In this document: one piece after another, positions 1 through 64,000 of the stretch
Layout of the letters: the number at the start of each line of letters is the position of its first letter
Position numbering within the stretch: the stretch's first letter is position 1
NCBI RefSeq assembly: GCF_030687715.1
Contig: NZ_CP117445.1
Coordinates: 1,050,501 to 1,114,500, forward strand
DNA: 64,000 bases
Origin: Pseudomonas sp. FP2196
GTDB taxonomy: Bacteria; Pseudomonadota; Gammaproteobacteria; Pseudomonadales; Pseudomonadaceae
Reading direction: 5' to 3'
The notes under the pieces: model-generated
The model's input: the letters and a program-made list of their open reading frames with translations, nothing else
The model's database searches: none
What the model was told of the DNA's origin: nothing
Made by a program: the position numbers and the translations under genes

Positions 1-1813
1 GTAGTCGCCCAGTCCAGTTCAAGAATTGAGCCGCCGGTTTCTTTTGGATTGAATGCGCGACCGCTGTGTTCGCCAGCTTGTTCTCCTCCCCCATATGGAC
101 TGCTGAAGACCACCCACAACGGCGGAATGCCAGACTCACCCGGAAACACCGTGATAAACCCGCCAAACCCATACCGATCCAGTTCGGGAAACGCATCTAA
201 TCGTCCCTCGCCCGGTACGATTTCGACGCCGTCGTAGATCGGCAGGTCCATATCGGCCGGCGGCAAATCCGTCGAAGGATCCAGCGGTTTGACCAATGGC
301 GTCCACGTCAGCGTGGGGCCATTGGTGTTGCTGGCGGTGGAAATGTAAGCGTTTTTATTGGTGTCGAAATGGGCCGCTCTCACGAGCACACTGGCGGAAA
401 CTGTCACGCCGTCCGTCGTAACAACAACGAGCTCGAACTTGTTACCTGTCGTTATCGAACCCAGCCTGAGGGGCAGATCGATTTCACCCCGGGTCGCCGC
501 CAACTTATGCAGGTCTTCGTTCAGATCGGGTGCGAGGTCGGACAATGGAATGCTTGCAGAATAAAGATCGCCGTTGCCCAGCTTCGAGGGGACGAGCAGC
601 GCCGCGAAGCCGACGATCACTGGTGCGGCAGCTGTGGATATGGCTGCCAATGCAAGGGAAACTGCCGTTCGAAGCGCGGCTCGAAGCGCCAGAGCGGTCG
701 CCGGGTTATTGCCAAAACCGCCGAGTGGTCCGGTAAAGGTAGGGCCAAATGCAGCCGTTGCACCGGCGTAGGCAAAAGCCGGAGGTTGCCTGCGTGAGGC
801 GTCTTCGACCGCTTGTTGCGCATGCGCCTTGGCGGTCTTGCGCGCTTTTTTGCGCTGGCGCTTTTGTGCTTTGCGCAGGGCTTTCTGCTGTTTTTCCTGA
901 CGCGTTTTTTCGGCCAACTGCCGGCGTTCTTCGCTGCGGCGCTGGATATCCGCTTGCGCTTGCAGGCGTGCCTGCTCGGCGGCTAATTGCTGCGTAGCCG
1001 CTTCAGCAGCGATTTGTGCCTGTTCAACTGCCAGCCGTTGCGCTTCAGCTAGCGCCGCGAGTCGCAGCTGTTCACGGGCCTGAATTTCCAGCTGCTCTTT
1101 TTGCCGTCGTGCGGCCTCTGTCAGCGCGGCGAGTCGTGCCTGTTCATTGATGCGCGCCAGTTCGGCAGCAGCCCACTGTGCTTGCTGCCGAGCAGCGATT
1201 TGCGCTTGATCACTGGCCTGCACAGATGCCAACCAGTTGAGTACCTGCACATGTTGCTGATTGAGCATCTGAATCGATTGCGTCAAAAGCTTTGCGTCAT
1301 GAGCCGCTCTATACGACGCTGCCCAGGCGCGCATCGCCGCCCCCCCCCGGGCATGACCGGAGCTTCTATGGTTGAAGCTTTTCGATAGAAGTCGAGCAGG
1401 CTCCGGTTCAGTGGGGTGCCCCCATAGAACAGATTCGCCAGGGCTGTTTTTTGATGAAGCTCAGATGATTTGCGCAGTAGCAGCGTGTTGCGAACGCCGA
1501 GTTCTCGAACGATCGCGTCCGCTGGAGGCAGCGGATGAGTAGAACCCTCCAGGCGCGTGGCAGCGAGTTCGTGCTCGATTGTTTGTGCCAGTTGGTTGGT
1601 GCGCGATTGATACTCCTGCTCAAAGGCTTTTTTGGTGGCATTAATCGTATGTGAATTGGCGATAATTATATTTTGCGGTCCAAAGTCATGCGGGCCAAAC
1701 ATGCCACTGTTTGGAATTGATGTTCCGGTTCCAGTCGCTACTGGAATATGTATGGGGGCTATCGCTGTAGTGTGGACAGCCTCAGTCAACTCCCACGTTG
1801 GGGGCTTTTGCAT
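1..1813 (-). pseudogene. S-type pyocin (colicin-like bacteriocin), frame broken at a G9 tract and cut off by the window edge
   Basis: Secreted bacteriocin that kills related pseudomonads after receptor binding and import. The first part (from 1813) reads MQKPPTWELTEA and contains the FYGGTPLNRSLLDFYRKA stretch typical of S-pyocin N-termini. The frame is then lost at nine G (1340-1348) and runs into a stop at 1283. One frame over, the protein continues without a stop to base 1: MRAWAASYRAAHDAKLL, a long Ala/Gln/Arg coiled coil (about 1280-800), a basic KAQKRQRKKARK stretch, then the Pyocin_S translocation domain ending in FNPKETGGSILELDW. Ten or seven G would join both parts. The C-terminal toxin domain and the immunity gene must lie to the left of the window. 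ATG at 1813 is preferred over 1819 and 1849 because AGGA lies 7 bases upstream of it. Whether the gene is dead, phase-variable or mis-sequenced cannot be decided here. Confidence 0.85.
1340..1348. repeat. Homopolymer tract (C9 on plus, G9 in the pyocin coding strand)
   Basis: Nine identical bases, extended by GGG on its right, lie exactly where the pyocin reading frame changes. The upstream half is in one frame and the downstream half in the next, so a one-base gain or two-base loss restores a single protein. Such tracts are prone to slippage in replication and to sequencing indels. Confidence 0.85.
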
Positions 1814-1849
1814 ATTCATATCCTTTTGAATGTGCGTGTAACTAATCAA

Positions 1850-2510
1850 AATTGTTTTACTTCAATTGCTTCCTGTTATTTAAAGTTACAACAAAAGGGT
1901 CGGGAATGAATCCGAGAACTACGTGGGGATTTACTTGGAAGAATGCGAGATGGTTCTGGGCAATGAGAGATGACGCGGAATATTCTTCGAAGTAAAAAGA
2001 CGTTTCCTACTCGAAATCAGGTGAACTGAAAAGTTTTTCCCACAACCTTTGTCTTGAAAACCCTGCGCCCATAAAAAAGGCCGCTGCAAACGCAGCGGCC
2101 AAGGTAAGACGTTGGATCAAGGAGCTACAAATCAACGTCAGTGAACACCGGGGTGATCAACCGAACACCTTCGATTGATCTGAAATCTGTCAGCAATGGC
2201 CTGATTTACTCAGTAGCCAAGGCTGGGGGCTTTGCGGCGTATCCCGTGAAAGCCCGCTCAGAATACGGATTTGAATCTGTAGGAAAAATAGCGATTCCGG
2301 ACATGCACTGTTACGGGGCATGCAACAGTGCCTCGCACCATGCGTTGCGCTGATGATCAACTATCCAGCCGACTCATGACCCGCGCAAAGCCCCGCTCCG
2401 CAAAGCCATTCATCCTTTCGAGCGACAACACGAATACCTCCTTGGTGCGCTTATCGACCCGTTCACTCGGCAGTAGGGTGGGGCCTTCTGTCACTCACCG
2501 GGGAAGACGC
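1850..2510. other. AT-rich spacer between pyocin and DUF1302 genes
   Basis: No convincing gene. The left part (1850-2070) is AT-rich and must hold the pyocin promoter, but I could not recognise a clear PrtN P-box. A minus-strand terminator sits at 2073-2100. A 70-codon plus-strand frame (2141-2353) starts at GTG, has no ribosome binding site and resembles no family I know. The right part should carry the DUF1302 promoter. Confidence 0.5.
2073..2100 (-). terminator. Rho-independent terminator, minus strand, no recognised gene behind it
   Basis: Nine-base stem GGCCGCTGC/GCAGCGGCC (2079-2087 with 2092-2100) and a four-base loop. On the minus strand it is followed by six T (2073-2078). It would end a transcript coming from the right on the minus strand, where no gene is evident. 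Confidence 0.7.
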
Positions 2511-4304
2511 ATGACAAAAACAACAATGCGCGCCATCTTCACACCGCAGGCGCTGGCAGCCGCGGTGGCTCTGGGTTGCTGTGCCCAGGCGCAAGCGGTT
2601 TCGTTCAACATCGGGGAAATCGAGGGCACGTTCGATTCGTCGCTGTCGGTGGGGGCGAGTTGGGGCATGCGCGATGCCGACAAGTCGCTGGTCGGCACGG
2701 TCAACGGTGGTACCGGGCAATCCTCCACCGGTGATGACGGGCGCTTGAACTTCAAGAAGGGCGAGACCTTCTCGAAAATCGTCAAAGGCATTCACGATCT
2801 AGAACTGAAGTACGGTGACACCGGTGTGTTCGTGCGTGGCAAGTACTGGTACGACTTCGAACTCAAGGATGAAGACCGCGAGTTTAAACAGATCAGCGAC
2901 AAGGGCCGCAAGGAGGGCGCCAAGTCGTCCGGCGCGCAGATTCTCGATGCATTCGTCTATCACAACTATTCCATTGCCGATCTGCCGGGCACCGTACGCG
3001 CCGGCAAACAAGTGGTGAGCTGGGGCGAAAGTACCTTCATCGGCAACTCGATCAACAGCATCAACCCGATCGACGTCTCGGCGTTCCGGCGTCCCGGCGC
3101 AGAGATCAAGGAAGGCCTGATTCCGGTGAACATGCTGTTCGGCTCGCAAGGCCTGACGGATCAGTTGACCGTCGAAGGCTTCTATCAACTGGAGTGGGAC
3201 CAGACCGTACTCGACAACTGCGGCACGTTCTTCGGCGTCGATGTGGCGGCGGACGGTTGCAACAGCGGCTACACCGTCGGCAACCCGGCCATTGCGCCGC
3301 TGGTGCCGTTGACCACCGCGTTTGGCCAAGGCATTCAAGTGACCCGCGAAGGCGTGGTGATTCCCCGTGGTGGCGATCGCGATGCGCGGGATTCCGGGCA
3401 GTGGGGCACAGCGTTACGCTGGCTGGGTGACGATACCGAGTACGGCCTCTATTTCATGAACTATCACAGCCGCACGCCGACGGTGGGCACGACTACGGCA
3501 GGGCTTTCGACCCTGGCGGCCTTGCCGGGCATGGTCGGCATCGCCAACGGCCTGGCGCCCGGCAGCGGCTCGGGGCTGGCGCAGAGCGTGATGCTCGGGC
3601 GCGGTGGGTACTACCTCGAATACCCGGAAGACATTCGTCTGTACGGCGCGAGTTTCTCCACCACGCTGCCCACCGGCACCGCGTGGACCGGCGAAATCAG
3701 CTACCGGCCAAACGCCCCGGTGCAGGTCAGCACAAACGACCTGACGCTGGCGCTGCTCAACCCTATTGCCGGCGGCACGGCCTCACCACTGTCGACTTCC
3801 CCAGGCGCTGACAACAAGGGTTACCGGCGCAAAGAAGTCACGCAGATCCAGAGCACCCTCACGCACTTTTTCGATCAGGTCCTGGGCGCCGAACGCCTGA
3901 CCGTTGTCGGTGAAGCAGCGGTGGTGCGGGTCGGTGGTCTGGAGTCTCGCAGCAAGCTGCGTTATGGCCGGGACTCGGTGTACGGCCAGTACGGTTTCGG
4001 TGGCGATACCGACGGCTTCGTCACCTCGACTTCGTGGGGCTACCGCGCCCGGGCGATCCTTGATTACGCCAACGTGATCGGCGGGATCAACCTCAAACCC
4101 AACCTGTCGTGGTCGCACGACGTCGCCGGTTACGGCCCCAACGGTTTGTTCAACGAAGGTGCGAAAGCGATCAGCGTCGGCGTCGATGCCGATTACCGCA
4201 ACACCTACACCGCGAGCCTCAGTTACACCGACTTTTTCGGTGGCGACTACAACGTCCTCGAAGACCGTGACTTCGTCGCCCTGAGCTTCGGCGTGAACTT
4301 CTGA
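2511..4304 (+). CDS. DUF1302 family outer-membrane-type protein
   Basis: 597 aa. Signal peptide of about 30 residues ending AQAQA before VSFNIGEIEGTF, then a Gly/aromatic-rich body with alternating hydrophobic residues (GTALRWLGDDTEYGLYFMNY) and a C-terminal Phe (FGVNF), consistent with an outer-membrane beta-barrel. Start at 2511 is chosen for the GGGGAAG site 6 bases upstream and the signal peptide directly after it; the frame is open further upstream but has no such features. It lies 23 bases from the DUF1329 gene, and the two families are normally found as a pair. I recall transposon-fitness work in P. putida linking this pair to growth on fatty-acid esters; treat that as a lead, not proof. 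Confidence 0.85.
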   Translation: MTKTTMRAIFTPQALAAAVALGCCAQAQAVSFNIGEIEGTFDSSLSVGASWGMRDADKSLVGTVNGGTGQSSTGDDGRLNFKKGETFSKIVKGIHDLELKYGDTGVFVRGKYWYDFELKDEDREFKQISDKGRKEGAKSSGAQILDAFVYHNYSIADLPGTVRAGKQVVSWGESTFIGNSINSINPIDVSAFRRPGAEIKEGLIPVNMLFGSQGLTDQLTVEGFYQLEWDQTVLDNCGTFFGVDVAADGCNSGYTVGNPAIAPLVPLTTAFGQGIQVTREGVVIPRGGDRDARDSGQWGTALRWLGDDTEYGLYFMNYHSRTPTVGTTTAGLSTLAALPGMVGIANGLAPGSGSGLAQSVMLGRGGYYLEYPEDIRLYGASFSTTLPTGTAWTGEISYRPNAPVQVSTNDLTLALLNPIAGGTASPLSTSPGADNKGYRRKEVTQIQSTLTHFFDQVLGAERLTVVGEAAVVRVGGLESRSKLRYGRDSVYGQYGFGGDTDGFVTSTSWGYRARAILDYANVIGGINLKPNLSWSHDVAGYGPNGLFNEGAKAISVGVDADYRNTYTASLSYTDFFGGDYNVLEDRDFVALSFGVNF

Positions 4305-4327
4305 TCTGCCCGAGAAGGATGAAAGCA

Positions 4328-5695
4328 ATGCGCAAAATGATTCTGCAATGCGGTGTGCTGGCCCTGAGTCTGCTGGCGGCCAACGTGATGGCCGCGGTAT
4401 CTGCGGAGGAGGCCAACAAACTCGGCACCAGCCTGACGCCGCTCGGCGCCGAGAAGGCCGGTAACGCTGACGGTTCGATCCCGGCATGGACCGGCGGCAT
4501 CCCGAAAAACGCCGGTGCGGTGGACAGCAAAGGCTTCCTCGCCGACCCGTTTGCCAATGAAAAACCGCTGTTCACCATCACCGCGGCCAACGTCGACCAG
4601 TACAAGAGCAAGCTTTCCGATGGCCAGGTGGCGATGTTCAAACGCTACCCGGAGACCTACAAGATCCCGGTCTATCCGACCCACCGCACCGTCGCCGTGC
4701 CGCCAGAAATCTACGAGTCGGCCAAGCGCAGCGCACTCAACGTTACCAGCATCAACGACGGCAACGGCCTCGCCAATTTCACCGGTAATCGCTATTACGC
4801 CTTCCCGATTCCGAAGAATGGTGTCGAGGTGTTGTGGAACCACATCACCCGATATCACGGCGGCAACCTGCGCCGGATCATCACCCAGGTCACGCCGCAG
4901 ACCAACGGCAGCTACACGCCGATCCGCTTCGAAGAAGAGATCGCCGTGCCGCAATTGATGAAGGATATCGATCCGGAAAAAGCCGCCAACGTGCTGACCT
5001 TCTTCAAGCAGTCGGTGACCGCGCCGGCGCGACTGGCCGGTAACGTGCTGCTGGTGCACGAGACCCTCGATCAGGTGAAGGAACCGCGTCTGGCGTGGAT
5101 TTACAACGCCGGCCAGCGCCGTGTACGCCGCGCTCCGCAAGTCGCCTATGACGGCCCGGGCACCGCCGCTGATGGCCTGCGTACGTCGGACAACTTCGAC
5201 ATGTTCTCCGGAGCACCGGATCGCTACGACTGGAAACTGGTCGGCAAGAAGGAAATGTATATTCCGTACAACAGCTACAAACTCGATTCGCCGAAGCTCA
5301 AGTACGACGACATCGTCAAGGCCGGGCACATCAATCAGGACCTGACCCGTTATGAGTTGCACCGGGTCTGGGAAGTGGTCGGCACGGTCAAGCCGAGCGA
5401 GCGCCACATCTACGCCAAGCGCCACATGTACATTGACGAGGACAGCTGGCAAGTAGCGCTCGCCGACCACTACGACGGTCGCGGGCAACTGTGGCGTGTC
5501 GCCGAAGGTCACGCGCAGTACTACTACGATCACCAGGCGCAGGCCTACACCCTCGAAGCGCTCTACGACATCATTGCCGGTCGATACATTGCCCTGGGGA
5601 TGAAGAACGAAGAGAAGCATAGCTTCGAGTTCGGCTTCGAAGCCAAGGCTGCCGACTACACGCCATCGGCCCTGCGCGCAGAGGGCGTGCGGTAA
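4328..5695 (+). CDS. DUF1329 family periplasmic/outer-membrane lipoprotein-like protein
   Basis: 455 aa. Begins MRKMILQCGVLALSLLAANVMA, a Sec signal peptide; mature start near AVSAEEANKLG. The body holds the LTPLGAEKAGNADGSIPAWTGG segment conserved in DUF1329 proteins, which are thought to resemble LolB/LppX lipid carriers in fold and to work with the DUF1302 barrel. ATG 4328 is preferred over the in-frame ATG at 4319 because the AGAAGGA ribosome binding site overlaps the latter. A strong terminator follows at 5722, so the DUF1302-DUF1329 unit ends here and the regulator downstream is transcribed separately or by read-through. Confidence 0.85.
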   Translation: MRKMILQCGVLALSLLAANVMAAVSAEEANKLGTSLTPLGAEKAGNADGSIPAWTGGIPKNAGAVDSKGFLADPFANEKPLFTITAANVDQYKSKLSDGQVAMFKRYPETYKIPVYPTHRTVAVPPEIYESAKRSALNVTSINDGNGLANFTGNRYYAFPIPKNGVEVLWNHITRYHGGNLRRIITQVTPQTNGSYTPIRFEEEIAVPQLMKDIDPEKAANVLTFFKQSVTAPARLAGNVLLVHETLDQVKEPRLAWIYNAGQRRVRRAPQVAYDGPGTAADGLRTSDNFDMFSGAPDRYDWKLVGKKEMYIPYNSYKLDSPKLKYDDIVKAGHINQDLTRYELHRVWEVVGTVKPSERHIYAKRHMYIDEDSWQVALADHYDGRGQLWRVAEGHAQYYYDHQAQAYTLEALYDIIAGRYIALGMKNEEKHSFEFGFEAKAADYTPSALRAEGVR

Positions 5696-5721
5696 GGGGT
5701 CTGATACATCCGTTGAAAAAA

Positions 5722-5745
5722 GGCGACCGGGCGGTCGCCTTTTTT
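5722..5745 (+). terminator. Rho-independent terminator after DUF1329 gene
   Basis: Stem GGCGACC/GGTCGCC with a GGGC loop (5722-5739), followed by TTTTTT. It also has six A on its left, so it could work in both directions. Confidence 0.85.
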
Positions 5746-5833
5746 ATGGCCGCCAATCAGCGAGCTGAATACTTATCAACAAGCCGACGGGAGAAGGCTA
5801 GGGTGAGCCTACAACTATAAAAAGGCCTACCCG

Positions 5834-8389
5834 ATGACCGCCATGACGCCATGTCTGGATCGCCCCGGATTTCTGCCCAGACTGTCTGCCCATCACCAGC
5901 CACGCGCGCGATTGAACGGGCCGTTGCTGGAGTCGATGGCGCGGGTCAGGCTGATCTGCGCGCCTGCGGGCAGTGGCAAGAGTGCGCTGCTTGCCGAATG
6001 TCTGCTGCAGGCGCCGCCACGCTGCGAAGTCGGCTGGTTACCGCTGGCGGGCGCGGCATTGAGTACCAGTGAATTTTGTCTGCGACTGGCGCAGGCGCTG
6101 GGGCTGGCCGAAACAACAGAGTCCGCTCTGGTCACTGAGCTGAGTCGCTGGTCGAGGCCCACGTGGCTGTTTATCGATGACTATTGCCGCCTGCCGGATC
6201 CGGCGCTGGACGCGTTGCTTGATCGGTTACTGACGGTCAGCAGTCCGGCGTGTGTCTGGTGGATCGGCACGCGCAGACGCCCGCAATGCAACTGGCCCCG
6301 CCTGCTGCTCGACGATGAACTGTACGAGTGCGAAAGCCCGACGCTGGCGCTCACGCAAGCAGAAATTGCCCAGGCGCTGAAGCACTTGCCCGCCGAGCAG
6401 GCAAGCGACCTGTCAGCGCGAATCTACCAGCGAACCGCAGGCTGGTGCGCCGGGGTCCGCATGGCGCTGTTGCGCAAATGCGATTGGTCGCAGACAACTG
6501 AATCACAGCAACGCGTCGATACGCTGCTCGACTACCTGCAACATGAACTCTTCAGTGGCCTCACGCCGGAACTGACCGAAGTCTGGCGCGTGCTCGCACA
6601 AATGCCGCGTTTCAATGCTCAACTGTGCGAGCACTTGTTCGGCGTCGGGGAGGGGGCCATACACCTTCGCACTTTGCAATTGCTTGGCTGCTTTATCGAA
6701 CCGTGGAATGAGTCCGCCGACTGGTTGCAGATTTTTCCGCCGCTGTCTCGCGTTGTGCGCGAGGAACACTGGCCATCGCGCCGTACATGGCACCGCCGGG
6801 CGTGCCAGTGGTTCAGCGCTGCACAGGACTGGCGCTCGGCATTTGAGCAAGCGTTATTGGCCGAAGAGTTTGAAGCGGCGATCAGCCTTTTGCAGCACTT
6901 CAGTTTCGAGCAGTTATTTGAAGAGCAAACGGTCGTGTTGTTGCTGCGATTACACGAGCAACAAAGTGAAGAGTTGACGCTGAGCACTCCGCAACTGGTC
7001 GGGCTGATTACCGCTGCGTTGCTCTTTGCCGGTCGTTTCGAACAGGCAGCGAAATGCATCGGGCACCTGGGGCGGTTCATGCCGCAGCCTTCGCCAGCGC
7101 TTGAGGGGGAGTTGATTTCACGTTGGCAAACGTTGCAAGGCTGGTTACTGCATTTGGAAGGGCGGATGGAGGCCGCTCACGAATGCTTTTCGCAAGCGCT
7201 GGAGGTACTCGATTCCGAGAACTGGATCGCTCGGGTGATGTGTTTGTCAGGGTTGACCCAGCAGGCTCTGTTGCGCGGCGAGCTGGATCTGGCCCAGGCG
7301 CTGAATCGCCAAGCGCTGTGCCTGGCGCGGGCGCACGGCTCGCTGGTTTTCGAAGCACTGCTTGAACTCGATCACGGTCAATTACTCGAGCAGCGCGGTG
7401 CGGCACCTCGGGCTGAAAGTCTGCTGGCGGGCGTGCATGATCTGCTCGCCCGCCAGCCGAACCGTCTGAGCCCTTTGCTGGGGCGGATTGCCTTGCGTCG
7501 CGGGCGCCTTGCGCTGAGTCAGGGGCTGGATGCCTCGGCGGCTGCGTTTTTTCAGTCGGGGCTGGACGATTGCAAGCGCAATCAAGACAAGCGGGTTTTG
7601 TATGGCTATCTGGGACTGGCGCAACTGGCTGCCAACGAGGCGGATTATCAAAAGGCGTTCCTATGGCTGCGTGACGCGGAGCGTTTGATGCAGCAAAGGC
7701 AGATTCCGGAAACGGTTTATCGGGGTGTGCTGTTACAGGTCAGCAGCCTGTTCTGGTTACAGCAAGGACGTCCCGAGCTGGTATGCGAGGCCATGACACG
7801 TCTGCTGCGGCACTATCAAGGGTCAGCTGCATTACAGGCACCGCCGGCGACACTTGAGCTGATTCCGCGGGTTGAATGTCTGCTGGTCCTGGCGCAGGTT
7901 GGCCTTGGTGCTGCTCGCAATCCGATCGGCCGCCTCCAGTTGCTGCTGGAAGCGGCGCAACGATGCAGAATGCTCTCGCTGGAAACCGATCTGCATCTGG
8001 CGTTGGCCGAGGTTGCCTTCTTTCAGGGGGATCAGGCCTCGGCGCTGGGGTATTTGCACCGGGGTCTTGAACTGGCTATTCAGCACGGTCTGCATCAGGC
8101 CCAGCGTGAGCTGAGAATGCGCCGTCCTGATATGGCGCAATTGCTGGACAACAAGGTCACTGAACCTTCCTGTGCAGAGGCTTTGAGTGGCTCCGGTCTG
8201 CTCAGTCAGCGCGAGCTGGAGGTTTTGCGCCTGATTGCAAAGGGGTGTTCCAATCAACAAGTTGCCGATCAGCTCTTTATTTCGATACATACGGTAAAAA
8301 CTCACGCGCGACGAATACATGGAAAGTTAGGTGTCGAGCGACGAACTCAGGCAGTGGCGAACGCAAAGTTACTGGGGTTTAGTCTGTAG
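5834..8389 (+). CDS. MalT-like LuxR-family ATP-dependent transcriptional regulator
   Basis: 851 aa, the usual size for LAL/MalT-type regulators. A P-loop APAGSGKSALL lies at residues 43-53 and a Walker-B-like WLFIDD at 111-116. A long helical, TPR-like middle (about 330-770) follows, then a C-terminal LuxR helix-turn-helix (SQRELEVLRLIAKG ... HTVKTHARRIHGKLG, about 787-840). Such proteins are activated by an inducer sensed through the helical region. The position directly behind the DUF1302/DUF1329 pair suggests it activates that pair, which is inference. ATG 5834 is followed by another ATG at 5843; either may be used. Confidence 0.85.
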   Translation: MTAMTPCLDRPGFLPRLSAHHQPRARLNGPLLESMARVRLICAPAGSGKSALLAECLLQAPPRCEVGWLPLAGAALSTSEFCLRLAQALGLAETTESALVTELSRWSRPTWLFIDDYCRLPDPALDALLDRLLTVSSPACVWWIGTRRRPQCNWPRLLLDDELYECESPTLALTQAEIAQALKHLPAEQASDLSARIYQRTAGWCAGVRMALLRKCDWSQTTESQQRVDTLLDYLQHELFSGLTPELTEVWRVLAQMPRFNAQLCEHLFGVGEGAIHLRTLQLLGCFIEPWNESADWLQIFPPLSRVVREEHWPSRRTWHRRACQWFSAAQDWRSAFEQALLAEEFEAAISLLQHFSFEQLFEEQTVVLLLRLHEQQSEELTLSTPQLVGLITAALLFAGRFEQAAKCIGHLGRFMPQPSPALEGELISRWQTLQGWLLHLEGRMEAAHECFSQALEVLDSENWIARVMCLSGLTQQALLRGELDLAQALNRQALCLARAHGSLVFEALLELDHGQLLEQRGAAPRAESLLAGVHDLLARQPNRLSPLLGRIALRRGRLALSQGLDASAAAFFQSGLDDCKRNQDKRVLYGYLGLAQLAANEADYQKAFLWLRDAERLMQQRQIPETVYRGVLLQVSSLFWLQQGRPELVCEAMTRLLRHYQGSAALQAPPATLELIPRVECLLVLAQVGLGAARNPIGRLQLLLEAAQRCRMLSLETDLHLALAEVAFFQGDQASALGYLHRGLELAIQHGLHQAQRELRMRRPDMAQLLDNKVTEPSCAEALSGSGLLSQRELEVLRLIAKGCSNQQVADQLFISIHTVKTHARRIHGKLGVERRTQAVANAKLLGFSL

Positions 8390-8571
8390 TTTGTTTGTTA
8401 CAGGTTGAAGGTCAGTTAATTGTCCGGTCGTTTGTCCGAGATGTTTGATGACTTTTTAAAATGTGAAGTAATGAGTGTTGGGTTTTAATGGATTTTGATG
8501 TTCGATAGCTTTGCCGCATTCGATAAATGACGTCGTGTCATTTGCTTAATGTTGGAAGTAAGGAGTTGAAC

Positions 8572-17692: not shown

Positions 17693-18712
17693 ATGTTTGC
17701 GCTCATGCAAAGCACTCGCCTGGAATCGCTGCACCTGAGCGTTGACCCGGTTTCCGGGTTGAAGGCGGTCATAGCCATTCATAACAGTCGTCTGGGGCCG
17801 GCCCTGGGCGGGTGCCGTTACCTTGCCTATCCCAATGACGAGTCGGCGGTCGAAGACGCTATTCGTCTCGCCCAGGGCATGAGCTACAAAGCCGCGCTGG
17901 CCGGATTGCCTCAGGGCGGTGGCGTTGCGGTGATTGTAAGACCGGTACACGTGGAAAACCGTGGCGCACTGTTCGAAGCCTTTGGTCGGTGCATCGATCA
18001 GCTCGACGGCCGCTACATCACCGCTATCGACAGTGGCACCTCGGTGGCGGACATGGATTGCATAGCCCAGCAGACCCAGCATGTCACCAGCACCACGTCG
18101 GCAGGCGATCCTGCGCCGCACGCAGCGATGGGCGTGTTTGCCGGGATTCGTGCAACCGCCATGGCACGGTTGGGCAGCGACAATCTCGAAGGTTTGCGTA
18201 TCGCCATTCAGGGTTTGGGCAATGTCGGTTTTGCGCTGGCCGAGCAACTGCACGCCGCCGGGGCCGAACTGCTGGTCAGTGACATTGACCACGGCAAGGT
18301 GCAACTGGCGATGGAGCAGCTCAATGCTCACCCGATCGCCAACGACGCATTGCTCAGTACGCCCTGCGACATACTTGCGCCGTGTGGCCTGGGCGGGGTG
18401 CTCAACAGCCACTCGGTCACGCAATTGCGCTGCTCGGCGGTGGCGGGCTCGGCGAATAACCAGCTGACGCATTTGGATGTGGCTGATCAATTGGAGCGGC
18501 GCGGAATTCTTTATGCGCCGGACTATGTGATCAATGCCGGTGGCCTGATTTATGTTTCGCTGAAACATCGTGGCGAGGAACTGACCACCATTACCGCGCA
18601 CCTGTCGAAAATCAGTTCACGGCTGACCGAAGTGTTCGCTCATGCGCAGGCAGAAAAACGCTCGCCAGCGCGGGTGGCGGACGAGTTGGCGGAAAGGGTT
18701 TTGTATCGGTAG
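17693..18712 (+). CDS. Leu/Phe/Val dehydrogenase-family protein lacking the catalytic lysine
   Basis: 339 aa. Clear Glu/Leu/Phe/Val dehydrogenase: GPALGGCRYL near residue 35-44, MSYKAALAGL at 63-72, and a Rossmann motif GLGNVGFALAEQL in the NAD domain (about 178-190). Bacterial leucine dehydrogenases have two key lysines, one in SYKxA (present, K66) and the catalytic one in GGGKAVI. Here that motif reads GGGVAVIV: codon GTT at 17924-17926, Val78. The rest of the protein is intact and in frame. It may be catalytically weak or repurposed, or the base call may be wrong. GGGAG lies 7 bases before the ATG. Confidence 0.85.
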   Translation: MFALMQSTRLESLHLSVDPVSGLKAVIAIHNSRLGPALGGCRYLAYPNDESAVEDAIRLAQGMSYKAALAGLPQGGGVAVIVRPVHVENRGALFEAFGRCIDQLDGRYITAIDSGTSVADMDCIAQQTQHVTSTTSAGDPAPHAAMGVFAGIRATAMARLGSDNLEGLRIAIQGLGNVGFALAEQLHAAGAELLVSDIDHGKVQLAMEQLNAHPIANDALLSTPCDILAPCGLGGVLNSHSVTQLRCSAVAGSANNQLTHLDVADQLERRGILYAPDYVINAGGLIYVSLKHRGEELTTITAHLSKISSRLTEVFAHAQAEKRSPARVADELAERVLYR

Positions 18713-18726
18713 GTTTCGAAGGCATG

Positions 18727-18757
18727 AAAAAGGCCCTGAGCCATTCGACTCAGGGCC
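18727..18757 (-). terminator. Terminator of yebG
   Basis: Stem GGCCCTGAG/CTCAGGGCC with an 8-base loop, followed on the minus strand by five T (18727-18731). It lies 20 bases past the yebG stop. On the plus strand it could also slow read-through from the upstream dehydrogenase gene. Confidence 0.8.
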
Positions 18758-18776
18758 TATTCAATTCGGGCATAAA

Positions 18777-19112
18777 TTACTTCGCCGCTTTTGCTGCTTT
18801 GGCTGGTTTCACCGGCGCTTCAGCAGATTCCTCGACCTCGGCTTTTTCGACCGGCTCAGACGGCGCATTGATCAGCTCCGACAATGCATCAGGCTGGCTC
18901 TTGAACGCCCGGGCGAACACATCGCGGTTCTTCGCCATGTAAATCCCGGCTTCTTCCACTTGCTGTTCAGTCAGCGACGGAACGGCTTTTTGCAGCACAT
19001 CGGCCAAGTATTCGGCCAGTTCGAGCATTTTGTCATGACGGTCAGCTTCGGCTTTATCCATGAACAAGCGCTCCAGATCTCGGCTGCTGCGGTATACCAC
19101 TTCGACGGCCAT
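18777..19112 (-). CDS. yebG: YebG family SOS-induced protein
   Basis: 111 aa. MAVEVVYRSSRDLERLFMDKAEADRHDKM is the YebG N-terminus (first 70 residues conserved), and the tail is a low-complexity Ala/Lys/Glu/Pro extension ending AKAAKAAK, usual in Pseudomonas versions. YebG is a DNA-damage-inducible protein of unclear role. A perfect LexA box at 19155-19170, about 43 bases upstream of the start, supports SOS control. Confidence 0.92.
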   Translation of the reverse strand: MAVEVVYRSSRDLERLFMDKAEADRHDKMLELAEYLADVLQKAVPSLTEQQVEEAGIYMAKNRDVFARAFKSQPDALSELINAPSEPVEKAEVEESAEAPVKPAKAAKAAK

Positions 19113-19154
19113 TCACCACCTCACATGCCTTCACATTAGTTGTCTTTGCGACCA

Positions 19155-19170
19155 CTGTATTTATATACAG
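19155..19170. promoter_or_regulatory. LexA (SOS) box upstream of yebG
   Basis: CTGTATTTATATACAG: an exact CTGT-N8-ACAG palindrome with an AT-only centre, matching the gamma-proteobacterial LexA consensus. It should overlap the yebG promoter on the minus strand. Confidence 0.9.
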
Positions 19171-19256
19171 CGAAAAGGATAAGCGAATCCCTGCGCTTTG
19201 GGTAGTGGCTTTTCAATGTAGACCGGATTTGGAGTTTGTCAGATCGACCGTGTCGC

Positions 19257-19288
19257 CATCATTGGCGAGCGAGCTTGCTCCCACAGGA
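19257..19288. repeat. Solitary degenerate REP element
   Basis: GGCGAGCGAGCTTGCTCCCAC resembles the REP family seen elsewhere in the window, but I see no inverted partner nearby. It lies in the spacer of about 340 bases between yebG and psiE, in which I see no gene. Confidence 0.6.
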
Positions 19289-19451
19289 GGCGGGTGCGAG
19301 ACCGAGAGTGCGACCAAACGCCACGGCGCGGGTTTTGCAGCGGCTCGCCATGATGGCGTGGCCCTGTTTCTGCATGAAATCAGGCGCGTGAAGAAAAACC
19401 GTCACGTCCAACACGCATCATCCGCTCGCATCGGGCTAAGGAAACATCATC

Positions 19452-19952
19452 GTGAAAATCAACTGGGCCGAGAAACTGCGGCAAAACGTGCATCAACTGG
19501 CCGAGTCTCTGGGCAATCTGTTCGTCGAGACCTTTCACTACCTGGCGCTGTTCGCCATCGGTGCGGTCACGGCATGGGCGGCGGTGATGGAGTTTCTCGG
19601 GATGCTCGAAGTCGGGCATATCAAGATCGATGACATTCTGTTGCTGTTTATCTATCTGGAACTGGGGGCGATGGTCGGGATTTACTTCAAGACCAACCAT
19701 ATGCCGGTGCGTTTCCTGATCTACGTGGCGATCACCGCGCTGACCCGACTGCTGATCTCCAACGTCTCGCACCACAATCCGCCAGACATGGGCATCATTT
19801 ATCTGTGCGGCGGGATTCTGCTGCTGGCGTTTTCGATCCTGGTGGTGCGCTACGCCTCGTCGCAATTTCCTTCGGTGAAGATCGAAAACCCGCACCGCAA
19901 GATCGGTTCGGGCTCCAGCGAGCATCCCGAAGTGGAGAAGGGCGAGCTTTAA
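19452..19952 (+). CDS. psiE: PsiE phosphate-starvation-inducible membrane protein
   Basis: 166 aa inner-membrane protein with about four hydrophobic segments (YLALFAIGAVTAWAAVMEF; ILLLFIYLELGAMVGIYF; FLIYVAITALTRLLI; IIYLCGGILLLAFSILVV). The TNHMPVRFLIYVAITALTRL stretch is typical of PsiE. Start is GTG at 19452. E. coli psiE responds to phosphate and carbon limitation; I saw no clear Pho box here. Its 3' end overlaps the convergent small gene by four bases. Confidence 0.9.
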   Translation: MKINWAEKLRQNVHQLAESLGNLFVETFHYLALFAIGAVTAWAAVMEFLGMLEVGHIKIDDILLLFIYLELGAMVGIYFKTNHMPVRFLIYVAITALTRLLISNVSHHNPPDMGIIYLCGGILLLAFSILVVRYASSQFPSVKIENPHRKIGSGSSEHPEVEKGEL

Positions 19953-20266
19953 AGTCCTGCGGCTTGCCGGGGCTGGCCGATGATTTTTGGCGGTGGCGGG
20001 GTCAGCCCGTCGCTGCTGGTCATGGCTTCGAGGATCGCCATGGCACTGTGGCCCTGTTCGATGGCGATGCCGAACTGAATGCTTTGCACCAGACGCTTCA
20101 GGCGTGTGGGGTCGTTGCGCTGTTCAGCGCTGATCATCCTTTTGGCCACGATGCGGCCGCTGTTGGACAGCGTCAGCATGATGCTGCCGTCCAGGCCTTG
20201 AATGCTCAGGTTGATCTGATAGTCCGGCGCGAAGGCATCGGTAATGATCTGAAAAGGGTTGTCCAT
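19949..20266 (-). CDS. DUF3509-like small protein
   Basis: 105 aa soluble protein: MDNPFQIITDAFAPDYQINL, a beta-rich middle (LDGSIMLTLSNSGRIVAKRMIS), then helices RLKRLVQSIQFGIAIEQG. I recognise this as the small Pseudomonas family annotated DUF3509; no function is known. It is convergent with psiE with a four-base overlap, and sits alone in its direction. Family naming is from memory and is moderately certain; the gene itself is well supported by its codon pattern. Confidence 0.7.
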   Translation of the reverse strand: MDNPFQIITDAFAPDYQINLSIQGLDGSIMLTLSNSGRIVAKRMISAEQRNDPTRLKRLVQSIQFGIAIEQGHSAMAILEAMTSSDGLTPPPPKIIGQPRQAAGL

Positions 20267-20429
20267 GATGCGTCACCGCCTGATTGAACGTGCAGTTGTT
20301 GACCGGCCATGATCTGGTTGGTTCGCCCATCCAGACCACCGGCCATTCCGTGGCCATATCGCCATTATCGTGTTGATCAGGTGTAGCAAGGGCTATGCCG
20401 GGAATCTTGTCGGACAATGGATACGGCAT

Positions 20430-20454
20430 AAAAAAGGCGAGCCCATGGCTCGCC
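20430..20454 (-). terminator. Terminator of sdaA
   Basis: Stem GGCGAGCC/GGCTCGCC with a CAT loop (20436-20454), followed on the minus strand by six T (20430-20435). On the plus strand it is followed by TTGTTTATTT, so it may act both ways. Confidence 0.8.
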
Positions 20455-20510
20455 TTGTTTATTTGTGGCCCGTTTCAGGGCGCGTGACCGCTCACAGTGC
20501 AATTAGCCGG

Positions 20511-21887
20511 TCAGCATTCCACCCAGTTCACGGCCAGACCGCCCCGTGAAGTCTCTTTGTATTTGTCGTGCATGTCGGCGCCGGTATCACGCATGGTGCG
20601 GATCACCCGGTCGAGAGAAATGAAGTGGTTGCCGTCACCGCGCAGAGCCATTTGCGTGGCGTTGATCGCCTTGACCGCCGCGATGGCATTGCGCTCGATA
20701 CACGGCACTTGCACCAGGCCGCCTACCGGATCACAGGTCAGGCCGAGGTTGTGTTCCAGGCCGATTTCGGCGGCGTTCTCCAGTTGTTCCGGGGTTGCTC
20801 CGAGCACGTCGGCCAGGCCGGCAGCGGCCATGGCGCAGGCCGAACCGACCTCGCCCTGACAGCCGACTTCGGCGCCGGAGATGGACGCATTTTTCTTGCA
20901 CAAAATACCGACGGCGGCCGCGCCCAGGAAGAAATTGACGACGTCATCGTCAGACGCATCCGGGTTGAATTTCATGTAGTAGTGCAACACCGCCGGAATG
21001 ATCCCTGCGGCACCGTTGGTCGGCGCGGTCACCATGCGTCCGCCTGCGGCGTTTTCTTCGTTGACGGCAAGAGCGAAGAGGTTGACCCACTCCATTGCCG
21101 ACAGCGTCGAGCTGATGACATTCGGCTTGCCTATTTCCAGAAGACTGCGATGCAATTTCGCTGCACGGCGCGGAACATTCAAACCGCCGGGCAGAATGCC
21201 TTCGTGACGCAGACCTTGTTCGACGCACTCTCGCATCACCGACCAGATGTGCAACAGACCTTGACGGATCTCAGCGTCGGAGCGCCAGGCGCGTTCGTTG
21301 GCCATCATCAATTCGGAAACACGCAAATTGTGCTGTTTGCACAGCGACAGGAGTTCGGCGGCGCTGGAGAAATCGTACGGCAATACCACTTCACCGGCCG
21401 CAGCCACACCGGACTCGGCTTCAGCTGCTTCAATGATGAAACCGCCGCCCACCGAGTAGTAGGTTTGCTCGAACAGCTCGGCGGTTTCGCCAAAGGCTGT
21501 CAGAGACATGGCGTTGGGGTGGTAGGGCAGGTTCTCGTCCAGCAGCAGCAGATCGCGTTGCCAGTTGAAGGCAATCGAGCGTCCACCCGCGAGGGGCAGT
21601 TGGCCGGTTTCGCGCAGGTGCTGGATGCGCGGCTCGATGGTCGCCGGATCAATGCTGTCCGGCCATTCTCCCATCAGGCCCATGACCGTGGCGCGGTCGG
21701 TGGCATGACCGACGCCAGTGGCCGACAGCGAGCCGTACAAACGGATTTCCACACGACGTACGTCGTTCAACAAGCGTTGATCGGTCAGCGCCTGAGCGAA
21801 GGTTGCAGCGGCGCGCATCGGGCCGACGGTGTGGGAACTGGACGGACCGATGCCGACTTTGAATAGATCGAAAACACTGATAGCCAT
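20511..21887 (-). CDS. sdaA: L-serine ammonia-lyase (serine deaminase)
   Basis: 458 aa single-chain iron-sulfur serine deaminase converting L-serine to pyruvate and ammonia. Beta domain at the N-terminus with [18 protein letters not shown]; alpha domain with [39 protein letters not shown] and [20 protein letters not shown], which supply the conserved cysteines for the 4Fe-4S cluster. A LysR-family gene starts divergently 135 bases away and is the likely regulator. Pseudomonas carries several paralogues, so the sdaA/sdaB label is by family only. Confidence 0.93.
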
Positions 21888-22022
21888 GCTAAACCCTTAC
21901 AAGCAATGGAGTAGGAATCGCTGCCATTTTTTGTCGGACAAGCGCAATGTCGGCGATACTGCCTGCCTCGGTCTGACGTGACCAACGAAACTTCCTAAGA
22001 TAGCCTTTAGCAGGACCAAACA

Positions 22023-22970
22023 ATGAGTCGTCAATTGCATGCTCAGACCTACGTCTGGCTGCAGGTGTTTTCCTGTGCCGCGCGGCACCTGTCGTTCACC
22101 CGTTGTGCAGAAGAACTGCACATCACGCCGGGGGCGGTCAGTCAGCAAATCCGCCAATTGGAAGAGCGCCTCGGGTTCCGTCTGTTTCATCGCCGTGCGC
22201 GTGGCGTGGAATTAAGCGCGCAAGGGCAGCGACTGGCGATAACGGTCAACGAAGCTTACGGCAGCATCGACGCCGAATTGCGTCGTCTTGATGCCGGAAT
22301 GATCAGCGGGATTTTGCGGGTGCGCTCGATTCCGTCATTCCTGAGCAAATGGCTGACTCCACGTCTGCCTCGCCTGCAACAGCGTTTTCCGGATATCCAG
22401 CTGCGGCTGGTGGCCGAGGACAGCAGCGTGCCTTTACATGAGGGCGACTTTGATCTGGCGATCGACCTGAACGACGGCAGCTATCCGGGGCTGTTATCCA
22501 CAGCCTTGCTCGACGAGCAGATTTTCCCGGTGTGCGCGCCGAGCCTGCTACGTGCGCGTCCACCGCTGCATGGCCCGGCGGATCTGGTGCATTTCCCGTT
22601 GCTGCACGACATCACCGCCTGGCGCGGCAGTTACGAATATGCAGAGTGGGAATTCTATTTGAACGCGATCGGCTTCGAAGGCGCCGACGTGCGGCGGGGG
22701 CACACCTTCAATCGCAATCACCTGACCATCGAAGCGGCCATCGCCGGCATGGGTGTGGCGATTGCCCGGCGCACGCTGCTCAATGATGAGCTGGAGCGGG
22801 GGGCATTGATCGTGCCGTTCGGGCTGTCGGTGCCCAATCACAAACGTTACGTTTTGTTGTACGCGCCGGGGGCGTTGAGCCATCCGGGCGTGCGTGCGGT
22901 GCACGATTGGCTGGTGGAAGAGGCGGGGATCTTTCGCAGTCTGCACCCGTTGAACGACGGGCAATTGTGA
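22023..22970 (+). CDS. LysR-family regulator (GcvA/DsdC-like), divergent from serine deaminase
   Basis: 315 aa. N-terminal winged helix ARHLSFTRCAEELHITPGAVSQQIRQLEE with the wing GFRLFHRRARGVELSAQG, then a periplasmic-binding-like effector domain (about 90-300). The HTH with ITPGAVSQQI resembles GcvA and DsdC, regulators of amino acid genes. Divergent placement to sdaA suggests it controls serine deamination, which is inference from context. Confidence 0.88.
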   Translation: MSRQLHAQTYVWLQVFSCAARHLSFTRCAEELHITPGAVSQQIRQLEERLGFRLFHRRARGVELSAQGQRLAITVNEAYGSIDAELRRLDAGMISGILRVRSIPSFLSKWLTPRLPRLQQRFPDIQLRLVAEDSSVPLHEGDFDLAIDLNDGSYPGLLSTALLDEQIFPVCAPSLLRARPPLHGPADLVHFPLLHDITAWRGSYEYAEWEFYLNAIGFEGADVRRGHTFNRNHLTIEAAIAGMGVAIARRTLLNDELERGALIVPFGLSVPNHKRYVLLYAPGALSHPGVRAVHDWLVEEAGIFRSLHPLNDGQL

Positions 22971-23170
22971 GCAAGTTTTGCGAGATGGCAGGGCGACCCA
23001 ACTCCCGACCTTACCAGTGCTTTGCCCGGTTGTCCGGATTTTTTTGCGAATGAAAATTTATCTTTTTTCAGGGGTTGAAATGTTCGGCGGTCGGGCCGAT
23101 TGTTGTAATCAAGAGGTCACGAAATCCTGTTCAAGGCCTCTTGCGAGCTAGCTGAAATAAGGGATGAACT

Positions 23171-23575
23171 ATGCAAATCCAAGTCAACAGCGATAACCAT
23201 ATTCAAAGTAGTCAACGACTGGAGGAGTGGGTACGTACAACCATTGAGAGCACGCTCGAACGTTATGAAGAAGACCTGACCCGCGTCGAAGTCCATCTGG
23301 CCGACGAGAACGGTGACAAGCCAGGTCCCCATGACATGCGCTGCCAACTGGAAGCGCGGCCAAAAGGCCATCAACCGATTTCCGTCACCCACAAAGCCGA
23401 TTCGCTGGAACAGGCGATCGATGGTGCAGCCGAAAAACTGGAGCATGCGCTGGAGCACCTGTTTGGCAAATTGCGCGGCAAACCACGCGCCGCTGTGGTG
23501 CCATTCAGCAAGGCGAATGACGCACTGCTGGAGGAAGAATTTCTTGAGAATGAACAGGCAGCGATCAACAGTTGA
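23171..23575 (+). CDS. HPF/RaiA-family ribosome-associated protein
   Basis: 134 aa. MQIQVNSDNHIQSSQRLEEW with TTIESTLERYEEDLTRVEVHLAD and IDGAAEKLEHALEHLFGKL shows the beta-alpha-beta-beta-beta-alpha fold of HPF/RaiA (sigma-54 modulation) proteins, which bind the decoding region of idle 30S subunits. It carries a short acidic tail and lacks the long C-terminal dimerisation domain, so it is a short-form member. It is not the rpoN-linked copy, as no rpoN is nearby. AAGGGA precedes ATG by six bases; a strong terminator follows. Confidence 0.85.
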   Translation: MQIQVNSDNHIQSSQRLEEWVRTTIESTLERYEEDLTRVEVHLADENGDKPGPHDMRCQLEARPKGHQPISVTHKADSLEQAIDGAAEKLEHALEHLFGKLRGKPRAAVVPFSKANDALLEEEFLENEQAAINS

Positions 23576-23605
23576 TGCGCTGATTTTCCAAGCCACCCAA
23601 TGAGA

Positions 23606-23638
23606 ACGGGCCTGCGAAAGCAGGCCCGTTTTGTTTTC
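23606..23638 (+). terminator. Terminator of the HPF/RaiA-like gene
   Basis: Ten-base stem ACGGGCCTGC/GCAGGCCCGT closed by a GAAA tetraloop (23606-23629), followed by TTTTGTTTT. It lies between convergent genes. Confidence 0.9.
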
Positions 23639-23646
23639 AGTGGTGG

Positions 23647-25980
23647 TCAAAACGCCACAGAAGTCTGCACATAAACCGTCCGTGGTTCCCCCACATACTT
23701 GCCCTTGTTGTTGTCATCGAACGAACGCGTGAAGTATTGCGTGTTGAAGATGTTCTTCACCCCCACCGCCACATTCAGATCCGACAACTGCGGCCCGAAG
23801 TCATAGCCCGCACGGCTGCTGAACAGCATGTAACCCGGAATCTTGCCGGTGCTGCCGTCGGCGCTTTCTTTCGAGGTGTTGGCGTTGTCGGCAAACTGGT
23901 CGCTCTGGAAGCTGCTGTCCAGATTCAACTTCCACGGACCCTCGGTGTAACCGACGCCGATCGTGCCTTTGTGTTTCGAGGAGAACGGTACGCGATTGCC
24001 CTTGTTCGGCCCGTCCTCGCGGATGGTCGCGTCAACGTAGGCATAGGTGGCGTAGACATCAAAACCGGCCAGCGCCGGACTCAAGTCATCCAGCGCATAG
24101 TTGACGCTGGTCTCGATGCCTTGATGGCGGGTTTCGCCACGGGCGATCACCGAATCATTGGTCTGGTTGCTTTCGTACTGATTGTCGAAGTTGATCAGAA
24201 ACGCGCCAATCTCTGCGCGCAGCGCGCCGTTGTCGTAACGGGTGCCGAGTTCCCAGGTGCGCGCCTTCTCCGGTTTCACTTCGCCGCTGCTCACGCGGTT
24301 GGGCATCTGGCTGTACTGCACGCTGCCGAACGAACCTTCGGTATTAGCGTACAGATTCCAGCTGTCGGTCAGGTGATAAAGCACGTTCAACGCTGGCAGG
24401 GCGGTGTTGTAGTCGCCCTTGTATTTGACGTTGGTCAGGTTGTTGGTCTGCTGCGACTCGATCATTTCGTAGCGCACCCCCGGCGTGATCGTCCACTTGC
24501 CGATGTCGATACGGTCGTCGACGAAGAACGCATTGGCCTCGGTGCCGCCACGGGTATCGCGGTCATTGCGGCTGTCGGTGGTCGGGTATTGATTGCTGGC
24601 AATCGGCGTGCGGTAGCGCAGTTCGTGTCCGGCCTCGTTGATGTAGCGATAGCCGACGCCGACTTCATGGCTGGTCGGGCCGAGATCGAAGCCCTGGGCG
24701 AAACGTGTTTCAAAGCCGCGCACCCAATACTCGCGTGGCGACAGCGACAGGAAGGTGCCTTGATCCAGATAACCGCTGCGCAGGGTTTTGGTGAAGAAAG
24801 TGTTGGCGGTGAATTCGCGGCGATCTTCCTGGTAGCGATAGCCGAAATTGAACATCGTGCGGCGGCCCCAGAACTGGTCTTTCGGGCGCGTCGACTGGTA
24901 CGGATCGGCATCGTAATCAGCGACGTTCAGGCCTCCGGGCATGTCAGCCTTGCCTTCGTAATACTGGGCCATGGCGTTGAAGCTGTTGGCCTCGTCGAGC
25001 TGGTATTTGCCTTTGAGGATCAGGTCGTCGATCTCGGAGTCGCTGTGCTCACGCCAGTCGCCGCCGCGAGTGCCGGAGTACAACAAAGCGCCGCCCAGAC
25101 CGTTCTCGTTGGTGCCGCCAGCCAGCAGATTGGCGCTGGTCTTGAAGCCGTCGTGGCTCGACGACGGACTGGTTTCAGTCTGGAAACCACCCTTGACCGT
25201 CGGCTCGTCGGGAATCGCCCGGGTCACGAAGTTGACCACGCCACCGACGTTCTGCGGGCCGTAACGGACTGCGCCACCGCCGCGCACCACGTCCACCGCA
25301 TCCATGTTGCCCATGCTGATCGGCGCGAACGACAGTTGCGGTTGACCGTAAGGAGCAAAGGGCACCGGGATGCCATCCATCAACACCGTCGAGCGTGCGG
25401 CGAGACGCGGATTGAGACCGCGAATGCCGAAGTTCAGCGCCATATCATGGCTGCCGGTGCCGTTGTTTTCCGGGGCGTTGACGCCGGGAATGCGGTTGAG
25501 CACATCGCGCGCCTGGGTGGCGCCCTGGCGTTCGAAATCTTCGCGGCGGATCACGTCGCGAGCGCCGGGATGTTCGAAGATGTTGATTTGCTGAGCATCA
25601 CCGAGCCAGTCGCCGACCACTGTGGAGGTGTCCAGCTCCAGCGCTGCGTCACCTGCCGGTTGCAGGCTGAAAGCGTTGTTGCCCTCGGCGCGCGCTTGCA
25701 GGCCGGTGCCTTCGAGCAATGCGTCAAGACCTTGCTCTGGCGTGTAACTACCCTCCAGGCCGCGACTTTGCACGCCACTGGTGACTTGCGAGCCAAAAGA
25801 AATCAGCACCCCGGCTTCGCGGCCAAACTGGTTGAGGGCGTTTTCCAGCGACGACGGCGCAATGTGATAAGCCTTGGCGTCGGCAGCCAGCGCGACGGGC
25901 AGGGCGCTGAAACTCAGGCTGGCGCCGAGGACGAGTGTGCGCAGACTGCGGGCCAGCGGCGTGAGGCGGGTGGGGTGCAT
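23647..25980 (-). CDS. FecA-like TonB-dependent ferric-siderophore/citrate receptor with signalling domain
   Basis: 777 aa. Signal peptide (LVLGASLSFSALPVALAADA), an N-terminal STN signalling domain (YHIAPSSLENALNQFGREAG ... LDALLEGTGLQA, about 38-95), a plug with RIPGVNAP, DGIPVPFAPYG and VDVVRGGGAVRYGPQNVGG, and a 22-strand-type barrel ending VQTSVAF with a terminal Phe. The closest family by plug sequence is FecA, the ferric dicitrate receptor. It follows fecI and fecR-like genes in the same direction, so binding of substrate should signal through FecR to the sigma factor. ATG 25980 is chosen for its AGGA site and the signal peptide right after. Confidence 0.88.
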   Translation of the reverse strand: MHPTRLTPLARSLRTLVLGASLSFSALPVALAADAKAYHIAPSSLENALNQFGREAGVLISFGSQVTSGVQSRGLEGSYTPEQGLDALLEGTGLQARAEGNNAFSLQPAGDAALELDTSTVVGDWLGDAQQINIFEHPGARDVIRREDFERQGATQARDVLNRIPGVNAPENNGTGSHDMALNFGIRGLNPRLAARSTVLMDGIPVPFAPYGQPQLSFAPISMGNMDAVDVVRGGGAVRYGPQNVGGVVNFVTRAIPDEPTVKGGFQTETSPSSSHDGFKTSANLLAGGTNENGLGGALLYSGTRGGDWREHSDSEIDDLILKGKYQLDEANSFNAMAQYYEGKADMPGGLNVADYDADPYQSTRPKDQFWGRRTMFNFGYRYQEDRREFTANTFFTKTLRSGYLDQGTFLSLSPREYWVRGFETRFAQGFDLGPTSHEVGVGYRYINEAGHELRYRTPIASNQYPTTDSRNDRDTRGGTEANAFFVDDRIDIGKWTITPGVRYEMIESQQTNNLTNVKYKGDYNTALPALNVLYHLTDSWNLYANTEGSFGSVQYSQMPNRVSSGEVKPEKARTWELGTRYDNGALRAEIGAFLINFDNQYESNQTNDSVIARGETRHQGIETSVNYALDDLSPALAGFDVYATYAYVDATIREDGPNKGNRVPFSSKHKGTIGVGYTEGPWKLNLDSSFQSDQFADNANTSKESADGSTGKIPGYMLFSSRAGYDFGPQLSDLNVAVGVKNIFNTQYFTRSFDDNNKGKYVGEPRTVYVQTSVAF

Positions 25981-26061
25981 GTCGGATGATCCTGAGAAGG
26001 TTGAATCAAGGGGGCTTTCCTTCTCTGTCACGCCAGATCTGAAAAACGGCTCATTTATTTT

Positions 26062-26100
26062 CAAGATCAAAAGATCGCAGCCTGCGATCTTTTGACCTTG
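26062..26100. repeat. Hairpin-forming REP-type palindrome between fecR and fecA-like genes
   Basis: TCAAAAGATCGCAG (26067-26080) pairs with CTGCGATCTTTTGA (26082-26095) and the pairing extends outward with one mismatch. It is the core of the GGCTGCGATCTTTTGATC repeat type seen elsewhere in this window. In an mRNA running from fecR to fecA it would form a strong stem near the fecR stop. Confidence 0.75.
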
Positions 26101-26103
26101 CGG

Positions 26104-27036
26104 TTACACCCGCGCCTCGACGCTGACCCAATAGCGGGTAAATCGCTTCACGTTCACCGGCAAACTGATTTCCAGCAGGTCGAGAATCCGCTCGCTGTCG
26201 TCCAGTGGATACGTCCCGGAGATCAGCAGATCGGCGACTTGCTTATCGCAATTGAGCTGCCCGCGCCGGTAGCGGCCAAGTTCTTCGAGGAAGTCGCCGA
26301 GGCGCATATGCGCGGCCACCAACATGCCGTCTGCCCAAGCGCCGCTGTTGGCGTCCAGTGGTTTGGCCTCGCTGGCGGCAGTCGCGGTGAAACTCAATTG
26401 CCGGGCGACGGGCAGCAGCATCGGCGCGCGTCCGTTGGCAGTCAGTTCGACGCGACCTGCAAACAGCGCCACCTGTGTGCGATCGGCAAATTGCCGCACA
26501 TTGAGTCGTGCGCCCTGGGTTTTCAGAATGCCCTGCGCGGTGCGTATTTCGAATGATTGGGCGGCGGTCAGGAGGATTTCGCCTTCGAGCAAACGAATCA
26601 ATCCTTGCCCGCTCTCTACATCCACTGAACTGGCCGTGTTGAGTTGCAACTGACTGCCCGCCCCCAACACAATCTTGCGCCGCTGACCCACCGGGCTGCG
26701 GTAATCGGCGAGCAGCGGCGGCAGCGGATTGTGCTCGCGCATGCCCCAGGTAACGGCGGAGCCGGCGCCAAGAATCAGCAACAGCTTCAGTGCCTGACGG
26801 CGGCTGCCGGACTTCGGTCCGTTCAACGCCGCGTGCGCGAGCGGCGAGGACACGCCGCGCAAGCGCTGGTTGACTCGCGCGATGTGTTCCCAGGCGCGGC
26901 GGTGTTCGCTGTGCGCGTCCAGCCACTGTTGCAACGCCTGTTGCTGGCGCGAGCTGAACGCGCCTTGCTGCATTTCCAGCAGCCAGCTCACGGCCTGTTC
27001 GGCCACTTGTGCGGAGAAATCCGGGACGCGGTTCAC
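26104..27036 (-). CDS. FecR-family anti-sigma factor / signal transducer
   Basis: 310 aa. N-terminal cytoplasmic sigma-binding part (QVAEQAVSWLLEMQQGAFSS ... LQQWLDAHSEHRRAWEHI), one membrane helix (ALKLLLILGAGSAVTWG, about 90-107), then the periplasmic FecR domain (YRSPVGQRRKIVLGAGSQLQL ... RIRLLEGEILLTA). It passes the receptor signal to the FecI-type sigma factor. The start is GTG at 27036, whose GTGA overlaps the sigma-factor stop, giving translational coupling. A longer open frame upstream only shadows fecI. Confidence 0.88.
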   Translation of the reverse strand: MNRVPDFSAQVAEQAVSWLLEMQQGAFSSRQQQALQQWLDAHSEHRRAWEHIARVNQRLRGVSSPLAHAALNGPKSGSRRQALKLLLILGAGSAVTWGMREHNPLPPLLADYRSPVGQRRKIVLGAGSQLQLNTASSVDVESGQGLIRLLEGEILLTAAQSFEIRTAQGILKTQGARLNVRQFADRTQVALFAGRVELTANGRAPMLLPVARQLSFTATAASEAKPLDANSGAWADGMLVAAHMRLGDFLEELGRYRRGQLNCDKQVADLLISGTYPLDDSERILDLLEISLPVNVKRFTRYWVSVEARV

Positions 27037-27521
27037 AGGGCGAAATAGCAGCGCATCGCCGCTTTGTTCAGATGACGTTTGACCGTGGCGACCGAGATCC
27101 CCAACTCGACGGCGATTTGCGGATAAGTCAGGCCATCGACCTGCGCCAGCAGAAAGGCGCGTTTGACCTGCCGTGGCAAACCGTCGAGCAGTTGATCCAG
27201 CTCCATCAGGGTTTGCAGGATGATCGCTTTGTCTTCTTCCGACGGCGCCACTCGTTCCGGCATCTGCGCCAAGGTGTCGAGATAGGCGCGCTCCAGATCT
27301 TGCCGACGGTAGTGATTGCACAGCACGCGCTTGGCAAGGGTGGTGAGAAAGGCGCGCGGCTCGTTGATCACCGGTGCTTCGCGTGCGGTCATCACTTTGA
27401 TGAACGTGTCTTGCGCCAGATCCGCAGCGCTGTCCGGGCAGCCGAGTTTGCGCCGTAACCAGCCGGTCAGCCAGCTGTGGTGGGCCTGATAGAGCGATTC
27501 GACGGGATGGGCGGACGGCAA
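27033..27521 (-). CDS. FecI-family ECF sigma factor
   Basis: 162 aa. Region 2 (DSAADLAQDTFIKVMT ... PRAFLTTLAKRVLCNHYRR) and region 4 (LPRQVKRAFLLAQVDGLTYPQIAVELGISVATVKRHL) are both present, and it has the size of the iron-starvation group. The start appears to be TTG at 27521 with GGAG eight bases upstream; no ATG gives a better fit. It should direct transcription of the receptor gene when FecR releases it, and be itself Fur-repressed. Confidence 0.88.
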   Translation of the reverse strand: MPSAHPVESLYQAHHSWLTGWLRRKLGCPDSAADLAQDTFIKVMTAREAPVINEPRAFLTTLAKRVLCNHYRRQDLERAYLDTLAQMPERVAPSEEDKAIILQTLMELDQLLDGLPRQVKRAFLLAQVDGLTYPQIAVELGISVATVKRHLNKAAMRCYFAL

Positions 27522-27621
27522 CGGTATTACTCCAGGCGCACTTTTTGTACGTTAGAGAACAAGAACTGTTCGCATTGTAGGGGCGTCGGAGGTTGGCCGG
27601 CAATCAGATGCTTTTGCGTAT

Positions 27622-27640
27622 GAGAATATTTATCATTAAT
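27622..27640. promoter_or_regulatory. Fur-box-like site between the fecI-like gene and the PepSY cassette
   Basis: GAGAATATTTATCATTAAT matches the 19-base Fur consensus at 13 positions by eye, including AAT and ATCATTA. It lies about 100 bases upstream of the sigma-factor start and about 60 bases upstream of the DUF3649 start, so it could serve either or both. Confidence 0.6.
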
Positions 27641-27698
27641 ATTGCTCGCCTGTTGGTTCGGCTTGTTGGCCGGACGTTTTCCGTTTCAGGGTCGAAAC

Positions 27699-28004
27699 AT
27701 GAAAGCCAAACTCGCCACACTCCCCATGTCTTATCGTCTGGCCGTCACCTCGCGGGTGCTGGCGGCGGTGTTCGGCGGCTATCTGGTTGCTGCGCTGGCC
27801 AGTGTCACGCTGACGATGTGGTTGCCCTTGAACCGTGCCGAAGCGGTCGTGACCGGCATGACCATTTCCTTTTTGGTCTATCTGGTCGCGGTGCTTTGGT
27901 GCTTCGCCTGCCGGACTGCCTGGTCGGCGTGGGTGGGTTTGCTGGTGCCGAGTGTGATTCTGGCGACTGTCTCTGGCGCAGCGCGCGGATTGGGTTACGC
28001 ATGA
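27699..28004 (+). CDS. DUF3649 family small membrane protein
   Basis: 101 aa with three hydrophobic segments (VLAAVFGGYLVAALASVTLTMWL; GMTISFLVYLVAVLWCFAC; AWVGLLVPSVILATVSGAA). This family is found as the first gene of a DUF3649-PepSY-DUF3325 cassette beside siderophore receptors; it is thought to help handle or reduce iron after uptake, but the role is unproven. The stop overlaps the next start as ATGA. Confidence 0.82.
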   Translation: MKAKLATLPMSYRLAVTSRVLAAVFGGYLVAALASVTLTMWLPLNRAEAVVTGMTISFLVYLVAVLWCFACRTAWSAWVGLLVPSVILATVSGAARGLGYA

Positions 28005-29587
28005 AAGAGGGTTTCCGTCAGGCGATGGCCTGGTTGCACACTTGGGCCGGACTGGTGTTCGGCTGGTTGCTGTTCGCGATTTTCCTGACGGGAACCCTGG
28101 CCTATTTCAAGGACGAAACCAGTCACTGGATGCAGCCTGAAATCCCCGCGCGGCCGATCAATGCCGAGGCGAGCCTGACGCTGGCCCAGGATTATCTGCA
28201 ACAACACGCGGCCGGCGCCTCGCGGTGGCTGATCGACCTGCCCGACGCCCGCGATCCCGGCCTGACCGTTCGCTGGCAACAAGCCCCAGCGAAACCCGGC
28301 GAGCGGGGCCGCTTCGAATCCAGAACCCTCGACGCTCAAACCGGCACCGAAGTGCAGGGCCGCGAAAGCATGGGCGGCGAGTTCTTCTACCGGTTCCACT
28401 TCCAGCTGCAAATGCCTTATCCGTGGGGCCGCTGGCTGGCGACGATCGCCGCGATGGTGATGTTCGTTGCGCTCATCACCGGGATCATCACCCACAAGAA
28501 AATCTTCAAGGACTTCTTCACCTTCCGCCCCCGCAAAGGTCAGCGTTCGTGGCTCGATGGGCACAACGCTGTGGGCGTGCTGGTGCTGCCGTTTCACTTG
28601 ATGATCACCTACAGCAGCCTGGTGATCTTCATGTCGATGGTCATGCCGGCAAGCATTCTGGCGTCCTACGGCGGCGACGCGCGCAAGTTTTACGATGAGG
28701 TTTTCCCGGCCTCGAAGACGCCGGAGCGAGCGAATATTGCTGCTCAACTGGCGTCCATGGCACCCCTGTTGGCCAAGGCCAGCGAGCAATGGGGCGGTGG
28801 CCACACCGCGCGTCTCTCGGTGAGCAATCCGGGGGATGAAAATGCCTCGGTGGTGCTGTCGCGCGCCGGCGATCGTGTGGTTCACGATTTTGGCAGCGCA
28901 GTGACTTTTAACGGTGTCACTGGGCAGATGCTCAGCAGCACGCCGGATCAACCGGTGGCGATGGCGGTGGGCGGCGCTTTCTATGGTCTGCACATGGGCC
29001 ACTTTGCCGGGCCGGTGTTGCGTTGGTTGTATTTCATTTGTGGCTTGGCGGGCACGGCCATGATCGGCACCGGGCTGGTGATCTGGCTCGGCAAGCGTCA
29101 GCTCAAACACGCCAAGAGCGGCGTGATGCCGTTCGAGTTGCGGCTGGTGGAAGTGCTGAACATCACCAGCATGGCCGGGCTTGTGTCGGCGGTGGCGGTG
29201 TTCTTTTTGGCCAATCGGCTGCTGCCAGTGGATCTGGCTGGACGGGCAGATTGGGAAGTGAATGCGTTCTTTATCGCCTGGGGTTTGAGCGTGGTGCATG
29301 CATTAATGCGTGCCGGGCGCAAAGCGTGGATCGAGCAGCTTGTACTGGGTGCCGCGCTATTTATCGCGGTGCCGCTGATCAATGCACTGACCACGCCGTG
29401 GAACCTCGGCGTAACGCTGGCGCAGGGTGATTGGGTGCTCGCCGGGTTTGATCTGACATGTCTGGCTACCGGTGTTTTCCTGGCTTGGGCCGCGAGGAAA
29501 ATGCAACGTGCCGGCACGACGGTCAGGGTCAAAAAAACGCCCCGCGAAACGCCTCGGCCGATCACGCTTGAGCAAGGGGCAAACTGA
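28001..29587 (+). CDS. PepSY-associated transmembrane protein (iron-uptake linked, PiuB-like)
   Basis: 528 aa. Begins MKEGFRQAMAWLHTWAGLVFGWLLFAIFLTGTL, the usual first helix with conserved HTWAG, followed by a periplasmic PepSY-like loop, ITGIITHKKIFKDFFTFRP, and further helices to the C-terminus, where FAGPVLRWLYFICGLAGTAMIGTGLVIW stands out. Conserved His residues in these helices suggest haem binding and a ferric-siderophore reductase-like role, which is inference. Start at 28001 overlaps the upstream stop (ATGA), so coupling is likely. Confidence 0.85.
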   Translation: MKEGFRQAMAWLHTWAGLVFGWLLFAIFLTGTLAYFKDETSHWMQPEIPARPINAEASLTLAQDYLQQHAAGASRWLIDLPDARDPGLTVRWQQAPAKPGERGRFESRTLDAQTGTEVQGRESMGGEFFYRFHFQLQMPYPWGRWLATIAAMVMFVALITGIITHKKIFKDFFTFRPRKGQRSWLDGHNAVGVLVLPFHLMITYSSLVIFMSMVMPASILASYGGDARKFYDEVFPASKTPERANIAAQLASMAPLLAKASEQWGGGHTARLSVSNPGDENASVVLSRAGDRVVHDFGSAVTFNGVTGQMLSSTPDQPVAMAVGGAFYGLHMGHFAGPVLRWLYFICGLAGTAMIGTGLVIWLGKRQLKHAKSGVMPFELRLVEVLNITSMAGLVSAVAVFFLANRLLPVDLAGRADWEVNAFFIAWGLSVVHALMRAGRKAWIEQLVLGAALFIAVPLINALTTPWNLGVTLAQGDWVLAGFDLTCLATGVFLAWAARKMQRAGTTVRVKKTPRETPRPITLEQGAN

Positions 29588-29913
29588 TGCTGCTGGCGCT
29601 TTTGCTTTGCTACGCCGGGTTTACGGCGCTGTGCCTGTCGATGCCTCGGCACTACGATGAATTGCTTGGCCACAAACCTTCGCCTCGACGCCGTCGCGGC
29701 TTGACGCTGGCGGGGTGGTTGCTGCTGGGCTTATCGATTTGGGCGGCCGTGACGGCCAATGGCTGGAGTTTCGGGCTGGTCGACTGGTTTGCCGTGCTGA
29801 TGCTCAGCGCCTTGGCGCTGGTGTTGTTACTGCCTTATCGACCGCGTCTGGCATTGGCGCTGGCCGGGGTCAGTCTGTTGGCCAGCCCGGTCGCGGCATG
29901 GGCGCAGTGCTGA
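29587..29913 (+). CDS. DUF3325 family small membrane protein
   Basis: 108 aa with about three to four hydrophobic segments (LLALLLCYAGFTALCLSM; LTLAGWLLLGLSIWAAVTA; WFAVLMLSALALVLLLPY; ALALAGVSLLASPVAAWA). Third member of the cassette with DUF3649 and the PepSY protein, overlapping the latter by one base (TGATG). Function is not known beyond its link with iron uptake genes. Confidence 0.82.
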   Translation: MLLALLLCYAGFTALCLSMPRHYDELLGHKPSPRRRRGLTLAGWLLLGLSIWAAVTANGWSFGLVDWFAVLMLSALALVLLLPYRPRLALALAGVSLLASPVAAWAQC

Positions 29914-29914
29914 A

Positions 29915-30481
29915 GTGCTGATCGGTCTGCCTCCGGAATCCCGCGACGACGAGCCGCGCGGGGCGCGTGCGCATTTTCTGCAGGTATTCCTGTCCCAACG
30001 TTCGCAGATGGAAGCGCTGGTGAACCGGCGCGTCGGTTGCCGGGCGACGGCGGCGGATCTGGTGCAGGATCTGTTTCTGCGTTTCTGGCGTCGGCCGCTG
30101 GTGCAGGTCGAAGAGCTCAGCACCTACCTGTTGCGCTGTGCCGGCAACATCGCCATCGACCATCTGCGCAGCGAAGGTGCGAGGGTGCGCGTCAACGAAG
30201 GCTGGCAACCCGACGCGCCGGACAGCCACGGCAGCGAGCCGCAAGCCGCGCTCGAAGCCGGCAATGATCTGCGCCATGTCGAAGCGGCCTTGCGTGCCTT
30301 GCCCGAGCGCACCCGGCAGATCTTTTTGCTCAATCGCATCCACGGCCGCAAGTACGCGGAAATCGCCAAAGCCATGGGCCTGTCCCAAAGCGCCGTGGAA
30401 AAACATATGATGCGCGCCCTTGAGGCCTGCAAGGCCAGCCTGCGCGAACCCGCGCCACGCACGCCATGGAAAGCACCGTGA
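29915..30481 (+). CDS. ECF sigma factor, iron-starvation (FecI/FpvI/FoxI-like) type
   Basis: 188 aa. Region 2 (ATAADLVQDLFLRFWRRPLVQVEELSTYLLRCAGNIAIDHLR) and region 4 (LPERTRQIFLLNRIHGRKYAEIAKAMGLSQSAVEKHMMRAL) are clear. The apparent GTG start lies just after the DUF3325 stop with no strong ribosome binding site, so translation may depend on coupling; a later start is possible. Its 3' end overlaps the following FecR-like gene by 16 bases. It should drive the TonB receptor at 31672. Confidence 0.88.
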   Translation: MLIGLPPESRDDEPRGARAHFLQVFLSQRSQMEALVNRRVGCRATAADLVQDLFLRFWRRPLVQVEELSTYLLRCAGNIAIDHLRSEGARVRVNEGWQPDAPDSHGSEPQAALEAGNDLRHVEAALRALPERTRQIFLLNRIHGRKYAEIAKAMGLSQSAVEKHMMRALEACKASLREPAPRTPWKAP

Positions 30482-31467
30482 AGCATATCGACCGCGTCAA
30501 CCCGACGCCCGCTCAGGAACAGGCCGCTTTTGCATGGCTGAGCCTGTTGCATGACCGGCCGAGTGCTGGCGATCAACTCACCTTCAGCCACTGGCTGCGC
30601 GCCGACCCGGCCCACGCTGAGGCTTACGCACAGGCGCAAGTGGTCTGGGAGTTGAGCGAAGGGCCGGCGCGAACCCTGGCCGATGAGGGGGCCTTGGCGT
30701 TGCAGGGTTACCTCGATGCGATGGATCGTCCGCGTCGTCCACAGGTTCTGCGCTGGTCCGGCGCGCTGGCGATGGCAGCGTGTCTGCTATTGATGGTCAG
30801 CCTCGGTACGGGTTGGCAGCCGCAGCGCTGGATCGATGATCTCGGCGCCGATTATGTGTCGGCACCCGGCGAGATCCGCACCGTGACTCTGGCCGATCAA
30901 TCGCAAGTGACACTGGATGCCGACAGCGCTATCGCGGTGGATTTCAGGCGGGGCGAGCGTCATGTGCAGTTGCGTCGCGGCGCCGGTTTTTTCAGTGTTA
31001 TCCACACAGGCGAGCCTTTCGTAGTCGAGGCCGAGAAGGGCCAGGCGCGGGTGCTCGGCACGCAATTCGAAGTGCGTCTTCAAGACCATGGCGCGCAGGT
31101 TACGGTGTTGTCCGGGCGCGTTGGCGTGACGGCGGATCGCGATGGCGAACAGCAGATTCTCACGGCCAGTCAGCAAGTGGCTTACGGCGATGGCGCGGCG
31201 CAAAAACTCCACACCGTCGACAGCGAGGCACAATTGGCGTGGCGTCAGGGCTGGCTGACTTATTACAAGTCGACGCTGGCGGATGTGGTGCAGGATCTTC
31301 GTCGGTACTACCCGGGACGAATTGTTTTGCTCAACGATGAGCTGGCAGCACGCAAGGTCAGCGGCAGTTTTCCGAGCAAGGATCCGCAGGCTGTGCTGAG
31401 TTCGTTGCAAGGGGTGATGGGGTTTGAGCAGCATCAGGTGCTGGGGCAACTGATCATCCTGCGGTGA
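30466..31467 (+). CDS. FecR-family anti-sigma factor, second module
   Basis: 333 aa. N-terminal DUF4880-like segment (QEQAAFAWLSLLHDRPSAGD ... FSHWLRADPAHAEAYAQAQ), a membrane helix (ALAMAACLLLMVSLGTGW, about residues 104-121), a FecR domain (APGEIRTVTLADQSQVTLDADSAI) and a C-terminal STN-like segment (YYKSTLADVVQDLRRYYPG). Translationally linked to the sigma gene by a 16-base overlap. It relays the state of the downstream receptor to the sigma factor. Confidence 0.88.
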   Translation: MESTVKHIDRVNPTPAQEQAAFAWLSLLHDRPSAGDQLTFSHWLRADPAHAEAYAQAQVVWELSEGPARTLADEGALALQGYLDAMDRPRRPQVLRWSGALAMAACLLLMVSLGTGWQPQRWIDDLGADYVSAPGEIRTVTLADQSQVTLDADSAIAVDFRRGERHVQLRRGAGFFSVIHTGEPFVVEAEKGQARVLGTQFEVRLQDHGAQVTVLSGRVGVTADRDGEQQILTASQQVAYGDGAAQKLHTVDSEAQLAWRQGWLTYYKSTLADVVQDLRRYYPGRIVLLNDELAARKVSGSFPSKDPQAVLSSLQGVMGFEQHQVLGQLIILR

Positions 31468-31479
31468 GAGCACTGGTGC

Positions 31480-31545
31480 CATCGCGAGCAGGCTCACTCC
31501 TACACTTGAAATGCGTCCCCCGTAGGAATGAGCCTGCTCGCGATA
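31480..31545. repeat. REPIN between fecR-like gene and TonB receptor
   Basis: ATCGCGAGCAGGCTCACTCC and its inverted copy GGAATGAGCCTGCTCGCGAT enclose about 25 bases. It lies in a spacer of about 200 bases where the sigma-dependent receptor promoter is also expected (after 31550). Confidence 0.85.
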
Positions 31546-31671
31546 GCTTCATTTCAGACACCGCAAAAATATTTTCAAAATTGTGGTGAGGTAAACCCGA
31601 CCCCCATCCGTGTAGTGACTGAAACTGCGAGTCATTCGCATCCGTTGCGGTTCTACACAGGTCATTGAGCA

Positions 31672-34101
31672 ATGAAGTCCAGGGCAAAATCGGGTTCGGT
31701 CAAACAGTGGTTGGGCGCTCAAGCGTTGAGTTTTTCTGCATTGGCGTTGCTGCCGATGAGCGTGGCGCTCGCCGCTGAAGCCGTCAGCAGCCAGGCGCAA
31801 AAGCAGTTCAGTTTCTCCCTGGCCGCCAAACCACTGCCGCAAGCCTTGAGCGACTTCAGTCGCGTCACCGGGCAAAGCGTGGTCTACACCGATGAAGCGC
31901 CGTATGGTCTCACCGCGCCGGCGGTCAACGGTCAGATGAGTGCCGAGCAAGCGCTGCAACGTCTGCTCACAGGTTCCGGCCTGAGCTTCCGTCGCACTGA
32001 CAGTCACACCCTGGCGCTGGAGCCGCAACCTACCGAAGGTGCACTGAACCTTGGCGCCACCACCATCACCTCGATGCGTGACGAGTCCATGAGTTACCAG
32101 CCGCCGCAAACCAGCTCGGTGATGCGCTCATCGGCCTCGCTTCAGGAAATCCCGCAGACCGTCAATATCATTCCCGCACAAGTGATCCGCGATCAGGCGC
32201 CGCGCAACCTCGACGACGCGCTGGCCAATGTCAGTGGTATCACTCAGGGCAACACCTTGGGCAGCACGCAGGATTCGGTGATGACCCGCGGCTTCGGCGA
32301 TAACCGCAACGGCTCGATCATGCGCGACGGCATGCCGATCGTGCAGGGCCGTGGCATGAACGCCACAGTGGATCGCGTCGAAGTGCTCAAAGGCCCGGCG
32401 TCTTTGCTCTACGGAATTCAGGACCCGGGCGGGGTGGTCAACCTCGTCAGCAAGAAGCCCGAACTTGAGCAATACAACGCGCTGACCCTGCGCGGCTCGA
32501 CCTATGGCGAAGGCAAGAACGGCAGTGGCGGCACCTTCGACAGCACGGGGGCGCTGGGTGAATCCGGGTTCGCTTATCGCCTGGTGCTCGATCACGAAGA
32601 CGAAGATTACTGGCGCAACTACGGCACCCATCGCGAAACACTGATCGCCCCTTCGTTGGCATGGTTCGGCGAACGCACCAAGCTGTCGTTCGGCTACGAG
32701 CATCGCGAGTTCCTCACGCCATTTGATCGCGGCACCGTGATTGATCCACGCACCAACCACCCGCTGAACATCTCGCGCAAGGAACGTCTCGACGAGCCGT
32801 TCAACGACATGGAAGGGCGATCGGATCTGTATCACTTCGAGGCCGATCACGAACTCAATGATGACTGGAAGGCTCACTTCGGCTACAGCTGGAACCGCGA
32901 AACCTACGACGCCAGCCAGGTACGCATCACGGCCATCGACACCAATAAAGGCACGCTGACCCGCAGCATGGACGGCACCCACGGCGCGATCAGCACCGAC
33001 CGTTTCACCACCGCCAGCCTCGAAGGCAAAGTCAACGTGTTGGGCATGCAGCATGACCTGGTGATGGGCATTGATGACGAGTACCGCAAGATCTACCGCG
33101 CCGACCTGATCCGCCAGAAAAGCCTGACGACGTTCAGCTACACCAACCCGGTGTACGGCCGGGAAGTCGAGGGCACCACAGTCAGCCCGGCGGACAGTGC
33201 TCAGACCGATTTGCTACGCAGCGATTCGGTATTTCTGCAGGACTCGATCCACCTCAACGAACAGTGGATTCTGGTCGCCGGCGGACGCTTTCAGGAGTAC
33301 GACCAGTACGCCGGCAAAGGCGTGCCATTCAAGGCCAACACCGACAGCAATGGCCAGAAATGGGTGCCGCGCGCCGGTCTGGTGTATCGCTACACCGACG
33401 AGCTGTCGTTCTATGGCAGCTACACCGAATCGTTCAAACCCAACTCGACCATCGCCCCGCTGAGCGGCAGCAGCACTGTGCTCGACGGCAGTATTGCGCC
33501 GGAAGAAGCCAAGTCGTGGGAGCTGGGTGCGCGGCTGGATATGCCGGGGCGCATCACCGGTAATGTCGCGCTGTTCGACATCAAGAAACGCAACGTGCTG
33601 GTCGCCAACTCCGAAGGCCCGACGACGATTTACAGCGCCGCCGGCGAAGTGCGTTCGCGCGGTCTGGAAGTGGACATGACCGGTCAACTCAGCGACCGCT
33701 GGAGCATGATCGGCAGCTACGCCTACACCGATGCCGAAGTCACTGAAGATCCGACCTACAAGGGCAAGCGCCTGCAAAACGTGGCGAAAAACAGCGGCTC
33801 ATTGACGGCGGTCTATGACTTCGGCAGCGTGTTCGGCGGCGATCAACTGCGCGTGGGGGCGGGGGCGAGGTATGTCGGCGAGCGTGCGGGGAATGCGGTG
33901 AATGATTTCGACCTGCCGAGCTACACCGTGGCCGATGCCTTCGCTACTTACGACACCAAAGTCGAAGGGCAGAAGGTCAAGTTTCAGCTCAATGTGAAGA
34001 ACCTGTTTGATCGCACGTATTACACCTCGGCGGCGAGTCGGTTCTTTGTTTCGATGGGAGATTCGCGGCAGGTTTCGTTGTCCAGCACCCTGGAGTTCTG
34101 A
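31672..34101 (+). CDS. TonB-dependent ferric-siderophore receptor with signalling domain
   Basis: 809 aa. Signal peptide (ALSFSALALLPMSVALA), STN domain (FSLAAKPLPQALSDFSRVTG ... ALQRLLTGSGLSF, about 45-110), plug (SLQEIPQTVNIIPAQVIRDQ ... GPASLLYGIQDPGGVVNLV) and barrel ending SLSSTLEF with terminal Phe. The plug and barrel resemble the hydroxamate/ferrioxamine-type FoxA/FiuA/FhuE group; the exact siderophore cannot be read off. With the upstream sigma and anti-sigma genes it forms a cell-surface signalling system. Confidence 0.88.
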   Translation: MKSRAKSGSVKQWLGAQALSFSALALLPMSVALAAEAVSSQAQKQFSFSLAAKPLPQALSDFSRVTGQSVVYTDEAPYGLTAPAVNGQMSAEQALQRLLTGSGLSFRRTDSHTLALEPQPTEGALNLGATTITSMRDESMSYQPPQTSSVMRSSASLQEIPQTVNIIPAQVIRDQAPRNLDDALANVSGITQGNTLGSTQDSVMTRGFGDNRNGSIMRDGMPIVQGRGMNATVDRVEVLKGPASLLYGIQDPGGVVNLVSKKPELEQYNALTLRGSTYGEGKNGSGGTFDSTGALGESGFAYRLVLDHEDEDYWRNYGTHRETLIAPSLAWFGERTKLSFGYEHREFLTPFDRGTVIDPRTNHPLNISRKERLDEPFNDMEGRSDLYHFEADHELNDDWKAHFGYSWNRETYDASQVRITAIDTNKGTLTRSMDGTHGAISTDRFTTASLEGKVNVLGMQHDLVMGIDDEYRKIYRADLIRQKSLTTFSYTNPVYGREVEGTTVSPADSAQTDLLRSDSVFLQDSIHLNEQWILVAGGRFQEYDQYAGKGVPFKANTDSNGQKWVPRAGLVYRYTDELSFYGSYTESFKPNSTIAPLSGSSTVLDGSIAPEEAKSWELGARLDMPGRITGNVALFDIKKRNVLVANSEGPTTIYSAAGEVRSRGLEVDMTGQLSDRWSMIGSYAYTDAEVTEDPTYKGKRLQNVAKNSGSLTAVYDFGSVFGGDQLRVGAGARYVGERAGNAVNDFDLPSYTVADAFATYDTKVEGQKVKFQLNVKNLFDRTYYTSAASRFFVSMGDSRQVSLSSTLEF

Positions 34102-34121
34102 TCCGCAACCGCGTCATCGTT

Positions 34122-34213
34122 CATCGCTGGCAAGCCAGCTCCCACAAGGTTCTGGGTCGAGCACATATTTCTTGAGCGACTGAAGACTTTGTGGGAGCTG
34201 GCTTGCCAGCGAA
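34122..34213. repeat. REPIN, GGGAGCTGGCTTGCCAGCGA type
   Basis: TCGCTGGCAAGCCAGCTCCC is followed about 50 bases later by its inverse GGGAGCTGGCTTGCCAGCGA. It lies between the convergent receptor and AraC genes, and is a different sequence type from those at 16611 and 31480. Confidence 0.88.
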
Positions 34214-34244
34214 GAGGCCCTGACAGACAGCGAAAATCACTGAT

Positions 34245-35120
34245 CTAACGCAAAAACGCCTGCCGATATTCGCCGGGCGTCCCCCCCAACACCTGCTTGA
34301 AGCGATTGGTGAAATGACTCGCACTGGCAAACCCGCACGCCAGTGCAATCTCTCCCAGCGGCAACGCCGTCCCGCGCAACAACTCCCGCGCCCGGCTCAA
34401 ACGTCGTGCCAGCACATACTGATGCGGCGGCAGGCCGAAGCTCACGCGAAACATCCGCGCAAAGTGGTATTCCGACAACGCACACAACCCGGCCAATTGC
34501 CCGAGGCTGATCGGCTCGGCCAACTGTGCGTCGATGAATTCCACCAATTGCCGACGCTGGTGCGGCGCCAGTCCGCCTTTCAAACGTAAACCCTGCCGGG
34601 CACCAACCTGACTGAGCAAGGTATGACTGATCAATTCATGGGCAAGGCTGCTGGTCAGCAAACGCTCGGCGGGTTCGTCCCAATTCAGCGTCAGCAACTG
34701 ACGAAAGCGTTGTGCCTGTTGCGGGTCTTCAAGAAAGGTCTGCTCACGCAACTGCATCTCTCGCGGCTCGCGATCGAGCAGCGTGACGCAACCGAGGGCA
34801 AACTGTTCGGCGCTGAAATACAGGTGGGCCAAGCGAATATCGCCGTTGATGACCCAACCCGATTCGTGATCCGCCGGCAGGATGCACAACTTGTCCGGCC
34901 CGCCCTTGTGGCCCGGCCGACCGCGCCGAAAAGTACCGGTGCCGCCAGCGATGTAGCACGAGAGCGTGTGATGGCTCGGCGCTTCGTATTCCTGAGCATC
35001 GTGATGATTGGTCCAAAGAGCCGCAGACAAGCCGTCACCGAGCTCGGCGCTGTGCACAAGGCGTGCGTTCGGCGAGCGGTTAAGTGCTTGAAAGACTTGC
35101 AGCGTATCGATGGCGGCCAT
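34245..35120 (-). CDS. AraC-family transcriptional regulator
   Basis: 291 aa. N-terminal cupin-like ligand domain (SHHTLSCYIAGGTGTFRRG ... ILPADHESGWVINGDIRLAHLYFS) and C-terminal double HTH (ISLGQLAGLCALSEYHFARMFRVSFGLPPHQYVLARRL; LPLGEIALACGFASASHFTNRFKQVLGGTPGEYR). It is divergent from the EamA exporter gene, which starts 140 bases away, and probably regulates it. The ligand is unknown. Confidence 0.9.
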   Translation of the reverse strand: MAAIDTLQVFQALNRSPNARLVHSAELGDGLSAALWTNHHDAQEYEAPSHHTLSCYIAGGTGTFRRGRPGHKGGPDKLCILPADHESGWVINGDIRLAHLYFSAEQFALGCVTLLDREPREMQLREQTFLEDPQQAQRFRQLLTLNWDEPAERLLTSSLAHELISHTLLSQVGARQGLRLKGGLAPHQRRQLVEFIDAQLAEPISLGQLAGLCALSEYHFARMFRVSFGLPPHQYVLARRLSRARELLRGTALPLGEIALACGFASASHFTNRFKQVLGGTPGEYRQAFLR

Positions 35121-35259
35121 GATCGGTTCTCTTCAACGCCTTGCATCCTACTCCGTAGCCCCGGCGCTGCCAGCCTGCCGGGCGACAAAAGCGCAAGTTT
35201 ATGCAAGCGCCTGCCGCCTGCCGAAGCAGACACTCAAGGCCAGTCAAGGAGTGTTCGTC

Positions 35260-36162
35260 ATGAATCTGTCGTTGTATCTGTTGACCGTGCTGATCTGGGG
35301 CACCACCTGGATTGCCCTGAAATGGCAGCTGGGCGTGGTGGCGATTCCGGTGTCGATCGTCTATCGCTTCGGCCTCGCGGCGCTGGTGCTGTTCGTTTTG
35401 CTGTTGCTCAGCCGTCGCTTGCAACCGATGAACCGGCGCGGCCATTTGATCTGCGTGGCTCAGGGCTTGTGCCTTTTTTGCGTCAACTTCATGTGCTTTC
35501 TCACCGCCAGTCAGTGGGTTCCCAGTGGTCTGGTGGCAGTGGTGTTTTCCACCGCAACTTTGTGGAACGCCCTCAATGCGCGGGTGTTCTTCGGCCAGCG
35601 GATAGCCCGCAATGTGCTGATGGGTGGGGCGCTGGGCTTGTTCGGGCTGGGCATGTTGTTTTGGCCAGAGCTGGCCGGTCATCACGCCAGTGCGCAAACC
35701 TTGCTTGGCCTTGGCTTGGCCCTGTGCGGCACCTTGTGTTTCTCGGCGGGCAATATGCTCTCGAGCCTGCAACAGAAGGCTGGTCTCAAGCCGCTGACCA
35801 CCAACGCCTGGGGCATGGCCTACGGCGCGGCGATGCTGTCGGTTTGGTGTGTGATCAAAGGCATTCCGTTCGACATGGACTGGTCGCCGCGTTACGTCGG
35901 TGCGCTGCTGTATCTGGTGATTCCGGGCTCGGTGATCGGTTTCACTGCGTACCTGACATTGGTCGGGCGCATGGGGCCGGAACGTGCGGCTTACTGCACG
36001 GTGCTGTTCCCAGTGGTGGCGCTGAACGTCTCGGCGTTTGCCGAGGGTTACCAGTGGACAGCTCCGGCGCTGGTCGGTCTGGTATTGGTGATGCTGGGTA
36101 ACGTGCTGGTGTTTCGTAAACCGAAAGCGGTGGCGCCGCCGGTACTGGGAAAGTTGGCTTGA
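35260..36162 (+). CDS. EamA/DMT-family transporter
   Basis: 300 aa with ten hydrophobic helices in two EamA repeats (MNLSLYLLTVLIWGTTWIALK ... ; LLGLGLALCGTLCFSAGNML ...). WGTTWIALKW and IPVSIVYRFGLAALVLF mark the first helix pair. Exporters of this family move metabolites such as amino acids or drugs; the cargo is not evident. AAGGAG lies eight bases before ATG 35260, which also places the first membrane helix at the N-terminus. The gene ends at a strong hairpin terminator. Confidence 0.88.
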   Translation: MNLSLYLLTVLIWGTTWIALKWQLGVVAIPVSIVYRFGLAALVLFVLLLLSRRLQPMNRRGHLICVAQGLCLFCVNFMCFLTASQWVPSGLVAVVFSTATLWNALNARVFFGQRIARNVLMGGALGLFGLGMLFWPELAGHHASAQTLLGLGLALCGTLCFSAGNMLSSLQQKAGLKPLTTNAWGMAYGAAMLSVWCVIKGIPFDMDWSPRYVGALLYLVIPGSVIGFTAYLTLVGRMGPERAAYCTVLFPVVALNVSAFAEGYQWTAPALVGLVLVMLGNVLVFRKPKAVAPPVLGKLA

Positions 36163-36168
36163 AATAAA

Positions 36169-36197
36169 CGAGCGCTGAACTTCAGCGCTCGACTTTT
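36169..36197 (+). terminator. Terminator shared by convergent EamA and DUF2165 genes
   Basis: A perfect 11-base inverted repeat CGAGCGCTGAA/TTCAGCGCTCG with one central base (36169-36191), followed by ACTTTT. It overlaps the last codons and stop of the minus-strand DUF2165 gene. Confidence 0.75.
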
Positions 36198-36691
36198 AAT
36201 GTGATGTAAATCATTACCGGGAATATGAAATCAACGATGTGGCGTGCCCAGTCCTTGGCATTCCATGATTGAGAAGTGTCCATGTCAAACCATTCCACAC
36301 CCACGGTTTGCAGGCAAACGTAATAAATGAATATTGCCGCCAGTATGCCCATGATCGAGAACTTTTTCGCCTCGTGGAATATCTCTGCGGCGGCGTTGAT
36401 GTTGCGAAATAGTTGATAGGTGCCTATCAGGCACAGCACCGTATAAGTGACTTCCATCGTGATGATGAACCAATAGATCCGATGATGAATCATCGGCGAT
36501 TCAATGGCTCGGTACTTTATGGTTTCACTGGCGGTGGTGGTGTCCATGCTCAGGATATGGGCCACGTAAGTGTAGTTTGAGTCATAGTCGGTGAAATTAT
36601 GGATCATTACCAGCAGCCCAAAGAAGCTGATGTAAGCCATCAATATAACTTTGCTGTAGCGAATAAGTTTGTCGGTTGTCAGGGTGTTCAA
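36182..36691 (-). CDS. DUF2165 family small integral membrane protein
   Basis: 169 aa with four hydrophobic helices (VILMAYISFFGLLVMIHNFTDY; HHRIYWFIITMEVTYTVLCLIG; FSIMGILAAIFIYYVCLQTVGVEWF; HIVDFIFPVMIYITL). The NFTDYDSNYTYVAHILSMDT stretch is the DUF2165 hallmark. No function is known. Base composition is AT-rich relative to neighbours, with codons such as ATA and TTT frequent, so it may be a later arrival. Confidence 0.85.
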   Translation of the reverse strand: MNTLTTDKLIRYSKVILMAYISFFGLLVMIHNFTDYDSNYTYVAHILSMDTTTASETIKYRAIESPMIHHRIYWFIITMEVTYTVLCLIGTYQLFRNINAAAEIFHEAKKFSIMGILAAIFIYYVCLQTVGVEWFDMDTSQSWNAKDWARHIVDFIFPVMIYITLKVER

Positions 36692-36804
36692 GGTTTTGGC
36701 TCTCCGTAGCGCTTGCCGGTCATTCGACAGTCGGGGAGGAGCTTATAACGCTGTTGTTTAATTTGGTTTGTTGTTCAATTTCAAGTTGTGTATGGCGATA
36801 ACTA

Positions 36805-36842
36805 ACGGGCAAGTGCGATGTTGCACTTGCCCGTATTTTTTT
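36805..36842 (+). terminator. Hairpin with T-run, plus orientation, beside the ketoacid reductase stop
   Basis: Twelve-base stem ACGGGCAAGTGC/GCACTTGCCCGT with loop GATGTT, followed on the plus strand by ATTTTTTT. On the minus strand it sits directly after the reductase stop but is followed only by TTAGTTATCG, so it would be a weak terminator for that gene. No plus-strand gene ends here. Confidence 0.65.
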
Positions 36843-37815
36843 ATCCGCGCCAGACTTGCGGGTTGACCAAGTCCTGCGGGCGTTCGCCGAGCAGCGCGCT
36901 GCGCAGGTTGGCGAGGGCGCGATTGGCCATGGCTTCGCGAGTTTCATGGGTGGCCGAGCCGATGTGCGGCAGGGTCACGGCGTTTTTCAACTGGAACAGC
37001 GGCGACTCGGCCAGCGGTTCTTTCTCGTAAACGTCCAGGCCGGCGCCCCGGATGCGGTTGTTTTGCAGGGCTTCGATCAGCGCGGGTTCATCGACCACCG
37101 GGCCGCGGGAGATGTTGACCAGAATCGCGCTTGGCTTCATCAGGGCCAGTTCGCGCTGGCTGATGAGGTGACGGGTTTTGTCGCTGAGTGGTACCACCAG
37201 GCAGACAAAATCGGCTTCGGCGAGCAGTTGGTCGAGGCTGCGAAATTGCGCACCGAGTTCTTGTTCGAGTTCCGTTTTCCGGCTGTTGCCGCTGTAGATA
37301 ATCGGCATGTTGAAACCGAACCGGCCACGGCGGGCGACGGCGGCACCGATGTTGCCCATGCCGACGATGCCGAGGGTTTTGCCATGCACGTCACAGCCGA
37401 ACAGCGGGGCGCCGACGCTTGCCTGCCATTGGCCGGCCTTGGTCCAGGCGTCGAGTTCGGCGACGCGGCGGGCGCTGCTCATGATCAGGGTGAAGGCCAG
37501 GTCGGCGGTGCTTTCGGTGAGCACGTCCGGGGTGTTGGTGAGCATGATCCCGCGTTCGTTGAAGTAGTCGAGGTCGTAGTTGTCGTAGCCGACCGACACA
37601 CTTGAGACCACTTCCAGTTTGGTGGCGGTTTCGAGTTGGGCTTTGCCGAGTTTGCGGCCGACGCCGATCAGGCCGTGGGCGTTGGGCAGGGCTTCGTTGA
37701 ATTGGGCGTTGATGTCGCCGTTTTTTGGGTTGGGGACGATGACGTCGAACTCTTGTTGCAGGCGTTCGATCATTGGGGGGGTGATGCGGCTGAAGGCCAG
37801 GACAGTTTTTTTCAT
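36841..37815 (-). CDS. ghrB: D-2-hydroxyacid dehydrogenase (2-ketogluconate / glyoxylate-hydroxypyruvate reductase, GhrB/TkrA-like)
   Basis: 324 aa NAD(P)H-dependent 2-ketoacid reductase. SVSVGYDNYDLDYFNERGI opens the substrate loop, GIVGMGNIGAAVARR (149-163) is the Rossmann motif, and the catalytic Arg, Glu and His are in NISRGPVVDE, DVYEKEP and LPHIGSATHETR. This pattern matches GhrB/TkrA. ATG 37815 is used; the upstream open frame runs into repeat DNA and has no family sequence. In Pseudomonas tkrA acts on 2-ketogluconate; with no ketogluconate genes beside it, the substrate here is uncertain. Confidence 0.87.
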   Translation of the reverse strand: MKKTVLAFSRITPPMIERLQQEFDVIVPNPKNGDINAQFNEALPNAHGLIGVGRKLGKAQLETATKLEVVSSVSVGYDNYDLDYFNERGIMLTNTPDVLTESTADLAFTLIMSSARRVAELDAWTKAGQWQASVGAPLFGCDVHGKTLGIVGMGNIGAAVARRGRFGFNMPIIYSGNSRKTELEQELGAQFRSLDQLLAEADFVCLVVPLSDKTRHLISQRELALMKPSAILVNISRGPVVDEPALIEALQNNRIRGAGLDVYEKEPLAESPLFQLKNAVTLPHIGSATHETREAMANRALANLRSALLGERPQDLVNPQVWRG

Positions 37816-37949
37816 CGTTTTTGGCTCTTGTTCGGGCTTGATGCCAAGCAAGCTAACATTTCTGTTTTGGGTTGTCTTGGCGGCCTCTGGGCCGACCATG
37901 TTCTTGGGGGGGTTGGGTGTATATCCGTTGCTTGGGGTGTTGCTGATTA

Positions 37950-38260
37950 GGGTTCCGCCCTTACGGCGGGTCACTTTTTCCAAACGCCGAAAAAGTAACC
38001 AAAAAGGCTTGCTCCTACGTACGGCCCGCTCGCTGGGGCTCGGGGTTCCTTCGCTCCGGGATCGATCCGGGCGCAGCGTCTACGGTTTGCTTCGCTGCAC
38101 CTCCTCTCGCTGTGTTTGGCTTCGCCAAACGGTCGCTGCGCTCCCACCCCCGGATCAATCCCTCCGCTCAGCCTTCCGATGTCGCCCGTGGATCAAGATC
38201 AAGAGCGGTAGCCGAGCTTGCGCTCATCCTGTTGAGTGGGGCGGCATTCGCCGCGTGCGG
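37950..38260. repeat. Dispersed intergenic repeat with internal palindromes (Pseudomonas type)
   Basis: Starts TTCCGCCCTTACGGCGGG, then TCACTTTTTCC...GAAAAAGTAACC, then GC-rich snippets full of short inverted repeats (CTCGGGGTTCCTTCGCTCCGGG; TTTGGCTTCGCCAAA). I recognise this block as one that recurs between genes in fluorescens-group genomes. The frames across it look non-coding. It fills the gap upstream of the reductase gene together with the REPs that follow. Confidence 0.6.
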
Positions 38261-38277
38261 GTTGAATTGGTCACTTC

Positions 38278-38540
38278 TGTAGGAGCTGCCGCAGGCTGCG
38301 ATCTTTTGATCTTGCTGTTGTTTTGCTGTGGGCGGTCTGACAGCCGACCGGTCTTTGGCGGGTGTGCTCATTTCAACTGTGGGAGCTGGCTTGCCAGCGA
38401 TGGCGGCCTGATAGCCGACCGATTTTTAGCAGGTTGCATGCGATTCAAATTGTAGGAGTGAGCCTGCTCGCGATGACGGTGTGTCAGGCACCAACGATGT
38501 TGAATGTGAGCCTGCAATCGCGAGCAGGCTCACTCCTACA
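38278..38540. repeat. Cluster of four REP elements of three sequence types
   Basis: TGTAGGAGCTGCCGCAGGCTGC at 38278, TGTGGGAGCTGGCTTGCCAGCGA at 38378, TGTAGGAGTGAGCCTGCTCGCGA at 38451, and the inverse CGCGAGCAGGCTCACTCCTACA at 38519-38540. The last two form a REPIN; the first two are single. Together with the repeat at 37950 this makes the spacer of about 730 bases between the reductase and DUF6124 genes, which holds no gene I can see. Confidence 0.85.
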
Positions 38541-38545
38541 AGGGG

Positions 38546-38920
38546 TTAGCTGTGTGGCGGGGATTGGGGGATTTCGTGGTTATCCAGTACGCGATTCACG
38601 GCCAGTTCCGCGAGCATGATGATTTGCTGGATCGCCAGAATGACACGGCGCTGTGGCAAGTCGACGTAGGCGGCGATATCGCTGCTCATGAGGCTGGCTT
38701 GCGCCAGTGATTCGCAGGCGTGGACGAGGAGGCTTTCGTTGTCTTGGCCCGGTGCGACCTGGAACATGGTGCTGGGTTTGTGGAAGCGCAACGTCAACTC
38801 GTTGGGTTTGAAGTAGTGGTCGAGCGCTCGCTCGGCGGCTTCGTGGAATTTCTTTGAACCGGAAGATTCGTAGGGTGAGGTGTTATCCGCTTCGGGCGGA
38901 TTGGGTGTTGGCTTTTTCAT
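38546..38920 (-). CDS. DUF6124 family protein
   Basis: 124 aa soluble protein. MKKPTPNPPEADNTSPYESS followed by GSKKFHEAAERALDHYFKP, STMFQVAPGQDNESLLVHAC and RRVILAIQQIIMLAELAVNRVLD is the DUF6124 pattern, a small Pseudomonas-specific family of unknown function usually present in several copies per genome. AAGGA lies eight bases before ATG. The gene is preceded by a structured leader (38921-39153), described separately. Its stop is six bases from a REP. Confidence 0.85.
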   Translation of the reverse strand: MKKPTPNPPEADNTSPYESSGSKKFHEAAERALDHYFKPNELTLRFHKPSTMFQVAPGQDNESLLVHACESLAQASLMSSDIAAYVDLPQRRVILAIQQIIMLAELAVNRVLDNHEIPQSPPHS

Positions 38921-39153
38921 GACAAAGATCCTTTAGATGGAAATGGAGCTGCCATGTTTCGTTTTCCAGGCGAAAGGGGTGGCAGCTGTACGCGGACTGG
39001 AAAAACCGGCAAAGGATCAAACCCGGCAGACCCGAAGGTCTCCCACGTACAGCCGCCATAACTCAAACACCGGCGCTGAAAAAGCGCGGCATTATGTCAT
39101 GTGCTGTGATCCTGCGGGTTTTCCAGACCCGGTCGCTGATTCGTCAGCGACCC
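38921..39153 (-). promoter_or_regulatory. Structured 5' leader / candidate cis-acting RNA of the DUF6124 gene
   Basis: On the minus strand this stretch folds as a chain of hairpins: GGTCGCTGA/TCAGCGACC (39152-39131), CGGGT/ACCCG (39131-39115), GCGCT/AGCGC (39087-39073), then GGCGGCTGTACG (39057-39046) paired with CGTACAGCTGCC (38992-38981) over 12 bases, enclosing AGACC-TTCG-GGTCT (39041-39028). The one non-Watson-Crick position in the long stem is G-U on the minus strand but A-C on the plus strand, and the UUCG loop also exists only on the minus strand, so the RNA form is the minus transcript reading into the gene. I recall similar leaders before other DUF6124/DUF3077 genes. The ligand or regulator, if any, is unknown. 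Confidence 0.65.
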
Positions 39154-39226
39154 CCAAACCCTATCCACCGCACTTCCGACGAGCAACCTGCAAAACACGT
39201 CGGAAATATCCGCGAAATCCCCTGAA

Positions 39227-39306
39227 TGTAGGAGCTGCCGTAGGCTGCGATCTTTTGATTTTTAAACATCAAGGTCAAAAGATCGCAGCCTGCGGCAGCT
39301 CCTACA
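39227..39306. repeat. REPIN, GGAGCTGCCGTAGGCTGCGATC type
   Basis: TGTAGGAGCTGCCGTAGGCTGC with GATCTTTTGAT, then the inverse ATCAAGGTCAAAAGATCGCAGCC...GGCAGCTCCTACA. A nearly perfect palindrome of about 80 bases between the LysR gene and the DUF6124 leader. Confidence 0.9.
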
Positions 39307-39327
39307 GGAGGCGCGTTTTGTTTAACG

Positions 39328-40296
39328 TCAGTTGGCGACGCGGGCGCCGGCGAGGCTGCCGCTGAGTTCGTAGGCGGCCAGTTCTGCCTGGTGTGCCGCG
39401 AGGATTTCCGGCAGCGAGCCGCGCAGGTATTCGACCCACGTCTTGATCTTTGCATCAAGGTATTGCCGCGATGGGTAGATCGCGTACAGGTTCAGTTCCT
39501 GCGAGCGGTAGTTGGGCATCACGCGCACCAGCGTGCCGTTGCGCAAGCCTTCGATGGCCGCGTACACCGGCAACACGCCGACGCCCATGCCGCTGGTGAT
39601 CGCGGTTTTCATCGCGTCTGCCGAGTTCACCAGAAATGGCGAGCTGTTGATGGTGACCATTTCCTGGCCTTCCGGGCCATCGAACGCCCATTTTTCCAGC
39701 GGGATCACCGGGCTGACGAGGCGCAGGCAGGCGTGGTTGAGCAGGTCGCTGGGCTTTTGTGCGCAGCCGTTGGCTTTCACGTAGGCCGGCGAGGCGCAGA
39801 CGATGCTGTAAGTGATGCCCAGGCGTTGCGAGACGAAACCGGAGTCCGGCAGTTCGCGGGCCAGCACGATGGAGACGTCGTAGCCTTCATCGAGCAGGTC
39901 CGGCACGCGGTTGGCCATGGTCAGGTCGAAGGTCACGTCCGGGTGGGTCTTGCGGTAGCGGGCGATGGCATCGATGACGAAGTGCTGGCCGATGCCGGTC
40001 ATGGTGTGCACTTTCAACTGCCCGGCGGGGCGGGCGTGGGCTTCGCTGGCCTCGGCCTCGGCTTCTTCGACGTAGGCGAGGATCTGTTCGCAGCGCAGCA
40101 GATAGCGCTTGCCGGCTTCGGTCAGGGCGATGCGCCGTGTCGTGCGGTTAAGCAGTCGGGTTTGCAGATGGGCTTCCAGGTTGGAGACCGCGCGCGAGAC
40201 GTTGGCGGTGGTGGTGTCGAGCTGCACGGCGGCGGCGGTGAAGCTGCCGGCTTCGGCCACGCAACTGAAGGCGCGCATGTTTTGCAAAGTGTCCAT
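39328..40296 (-). CDS. LysR-family regulator, divergent from an AaeXAB-like efflux operon
   Basis: 322 aa. Winged helix MRAFSCVAEAGSFTAAAVQLDTTTANVSRAVSNLEAHLQ with wing TRLLNRTTRRIALTEAG, then the LysR substrate domain (GQLKVHTMTGIGQHFVIDAI ... ITSGMGVGVLPVYAAIEGL). It is divergent from an efflux operon of the p-hydroxybenzoate exporter type, whose E. coli version is also controlled by a LysR protein (AaeR). Control of that operon is inferred from position. Confidence 0.87.
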   Translation of the reverse strand: MDTLQNMRAFSCVAEAGSFTAAAVQLDTTTANVSRAVSNLEAHLQTRLLNRTTRRIALTEAGKRYLLRCEQILAYVEEAEAEASEAHARPAGQLKVHTMTGIGQHFVIDAIARYRKTHPDVTFDLTMANRVPDLLDEGYDVSIVLARELPDSGFVSQRLGITYSIVCASPAYVKANGCAQKPSDLLNHACLRLVSPVIPLEKWAFDGPEGQEMVTINSSPFLVNSADAMKTAITSGMGVGVLPVYAAIEGLRNGTLVRVMPNYRSQELNLYAIYPSRQYLDAKIKTWVEYLRGSLPEILAAHQAELAAYELSGSLAGARVAN

Positions 40297-40447
40297 GGGG
40301 TGCTCTCAAGGGAGATGGCAAATTGTGACACGAAGTTTCGGAGGCTGAGACCCCCGACCAAGGGATTATCTCGTTAACGGTAACAAAGATTCACAGGATT
40401 CCCAGCTTATCGCCGTTCAGGCTGCCCCATAGAATTGCGCCGTTCCC

Positions 40448-40545
40448 TGTAGGAGCTGCCAGGCTGCGATCTTTTGATTTTGTTTTAAGGGAATCACGAT
40501 CAAAAGATCGTCCGATCGCGGCCCGAGCCTGCGGCAGCTCCTACA
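40448..40545. repeat. REPIN in the LysR-efflux operon spacer
   Basis: TGTAGGAGCTGCCAGGCTGCGATCTTTTG and the inverse, GATCAAAAGATCG...GCCTGCGGCAGCTCCTACA, with a few extra bases in the second arm. It lies between the divergent starts, close to the likely operon promoter. Confidence 0.85.
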
Positions 40546-40584
40546 CAGGTCCTCGATCTACCCCTCTCTCAGGAATTCGCAGCT

Positions 40585-42084
40585 GTGCCGCGTCGCATCA
40601 ACAGAGCGCTTTTGCCGCTCAGTGTTCTGGCTTTTTCCCTGGCTCTCAGCGGCTGCATCGGTACCGGAGGAATTGCCCCGCAGGGCACGGCGTTGGAGGC
40701 CAATGCACTGGCCACCGACGACGCCATCGCCGACGCCGCCCGTGACGCCAATTGGCCCACCGCACAGTGGTGGCAAGCCTACGGCGACCCGCAACTGAAC
40801 CGCTGGATCGACTTCGCCGTGCAAGGCAGCCCGAGCATGGCCATGGCCGCCGCACGAGTGCGTCAGGCCAAGGCGATGGCTGGCGTCGCCGAAGCTGCCG
40901 AGTCGCTGCAGGTCAATGGCGAGTCGACCCTCAAGCGCCACAACTGGCCGACCGATCAGTTTTACGGTCCTGGCGAATTGGCCAACACCACCACCTGGGA
41001 CAACAACGCCGCACTGGGTTTCAGCTACGCGCTTGACCTTTGGGGACGCGAAAGCAATGCCAGTGAACGCGCGGTGGATCTGGCGCACATGAGCGCTGCT
41101 GAAGCGCGGCAGGCGCAGCTCGAATTGCAGAACAACCTCGTGCGCGCCTACATCGAGCTGTCGCTGCACTACGCCCAGCGCGACATCGTTGCCGCGACGC
41201 TCAAACAGCAACAGCAGATTCTCGACTTGGCGCAGAAACGCCTGGACGGCGGGATCGGCACGCATTTCGAAGTCAGCCAGGCGCAAACGCCGTTGCCGGA
41301 AACTCATCGGCAAATCGATGCGCTGGACGAAGAGATCGCCCTGAGCCGCAACCAGATCGCCGCACTGGCCGGCAAAGGTCCGGGCGCGGGCGCGCAGTTG
41401 CAGCGTCCGACGCTGTCGCTTGGCGCGGCGCTGAAGTTGCCGTCGGCACTGCCCGCCGAACTGCTCGGCCAGCGCCCTGATGTGGTCGCCAGTCGCTGGC
41501 AAGTGGCGGCGCAGGCGCGCGGGATAGATGTGGCGCACGCCGGTTTCTATCCCAACGTTGATCTGGTCGGCAGCCTCGGTTACATGGCCACCGGCGGCGG
41601 TGCGCTGGAGTTTTTGACCGGCAAGAAACTCAACTACAACGTCGGGCCGGCGATCTCGCTGCCGATCTTCGATGGCGGGCGATTGCGGGCCGAGTTGGGC
41701 GAAGCGTCGGCCGGTTACGACATCGCCGTGGCGCACTACAACCAGACGCTGATCAACGCACTGAAGAACATCTCCGACCAGTTGATCCGTCGCGAATCGA
41801 TGGACAAGCAGCAAGGCTTCGCCGCCGAGTCCGTGGCCACGGCGCAGAAGACCTACGACATCGCGATGATTGCCTATCAACGCGGCCTCACCGATTACCT
41901 CAACGTGCTCAATGCGCAGACGCTGTTGTTCAAGCAGCAGCAAGTGCAGCAGCAGGTGCAGGCGGCGCGGTTGACTGCGCATGCCGAGTTGGTGACAGCT
42001 CTGGGTGGCGGACTTGGCGCCGGCAATGACGTGCCGACTGCCGAGCAAACCCAAGCCCCGAAAACTCCGGCCCTTTTGCGGTGA
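40585..42084 (+). CDS. Outer-membrane efflux channel lipoprotein (OprM/NodT family)
   Basis: 499 aa. Signal peptide with a lipobox (LSVLAFSLALSGC, Cys24), then two OEP repeats with coiled-coil alpha-barrel sequence (ASMAMAAARVRQAKAMAGVAEA ... ALGFSYALDLWGR; LPAELLGQRPDVVASRW; LPIFDGGRLRAELGEA). It should give the trans-envelope exit for the FUSC/HlyD pump that follows. Start is GTG at 40585, with AGGA ten bases upstream. First gene of the operon; 113 bases separate it from the FUSC gene. Confidence 0.92.
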   Translation: MPRRINRALLPLSVLAFSLALSGCIGTGGIAPQGTALEANALATDDAIADAARDANWPTAQWWQAYGDPQLNRWIDFAVQGSPSMAMAAARVRQAKAMAGVAEAAESLQVNGESTLKRHNWPTDQFYGPGELANTTTWDNNAALGFSYALDLWGRESNASERAVDLAHMSAAEARQAQLELQNNLVRAYIELSLHYAQRDIVAATLKQQQQILDLAQKRLDGGIGTHFEVSQAQTPLPETHRQIDALDEEIALSRNQIAALAGKGPGAGAQLQRPTLSLGAALKLPSALPAELLGQRPDVVASRWQVAAQARGIDVAHAGFYPNVDLVGSLGYMATGGGALEFLTGKKLNYNVGPAISLPIFDGGRLRAELGEASAGYDIAVAHYNQTLINALKNISDQLIRRESMDKQQGFAAESVATAQKTYDIAMIAYQRGLTDYLNVLNAQTLLFKQQQVQQQVQAARLTAHAELVTALGGGLGAGNDVPTAEQTQAPKTPALLR

Positions 42085-42197
42085 ACAAACAACTCATGAC
42101 ATGCGCAAACCTGTGGCGAGGGGATAAATCCCCTCACCACAAAGATTAATGTTCGGCACAGAAAACTCTTCAATCCTCATTCATTGAGCAAGATTTA

Positions 42198-44390
42198 ATG
42201 ACTCCCTTGCCCGCACCTCTGCGCTGGCTCTACTCCCTGGAATGGCGTCGGGGCTTCTTCGACTGGGCACGCAGTGACGGCGTGACCTGGGTCTATATCT
42301 TCAAGGTGTTGATCGCTGCGTTCCTCACGCTGTGGCTGGCGATGCGTCTGGAATTGCCGCAGCCGCGCACGGCGATGATCACCGTGTTCATCGTCATGCA
42401 GCCGCAAAGCGGTCAGGTGTTCGCCAAGAGTTTCTATCGCTTTCTCGGCACGCTGGCCGGGTCGGCGATGATGGTCACGCTGATTTCGCTATTCGCGCAA
42501 AACACCGAGCTGTTCCTCGGCTCGTTGGCGATCTGGGTCGGCATCTGCTCGGCTGGCGCGGCGCGTTGCCGTAACTTCCGCGCCTACGGTTTTGTGCTGG
42601 CCGGTTACACCGCCGCGATGGTCGGTTTGCCGGCGCTGGCCCACCCGGACGGTGCTTTCATGGCGGCGGTGTGGCGCGTGCTGGAGATCTCGCTGGGGAT
42701 TCTCTGCGCCACCGTAATCAGCGCCGCGATCTTGCCGCAAACCGCCAGCGCAGCGATGCGCAACGCCTTGTACCAGCGCTTCGGCGTGTTCGCGATGTTC
42801 GTCACCGATGGCTTGCGCGGACGCAGCAAAACCGAATCTTTTGAAGCGAGCAACGTGCGTTTCATCGCCGAGGCGGTGGGGCTGGAAGGGCTGCGCAGCG
42901 TGACTGTGTTCGAAGACCCGCACATGCGTCGGCGCAATGGTCGACTGAGCCGTTTGAACAGCGAGTTCATGGGCATCACCACGCGCTTCAATGCCTTGCA
43001 TCAGTTGCTGGAACGCTTGCGCGGCAATGGTGAAGAACACGTTGTGGCGGCGATCAGACCGGGTCTGCAGGATCTGGCCGAAGTCCTCGACGGTTTCAGC
43101 GGCCGGGCACTGACCAGCCCCGATGCTGCACGGCTGGCGACGGCGCTGGCGACCTACAAGGAAGGCTTGCCGGCGCGGGTGCGCAGCCTGCGCGCAATCT
43201 TTCAGGAGAGCGAGCCGAGCGACGCCGAGCAACTGGATTTCCACACCGCGTATGAATTGCTCTATCGCTTCGTCGACGATCTGCACGGTTACGCGCAAAC
43301 CCATGCGTCCCTGGCCGATCACCGCCACGAACGTGAGCGCTGGGACGAGCCGTTCACCCCGCAAACCAACTGGTGGGCGGCGGCCGCGTCGGGGATTCGC
43401 GCCTCGTTCATTCTGATCGTGCTGGGCAGCTATTGGGTCGCCACCGCGTGGCCGAGTGGCGCGACAATGACCCTGATCGCCGCCGCCACCGTGGGCCTGT
43501 CCGCTGCCACGCCGAACCCGAAACGCATGGCCTTTCAGATGGCTTGCGGCACTTTCCTTGGTGCGCTGATCGGCTTCGTCGAGATGTTTTTCATCTTTCC
43601 GTGGATCGACGGTTTCCCACTGCTGTGCGTGATGCTCGCGCCGGTGATCGTGCTCGGTTCGTTCCTTGCCTCTCGGCCGCAATACGCAGGTGTCGGTCTC
43701 GGCTTGCTGATCTTCTTCAGCACCGGTTCGGTGCCGGACAACCTGACGATCTACAACCCCTACACCTTTATCAACGACTACATCGCCATGGTCATGGGCA
43801 TGCTGGTGTGCGCGGCGGCGGGCGCGATTATTTTGCCGCCCAACAGTCGCTGGTTGTGGCGCCGCCTGGAGCAGGATCTGCGTGGCCAAGTGGTCTATGC
43901 GATCAGTGGCAAACTCAAGGGCCTGGCGTCGAGTTTCGAGAGCCGCACCCGCGACTTGCTGCATCAGGCCTACGGTCTGGCGGCCGGTGAGCCGAAGGTG
44001 CAGAAGAACCTGCTGCGCTGGATGTTCGTGGTGCTGGAAGTCGGCCACGCGATCATCGAATTGCGCAAGGAACAGGCGATTCTGCCGGTGCACCCGGCAT
44101 ACGCCGAATCGCAGCCGTGGCGGCAGGCGATCCGTGTGATGGGCCGGGCGTTGGTGCGGCTTTTTCTGCAACCGAACTCAAGCAATCTGGAGCGCGCGCT
44201 GGTGGCGGTCGATCATGCGATCAGCCGTGTCGCCGCCACTGACGAACCGTTCGCGCCGCACTTCGACACCTCCGCCCTGCGCCGGGTGAAGAGCTATCTG
44301 CACTTCATCCGCACCTCGTTGCTTGACCCGCAATCACCGCTGGCCGCTTTTGCTCCCGCCAGGCCTGAAGGACTTGCCCATGCCTCGTGA
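42198..44390 (+). CDS. FUSC-family (AaeB-like) inner-membrane aromatic acid exporter
   Basis: 730 aa. Two FUSC modules: helices at the N-terminus (VLIAAFLTLWLAMRLELPQPRTAMITVFIVMQPQSGQVFAKS, then FRAYGFVLAGYTAAMVGLP) and a second set after residue 395 (SGIRASFILIVLGSYWVATAWPSGATMTLIAAATVGLSAATPNPKR). A cytoplasmic helical domain lies between and at the C-terminus. AaeB-type pumps export p-hydroxybenzoate and related aromatic acids. The last codons overlap the DUF1656 gene by 11 bases. Confidence 0.9.
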   Translation: MTPLPAPLRWLYSLEWRRGFFDWARSDGVTWVYIFKVLIAAFLTLWLAMRLELPQPRTAMITVFIVMQPQSGQVFAKSFYRFLGTLAGSAMMVTLISLFAQNTELFLGSLAIWVGICSAGAARCRNFRAYGFVLAGYTAAMVGLPALAHPDGAFMAAVWRVLEISLGILCATVISAAILPQTASAAMRNALYQRFGVFAMFVTDGLRGRSKTESFEASNVRFIAEAVGLEGLRSVTVFEDPHMRRRNGRLSRLNSEFMGITTRFNALHQLLERLRGNGEEHVVAAIRPGLQDLAEVLDGFSGRALTSPDAARLATALATYKEGLPARVRSLRAIFQESEPSDAEQLDFHTAYELLYRFVDDLHGYAQTHASLADHRHERERWDEPFTPQTNWWAAAASGIRASFILIVLGSYWVATAWPSGATMTLIAAATVGLSAATPNPKRMAFQMACGTFLGALIGFVEMFFIFPWIDGFPLLCVMLAPVIVLGSFLASRPQYAGVGLGLLIFFSTGSVPDNLTIYNPYTFINDYIAMVMGMLVCAAAGAIILPPNSRWLWRRLEQDLRGQVVYAISGKLKGLASSFESRTRDLLHQAYGLAAGEPKVQKNLLRWMFVVLEVGHAIIELRKEQAILPVHPAYAESQPWRQAIRVMGRALVRLFLQPNSSNLERALVAVDHAISRVAATDEPFAPHFDTSALRRVKSYLHFIRTSLLDPQSPLAAFAPARPEGLAHAS

Positions 44391-44580
44391 AATCGCCTTC
44401 CACGGCGTGTACATGCCGACCATGACCCTGATGTTTTTCATCGCTGCCGCATTGGCCTGGGCGGTGGATCGGTTCTTGTCGGGCTTCGATCTGTACCGCT
44501 TCTTCTGGCACCCGGCGCTGCTGCGCCTGAGCCTGTTTACCTGTCTGTTCGGCGCGATGGCGCTGACGGTTTACCGTTGA
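44380..44580 (+). CDS. DUF1656 (AaeX-like) small membrane protein
   Basis: 66 aa. MPREIAFHGVYMPTMTLMFF with two hydrophobic helices (TMTLMFFIAAALAWAVDRFL; ALLRLSLFTCLFGAMALTVY) and FDLYRFFWHPALLR between them, the DUF1656/AaeX pattern. Overlaps the FUSC stop and precedes the HlyD gene by 25 bases, so it is an operon member. Its exact role in the pump is unknown. Confidence 0.9.
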   Translation: MPREIAFHGVYMPTMTLMFFIAAALAWAVDRFLSGFDLYRFFWHPALLRLSLFTCLFGAMALTVYR

Positions 44581-44605
44581 CTCTCTATCTCTGAAGAAGG
44601 CTCTG

Positions 44606-45472
44606 ATGAAAAAGTTTTTCAGCCTGCTCGCGACCCTGCTGGTGCTGGCCCTTGCGCTGTGGATTGGCCGGACCTTGTGGGTGCATTACATGAACACGCC
44701 GTGGACCCGCGACGGTCGGGTGCGTGCCGACATCATCAACGTCGCCGCCGACGTCACCGGTGAAGTGATAGACGTACCGGTGCGGGACAACCAATTGGTG
44801 AAGAAGGGCGATTTGCTCATGCAGATCGACCCCGAGCACTACCGCATCGCCGTGAAACAGGCGCAGTCGCTGGTCGCTTCGCGCAAGTCGACATGGGAGA
44901 TGCGCAAGGTCAACGCCCATCGCCGCGCCGATCTGGACAACCTGGTGATCTCCAAGGAAAACCGCGACGACGCCAGCAATATCGCCGAGGCGGCACTGGC
45001 CGACTACCAACACGCGCAGGCGCAACTGGAAGCCGCCGAACTCAACCTCAAACGCACCGAAGTGCGCGCGGCGGTGGACGGCTATGTGACCAACCTCAAC
45101 GTGCATCGCGGCGACTACGCGCGCATTGGTGAGGCGAAAATGGCCGTGGTCGACATGAATTCGTTCTGGGTTTACGGCTTCTTTGAAGAAACCAAACTGC
45201 CGCATGTGCGCGTGGGTGACAAGGCCGACATGCAGTTGATGAGCGGCGAAGTCTTGAAGGGCCACGTGGAAAGCATTTCACGCGGCATCTATGACCGCGA
45301 CAACCCGGAAAGCCGCGAGCTGATCGCCGATGTGAACCCGACTTTCAACTGGGTGCGATTGGCGCAGCGAGTGCCGGTGCGCATTCACATTGATGAAGTG
45401 CCGGAGGGTGTTTTGTTGGCGGCGGGGATTACTTGTACGGTGGTGGTGCGGCAGGCCGTTGTGGATAACTGA
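44606..45472 (+). CDS. HlyD-family periplasmic adaptor (AaeA-like)
   Basis: 288 aa membrane-fusion protein. One N-terminal membrane anchor (FFSLLATLLVLALALWIGRTLWV), a barrel-sandwich/lipoyl half (DGRVRADIINVAADVTGEVIDV and ... TEVRAAVDGYVTNLNVHRGDY), a short alpha hairpin, and a beta barrel (FWVYGFFEETKLPHVRVGDKAD). It joins the FUSC pump to the outer-membrane channel. Last gene of the operon; a REPIN follows. Confidence 0.91.
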   Translation: MKKFFSLLATLLVLALALWIGRTLWVHYMNTPWTRDGRVRADIINVAADVTGEVIDVPVRDNQLVKKGDLLMQIDPEHYRIAVKQAQSLVASRKSTWEMRKVNAHRRADLDNLVISKENRDDASNIAEAALADYQHAQAQLEAAELNLKRTEVRAAVDGYVTNLNVHRGDYARIGEAKMAVVDMNSFWVYGFFEETKLPHVRVGDKADMQLMSGEVLKGHVESISRGIYDRDNPESRELIADVNPTFNWVRLAQRVPVRIHIDEVPEGVLLAAGITCTVVVRQAVVDN

Positions 45473-45490
45473 CCGACCGCGTTGACTGAA

Positions 45491-45566
45491 TCGCGAGCAG
45501 GCTCACGCCTACACTGGATCTGTGTCACACCGAAGATCCGCTGTAGGCGTGAGCCTGCTCGCGACA
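45491..45566. repeat. REPIN after the efflux operon
   Basis: TCGCGAGCAGGCTCACGCCTACA and the inverse TGTAGGCGTGAGCCTGCTCGCGA, separated by about 30 bases; both arms share the same variant base (GCC), as expected for a unit that moved as a whole. Lies between convergent genes. Confidence 0.9.
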
Positions 45567-45601
45567 GGAGCCACTCGGTCTTTCGGCGAACTGCCGAACT
45601 G

Positions 45602-46000
45602 TCATTCGCTGCAAAACGTCTCCTGCAAATGCAGCCACAGCACCCGTCCGGCCGGGGCTTTTTCAAACACCACCGTCGACCGTCGATCCGTGTGCAACCC
45701 GCTCGCATCAGTCTGCTGCTCGCGATAACTCAGCGTCGCGCCGTGCGCATGCAACGCAATCGCGCGCAGCTCGCCGAGCTGGATTCTGAAGCCTTTCTTC
45801 TTCCCGCCCGTCGCTTGGAACAGCGCTCGCAAGGCCTCGAAATCCACAGCGCGGCCCAGCGGCGTGACCATGGAAAAGCGTGGCGAAAAATGTGTCAGTA
45901 ATTGCTCCAGTGCGGCGTTGTCTTGTTCCACGGAAAACCAGCTTTCGATGGCCTCGTGCGCCTGAATCACTTCGTCAAAATATTCTTTGTAGTCAGTCAT
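45602..46000 (-). CDS. NTF2-like (SnoaL/DUF4440-type) protein
   Basis: 132 aa soluble protein with an alpha-plus-beta cone pattern: DEVIQAHEAIESWFSVEQDNAALEQLLTHFSP, FSMVTPLGRAVDFEALRALF, RAIALHAHGATLSYREQQ, RRSTVVFEKAPAGRVLWLHLQETF. The start overlaps the MFS stop as ATGA, so the two are co-translated. Members of this fold serve as small enzymes or binding proteins; no catalytic residues can be named here. Confidence 0.8.
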   Translation of the reverse strand: MTDYKEYFDEVIQAHEAIESWFSVEQDNAALEQLLTHFSPRFSMVTPLGRAVDFEALRALFQATGGKKKGFRIQLGELRAIALHAHGATLSYREQQTDASGLHTDRRSTVVFEKAPAGRVLWLHLQETFCSE

Positions 46001-47367
46001 GAGGATTTTTCCTGAAGGGAAGCAGTGCTCAGCAGGGCGAGCACTTTCGTTGCATCGAAACGCAGCACGGCGACCATGGGCAACAGCGTCAGCAGCGCGG
46101 CGGCGAGAAAGCAGTATTGGAAACCGTTGGCGCCCACTGCGCCCAACAGCGAACTGAGTAGCGCCGCGCCGAGGCAGAAACCGAGCTGGCGATTGATGTT
46201 CCACAGGGCACTGGAGTGCCCCATCTTTTCCGGCGCCATGCCGACAAAGGCCAGGGTCTGCGCGGTGACGCTGCACAGGCTGCCGCCCAGTCCCATCAGG
46301 GCGTAGGCGACGATCAGCGGGGCGGCGGCGGGTTGTTCGATACGCATCAGCAGGACAATGCCCAGGCACTGCAAAAGCATGCCGGCGATCAACAATGGCT
46401 TGGGGCCGATACGGTTGAAATTGCGTTTGCCCAGCATGATCGCCACGCCCGAGGCTGCCGCCCAGGACAGCATCAGCGCCCCCGTTTTCGCTGCGCCGAA
46501 ACCGAGGTCGTGCAGGTACAACACGGCAATCATGTTGGTGCCGGTAAAGACGCCGGGCACAAACAGGTAGATCAGCATTGCCAGGCGCAGCGACGGACTC
46601 TTGATCAGTTGCAGGTCGAGCACCGCGCCGGGTTTGTGCCAGCCATCACGCAGGTAAAACCATAACGTCATGACGCCGAGCAACAGCACGCCACCTGCCA
46701 GATTTCGGGTCGCGGACGCACTCGCCAGACTCACGGCAATCAACAACAGACTCAAGGCGGACACGGCCAGCAGCAGGCCACGTATATCCAGGGTCGGACG
46801 TTCACGGCTGGCCCGATCCGCTTTCAACCAGAGCAGACCCAGTCCGAAAGCCAGCAGCGCCATGGGCATATTCAGGTAGAAAATCCAGCGCCACGACAGC
46901 GCTTCGACGATCAGGCCGCCCGCCGCTGGCGACAGGGCCGGCACCATCAGCGCCACCAGCAGCACCACGCCGGTGAGGTGCGCGCGTTGCGTTGCGGGGT
47001 ATTGCCGATAAGCCAAGGCCTGACCCACCGGCAGCAACAACCCGCCACCGAGCCCTTGCAGCAGGCGCCAGCCAATCAGGCTTTCAATCGACCCGGCCTG
47101 GCCGACCAGACCGGAGGCGATCCCGAATATCAGCAATGAACCGAGGATCAGACGGCGCTCGCCCAACCACGCTGCCAGCCACACGCTCATCGGAATGATC
47201 AGCGTCAGCCCGAGCATGTAGGCGTTGGTGATCCACGCCAATTGCGTCACCGATGCCTGCAATTCCCGGGCGATGTCCGGGTAGGCAATGCTGGCGGCGA
47301 ACATGTTCAGCAGGTCGAGGGCGAACCCGAACAGATACACCAGCGCGACTTTTGAGCGATAGGCCAT
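45997..47367 (-). CDS. MFS drug-efflux-type transporter (DHA family)
   Basis: 456 aa, about 13-14 hydrophobic segments. WRLLQGLGGGLLLPVGQALAYR carries the motif C-like glycine cluster of antiporters, and LSWRWIFYLNMPMALLAFGLGLLWL is the usual DHA2 segment after helix 5-6. Likely a proton-driven exporter; the substrate is unknown. A LysR regulator starts divergently about 110 bases away and probably controls it, with the NTF2-like gene coupled at the 3' end. Confidence 0.87.
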   Translation of the reverse strand: MAYRSKVALVYLFGFALDLLNMFAASIAYPDIARELQASVTQLAWITNAYMLGLTLIIPMSVWLAAWLGERRLILGSLLIFGIASGLVGQAGSIESLIGWRLLQGLGGGLLLPVGQALAYRQYPATQRAHLTGVVLLVALMVPALSPAAGGLIVEALSWRWIFYLNMPMALLAFGLGLLWLKADRASRERPTLDIRGLLLAVSALSLLLIAVSLASASATRNLAGGVLLLGVMTLWFYLRDGWHKPGAVLDLQLIKSPSLRLAMLIYLFVPGVFTGTNMIAVLYLHDLGFGAAKTGALMLSWAAASGVAIMLGKRNFNRIGPKPLLIAGMLLQCLGIVLLMRIEQPAAAPLIVAYALMGLGGSLCSVTAQTLAFVGMAPEKMGHSSALWNINRQLGFCLGAALLSSLLGAVGANGFQYCFLAAALLTLLPMVAVLRFDATKVLALLSTASLQEKSS

Positions 47368-47476
47368 GGCAGCTTCCCTGTAATGAGAGGTGCAGGGTAG
47401 GGCGCTTCAGGCGTTAGGGAAACGCTGGTTTGCCTGCTAGTTTGTCAAAATTATTTTGACGAGGGGCGTGTTGGAT

Positions 47477-48358
47477 ATGGTGAGCCTGGACCGTTTTGAC
47501 ACGTTCAAAGCCGTGGTAGAGGCCGGTTCGTTGACCGCGGCCGCCGAGACCTTGGGTCAGACCCGCGCGGTCGTGAGCTTCAATCTCAAGCGCCTGGAGG
47601 AGGAACTGGGCGTGACCTTGCTCACCCGCAACACTCGACAACTGGCCCTGACCGATGCCGGAGAGCGATTTTATCGGCGCTGTTTGCGCACCCTCGACGA
47701 AGCGCGGCTGGCGATTGAGGAAGCCCGTTCGGAGCATTCGCAACTCAAGGGCACGCTGCGCATCACCACCACCGTGGAATTTGCCCTGGCCCAGGTGGTG
47801 CCGGCGCTGGAGGTGTTTCGCCAGCATCAGCCGCAATTGAATATCCACTTGTCGACGTCCTCGACCCATGCCGATCTGATCTCCGAACGCTTTGACTTGG
47901 CGATCCGCCTGGGTCGCATGCACGACTCCAATCTGCGCGCGGTGCAGTTGTCGACGTTCGAGGTGTTTGCGGTGGCTGCGCCGCAACTGGTCGCGCGTTT
48001 TGCTCCGGTTGCCACACTGGCAACGCTGGAATCGATGCCGACGCTGGGGCATGGGCGAGTGCCGGAAATGACGGTCACCGACCCGGCCGGCACGGAGCAT
48101 GTCTACCAGCCAAAACCGGGAACCACCGCCATCGTCGCCGACAATTCGGCGACGCTGCGGGCGTTTGCGTTGACCGGGCAAGGGGTGGCGATATTGCCGC
48201 AGTGGCTGATCCAGGACGATCTGGATAGTGGGCGGTTGCAGCGTTTGCTGCCCGATTACCGCTTCGCTGAGCAAGGGGTGTATGCGCTGTATCCGGATAC
48301 CCGGCATCTGCCACTGAAAGTGCGGGCGTTTATTGATTTCATGAAAGGCTGGGGATGA
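47477..48358 (+). CDS. LysR-family regulator, divergent from MFS exporter
   Basis: 293 aa. HTH FDTFKAVVEAGSLTAAAETLGQTRAVVSFNLKRLEEELG with wing VTLLTRNTRQLALTDAG, then the effector domain (GTLRITTTVEFALAQVVPAL ... FALTGQGVAILPQWLIQDDL). ATG 47477 is preferred over the TTG at 47456 because GAGGGG lies ten bases upstream of it. Probable regulator of the adjacent exporter. Confidence 0.87.
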   Translation: MVSLDRFDTFKAVVEAGSLTAAAETLGQTRAVVSFNLKRLEEELGVTLLTRNTRQLALTDAGERFYRRCLRTLDEARLAIEEARSEHSQLKGTLRITTTVEFALAQVVPALEVFRQHQPQLNIHLSTSSTHADLISERFDLAIRLGRMHDSNLRAVQLSTFEVFAVAAPQLVARFAPVATLATLESMPTLGHGRVPEMTVTDPAGTEHVYQPKPGTTAIVADNSATLRAFALTGQGVAILPQWLIQDDLDSGRLQRLLPDYRFAEQGVYALYPDTRHLPLKVRAFIDFMKGWG

Positions 48359-48377
48359 GTGTTGGCTGATCAGGCCT

Positions 48378-48455
48378 CTTCGCGAGCAGGCTCGCTCCCA
48401 CAGGAGATATCTGCAATGACAGGGAACCCCAGTGGGAGCGAACCTGCTCGCGAAA
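48378..48455. repeat. REPIN, GGGAGCGAGCCTGCTCGCGA type
   Basis: TTCGCGAGCAGGCTCGCTCCCAC and inverse GTGGGAGCGAACCTGCTCGCGAA about 30 bases apart, one base degenerate. Lies between the convergent LysR and short-chain dehydrogenase genes. Confidence 0.9.
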
Positions 48456-48469
48456 GCGTCAACCCGGTC

Positions 48470-49294
48470 TCAGAGCTGCCCGCGCAAACCGAAACGCTTC
48501 ATCAACGTCGACTCCAGCAACCCCTTCGGCAACAAAGCAGCCAACAATGGCAACGCTCGGCTGCCATTGCCAATCCTGATCAGCCGTGGCGGCTTGTTCT
48601 GCTGCACAGCCCTCAGTAACGCTGCGGCAAATTCACTGGCCGGCGTCGGCTTGTCCTGCGACGCCTTGGCCCGCGCGCGGATCCCTTCTCGCAATGGAAA
48701 CCACGGCGATTGTTCATTGATCAACTGCTCAGCCTCATGCCCGGCATTCTTGGCGAAGCTCGATTGAATAGCGCCGGGCTGTACTTCCATCACGCGAATG
48801 CCGAACGGCGCCAGCTCCATGCGCAAGGCATCGCTCAACGCATGCACTGCCGCTTTCGAGGCGCAATAGGCACCGGCGAACGGTGTGACCAATACGCCGG
48901 AAACACTACCAATGTTCACGACCAAGCCCTTGGCCCGGCGCAACACCGGGAACAGCGCGCGGGTCACGCCGACAATCGAGAACACGTTGGTTTCGAACTG
49001 GCGCTGCATGGCTGACACGCCGCCGTCGAGCAGCGGGCCCATGGCGCCATACCCGGCGTTGTTGATCAGCACGTCGAGGCCGCCGTGTTGCTGGTTGATC
49101 CGCTCGGCGAGTTGTTCCAGCGCCGCGTTGTCATTGACGTCGAGTTGCACGGCGGTGAACCCGGCTGCCGCCAGCAATGCGACATCTTCAGGCTTGCGCG
49201 CACTGGCCCAGACGTCATAACCGGCAGTTTTGAATGCATCGGCGAGGGCGCGGCCGATGCCGCTGGAACAACCGGTGATCAACGCAACGGGCAT
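48470..49294 (-). CDS. Short-chain dehydrogenase/reductase
   Basis: 274 aa classical SDR. Cofactor motif TGCSSGIGRALAD at residues 7-19, NNAGYGAMG, structural NIGSVSGV with the catalytic Ser, and the active-site AYCASKAAV (Tyr and Lys four apart). Proline-Gly motif VQPGAIQSSF follows. The Asp at LDVNDNAA suggests ordinary adenosine binding. Substrate unknown. AAGGA lies seven bases before ATG 49294, better than the ATG at 49312. It follows the small membrane protein gene by 35 bases and may share its promoter. Confidence 0.88.
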   Translation of the reverse strand: MPVALITGCSSGIGRALADAFKTAGYDVWASARKPEDVALLAAAGFTAVQLDVNDNAALEQLAERINQQHGGLDVLINNAGYGAMGPLLDGGVSAMQRQFETNVFSIVGVTRALFPVLRRAKGLVVNIGSVSGVLVTPFAGAYCASKAAVHALSDALRMELAPFGIRVMEVQPGAIQSSFAKNAGHEAEQLINEQSPWFPLREGIRARAKASQDKPTPASEFAAALLRAVQQNKPPRLIRIGNGSRALPLLAALLPKGLLESTLMKRFGLRGQL

Positions 49295-49329
49295 GGCGCA
49301 TTCCTTGTGCAAAAAAGTGGGGAAGGGGA

Positions 49330-49803
49330 TCAGTCGGAGAAACTACCCTGCAATCGCTCGGCGCGAAACTCCAGAGTTTGCGGGCGATAGCCGGGGCGCA
49401 GCGGCGGCATCGGCAGGCAATCTTCCCAACTGCCGCCGGCCTGCAATTCGCCGGGGCCACGGTAGCGTGGCGCGGAGTATTGGTTGTCGGCCAGATTCAC
49501 GGTGTCGCCCGGCGCATAGGCAGCAATACGCCAACGCAGTTCGGTCAGCGGCACACTGTTGCCGTTGTTCATTTTCAGTTGCAACGGGCGATCGGCGGGG
49601 CATTGTTCGGGGGCGTAGCTGATGCGCAGTTCAAGGCGCGCCAGTTGTTTGATCTCGCGGTTGTCCAGCCACACCACCCACATGGCCACCAGACCGAGGC
49701 CGATAGCTGCCGCCACCGAAACCGGCAAGGCCTTGGCCGGGTAGCGCAGCAACAGGATCAGCCAGGTGATGACCAGCAAAACGCCGATGAACATTTCGCG
49801 CAA
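49330..49803 (-). CDS. Uncharacterised two-helix membrane protein
   Basis: 157 aa. Two adjacent N-terminal membrane helices (MFIGVLLVITWLILLLRY; VSVAAAIGLGLVAMWVVWL), then a soluble domain of about 110 residues with beta-strand pattern (LARLELRISYAPEQCPADRPLQL; TELRWRIAAYAPGDTVNL; YRPQTLEFRAERLQGSF) and two Cys (EQCPAD, WEDCLP) that could form a disulfide in the periplasm. I do not recognise a named family. It precedes the SDR gene in the same direction. Confidence 0.75.
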   Translation of the reverse strand: MREMFIGVLLVITWLILLLRYPAKALPVSVAAAIGLGLVAMWVVWLDNREIKQLARLELRISYAPEQCPADRPLQLKMNNGNSVPLTELRWRIAAYAPGDTVNLADNQYSAPRYRGPGELQAGGSWEDCLPMPPLRPGYRPQTLEFRAERLQGSFSD

Positions 49804-49883
49804 CCTCGAGGAGATAGAGGGGCATCCTACCTAAGCGTAGGTGAGGTTGGCGATGGGCATCGGGACTTGCGGTGTCTGACCGG

Positions 49884-49959
49884 GCCTCTTCGCGAGCAGG
49901 CTCGCTCCCACAGGGGAATGCATTTCAAGTGTGGGAGCGAGCCCGCTCGCGAAGAGGCC
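49884..49959. repeat. REPIN downstream of the alginate operon
   Basis: CTCTTCGCGAGCAGGCTCGCTCCCACA and inverse TGTGGGAGCGAGCCCGCTCGCGAAGAG with about 20 bases between, nearly perfect. Lies between the small membrane protein promoter and the alginate terminator. Confidence 0.9.
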
Positions 49960-49983
49960 ATTGCCGGCGACACAGAATCCGGA

Positions 49984-50043
49984 CAAAAAAAGCCCCCGCC
50001 CAACCCGCTGCGGATAGGGGACGCAACGGGCTGGACGGGGGCT
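49984..50043 (-). terminator. Terminator of the alginate operon
   Basis: Long stepped stem: AGCCCCCG with CGGGGGCT outside, CCCG/CGGG and TGCG/CGCA further in, then seven T on the minus strand (49984-49990). It lies 15 bases after the algA stop. Confidence 0.9.
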
Positions 50044-50058
50044 TCTTTTAAGCGGACG

Positions 50059-51510
50059 TTACTGCGCGATGGTTTTCACCGACACGCCACGTTCGATCGG
50101 GGTCGAGCGGCCGTAGATATCTTCGAAACGCTCGATATCGTCCTCACCCAGGTACGAACCCGATTGCACTTCGATGATTTCCAACGGGATCTTGCCCGGG
50201 TTGCGCAGGCGATGCACCGAGGCGATGGGGATATAGGTCGACTGGTTTTCGCAGAGCAGGAACACGTTGTCATCGCAGGTCACTTCAGCGGTGCCGCTGA
50301 CGACGATCCAGTGTTCGGCGCGGTGGTGGTGCATCTGCAACGACAGGCAGGCACCTGGTTTGACCGAGATGTGCTTGACCTGGAAGCGGCCGCCCATGTC
50401 CACCGAGTCGTACGAGCCCCACGGACGGTAGACCTCGCAGTGGTTCTGGGTTTCGCTGCGACCCTGTTCGTTGAGGGTGTTGACCATCTGCTTGACGCCT
50501 TGGACCTTGTCCTTGTGGGCGATCATCATGGCGTCCTTGGTTTCGACCACCACAATATTTTCCAGACCGATCACCGACACGAGCTTGCCGTTGCCGTGGA
50601 TCATGCAGTTCTTGCTGTCCTGGATCACCACATCGCCTTTGGTCACGTTGCCGTTGGCGTCTTTCTCGTTGACTTCCCACAGCGACGACCAGCAACCGAC
50701 ATCGCTCCAGCCGGCAGTCAGCGGCACCACGCAGGCGCGTTGGGTTTTTTCCATCACGGAGTAGTCGATGGAGTTGTCCGGGCAGCAAGCGAAGGTGGCT
50801 TCGTCCAGCGTGACGGTGTCGGCGTCCTGTTCGCTGCGCTCAAGGGTCAGCAGGCAGGTGTCGTAGATGTCCGGATCATGCTTTTTCAGCTCTTCGAGGA
50901 AGCGGCTGGCGCGGAACAGGAACATGCCGCTGTTCCAGTAGTAACCGCCGGATTCAACGTATTCGGTGGCGCGTTTTACATCCGGTTTTTCGACGAAGTG
51001 CGAGACGCGACTGACGCCTTCGGGCAACAGCGAGTCAGCGGTGGATTTGATGTAGCCGTAACCGGTTTCCGGTTTGGTCGCCGGCACGCCGAACAGCACC
51101 ATTTCGCCATTTTCGGCGGCGACGGTGGCCAGGGCGAGGGCGCGTTGCAGGGCTTTCTGATCTTCGAGCACGTGGTCGGCCGGCAGCACCAGCATCAGTT
51201 CGTCACGACCTTCATTGACCAGCATCATCGCGGTCAGGGCCACGGCCGGCGCAGTGTTGCGGCCGAACGGTTCCATCAGGATGCGCTGGCATTCCAGTTT
51301 GCGGTTGGCCAACTGTTCGTTGACGATAAAGCGGTGATCCTTGTTGCAGACCACGATCGGGGTGTCCATGCCTTCGAACACCAGGCGCTCGAGGGTCTGC
51401 TGGAACAGTGTGTGTTCGCCAGTCAGGGCCAGGAACTGTTTAGGGAATTGCTTGCGCGAAAGCGGCCAAAGACGTGAACCGCTACCACCTGACAAGATCA
51501 CCGGAATCAT
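50059..51510 (-). CDS. algA: Mannose-1-phosphate guanylyltransferase / mannose-6-phosphate isomerase
   Basis: 483 aa bifunctional enzyme making mannose-6-P from fructose-6-P and then GDP-mannose from mannose-1-P, feeding AlgD. The pyrophosphorylase domain has GGSGSRLWPLSRKQFPKQFL and the FVEKP motif (SHFVEKPDVKRA); the C-terminal cupin isomerase domain has LQMHHHRAEHWIVVSGTAEV and SVHRLRNPGKIPLEIIEVQ. Last gene of the alginate operon, 211 bases after algF, with a REPIN in the gap that may alter its share of the operon mRNA. Confidence 0.97.
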   Translation of the reverse strand: MIPVILSGGSGSRLWPLSRKQFPKQFLALTGEHTLFQQTLERLVFEGMDTPIVVCNKDHRFIVNEQLANRKLECQRILMEPFGRNTAPAVALTAMMLVNEGRDELMLVLPADHVLEDQKALQRALALATVAAENGEMVLFGVPATKPETGYGYIKSTADSLLPEGVSRVSHFVEKPDVKRATEYVESGGYYWNSGMFLFRASRFLEELKKHDPDIYDTCLLTLERSEQDADTVTLDEATFACCPDNSIDYSVMEKTQRACVVPLTAGWSDVGCWSSLWEVNEKDANGNVTKGDVVIQDSKNCMIHGNGKLVSVIGLENIVVVETKDAMMIAHKDKVQGVKQMVNTLNEQGRSETQNHCEVYRPWGSYDSVDMGGRFQVKHISVKPGACLSLQMHHHRAEHWIVVSGTAEVTCDDNVFLLCENQSTYIPIASVHRLRNPGKIPLEIIEVQSGSYLGEDDIERFEDIYGRSTPIERGVSVKTIAQ

Positions 51511-51604
51511 ATTGTTTACTCCATAAAATCGATTGGGTTAGAGCCACGAACGTTGTGTCGTTTCACTCTTGTTTTTGTCTCGTATCCGAACTCTCACCTC
51601 GGTC

Positions 51605-51700
51605 CCTGTGGGAGCCTGGCTTGCCAGCGATGGCATCACCTCGGTGTATCTGCAGAACCGAGGTGTCTGCATCGCTGGCAAGCCAGCTCCCACAGGGAGC
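51605..51700. repeat. REPIN between algF and algA
   Basis: TGTGGGAGCCTGGCTTGCCAGCGAT and inverse ATCGCTGGCAAGCCAGCTCCCACA, with a small inner palindrome ACCTCGGT...ACCGAGGT. Type GGGAGCTGGCTTGCCAGCGA, with one inserted C in the left arm. Within the operon transcript it would form a strong stem-loop. Confidence 0.88.
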
Positions 51701-51721
51701 CGGGTCAGTTCGGAAAATTGA

Positions 51722-52378
51722 TTAGCGCGTCGACACCGGGCGTTTCACCCAGACTGGCGACAGGCTGCTGCCCGAACCGGTGACGTACAGCACTGCTGCT
51801 TCACCGCGCTCCAGGGCAACCGGTTTCACGTCGCCGACTTTCTTGTCGCCTTCGTACAGCGCCAGGCTGACTTTCACCGGGTTGATTTCACGCTCGCCAC
51901 GGCCCTTGGCCGCTACGTTTGGCACGACGTCGGTCTTGCCGTCGGCGGTTTTCAGGGTCAGCGGCTTGTCGCTGAGGTTCTGCACGCGCACCAGAGATTT
52001 CTGCTTGTTCTTGAACGGCGGTTCTTCGATCAGTTGCGGCGCGCCGGAAGCGTTGTTGACCAGGGTGTAGTAGTGATCACCGGCGAGTTTTACCGGCAGG
52101 GTCTGGCTGCCGACCTTGGCGCTGTAGTCACCGCCCGGCATGAAGCTGAAGTCGCTGCTGGCCAGCGGCGCAACGTCGCTCAGGTTAGTGCTGCCGACGG
52201 TGGCGCTGACTTCAGCGTTGCTGGCGTTGTAGATACGCACAAAGGTCGAGCCTTTCGGTGCGGTCGGGCCGTAGAGGGCAGCGTCGCCACCGGCGAAGGC
52301 GGGTACGGAAAGCACGCTGAGGCCAGCAACCAGTGCGAAGCTTTTAGCGAGACGGCGAGGAGTAGTAGTGAAAGTCAT
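51722..52378 (-). CDS. algF: Alginate O-acetyltransferase AlgF
   Basis: 218 aa periplasmic protein. Signal peptide (LVAGLSVLSVPAFA) then GGDAALYGPTAPKGSTFVRIYNAS and two small beta domains (VRVQNLSDKPLTLKTADG). AlgF works with AlgI, AlgJ and AlgX in O-acetylation of mannuronate and probably passes the acetyl group on. Starts 14 bases after algJ. Confidence 0.95.
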   Translation of the reverse strand: MTFTTTPRRLAKSFALVAGLSVLSVPAFAGGDAALYGPTAPKGSTFVRIYNASNAEVSATVGSTNLSDVAPLASSDFSFMPGGDYSAKVGSQTLPVKLAGDHYYTLVNNASGAPQLIEEPPFKNKQKSLVRVQNLSDKPLTLKTADGKTDVVPNVAAKGRGEREINPVKVSLALYEGDKKVGDVKPVALERGEAAVLYVTGSGSSLSPVWVKRPVSTR

Positions 52379-52392
52379 GGTGTACCTCTCTT

Positions 52393-53568
52393 TCAGTTTT
52401 GCGCCCGGTCGGGCGTCTCGGATTTAGTGTTGATGGCTACGTTTTGTTGGCGAGCGCCGGCTTGTTTAAGCTCTGCGACCCACTGCGGGTCGGCGTCGCC
52501 GATTTCGTTGTTCACAGGCAGATATCGTTCAGGAAACTCCCAGATCAGCACCTGTGGCGGGCTGTTCTTGAAGTCATCGCTTTTCAGGTAGCTGAGCATC
52601 GGCAGGATCGGGCCGTGACCGTCTTCGGCGTAATTGACCACGTCGCTGTGCAGCGCTTGTTTCAGCGCACCGACGAAGTTCCAGTTGGGGTTGGCGCTGT
52701 AGCTGGTACCGATCAGCGCGACCGGCACTTCGCTGTTGGCGAACAACGCGTCGTCACCGGCAGGTTGCTCGCCAGCGGCTACGGTGTTGCGCTTTTGCAG
52801 CGGCTCTTGCGCCGGCATCAGGTTTTCGAACAGCGGGTCCAGCGGCAGGAACAGACGCAGGTCGCCCTTGTGCGTGACCTTCTCGGCCGGCGTGGTGACG
52901 AAGCGCTGTGGCTCGCCGCTGAGCGGGAACTTGTCGGCGATGGTTTTCGCCAGGGTGTTAGCCGCGACCTCGGCGCCCTCAGGCGTCCAGTGCGTATCGG
53001 TGCGCAGGAACACTTGCTGACCGTTCTGCTTGGCCTGTTGCAATGGCTTGAGCAGGTCAGGGGCGAGGATCTTGTCCGCCGCAACGCGGTGGTGGAAATC
53101 CTCATAGAGGTTGGCGTGAATGCTCGCCGGTTTCACTTCACCCAGGTGTTCCGGGTACAGGCGAACCTTGGCCGGCACGATCGCCATCACCAGTTTCACG
53201 CCTTTCTCTTTCAGGGTCTGGCGTACGCCTTCGACCAGCGCGTAGTTGCCTTGCAGGTTCAGCTCTTCGTTGACGATCGGGTTGAATTCCTCATCGCTGT
53301 ACAACCACTGGTCGCGACCGAGCACGACGCCCGGACGACCTTCGTTGAACAGTTTGAAATCCAGCGCGGCCCAGAGGTTGGTGCCCAGACGCTTGATCGG
53401 AAACTCTTCGTCATAGTGGGTTTCCACGGCTTTGGTCCAGCGGCCGTTGAGCACCGTCGCGTCGGCGTTGGTGCTGAAGCCGAAGAAGCTGCGTACCGAC
53501 CACAGACCCAGGACCAGCAGGGTCACCAGGAACAGGGCGATGTAGAAGATGCGTAATGAGCGGGTCAT
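52393..53568 (-). CDS. algJ: Alginate O-acetyltransferase AlgJ
   Basis: 391 aa. N-terminal membrane anchor (IFYIALFLVTLLVLGLWSVRSF) and a periplasmic SGNH-like domain. The catalytic Asp-His pair lies in RTDTHWTPEGAEV, and the Ser in IGTSYSANPNWNFVG. It has the same fold as AlgX but in current models is not the direct polymer-acetylating enzyme. Ten bases follow algI. Confidence 0.95.
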   Translation of the reverse strand: MTRSLRIFYIALFLVTLLVLGLWSVRSFFGFSTNADATVLNGRWTKAVETHYDEEFPIKRLGTNLWAALDFKLFNEGRPGVVLGRDQWLYSDEEFNPIVNEELNLQGNYALVEGVRQTLKEKGVKLVMAIVPAKVRLYPEHLGEVKPASIHANLYEDFHHRVAADKILAPDLLKPLQQAKQNGQQVFLRTDTHWTPEGAEVAANTLAKTIADKFPLSGEPQRFVTTPAEKVTHKGDLRLFLPLDPLFENLMPAQEPLQKRNTVAAGEQPAGDDALFANSEVPVALIGTSYSANPNWNFVGALKQALHSDVVNYAEDGHGPILPMLSYLKSDDFKNSPPQVLIWEFPERYLPVNNEIGDADPQWVAELKQAGARQQNVAINTKSETPDRAQN

Positions 53569-53578
53569 GTCAGATCCC

Positions 53579-55144
53579 TCAGAACTGGAAGTAAAGGAAC
53601 GGCGAGAAGCTTTGCGCCGAGAGTTTGAGAATCGAGGCGATGAACAGCAGCAGGATCAAGCCGCGCATCACGTAACGAGACCAGTCCGCCGTCCAGTAGG
53701 CCGGTTGCACCTGGGCGTCGACGCCGACGGTGTAGCCAGGCTCGTGGATGCTCGCCGGGTTTTCGCCGGGGGCTGCCTTGATCATTCCTGGGGTCGCAGC
53801 GGCCGGGCCGTCGGTTTCGACGTTGACCACTGGCTTGGTTTTGACCGGAGGCTGGTTGGTGTAGAGATCACGCAGACCGAAGAACGCCAGCGTCACGTAA
53901 GCCACCACCAGCGTCGCCACTTGCAGACCGGTGAGGCTGGCCTGATTGAGTTCCGACAGCGACCAGTCACCGAAGCTGAACATCGCGCCGTACATGCGCC
54001 CGGCAACGTGCAGGTTCTCGGCACGGAAGATCACCCAGCCCATGACCACGAGCAGGAAGGTCAGTGCCCAGCGGATCGGGTTGAGGCTGCGCGGCGAGGT
54101 GTTCAGGCCCAGTGCCTTTTCAATCGCCAGCCACATGCCGTGCCAGGCGCCCCAGACGATGTAGGTGATGTTCGCACCGTGCCACAGACCACCGAGCAGC
54201 ATGGTCAGGAACAGGTTGCGATAGGTCATCAGCGTGCCTTTACGGTTACCGCCCAGAGTGATGTACAGGTAGTCACGCAACCAGGTCGACAGGCTGATGT
54301 GCCAGCGGCGCCAGAACTCGGTGATCGACTGGCTGATGTACGGCTGCTTGAAGTTTTCCATGAAACGGAAACCCATCATCAAGCCCAGGCCGATGGCCAT
54401 GTCGCTGTAACCGGAGAAGTCGAAGTACAGCTGCGCGGTGTACGCCAGCGCGCCGAGCCAGGCATCACCGGTGGTCGGGTTTTGCAGGGCGAAGCAATGG
54501 TCGGCCACGACTGCGAGGGTGTCGGCAATGAAGACCTTCTTGATGAAACCCTGCATGAACCGTGTGCAGCCCTCGGAGAATTTGTCGAGGGTGTGCGTGC
54601 GGTTGTTGAACTGGTCGGCGAGGTCACGGAAACGCAGCACCGGGCCGGCAATCAGGTGCGGGAAGATCGCCACGAATGCCGCGAAGTCGATCAGGTTACG
54701 GGTGGCCGGGGTGTCGCCGCGGTACACGTCGATGATGTAGCTGATGGACTCGAAGATGTAGAACGAGATCCCGATCGGCAACAGCACGTGCGTGAGGATG
54801 AACGGCTCAAGACCCACCGACGTCATCATCGCGTTGATGCTGTCGACGCCGAAGTTGGCGTACTTGAAGTAGCCGAGGATGCACAGATCCACTGCCACGC
54901 CGGCCAGCAACCAGCGCTGGGCCGGTTTGGTCCTGACGCCAGCGGCACCGACTTTGAGGCCGATCCAGTAGTTCCACAGCGTCACCGCTGCGAACAATGC
55001 GAGGAAGTCCACCCGCCACCACGCGTAGAACACGTAGCTGGCGATCAGCAGCAGCAGGTTGCGATAGCGTTGCCCGCTCAAGTAGTACAAGCCGAGAAAG
55101 ATCGGCAAGAACAGAAACAGGAACACGTTGGATGAAAATACCAT
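53579..55144 (-). CDS. algI: Alginate O-acetyltransferase AlgI (MBOAT family)
   Basis: 521 aa polytopic inner-membrane protein that carries acetyl groups across the membrane. Starts MVFSSNVFLFLFLPIFLGLYY, and contains the MBOAT signature FWRRWHISLSTWLRDYLYI with the later MLLGGLWHGANITYIVWGAWHG, which holds the catalytic His. A Pro/Lys/Thr-rich stretch near the C-terminus (TNQPPVKTKPVVNVE) precedes the last helix. GGAGA lies seven bases before ATG 55144; the upstream open frame in the REPIN gap is not coding. Confidence 0.95.
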   Translation of the reverse strand: MVFSSNVFLFLFLPIFLGLYYLSGQRYRNLLLLIASYVFYAWWRVDFLALFAAVTLWNYWIGLKVGAAGVRTKPAQRWLLAGVAVDLCILGYFKYANFGVDSINAMMTSVGLEPFILTHVLLPIGISFYIFESISYIIDVYRGDTPATRNLIDFAAFVAIFPHLIAGPVLRFRDLADQFNNRTHTLDKFSEGCTRFMQGFIKKVFIADTLAVVADHCFALQNPTTGDAWLGALAYTAQLYFDFSGYSDMAIGLGLMMGFRFMENFKQPYISQSITEFWRRWHISLSTWLRDYLYITLGGNRKGTLMTYRNLFLTMLLGGLWHGANITYIVWGAWHGMWLAIEKALGLNTSPRSLNPIRWALTFLLVVMGWVIFRAENLHVAGRMYGAMFSFGDWSLSELNQASLTGLQVATLVVAYVTLAFFGLRDLYTNQPPVKTKPVVNVETDGPAAATPGMIKAAPGENPASIHEPGYTVGVDAQVQPAYWTADWSRYVMRGLILLLFIASILKLSAQSFSPFLYFQF

Positions 55145-55250
55145 CCCGATCTCTCCATGTTTGAACCAACAGTCAAGGGCCAAAGCCCCCCCAGACCCCC
55201 CACGCAAAACCGGAGGGCTAACTCACAAAACTCAAACCTGATACCGAACC

Positions 55251-55330
55251 CTGTAGGAGCTGCCGAAGGCTGCGATCTGTTGATCTTCAAAAGCCCGATC
55301 AAAAGATCGCAGCCTTCGGCAACTCCTACA
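55251..55330. repeat. REPIN between algL and algI
   Basis: TGTAGGAGCTGCCGAAGGCTGCGATC and inverse GATCGCAGCCTTCGGCAACTCCTACA, with the central AAGCCCGATCAAAA. Both arms carry the same variant GAAGGC/GCCTTC. Lies in a 202-base gap in an operon whose other gaps are mostly under 40 bases. Confidence 0.9.
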
Positions 55331-55346
55331 TTGGGTGGTGTGCGAT

Positions 55347-56471
55347 CTATGAACCCTTGTTGCCCTTTTCATGGGTCGGGTCATAGACCTTGGTCAGGTC
55401 GCCACCGAGGCGGAAGGTCTTGAACGGCTGCATGCCGCGCTTTTTCTCGATCACCTCCGGCGCACAGGTGTAGAGCGTGCAGAACGGTTCGAGCCAGGCG
55501 AATTTCATGTCCTCTTTGAGGTCGGTCATGTCCTGCTTCTTGCCGTTCTTCTCTTCGAATTCGTCCGGGTCTTTCACGCCGGACAACACGCGATCACCCA
55601 GACGCTTCAGCGCGCCGTTGTTTTCCTGACGCAAATCCACACCGTTGACCTGAGCAAAACTCGCAATCATCGCCAGCGGCGGCAGGGCGTAGTTGTGGTA
55701 GGCGAGGGCGCGTTGCTGGCGCTTGAGTTCGTTCGGCAGATAGCCGTCGGCATCGATCTGATTGGCGCCGACCTTGTATTCCTTGACCGCCCAATCGAAC
55801 AGGTCGCGGCGGTTGGTCGCGACCGACGTCGCCATCACCGACCATGCGGCCCAGTACGAGTGGTTGTTGGTTTTTTCCAGCGGCAGGTTGTCCCAGTCGC
55901 TGACCACCTGATCGGCCATTTTGCTGAACCACGCTTCGATCTCCTGCGCTTCCTGCTGGTGTTGTGCCAGCGGATGCGAGTCGGAGAACTTCAGGCGTAT
56001 GTACGAAGAGGCCATGCTGCCCAGCGCCCATTTGCGCATCGACTTGCCGGTGTGGTTGAAGTCTTTCGACATCAAGGCATCAGCCTTGGCCCACGCGGTC
56101 AGCCAGTTCAGCGTGCAATCAAGCTGCTCCGGGCGACCGTCACGCATGAACTGCATCACGCGTTTGGCGGTGCCGCGTTCCAGCGTGGTGATGTCTTTGG
56201 TGGTGTCGCGGAAGGCTTTTTCCGACTGCACGTTCAGGGTCGAACGCGCCTTGTCCGAGCCTTCGTATTTGCTGCGAAATTGCAGCGGGCCGGTGTACGG
56301 CGCCGGCATCGCGTCGCAGCCTTCGCTTTTGTCGCCGGTCTTGAATTTATCCACAGGCGCAAAATAGCCCTGAGGTGGACGCAGTGGCGCGGCGGCCTGC
56401 GCGGTGCCGGCGAAGATCGCCAGCCCGAGCAGCGTCGGCGCTAAAAGAGTTTTCAGTTTCGAGTTTCGCAT
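55347..56471 (-). CDS. algL: Alginate lyase AlgL
   Basis: 374 aa periplasmic PL5-family lyase that cuts stray alginate by beta-elimination. Signal peptide ([20 protein letters not shown]), then the PL5 core with [15 protein letters not shown] and the active-site [16 protein letters not shown] (Asn-His and Tyr region) and later [20 protein letters not shown] 56471 follows GAGG; the ATG at 56483 overlaps the algX stop and is less likely. Confidence 0.96.
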
Positions 56472-56479
56472 AGCAGACC

Positions 56480-57940
56480 TCATTGCCCGACCTGAGCGGT
56501 TTGTTGCCCAGCGCCCGGGAATACGTTGCGTTTGCAGATTTTCGCTTCGACTTTCTGTGGCGCGGCGCCGGCTTCTGGCCCTTGGACTTCGACCGCCAGC
56601 AGGTTTTGCGAGGCCCAGTCTTCGTCCGTGCGCAGCTCAAAGGCGAAACGACCGTCGGTGTCGGAGGTTTCCGGTTTCTCGATCTTGATGTCCTCGTGGC
56701 GACCGTTCATGTACCAGAGGGTGGCTTGCAGGGTTTTCACCGAGGTGTCGGCGAAGCGGATGTCGACCTGATGGCTGCTGTTCTGCAGGTTCAGGTTCTT
56801 GCTGTTGACCATCAGTTCTTGTTTGCTGCCCGGCTTCAGCGTGGCGCTGCCGGTCATCTGTGCATCTTTGCCTTCGCAACCGTTGTCGAGCAGGGCCATC
56901 ATCTGGCGATAGATGGTTTCCTGATCGAGGCGATACAGCGGCGAGAATTCCCAGATGAGAATCTTCGGTGGAGTCTTCTGGAATTCGTCGCTGCCCAGGT
57001 ACTGCAACATCGAACCTTCCAGACCACCGCCGGGGAAGGCGACGTTGAGAATGTCGGCGCCGATGGCTTCTTCGAGGAAGCCGGCGAAGTTGTAGTTCTT
57101 GCCGCTGTGCGATGTACCCACGAGGGTGATTTGCGGGTTGCCGGAATCACCGAACAGATCGCCGTCACCGGCTTCGCCCTTGGGCTCGGTGGTGAACTGG
57201 TCCATGTACTGGATTGCGTAACTGGTGCCGCACAGTTGCCCGGCCATGTTGTGCAGGGTGCCGGTCTTGCCCATGCGCCCGGACTTCTTGGTCTCGAACT
57301 CACGCTTGGGAATGTCGGCGAAGGCCGGGATCTGCTTGACCTTCTCGGCGACGATTTTCGCTGTGCGCTGGGCACCGTAAGGCGTCCAGTGCTGGTCGCC
57401 GCGGAAGTAGAAATCGTGGGCGGGCAGGGTGTCCGGCAGCGATTCGTTGGTCAGCGGCGACAGGTCTGGCACCACGTAACCCATCTTGGCGAAACGGCCG
57501 AGCATGGTCTTGTAGTTGCCCAACGCCTTCTCGTAATCGAACGCGGCTTTTTCCTGCGGGTTGAGCTTGTTGCGGTTCACCAGGCCACGGGTCGGCTGAT
57601 AGACGATCACCAGTTCGACGCCTTTGCTCTTGAACGCATCGTGCAGTTGCTGCATGCGCTTGTAGCCGGCCGGGGTGGTGTTGAATTCGGTGCGCAGGTC
57701 TTCCTGGGTACGGAACAGCCAGTCGCCCTGGGCCTGCACCAGCGTGGTGAAGTTTTGCTGATAGCGCGTGGTGTAGTTCTTCGCGTCGTGTGCTTCAGGG
57801 CACAGGTTGCAGCAAGGATCAGCGGTGAACTTCGGCGGGGTAGCGCCGGCAGCCTCGTCGGCGCGAGCGCCTTGGCTGGCCGCCAGAATGCCCACGGTCA
57901 GGGCCGACAGGCTGAGTAATTTGATCAAGTGTGGGTGCAT
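56480..57940 (-). CDS. algX: Alginate O-acetyltransferase AlgX
   Basis: 486 aa periplasmic enzyme that O-acetylates the polymer. Signal peptide ([19 protein letters not shown]), a SGNH-like N-domain with [10 protein letters not shown] holding Asp182 and His184 and [16 protein letters not shown] holding the Ser, and a C-terminal carbohydrate-binding module ([23 protein letters not shown]). Cys-rich start CCNLCPEA is conserved. Ten bases after algG. Confidence 0.96.
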
Positions 57941-57950
57941 AAAATTATCC

Positions 57951-59537
57951 TCAGTCCTGCATTTCGGTCTGGCGTTCGACAGGGTCGATCAGCACGGCTT
58001 TCTGCTGGCGCACCAGCAAGTCGAGAATTTCATCCTGGCGCTCGCCGAGGATGCCGTTGAAGCTGATGCCGCTGGATTTGGTCGGCGCCAGCATCGATAC
58101 GCGGTACAGCTCCACACTCAACGGCGAGTCGATGGACAGCGGGCCGCTGCCGTTGGCCGCCAGTTCACCGCCGACCACGATCAGCGAGACCTGGGCGTCG
58201 AACGGGTCGAGCTTGATGTCACGGTCGGTGTCGGTGAGGTCTTTGATGTGGCCGTAGACGCCGGTCAGGCCGTTGGCCATGGCGACGTTTTCGTAGAGGC
58301 GAATGTTCACGCTGTTACGAATGCGGATGCCGTGGCGCTTGTTGCTGATGACCTTGTTGCCCCACAGCAGGTTGTCGGCGGACTCGTAGAGGGTGATGCC
58401 GTCGGTGTGGTTCTTGTAGATCTCGTTGTAGGCAATGATGTTGTTGACGCTGTTACGGTCGATCACCAGGCCCGAGAGTTTGTTGTCGTAGCTTTTGTTG
58501 TTGAAGATGAAGCTGTCGTTGACCTCACGGGAAATAATGATCCCGTGCTTCTTCTTCGTGCCGTGCACCGTGTTCTCGGCAATGATCAGACCGTGTGAAC
58601 GGTCGTGCGGGTCGATGCCGTAGACGATGTTGTCTTTGTAGGTGTTGCCCTTGACCACGAAGTCGCGGGTCTCGTAGCAGTAGAAGCCGTACCACATGTC
58701 CGAGAACTCGGAACCGACGATCCAGCCGGTCGGCTCGGAACGCTTGAGCACCTTGGCCATGTTCGGCGTGTACTGGGAAATACTCACGCCGTACGACTTA
58801 CTGTTGGCGTAGCCGAAGCTGGCCATCTTGCTGTTGACGATGTAGGTCTCGGTGCCGCCCCAGGCGAGCAGGAACGGACGGAATTCCTTCGGCGAACGGA
58901 ACGTCGCCGGGCCGTTTTCCTTCTCGCGCCAGCCAGTGACTTTGGTGTCACGCACAAACAACTGGCCGTCGTTGACCAGGAACGAACCGGCCTCTTGCGA
59001 CAGACGCAATTCCTGAGTCTGGCCGTCGATTTCGAGGATGCCTTTACGGCCGACCACGATCGGCAACTTCGACAGGTACACGCCCGGCGAAGTTTCGCTG
59101 AAATACTGCTTGGGCAGTTTCTGCGCCAGTTCCTTGAGGTTGATGTAGCCGTCGTCGACGAAGATTGCCTGTGGGATGCCGTGCTGACGCACCACCCATT
59201 CAGCCATCTTGTTGTCGCCACCGATAAAGTCCTTCAGGGCGTCTTCCTGCATCATCCGGCGCACGCTGACCTTGCCCGCTTTACTGCGCACGATCTTCGC
59301 GGCAGCCGCTTCGGCAGTGAAGCCGGACAGGTCAGGCAGTTTCGGCGCGGCCAGGTTCAGCGCCTCGGTCGGCGCGCTGCTGACGGTGTAGGTCTTGGCT
59401 TGCTGCAACTCTTTGGCGGTGGTCGCCGGTTTGCCCTGTTGCGGCGCAACCGGCTCCACCGTGGCGAAGGCACCAGCCGAGGCCAGCAGCATTGCGCCGG
59501 CCAACAGGCTGAGCGAGCCTTTCCTTGCATGGTTCAT
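57951..59537 (-). CDS. algG: Mannuronan C5-epimerase AlgG
   Basis: 528 aa periplasmic right-handed beta-helix that turns mannuronate into guluronate in the polymer. Signal peptide (LSLLAGAMLLASAGAFA); repeats with NxxY and HGI coils (HGIIISREVNDSF, KSYDNKLSGLVIDRNSV); and the catalytic motif GIDPHDRSHGLIIAEN (DPHDRSHG). ATG 59537 fits GGGAG ten bases upstream and the signal peptide. It also shields alginate from AlgL in the export complex. Confidence 0.96.
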   Translation of the reverse strand: MNHARKGSLSLLAGAMLLASAGAFATVEPVAPQQGKPATTAKELQQAKTYTVSSAPTEALNLAAPKLPDLSGFTAEAAAAKIVRSKAGKVSVRRMMQEDALKDFIGGDNKMAEWVVRQHGIPQAIFVDDGYINLKELAQKLPKQYFSETSPGVYLSKLPIVVGRKGILEIDGQTQELRLSQEAGSFLVNDGQLFVRDTKVTGWREKENGPATFRSPKEFRPFLLAWGGTETYIVNSKMASFGYANSKSYGVSISQYTPNMAKVLKRSEPTGWIVGSEFSDMWYGFYCYETRDFVVKGNTYKDNIVYGIDPHDRSHGLIIAENTVHGTKKKHGIIISREVNDSFIFNNKSYDNKLSGLVIDRNSVNNIIAYNEIYKNHTDGITLYESADNLLWGNKVISNKRHGIRIRNSVNIRLYENVAMANGLTGVYGHIKDLTDTDRDIKLDPFDAQVSLIVVGGELAANGSGPLSIDSPLSVELYRVSMLAPTKSSGISFNGILGERQDEILDLLVRQQKAVLIDPVERQTEMQD

Positions 59538-59563
59538 GTCGGGCACTCCCTTCGCGGTTTGCA

Positions 59564-64000: not shown

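Follow-up and report, generated by a model that had tools for sequence, protein, structure and literature searches.

Phage P1 uses the C4 antisense RNA to silence its own anti-repressor operon. C4 is cut out of a longer transcript by RNase P, to a length of about 77 nt, its loops a' and b' pair with the sites a2 and b2, and the downstream genes are repressed. This scheme of excision and repression is consistent with the passages on P1 in two open-access papers (PMC8198154, PMC5320573), and full repression of ant was described as requiring C4 (PMC8198154). Weinberg et al. 2010 (PMC2864571), in the relevant part, list both C4 and its companion motif c4-a1b1 from Proteobacteria and from phages. 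C4-type RNAs of Acinetobacter were reported, in the portion of PMC5320573 that treats them, to be transcribed and apparently processed at the RNase P site. In Burkholderia cenocepacia, a single C4 shares its transcription unit with isrK, according to an excerpt of PMC4603805. Two further systems are treated in sections of PMC4825925. There, the P4 CI RNA pairs with sites 5' and 3' of itself, leading to premature termination, and the short form of IsrK activates translation of its own read-through message.

The C4 locus of the window

The window is a 64,000-nt stretch of Pseudomonas sp. FP2196 DNA. An initial annotation had described an unnamed, structured RNA with several hairpins on the minus strand of 38921-39153, leading into a DUF6124 gene. 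The hairpins are real. The minus strand of this stretch folded at -99.4 kcal/mol, compared with a mean of -75.1 (sd 4.6) for dinucleotide shuffles (z = -5.23, 0 of 200 shuffles as low). By its sequence, the RNA is a member of a known family, the C4 antisense RNA: Rfam model RF01695 matched over its full length (model 1-87) at 39063-38975 on the minus strand, with 74 bits at a cut-off of 45. This was the only Rfam match of the whole window at the gathering threshold. A riboswitch was rejected as a candidate, since none of the riboswitch families passed this threshold anywhere in the window.

The C4 match ends 54 nt 5' of the start codon of the DUF6124 gene, on the same strand. The gene (38546-38920, minus strand) encodes a protein of 124 aa, which matched PF19619 with 69.3 bits (cut-off 27). 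A structural model of the protein (mean pLDDT 73, pTM 0.46) had helices at 22-37, 61-85 and 90-114 and matched no PDB entry at E 0.001 or below. Searches of NCBIfam, PHROG and PADLOC at E 0.1 gave no match either. In the openly licensed literature, no paper on DUF6124 was found and a single one on DUF3077, which mentions, in the passage concerned, a DUF3077 pseudogene mutated in evolved P. putida (PMC9630843).

All elements of the locus lie on the minus strand, in the order presumed promoter, leader hairpin, a1, b1, C4, a2, b2 and gene start (38920). The presumed promoter (39158-39186) consists of a -35 box TTGCTC (39186-39181), a 17-nt spacer and a -10 box TAGGGT (39163-39158), in the register of the family. 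The leader hairpin (39131-39152), where the transcript presumably starts, falls within a match to the c4-a1b1 model RF03163 (39164-39111) that scored 43.9 bits, under the cut-off of 46.7. Site a1 (39119-39126), complementary to loop a', paired with it at -18.9 kcal/mol, the first rank among 41 targets. Site b1 (39108-39113), complementary to loop b', paired at -12.4 kcal/mol (rank 12 of 41), which for this single locus is not specific. Further 3', at 39087-39073, is a small hairpin whose loop is rich in U. The helices of the initial annotation are accounted for by the leader element, by C4 and by the segment that separates the two. The isrK model (RF01394) matched weakly at 39151-39079, with 27.9 bits at a cut-off of 50.

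The C4 RNA itself (38975-39063) has a consensus main helix of 17 pairs (39058-39042 with 38996-38980), and a GG is present where this helix begins. The 12-base helix of the initial annotation (39046-39057 with 38981-38992) forms part of it, and the G-U pair it reported is found at 39054-38984. The 12-base helix is missing, though, from the one fold of lowest energy for the complete stretch, in which the leader is paired with the C4 loops, and it appears once the leader is omitted from folding. The C(UUCG)G hairpin was located at 39041-39028, inside C4. Loop b', with the core GATCCTTT (39011-39018), is complementary to b1 and b2, and loop a', TTTTCCAG (38997-39004), to a1 and a2; the C4 loops are therefore complementary to sites both 5' and 3' of the RNA. 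Site a2 (38962-38969) paired with a' at -9.7 kcal/mol (rank 4 of 41). Between the two downstream sites, a spacer segment (38947-38954) is able to pair with the C4 3' arm in an alternative structure (-14.6 kcal/mol). Site b2, AAAGGATC (38927-38934), holds the Shine-Dalgarno sequence of the DUF6124 gene and paired with b' at -12.1 kcal/mol, which is modest when this locus is taken singly (rank 13 of 41; p 0.057 against its own shuffles).

An inverted repeat, TTCCGAC / GTCGGAA (39199-39205 and 39174-39180, minus strand), flanks the -35 box, and like blocks occur 5' of several other copies. This repeat could be an operator; in the P1 record, a C1 operator and the -35 box of P2c4 overlap. Inverted repeats, which we take to be REP-like, also lie on both sides of the cassette, at 39226-39307 and about 38450-38540. 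Partial DNA similarity of 38910-39200 was detected to 28 phage records, 25 of them from Pseudomonas, the best being phiAH14b (117 nt at 76.7%).

Copies, linkage and turnover

In the genome that contains the window (G000, 6.24 Mb), 41 C4 copies pass the cut-off and one further copy is weak. The genome also has 39 DUF6124 domains and two further DUF3077 genes, while a third DUF3077 match sits on a DUF6124 gene. For 35 of the 41 copies, one of these domains starts 72-236 nt 3' on the same strand (33 DUF6124, 2 DUF3077), and the weak copy is arranged likewise. The initial annotation had placed similar leaders near other DUF6124/DUF3077 genes, and this was correct. Six C4 copies precede something else, and five domains have no C4 directly 5'.

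Other genes were seen behind C4 as well. Bro-N is a domain type of phage antirepressors, and C4 stands before a Bro-N-domain gene at L013 (G000:6006892) and L116 (G019:6396084), with own pairing exceeding swapped pairing; the L013 gene was tested and matched PF02498 (Bro-N) with 36.8 bits. At L012 (G000:339093), C4 precedes, by eye, several small genes in a row, which partly overlap and end with one that is primase-like; the arrangement looks like a P4-type satellite operon. Other small proteins are encoded 3' of C4 at L042, L047, L049, L147, L149, L160, L163, L164 and L171. They look like distant DUF6124/DUF3077 relatives, and the proteins of L042, L047, L164 and L160 had no Pfam match at E 0.1. 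L046 (G000:238468), with C4 before a methyltransferase-like gene and no sign of loop-target pairing, is perhaps a decayed copy. The C4 3'-arm pattern was also present in 46 viral contigs (L187-L232). By eye, many of these have C4 before DUF3077-like, DUF6124-like or about 52-aa proteins, and others are chance matches.

Within the genus, 149 genomes were searched, and the counts are lower bounds, with scoring limited to 27 C4 and 38 DUF6124 candidates per genome. C4 was detected in at least 137 genomes, with at least 27 copies in 34 of them, and DUF6124 in at least 118, with 20 or more copies in many. Among the matches listed, both were present in 117 genomes, C4 only in 20, DUF6124 only in one and neither in 11 (Fisher p 6e-8, for genomes that are non-independent). 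An order-level sample of 145 genomes contained 20 with C4, at most five copies each except for the window's genome; DUF6124 was absent from the other 144, one of which belongs to the same genus. Searched against 50,697 phage records, the window protein had one match, in a Pseudomonas element (43% identity), and it had none in 72,556 plasmid records.

The history of the window site was followed by means of the neighbouring LysR gene. Among 38 relatives searched, this gene was above threshold in 20 (including the window's genome), all of which were read by inspection. C4 and DUF6124 were directly 3' of LysR in four (G000, G019, G016 and G005), and G011 had a broken DUF6124-like remnant only. In 11 (L241-L250 and L252), LysR was directly followed by a dehydrogenase gene, without C4; the same dehydrogenase follows the cassette in the window. 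Of the remaining readings, two stop at a contig end and two have other sequence. The 'spreading cassette' considered in the initial annotation has only partial support: the cassette is present, decayed or absent at this site, and a mobility gene was not seen there. Two types of b' loop occur at the site, one shared by L233 and L236 and another by L234 and L237, and by inspection b1 and b2 follow the loop. The syntenic copy L237 scored 47.1 bits with c4-a1b1, over the 46.7 cut-off.

Pairing of loops and targets and its change

The leader expression matched 90 of 118 loci only, and the promoter and full-length fold counts for this reason leave out 28. The promoter pattern TT (-35), TA (-12) and T (-7) preceded the leader hairpin in 61 of the 90 loci, compared with a mean of 0.0 and a maximum of 0 in shifted register. 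A generic sigma-70 scan found nothing at the presumed promoter. In 114 distinct C4 rows, 2730 of 3074 cells were in standard pairs (88.8%), and shuffles reached 80.0% on average and 80.8% at most; the P3 columns, which are partly misaligned (39027-39005 and 39025-39007, with few standard pairs), were kept in these totals. Rows of kin can beat shuffles without any structure, so double changes outweigh the pairing percentage. Two-sided changes were found in 18 of the 27 C4 pairs, with the largest number in the UUCG hairpin (39028-39041). Compensatory changes of this kind had been named in the initial annotation as a check on a structured RNA, and together with the Rfam match, the promoter register and the linkage they argue for a structured minus-strand RNA leading into the DUF6124 gene. 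The weak copy L050 (20.6 bits) was kept out of the pairing and stem counts and inside the count of distinct loop cores (118 loci), and one below-cut-off match each in G019 and G010 stayed outside the locus sets.

Duplex energies were calculated for b' and a' of each copy against every target in the same genome, in three genomes (G000, n = 41; G019, n = 41; G010, n = 35). For b'/b2, a'/a2, a'/a1 and b'/b1, the own mean was stronger in all three (0 of 20000 permutations each). The b'/b2 means for own targets were -14.4, -15.1 and -15.5 kcal/mol in G000, G019 and G010, versus -9.4, -9.5 and -9.6 kcal/mol. With a2 and b2 combined, the own target ranked first in 21/41, 33/41 and 21/35 loci. Taken alone, a'/a2 (own site first in 7/41, 9/41 and 1/35) and b'/b1 (6/41, 8/41 and 7/35) were weak. 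Because related copies could mimic an own-pair preference, composition-keeping controls were run in G000. There, the -14.4 of b'/b2 compared with -9.6 for shuffled loops, -10.4 for reversed loops (Wilcoxon p 2.5e-6) and -8.9 for a coding window.

In the own-shuffle test of G000, 24 of the 41 loci passed p 0.05 and 12 had p above 0.1. The window locus is outside the 24 (p 0.057, b'/b2 rank 13 of 41), yet its a'/a1 pairing was the best of 41. L046 showed no pairing, and L030 pairs with b1, not with b2. The overlap of b2 with the ribosome-binding window in 100 of 105 loci was set aside as evidence, because the short search window gives many chance overlaps. Overall, the sequences point to about forty modules in the chromosome, on average each tuned to itself. 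Cross-pairing amounted to 6.2, 3.0 and 5.1% within G000, G019 and G010 and to 4.7-5.8% between genomes. As cross-pairing is no rarer within genomes than between them, selection for mutual exclusion within a genome is unsupported; we therefore claim fast paired change, with avoidance unproven.

The change was followed in 22 G000/G019 loci with common flanking DNA (some on one side only), which were paired by greedy one-to-one assignment. In these pairs the gene had a median identity of 0.87, the two main-helix arms 0.89 and 0.94, and a' 0.94. The b' core had a median of 0.56, close to the mean of 0.54 for random non-matched cores, and the fixed b2 window 0.58. The b' core was less than 75% identical in 17 of the 22 pairs and 0.76-1.0 identical in the other five. 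In the 17 changed pairs, the proteins were 0.80-0.96 identical in 13 cases and 0.71-0.75 in three, and one comparison was spoiled by a wrong start codon. Start codons were picked by script, and some are wrong, for example at L151, where the frame gives 25% protein identity. Across the changed pairs, own combinations had a mean of -15.2 kcal/mol and swapped ones of -9.3, with own better in 15 of 17 (Wilcoxon p 8e-5). Both own combinations beat both swaps in 13, while the swapped combination was slightly better in the two pairs L034/L122 and L016/L139.

Divergence of b' is also visible inside genomes, where proteins that are 97-99% identical bear different loops, some differing by few bases. A local cassette array in G019, at 1.82 Mb (L118, L119, L139 and L146), encodes proteins that are 96-98% identical and has differing b' loops, those of L118 and L119 being few bases apart. 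In a set of 36 pairs whose proteins share at least 90% identity, conservation was below that of four-fold sites for the b' core in 28 pairs and for b2 in 20; these pairs are non-independent, and gene conversion of the coding part may contribute. In total, 104 of 118 b' cores were distinct. Identical cores were shared by no copies within G000 or G019, by two pairs within G010, by eleven pairs between G000 and G019 and by one between G019 and G010. Judging from these comparisons, the b'/b2 specificity is replaced rapidly through paired changes.

Predicted control of DUF6124 and comparison with known systems

We assign a probability of roughly 0.78 to the reading that the locus is a complete C4 antisense module silencing its own downstream gene, with transcription, processing, repression and a role of the leader as follows. 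A single promoter would give a transcript that runs from the leader, with its sites a1 and b1, through C4 into the DUF6124 message. C4 would be excised and would act in trans on uncut message. Loop a' would bind a2, just 3' of C4, and loop b' would cover b2, the ribosome-binding site, and the DUF6124 message would therefore stay untranslated. The leader sites a1 and b1 would bind the same loops and so compete. When folded without the leader, the C4 helix formed in 87 of 90 loci, and the C4 loops reached their own ribosome-binding site in cis in one of the 90. The rarity of this contact favours action in trans.

Leader capture of the loops and pairing of the C4 3' arm with the spacer suggest a further control layer, by analogy with the two structures of IsrK in the account of PMC4825925. 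It is possible, with the odds somewhat against it, that the leader with a1 and b1, either by itself or as part of the same transcript, sequesters the loops of C4, whereupon the C4 3' arm pairs with the spacer and the leader RNA serves as a trans activator. Such a switch would add to C4 repression rather than replace it. Leader-loop pairing was obtained in 33 of the 90 full-length folds, including that of the window, and the high rate of C4 helix formation without the leader fits this too. The helix, however, was kept in 53 of the full-length folds, and the P1 leader itself does not capture the C4 loops. The 3' arm paired better with the real spacers (means -14.8, -14.1 and -15.0 in the three genomes) than with shuffled ones (-11.1, -10.5 and -11.5), with a weak preference for the own spacer (327 of 5000 permutations in G000, 1 in G019 and 38 in G010). 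That the 3' arm and the spacer reach -10 or better in 111 of 117 loci was set aside as evidence, because shuffled spacers average about -11. The sub-threshold isrK match in the leader and the precedent of the short IsrK (PMC4825925, in the section concerned) speak for a switch, and the lack of any terminator-like site in 38400-39420 speaks against it.

That missing terminator also counts against control of transcription, in which pairing would cause early termination before the gene and translation would be affected only indirectly. The P4 CI RNA, as presented in PMC4825925, is a precedent for such control, and the L012 copy precedes the row of small genes that ends, by eye, in a primase-like gene. 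The place of b2 points the other way, as it holds the ribosome-binding site at the window and has a median place 15 nt 5' of the start codon. We regard termination as unlikely.

Slightly less probable again is a type I toxin-antitoxin-like or selfish cassette, in which the DUF6124 protein would be harmful when translated, C4 would be the antidote, and new copies would need a private specificity to escape the residents. The antisense component of such a system is in place. Many copies per genome, and presence, absence and decay at one site, would be expected of such a cassette, as would the nearly identical paralogues with different loops and the lack of identical b' cores inside G000 or G019. 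No toxin-like feature was seen, however, in the DUF6124 protein, which is helical in its model, conserved and free of PHROG or PADLOC matches. Its near absence from mobile elements (0 of 72,556 plasmid and 1 of 50,697 phage records) and a crosstalk within genomes no lower than between them do not fit either. DNA palindromes or REP-like repeats without RNA function, the former already doubted in the initial annotation and the latter hinted at by the REP-like repeats flanking the cassette, have a negligible chance given the promoter register, and such a repeat alone is ruled out by the covariation of stems and of loops with targets.

Pseudomonas might have converted an RNA of phage immunity into many antisense locks, private and quick to change, each of which guards one small effector, and the array would be a putative RNA sensor bank for invaders. 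We consider this reading improbable as a whole, and its sensor step is speculative; it would explain by an arms race why b' and its targets outpace synonymous sites in most close pairs. Were it true, a phage or satellite that brings in or transcribes C4 targets matching a resident C4 would titrate that RNA away and so set its DUF6124 protein free. The candidate regulator also offers a testable handle on the DUF6124 family and the smaller DUF3077 family. With about 40 natural antisense-target pairs per genome on one scaffold, these loci form a set for studying joint specificity change in RNA pairs.

The closest described systems share parts of this layout. IsrK/STnc1160 of Salmonella Gifsy-1 and the P4 CI RNA with seqA/seqC likewise combine a leader, a processed RNA and a downstream target that share complementary stretches, in the description of PMC4825925. 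They regulate other genes, and the isrK model match at the window is far under its cut-off. The c4-a1b1 motif (RF03163) represents the same leader with a1 and b1 target sites; its score at the window (43.9) is under the cut-off (46.7). The Group 1 C4-like sRNAs of Acinetobacter baumannii are likewise multi-copy in one chromosome and have variable loops (PMC5320573). The part of that study devoted to them discusses trans targets and names no linked target gene, whereas the Pseudomonas target is directly 3' of most copies and co-varies with its RNA. Own-gene targets are now a possibility for the Acinetobacter RNAs too, whose targets that part leaves open. In the relevant parts of the openly licensed papers searched, Pseudomonas C4 arrays, C4 with DUF6124 and the paired change are unreported.

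C4 of P1 and P7 (RF01695, immI region) shares with the window locus the whole-length model match and the order of promoter, a1, b1, C4, a2, b2 and small gene. The P1 record annotates promoters, a1, b1, C4, a2, b2 and then icd, and it scored 68.8 bits with C4 and 51 with c4-a1b1. The spacings are similar as well. In P1, the offsets from the C4 model end are 0 nt for a2, 29 nt for b2 and 47 nt for the start codon; the corresponding Pseudomonas medians are 4, 35 and 50 nt, taken over those 105 of 118 loci whose start codon is 40-62 nt 3' of C4. The RNA family is thus already known, and what appears to be new, against the portions of the literature cited here, is its use in many copies together with DUF6124, and the paired loop-target change. 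In contrast to those of P1 and P7, the Pseudomonas copies are chromosomal, have DUF6124 instead of icd-ant, number about 40 per genome and have their b' specificity replaced between species.
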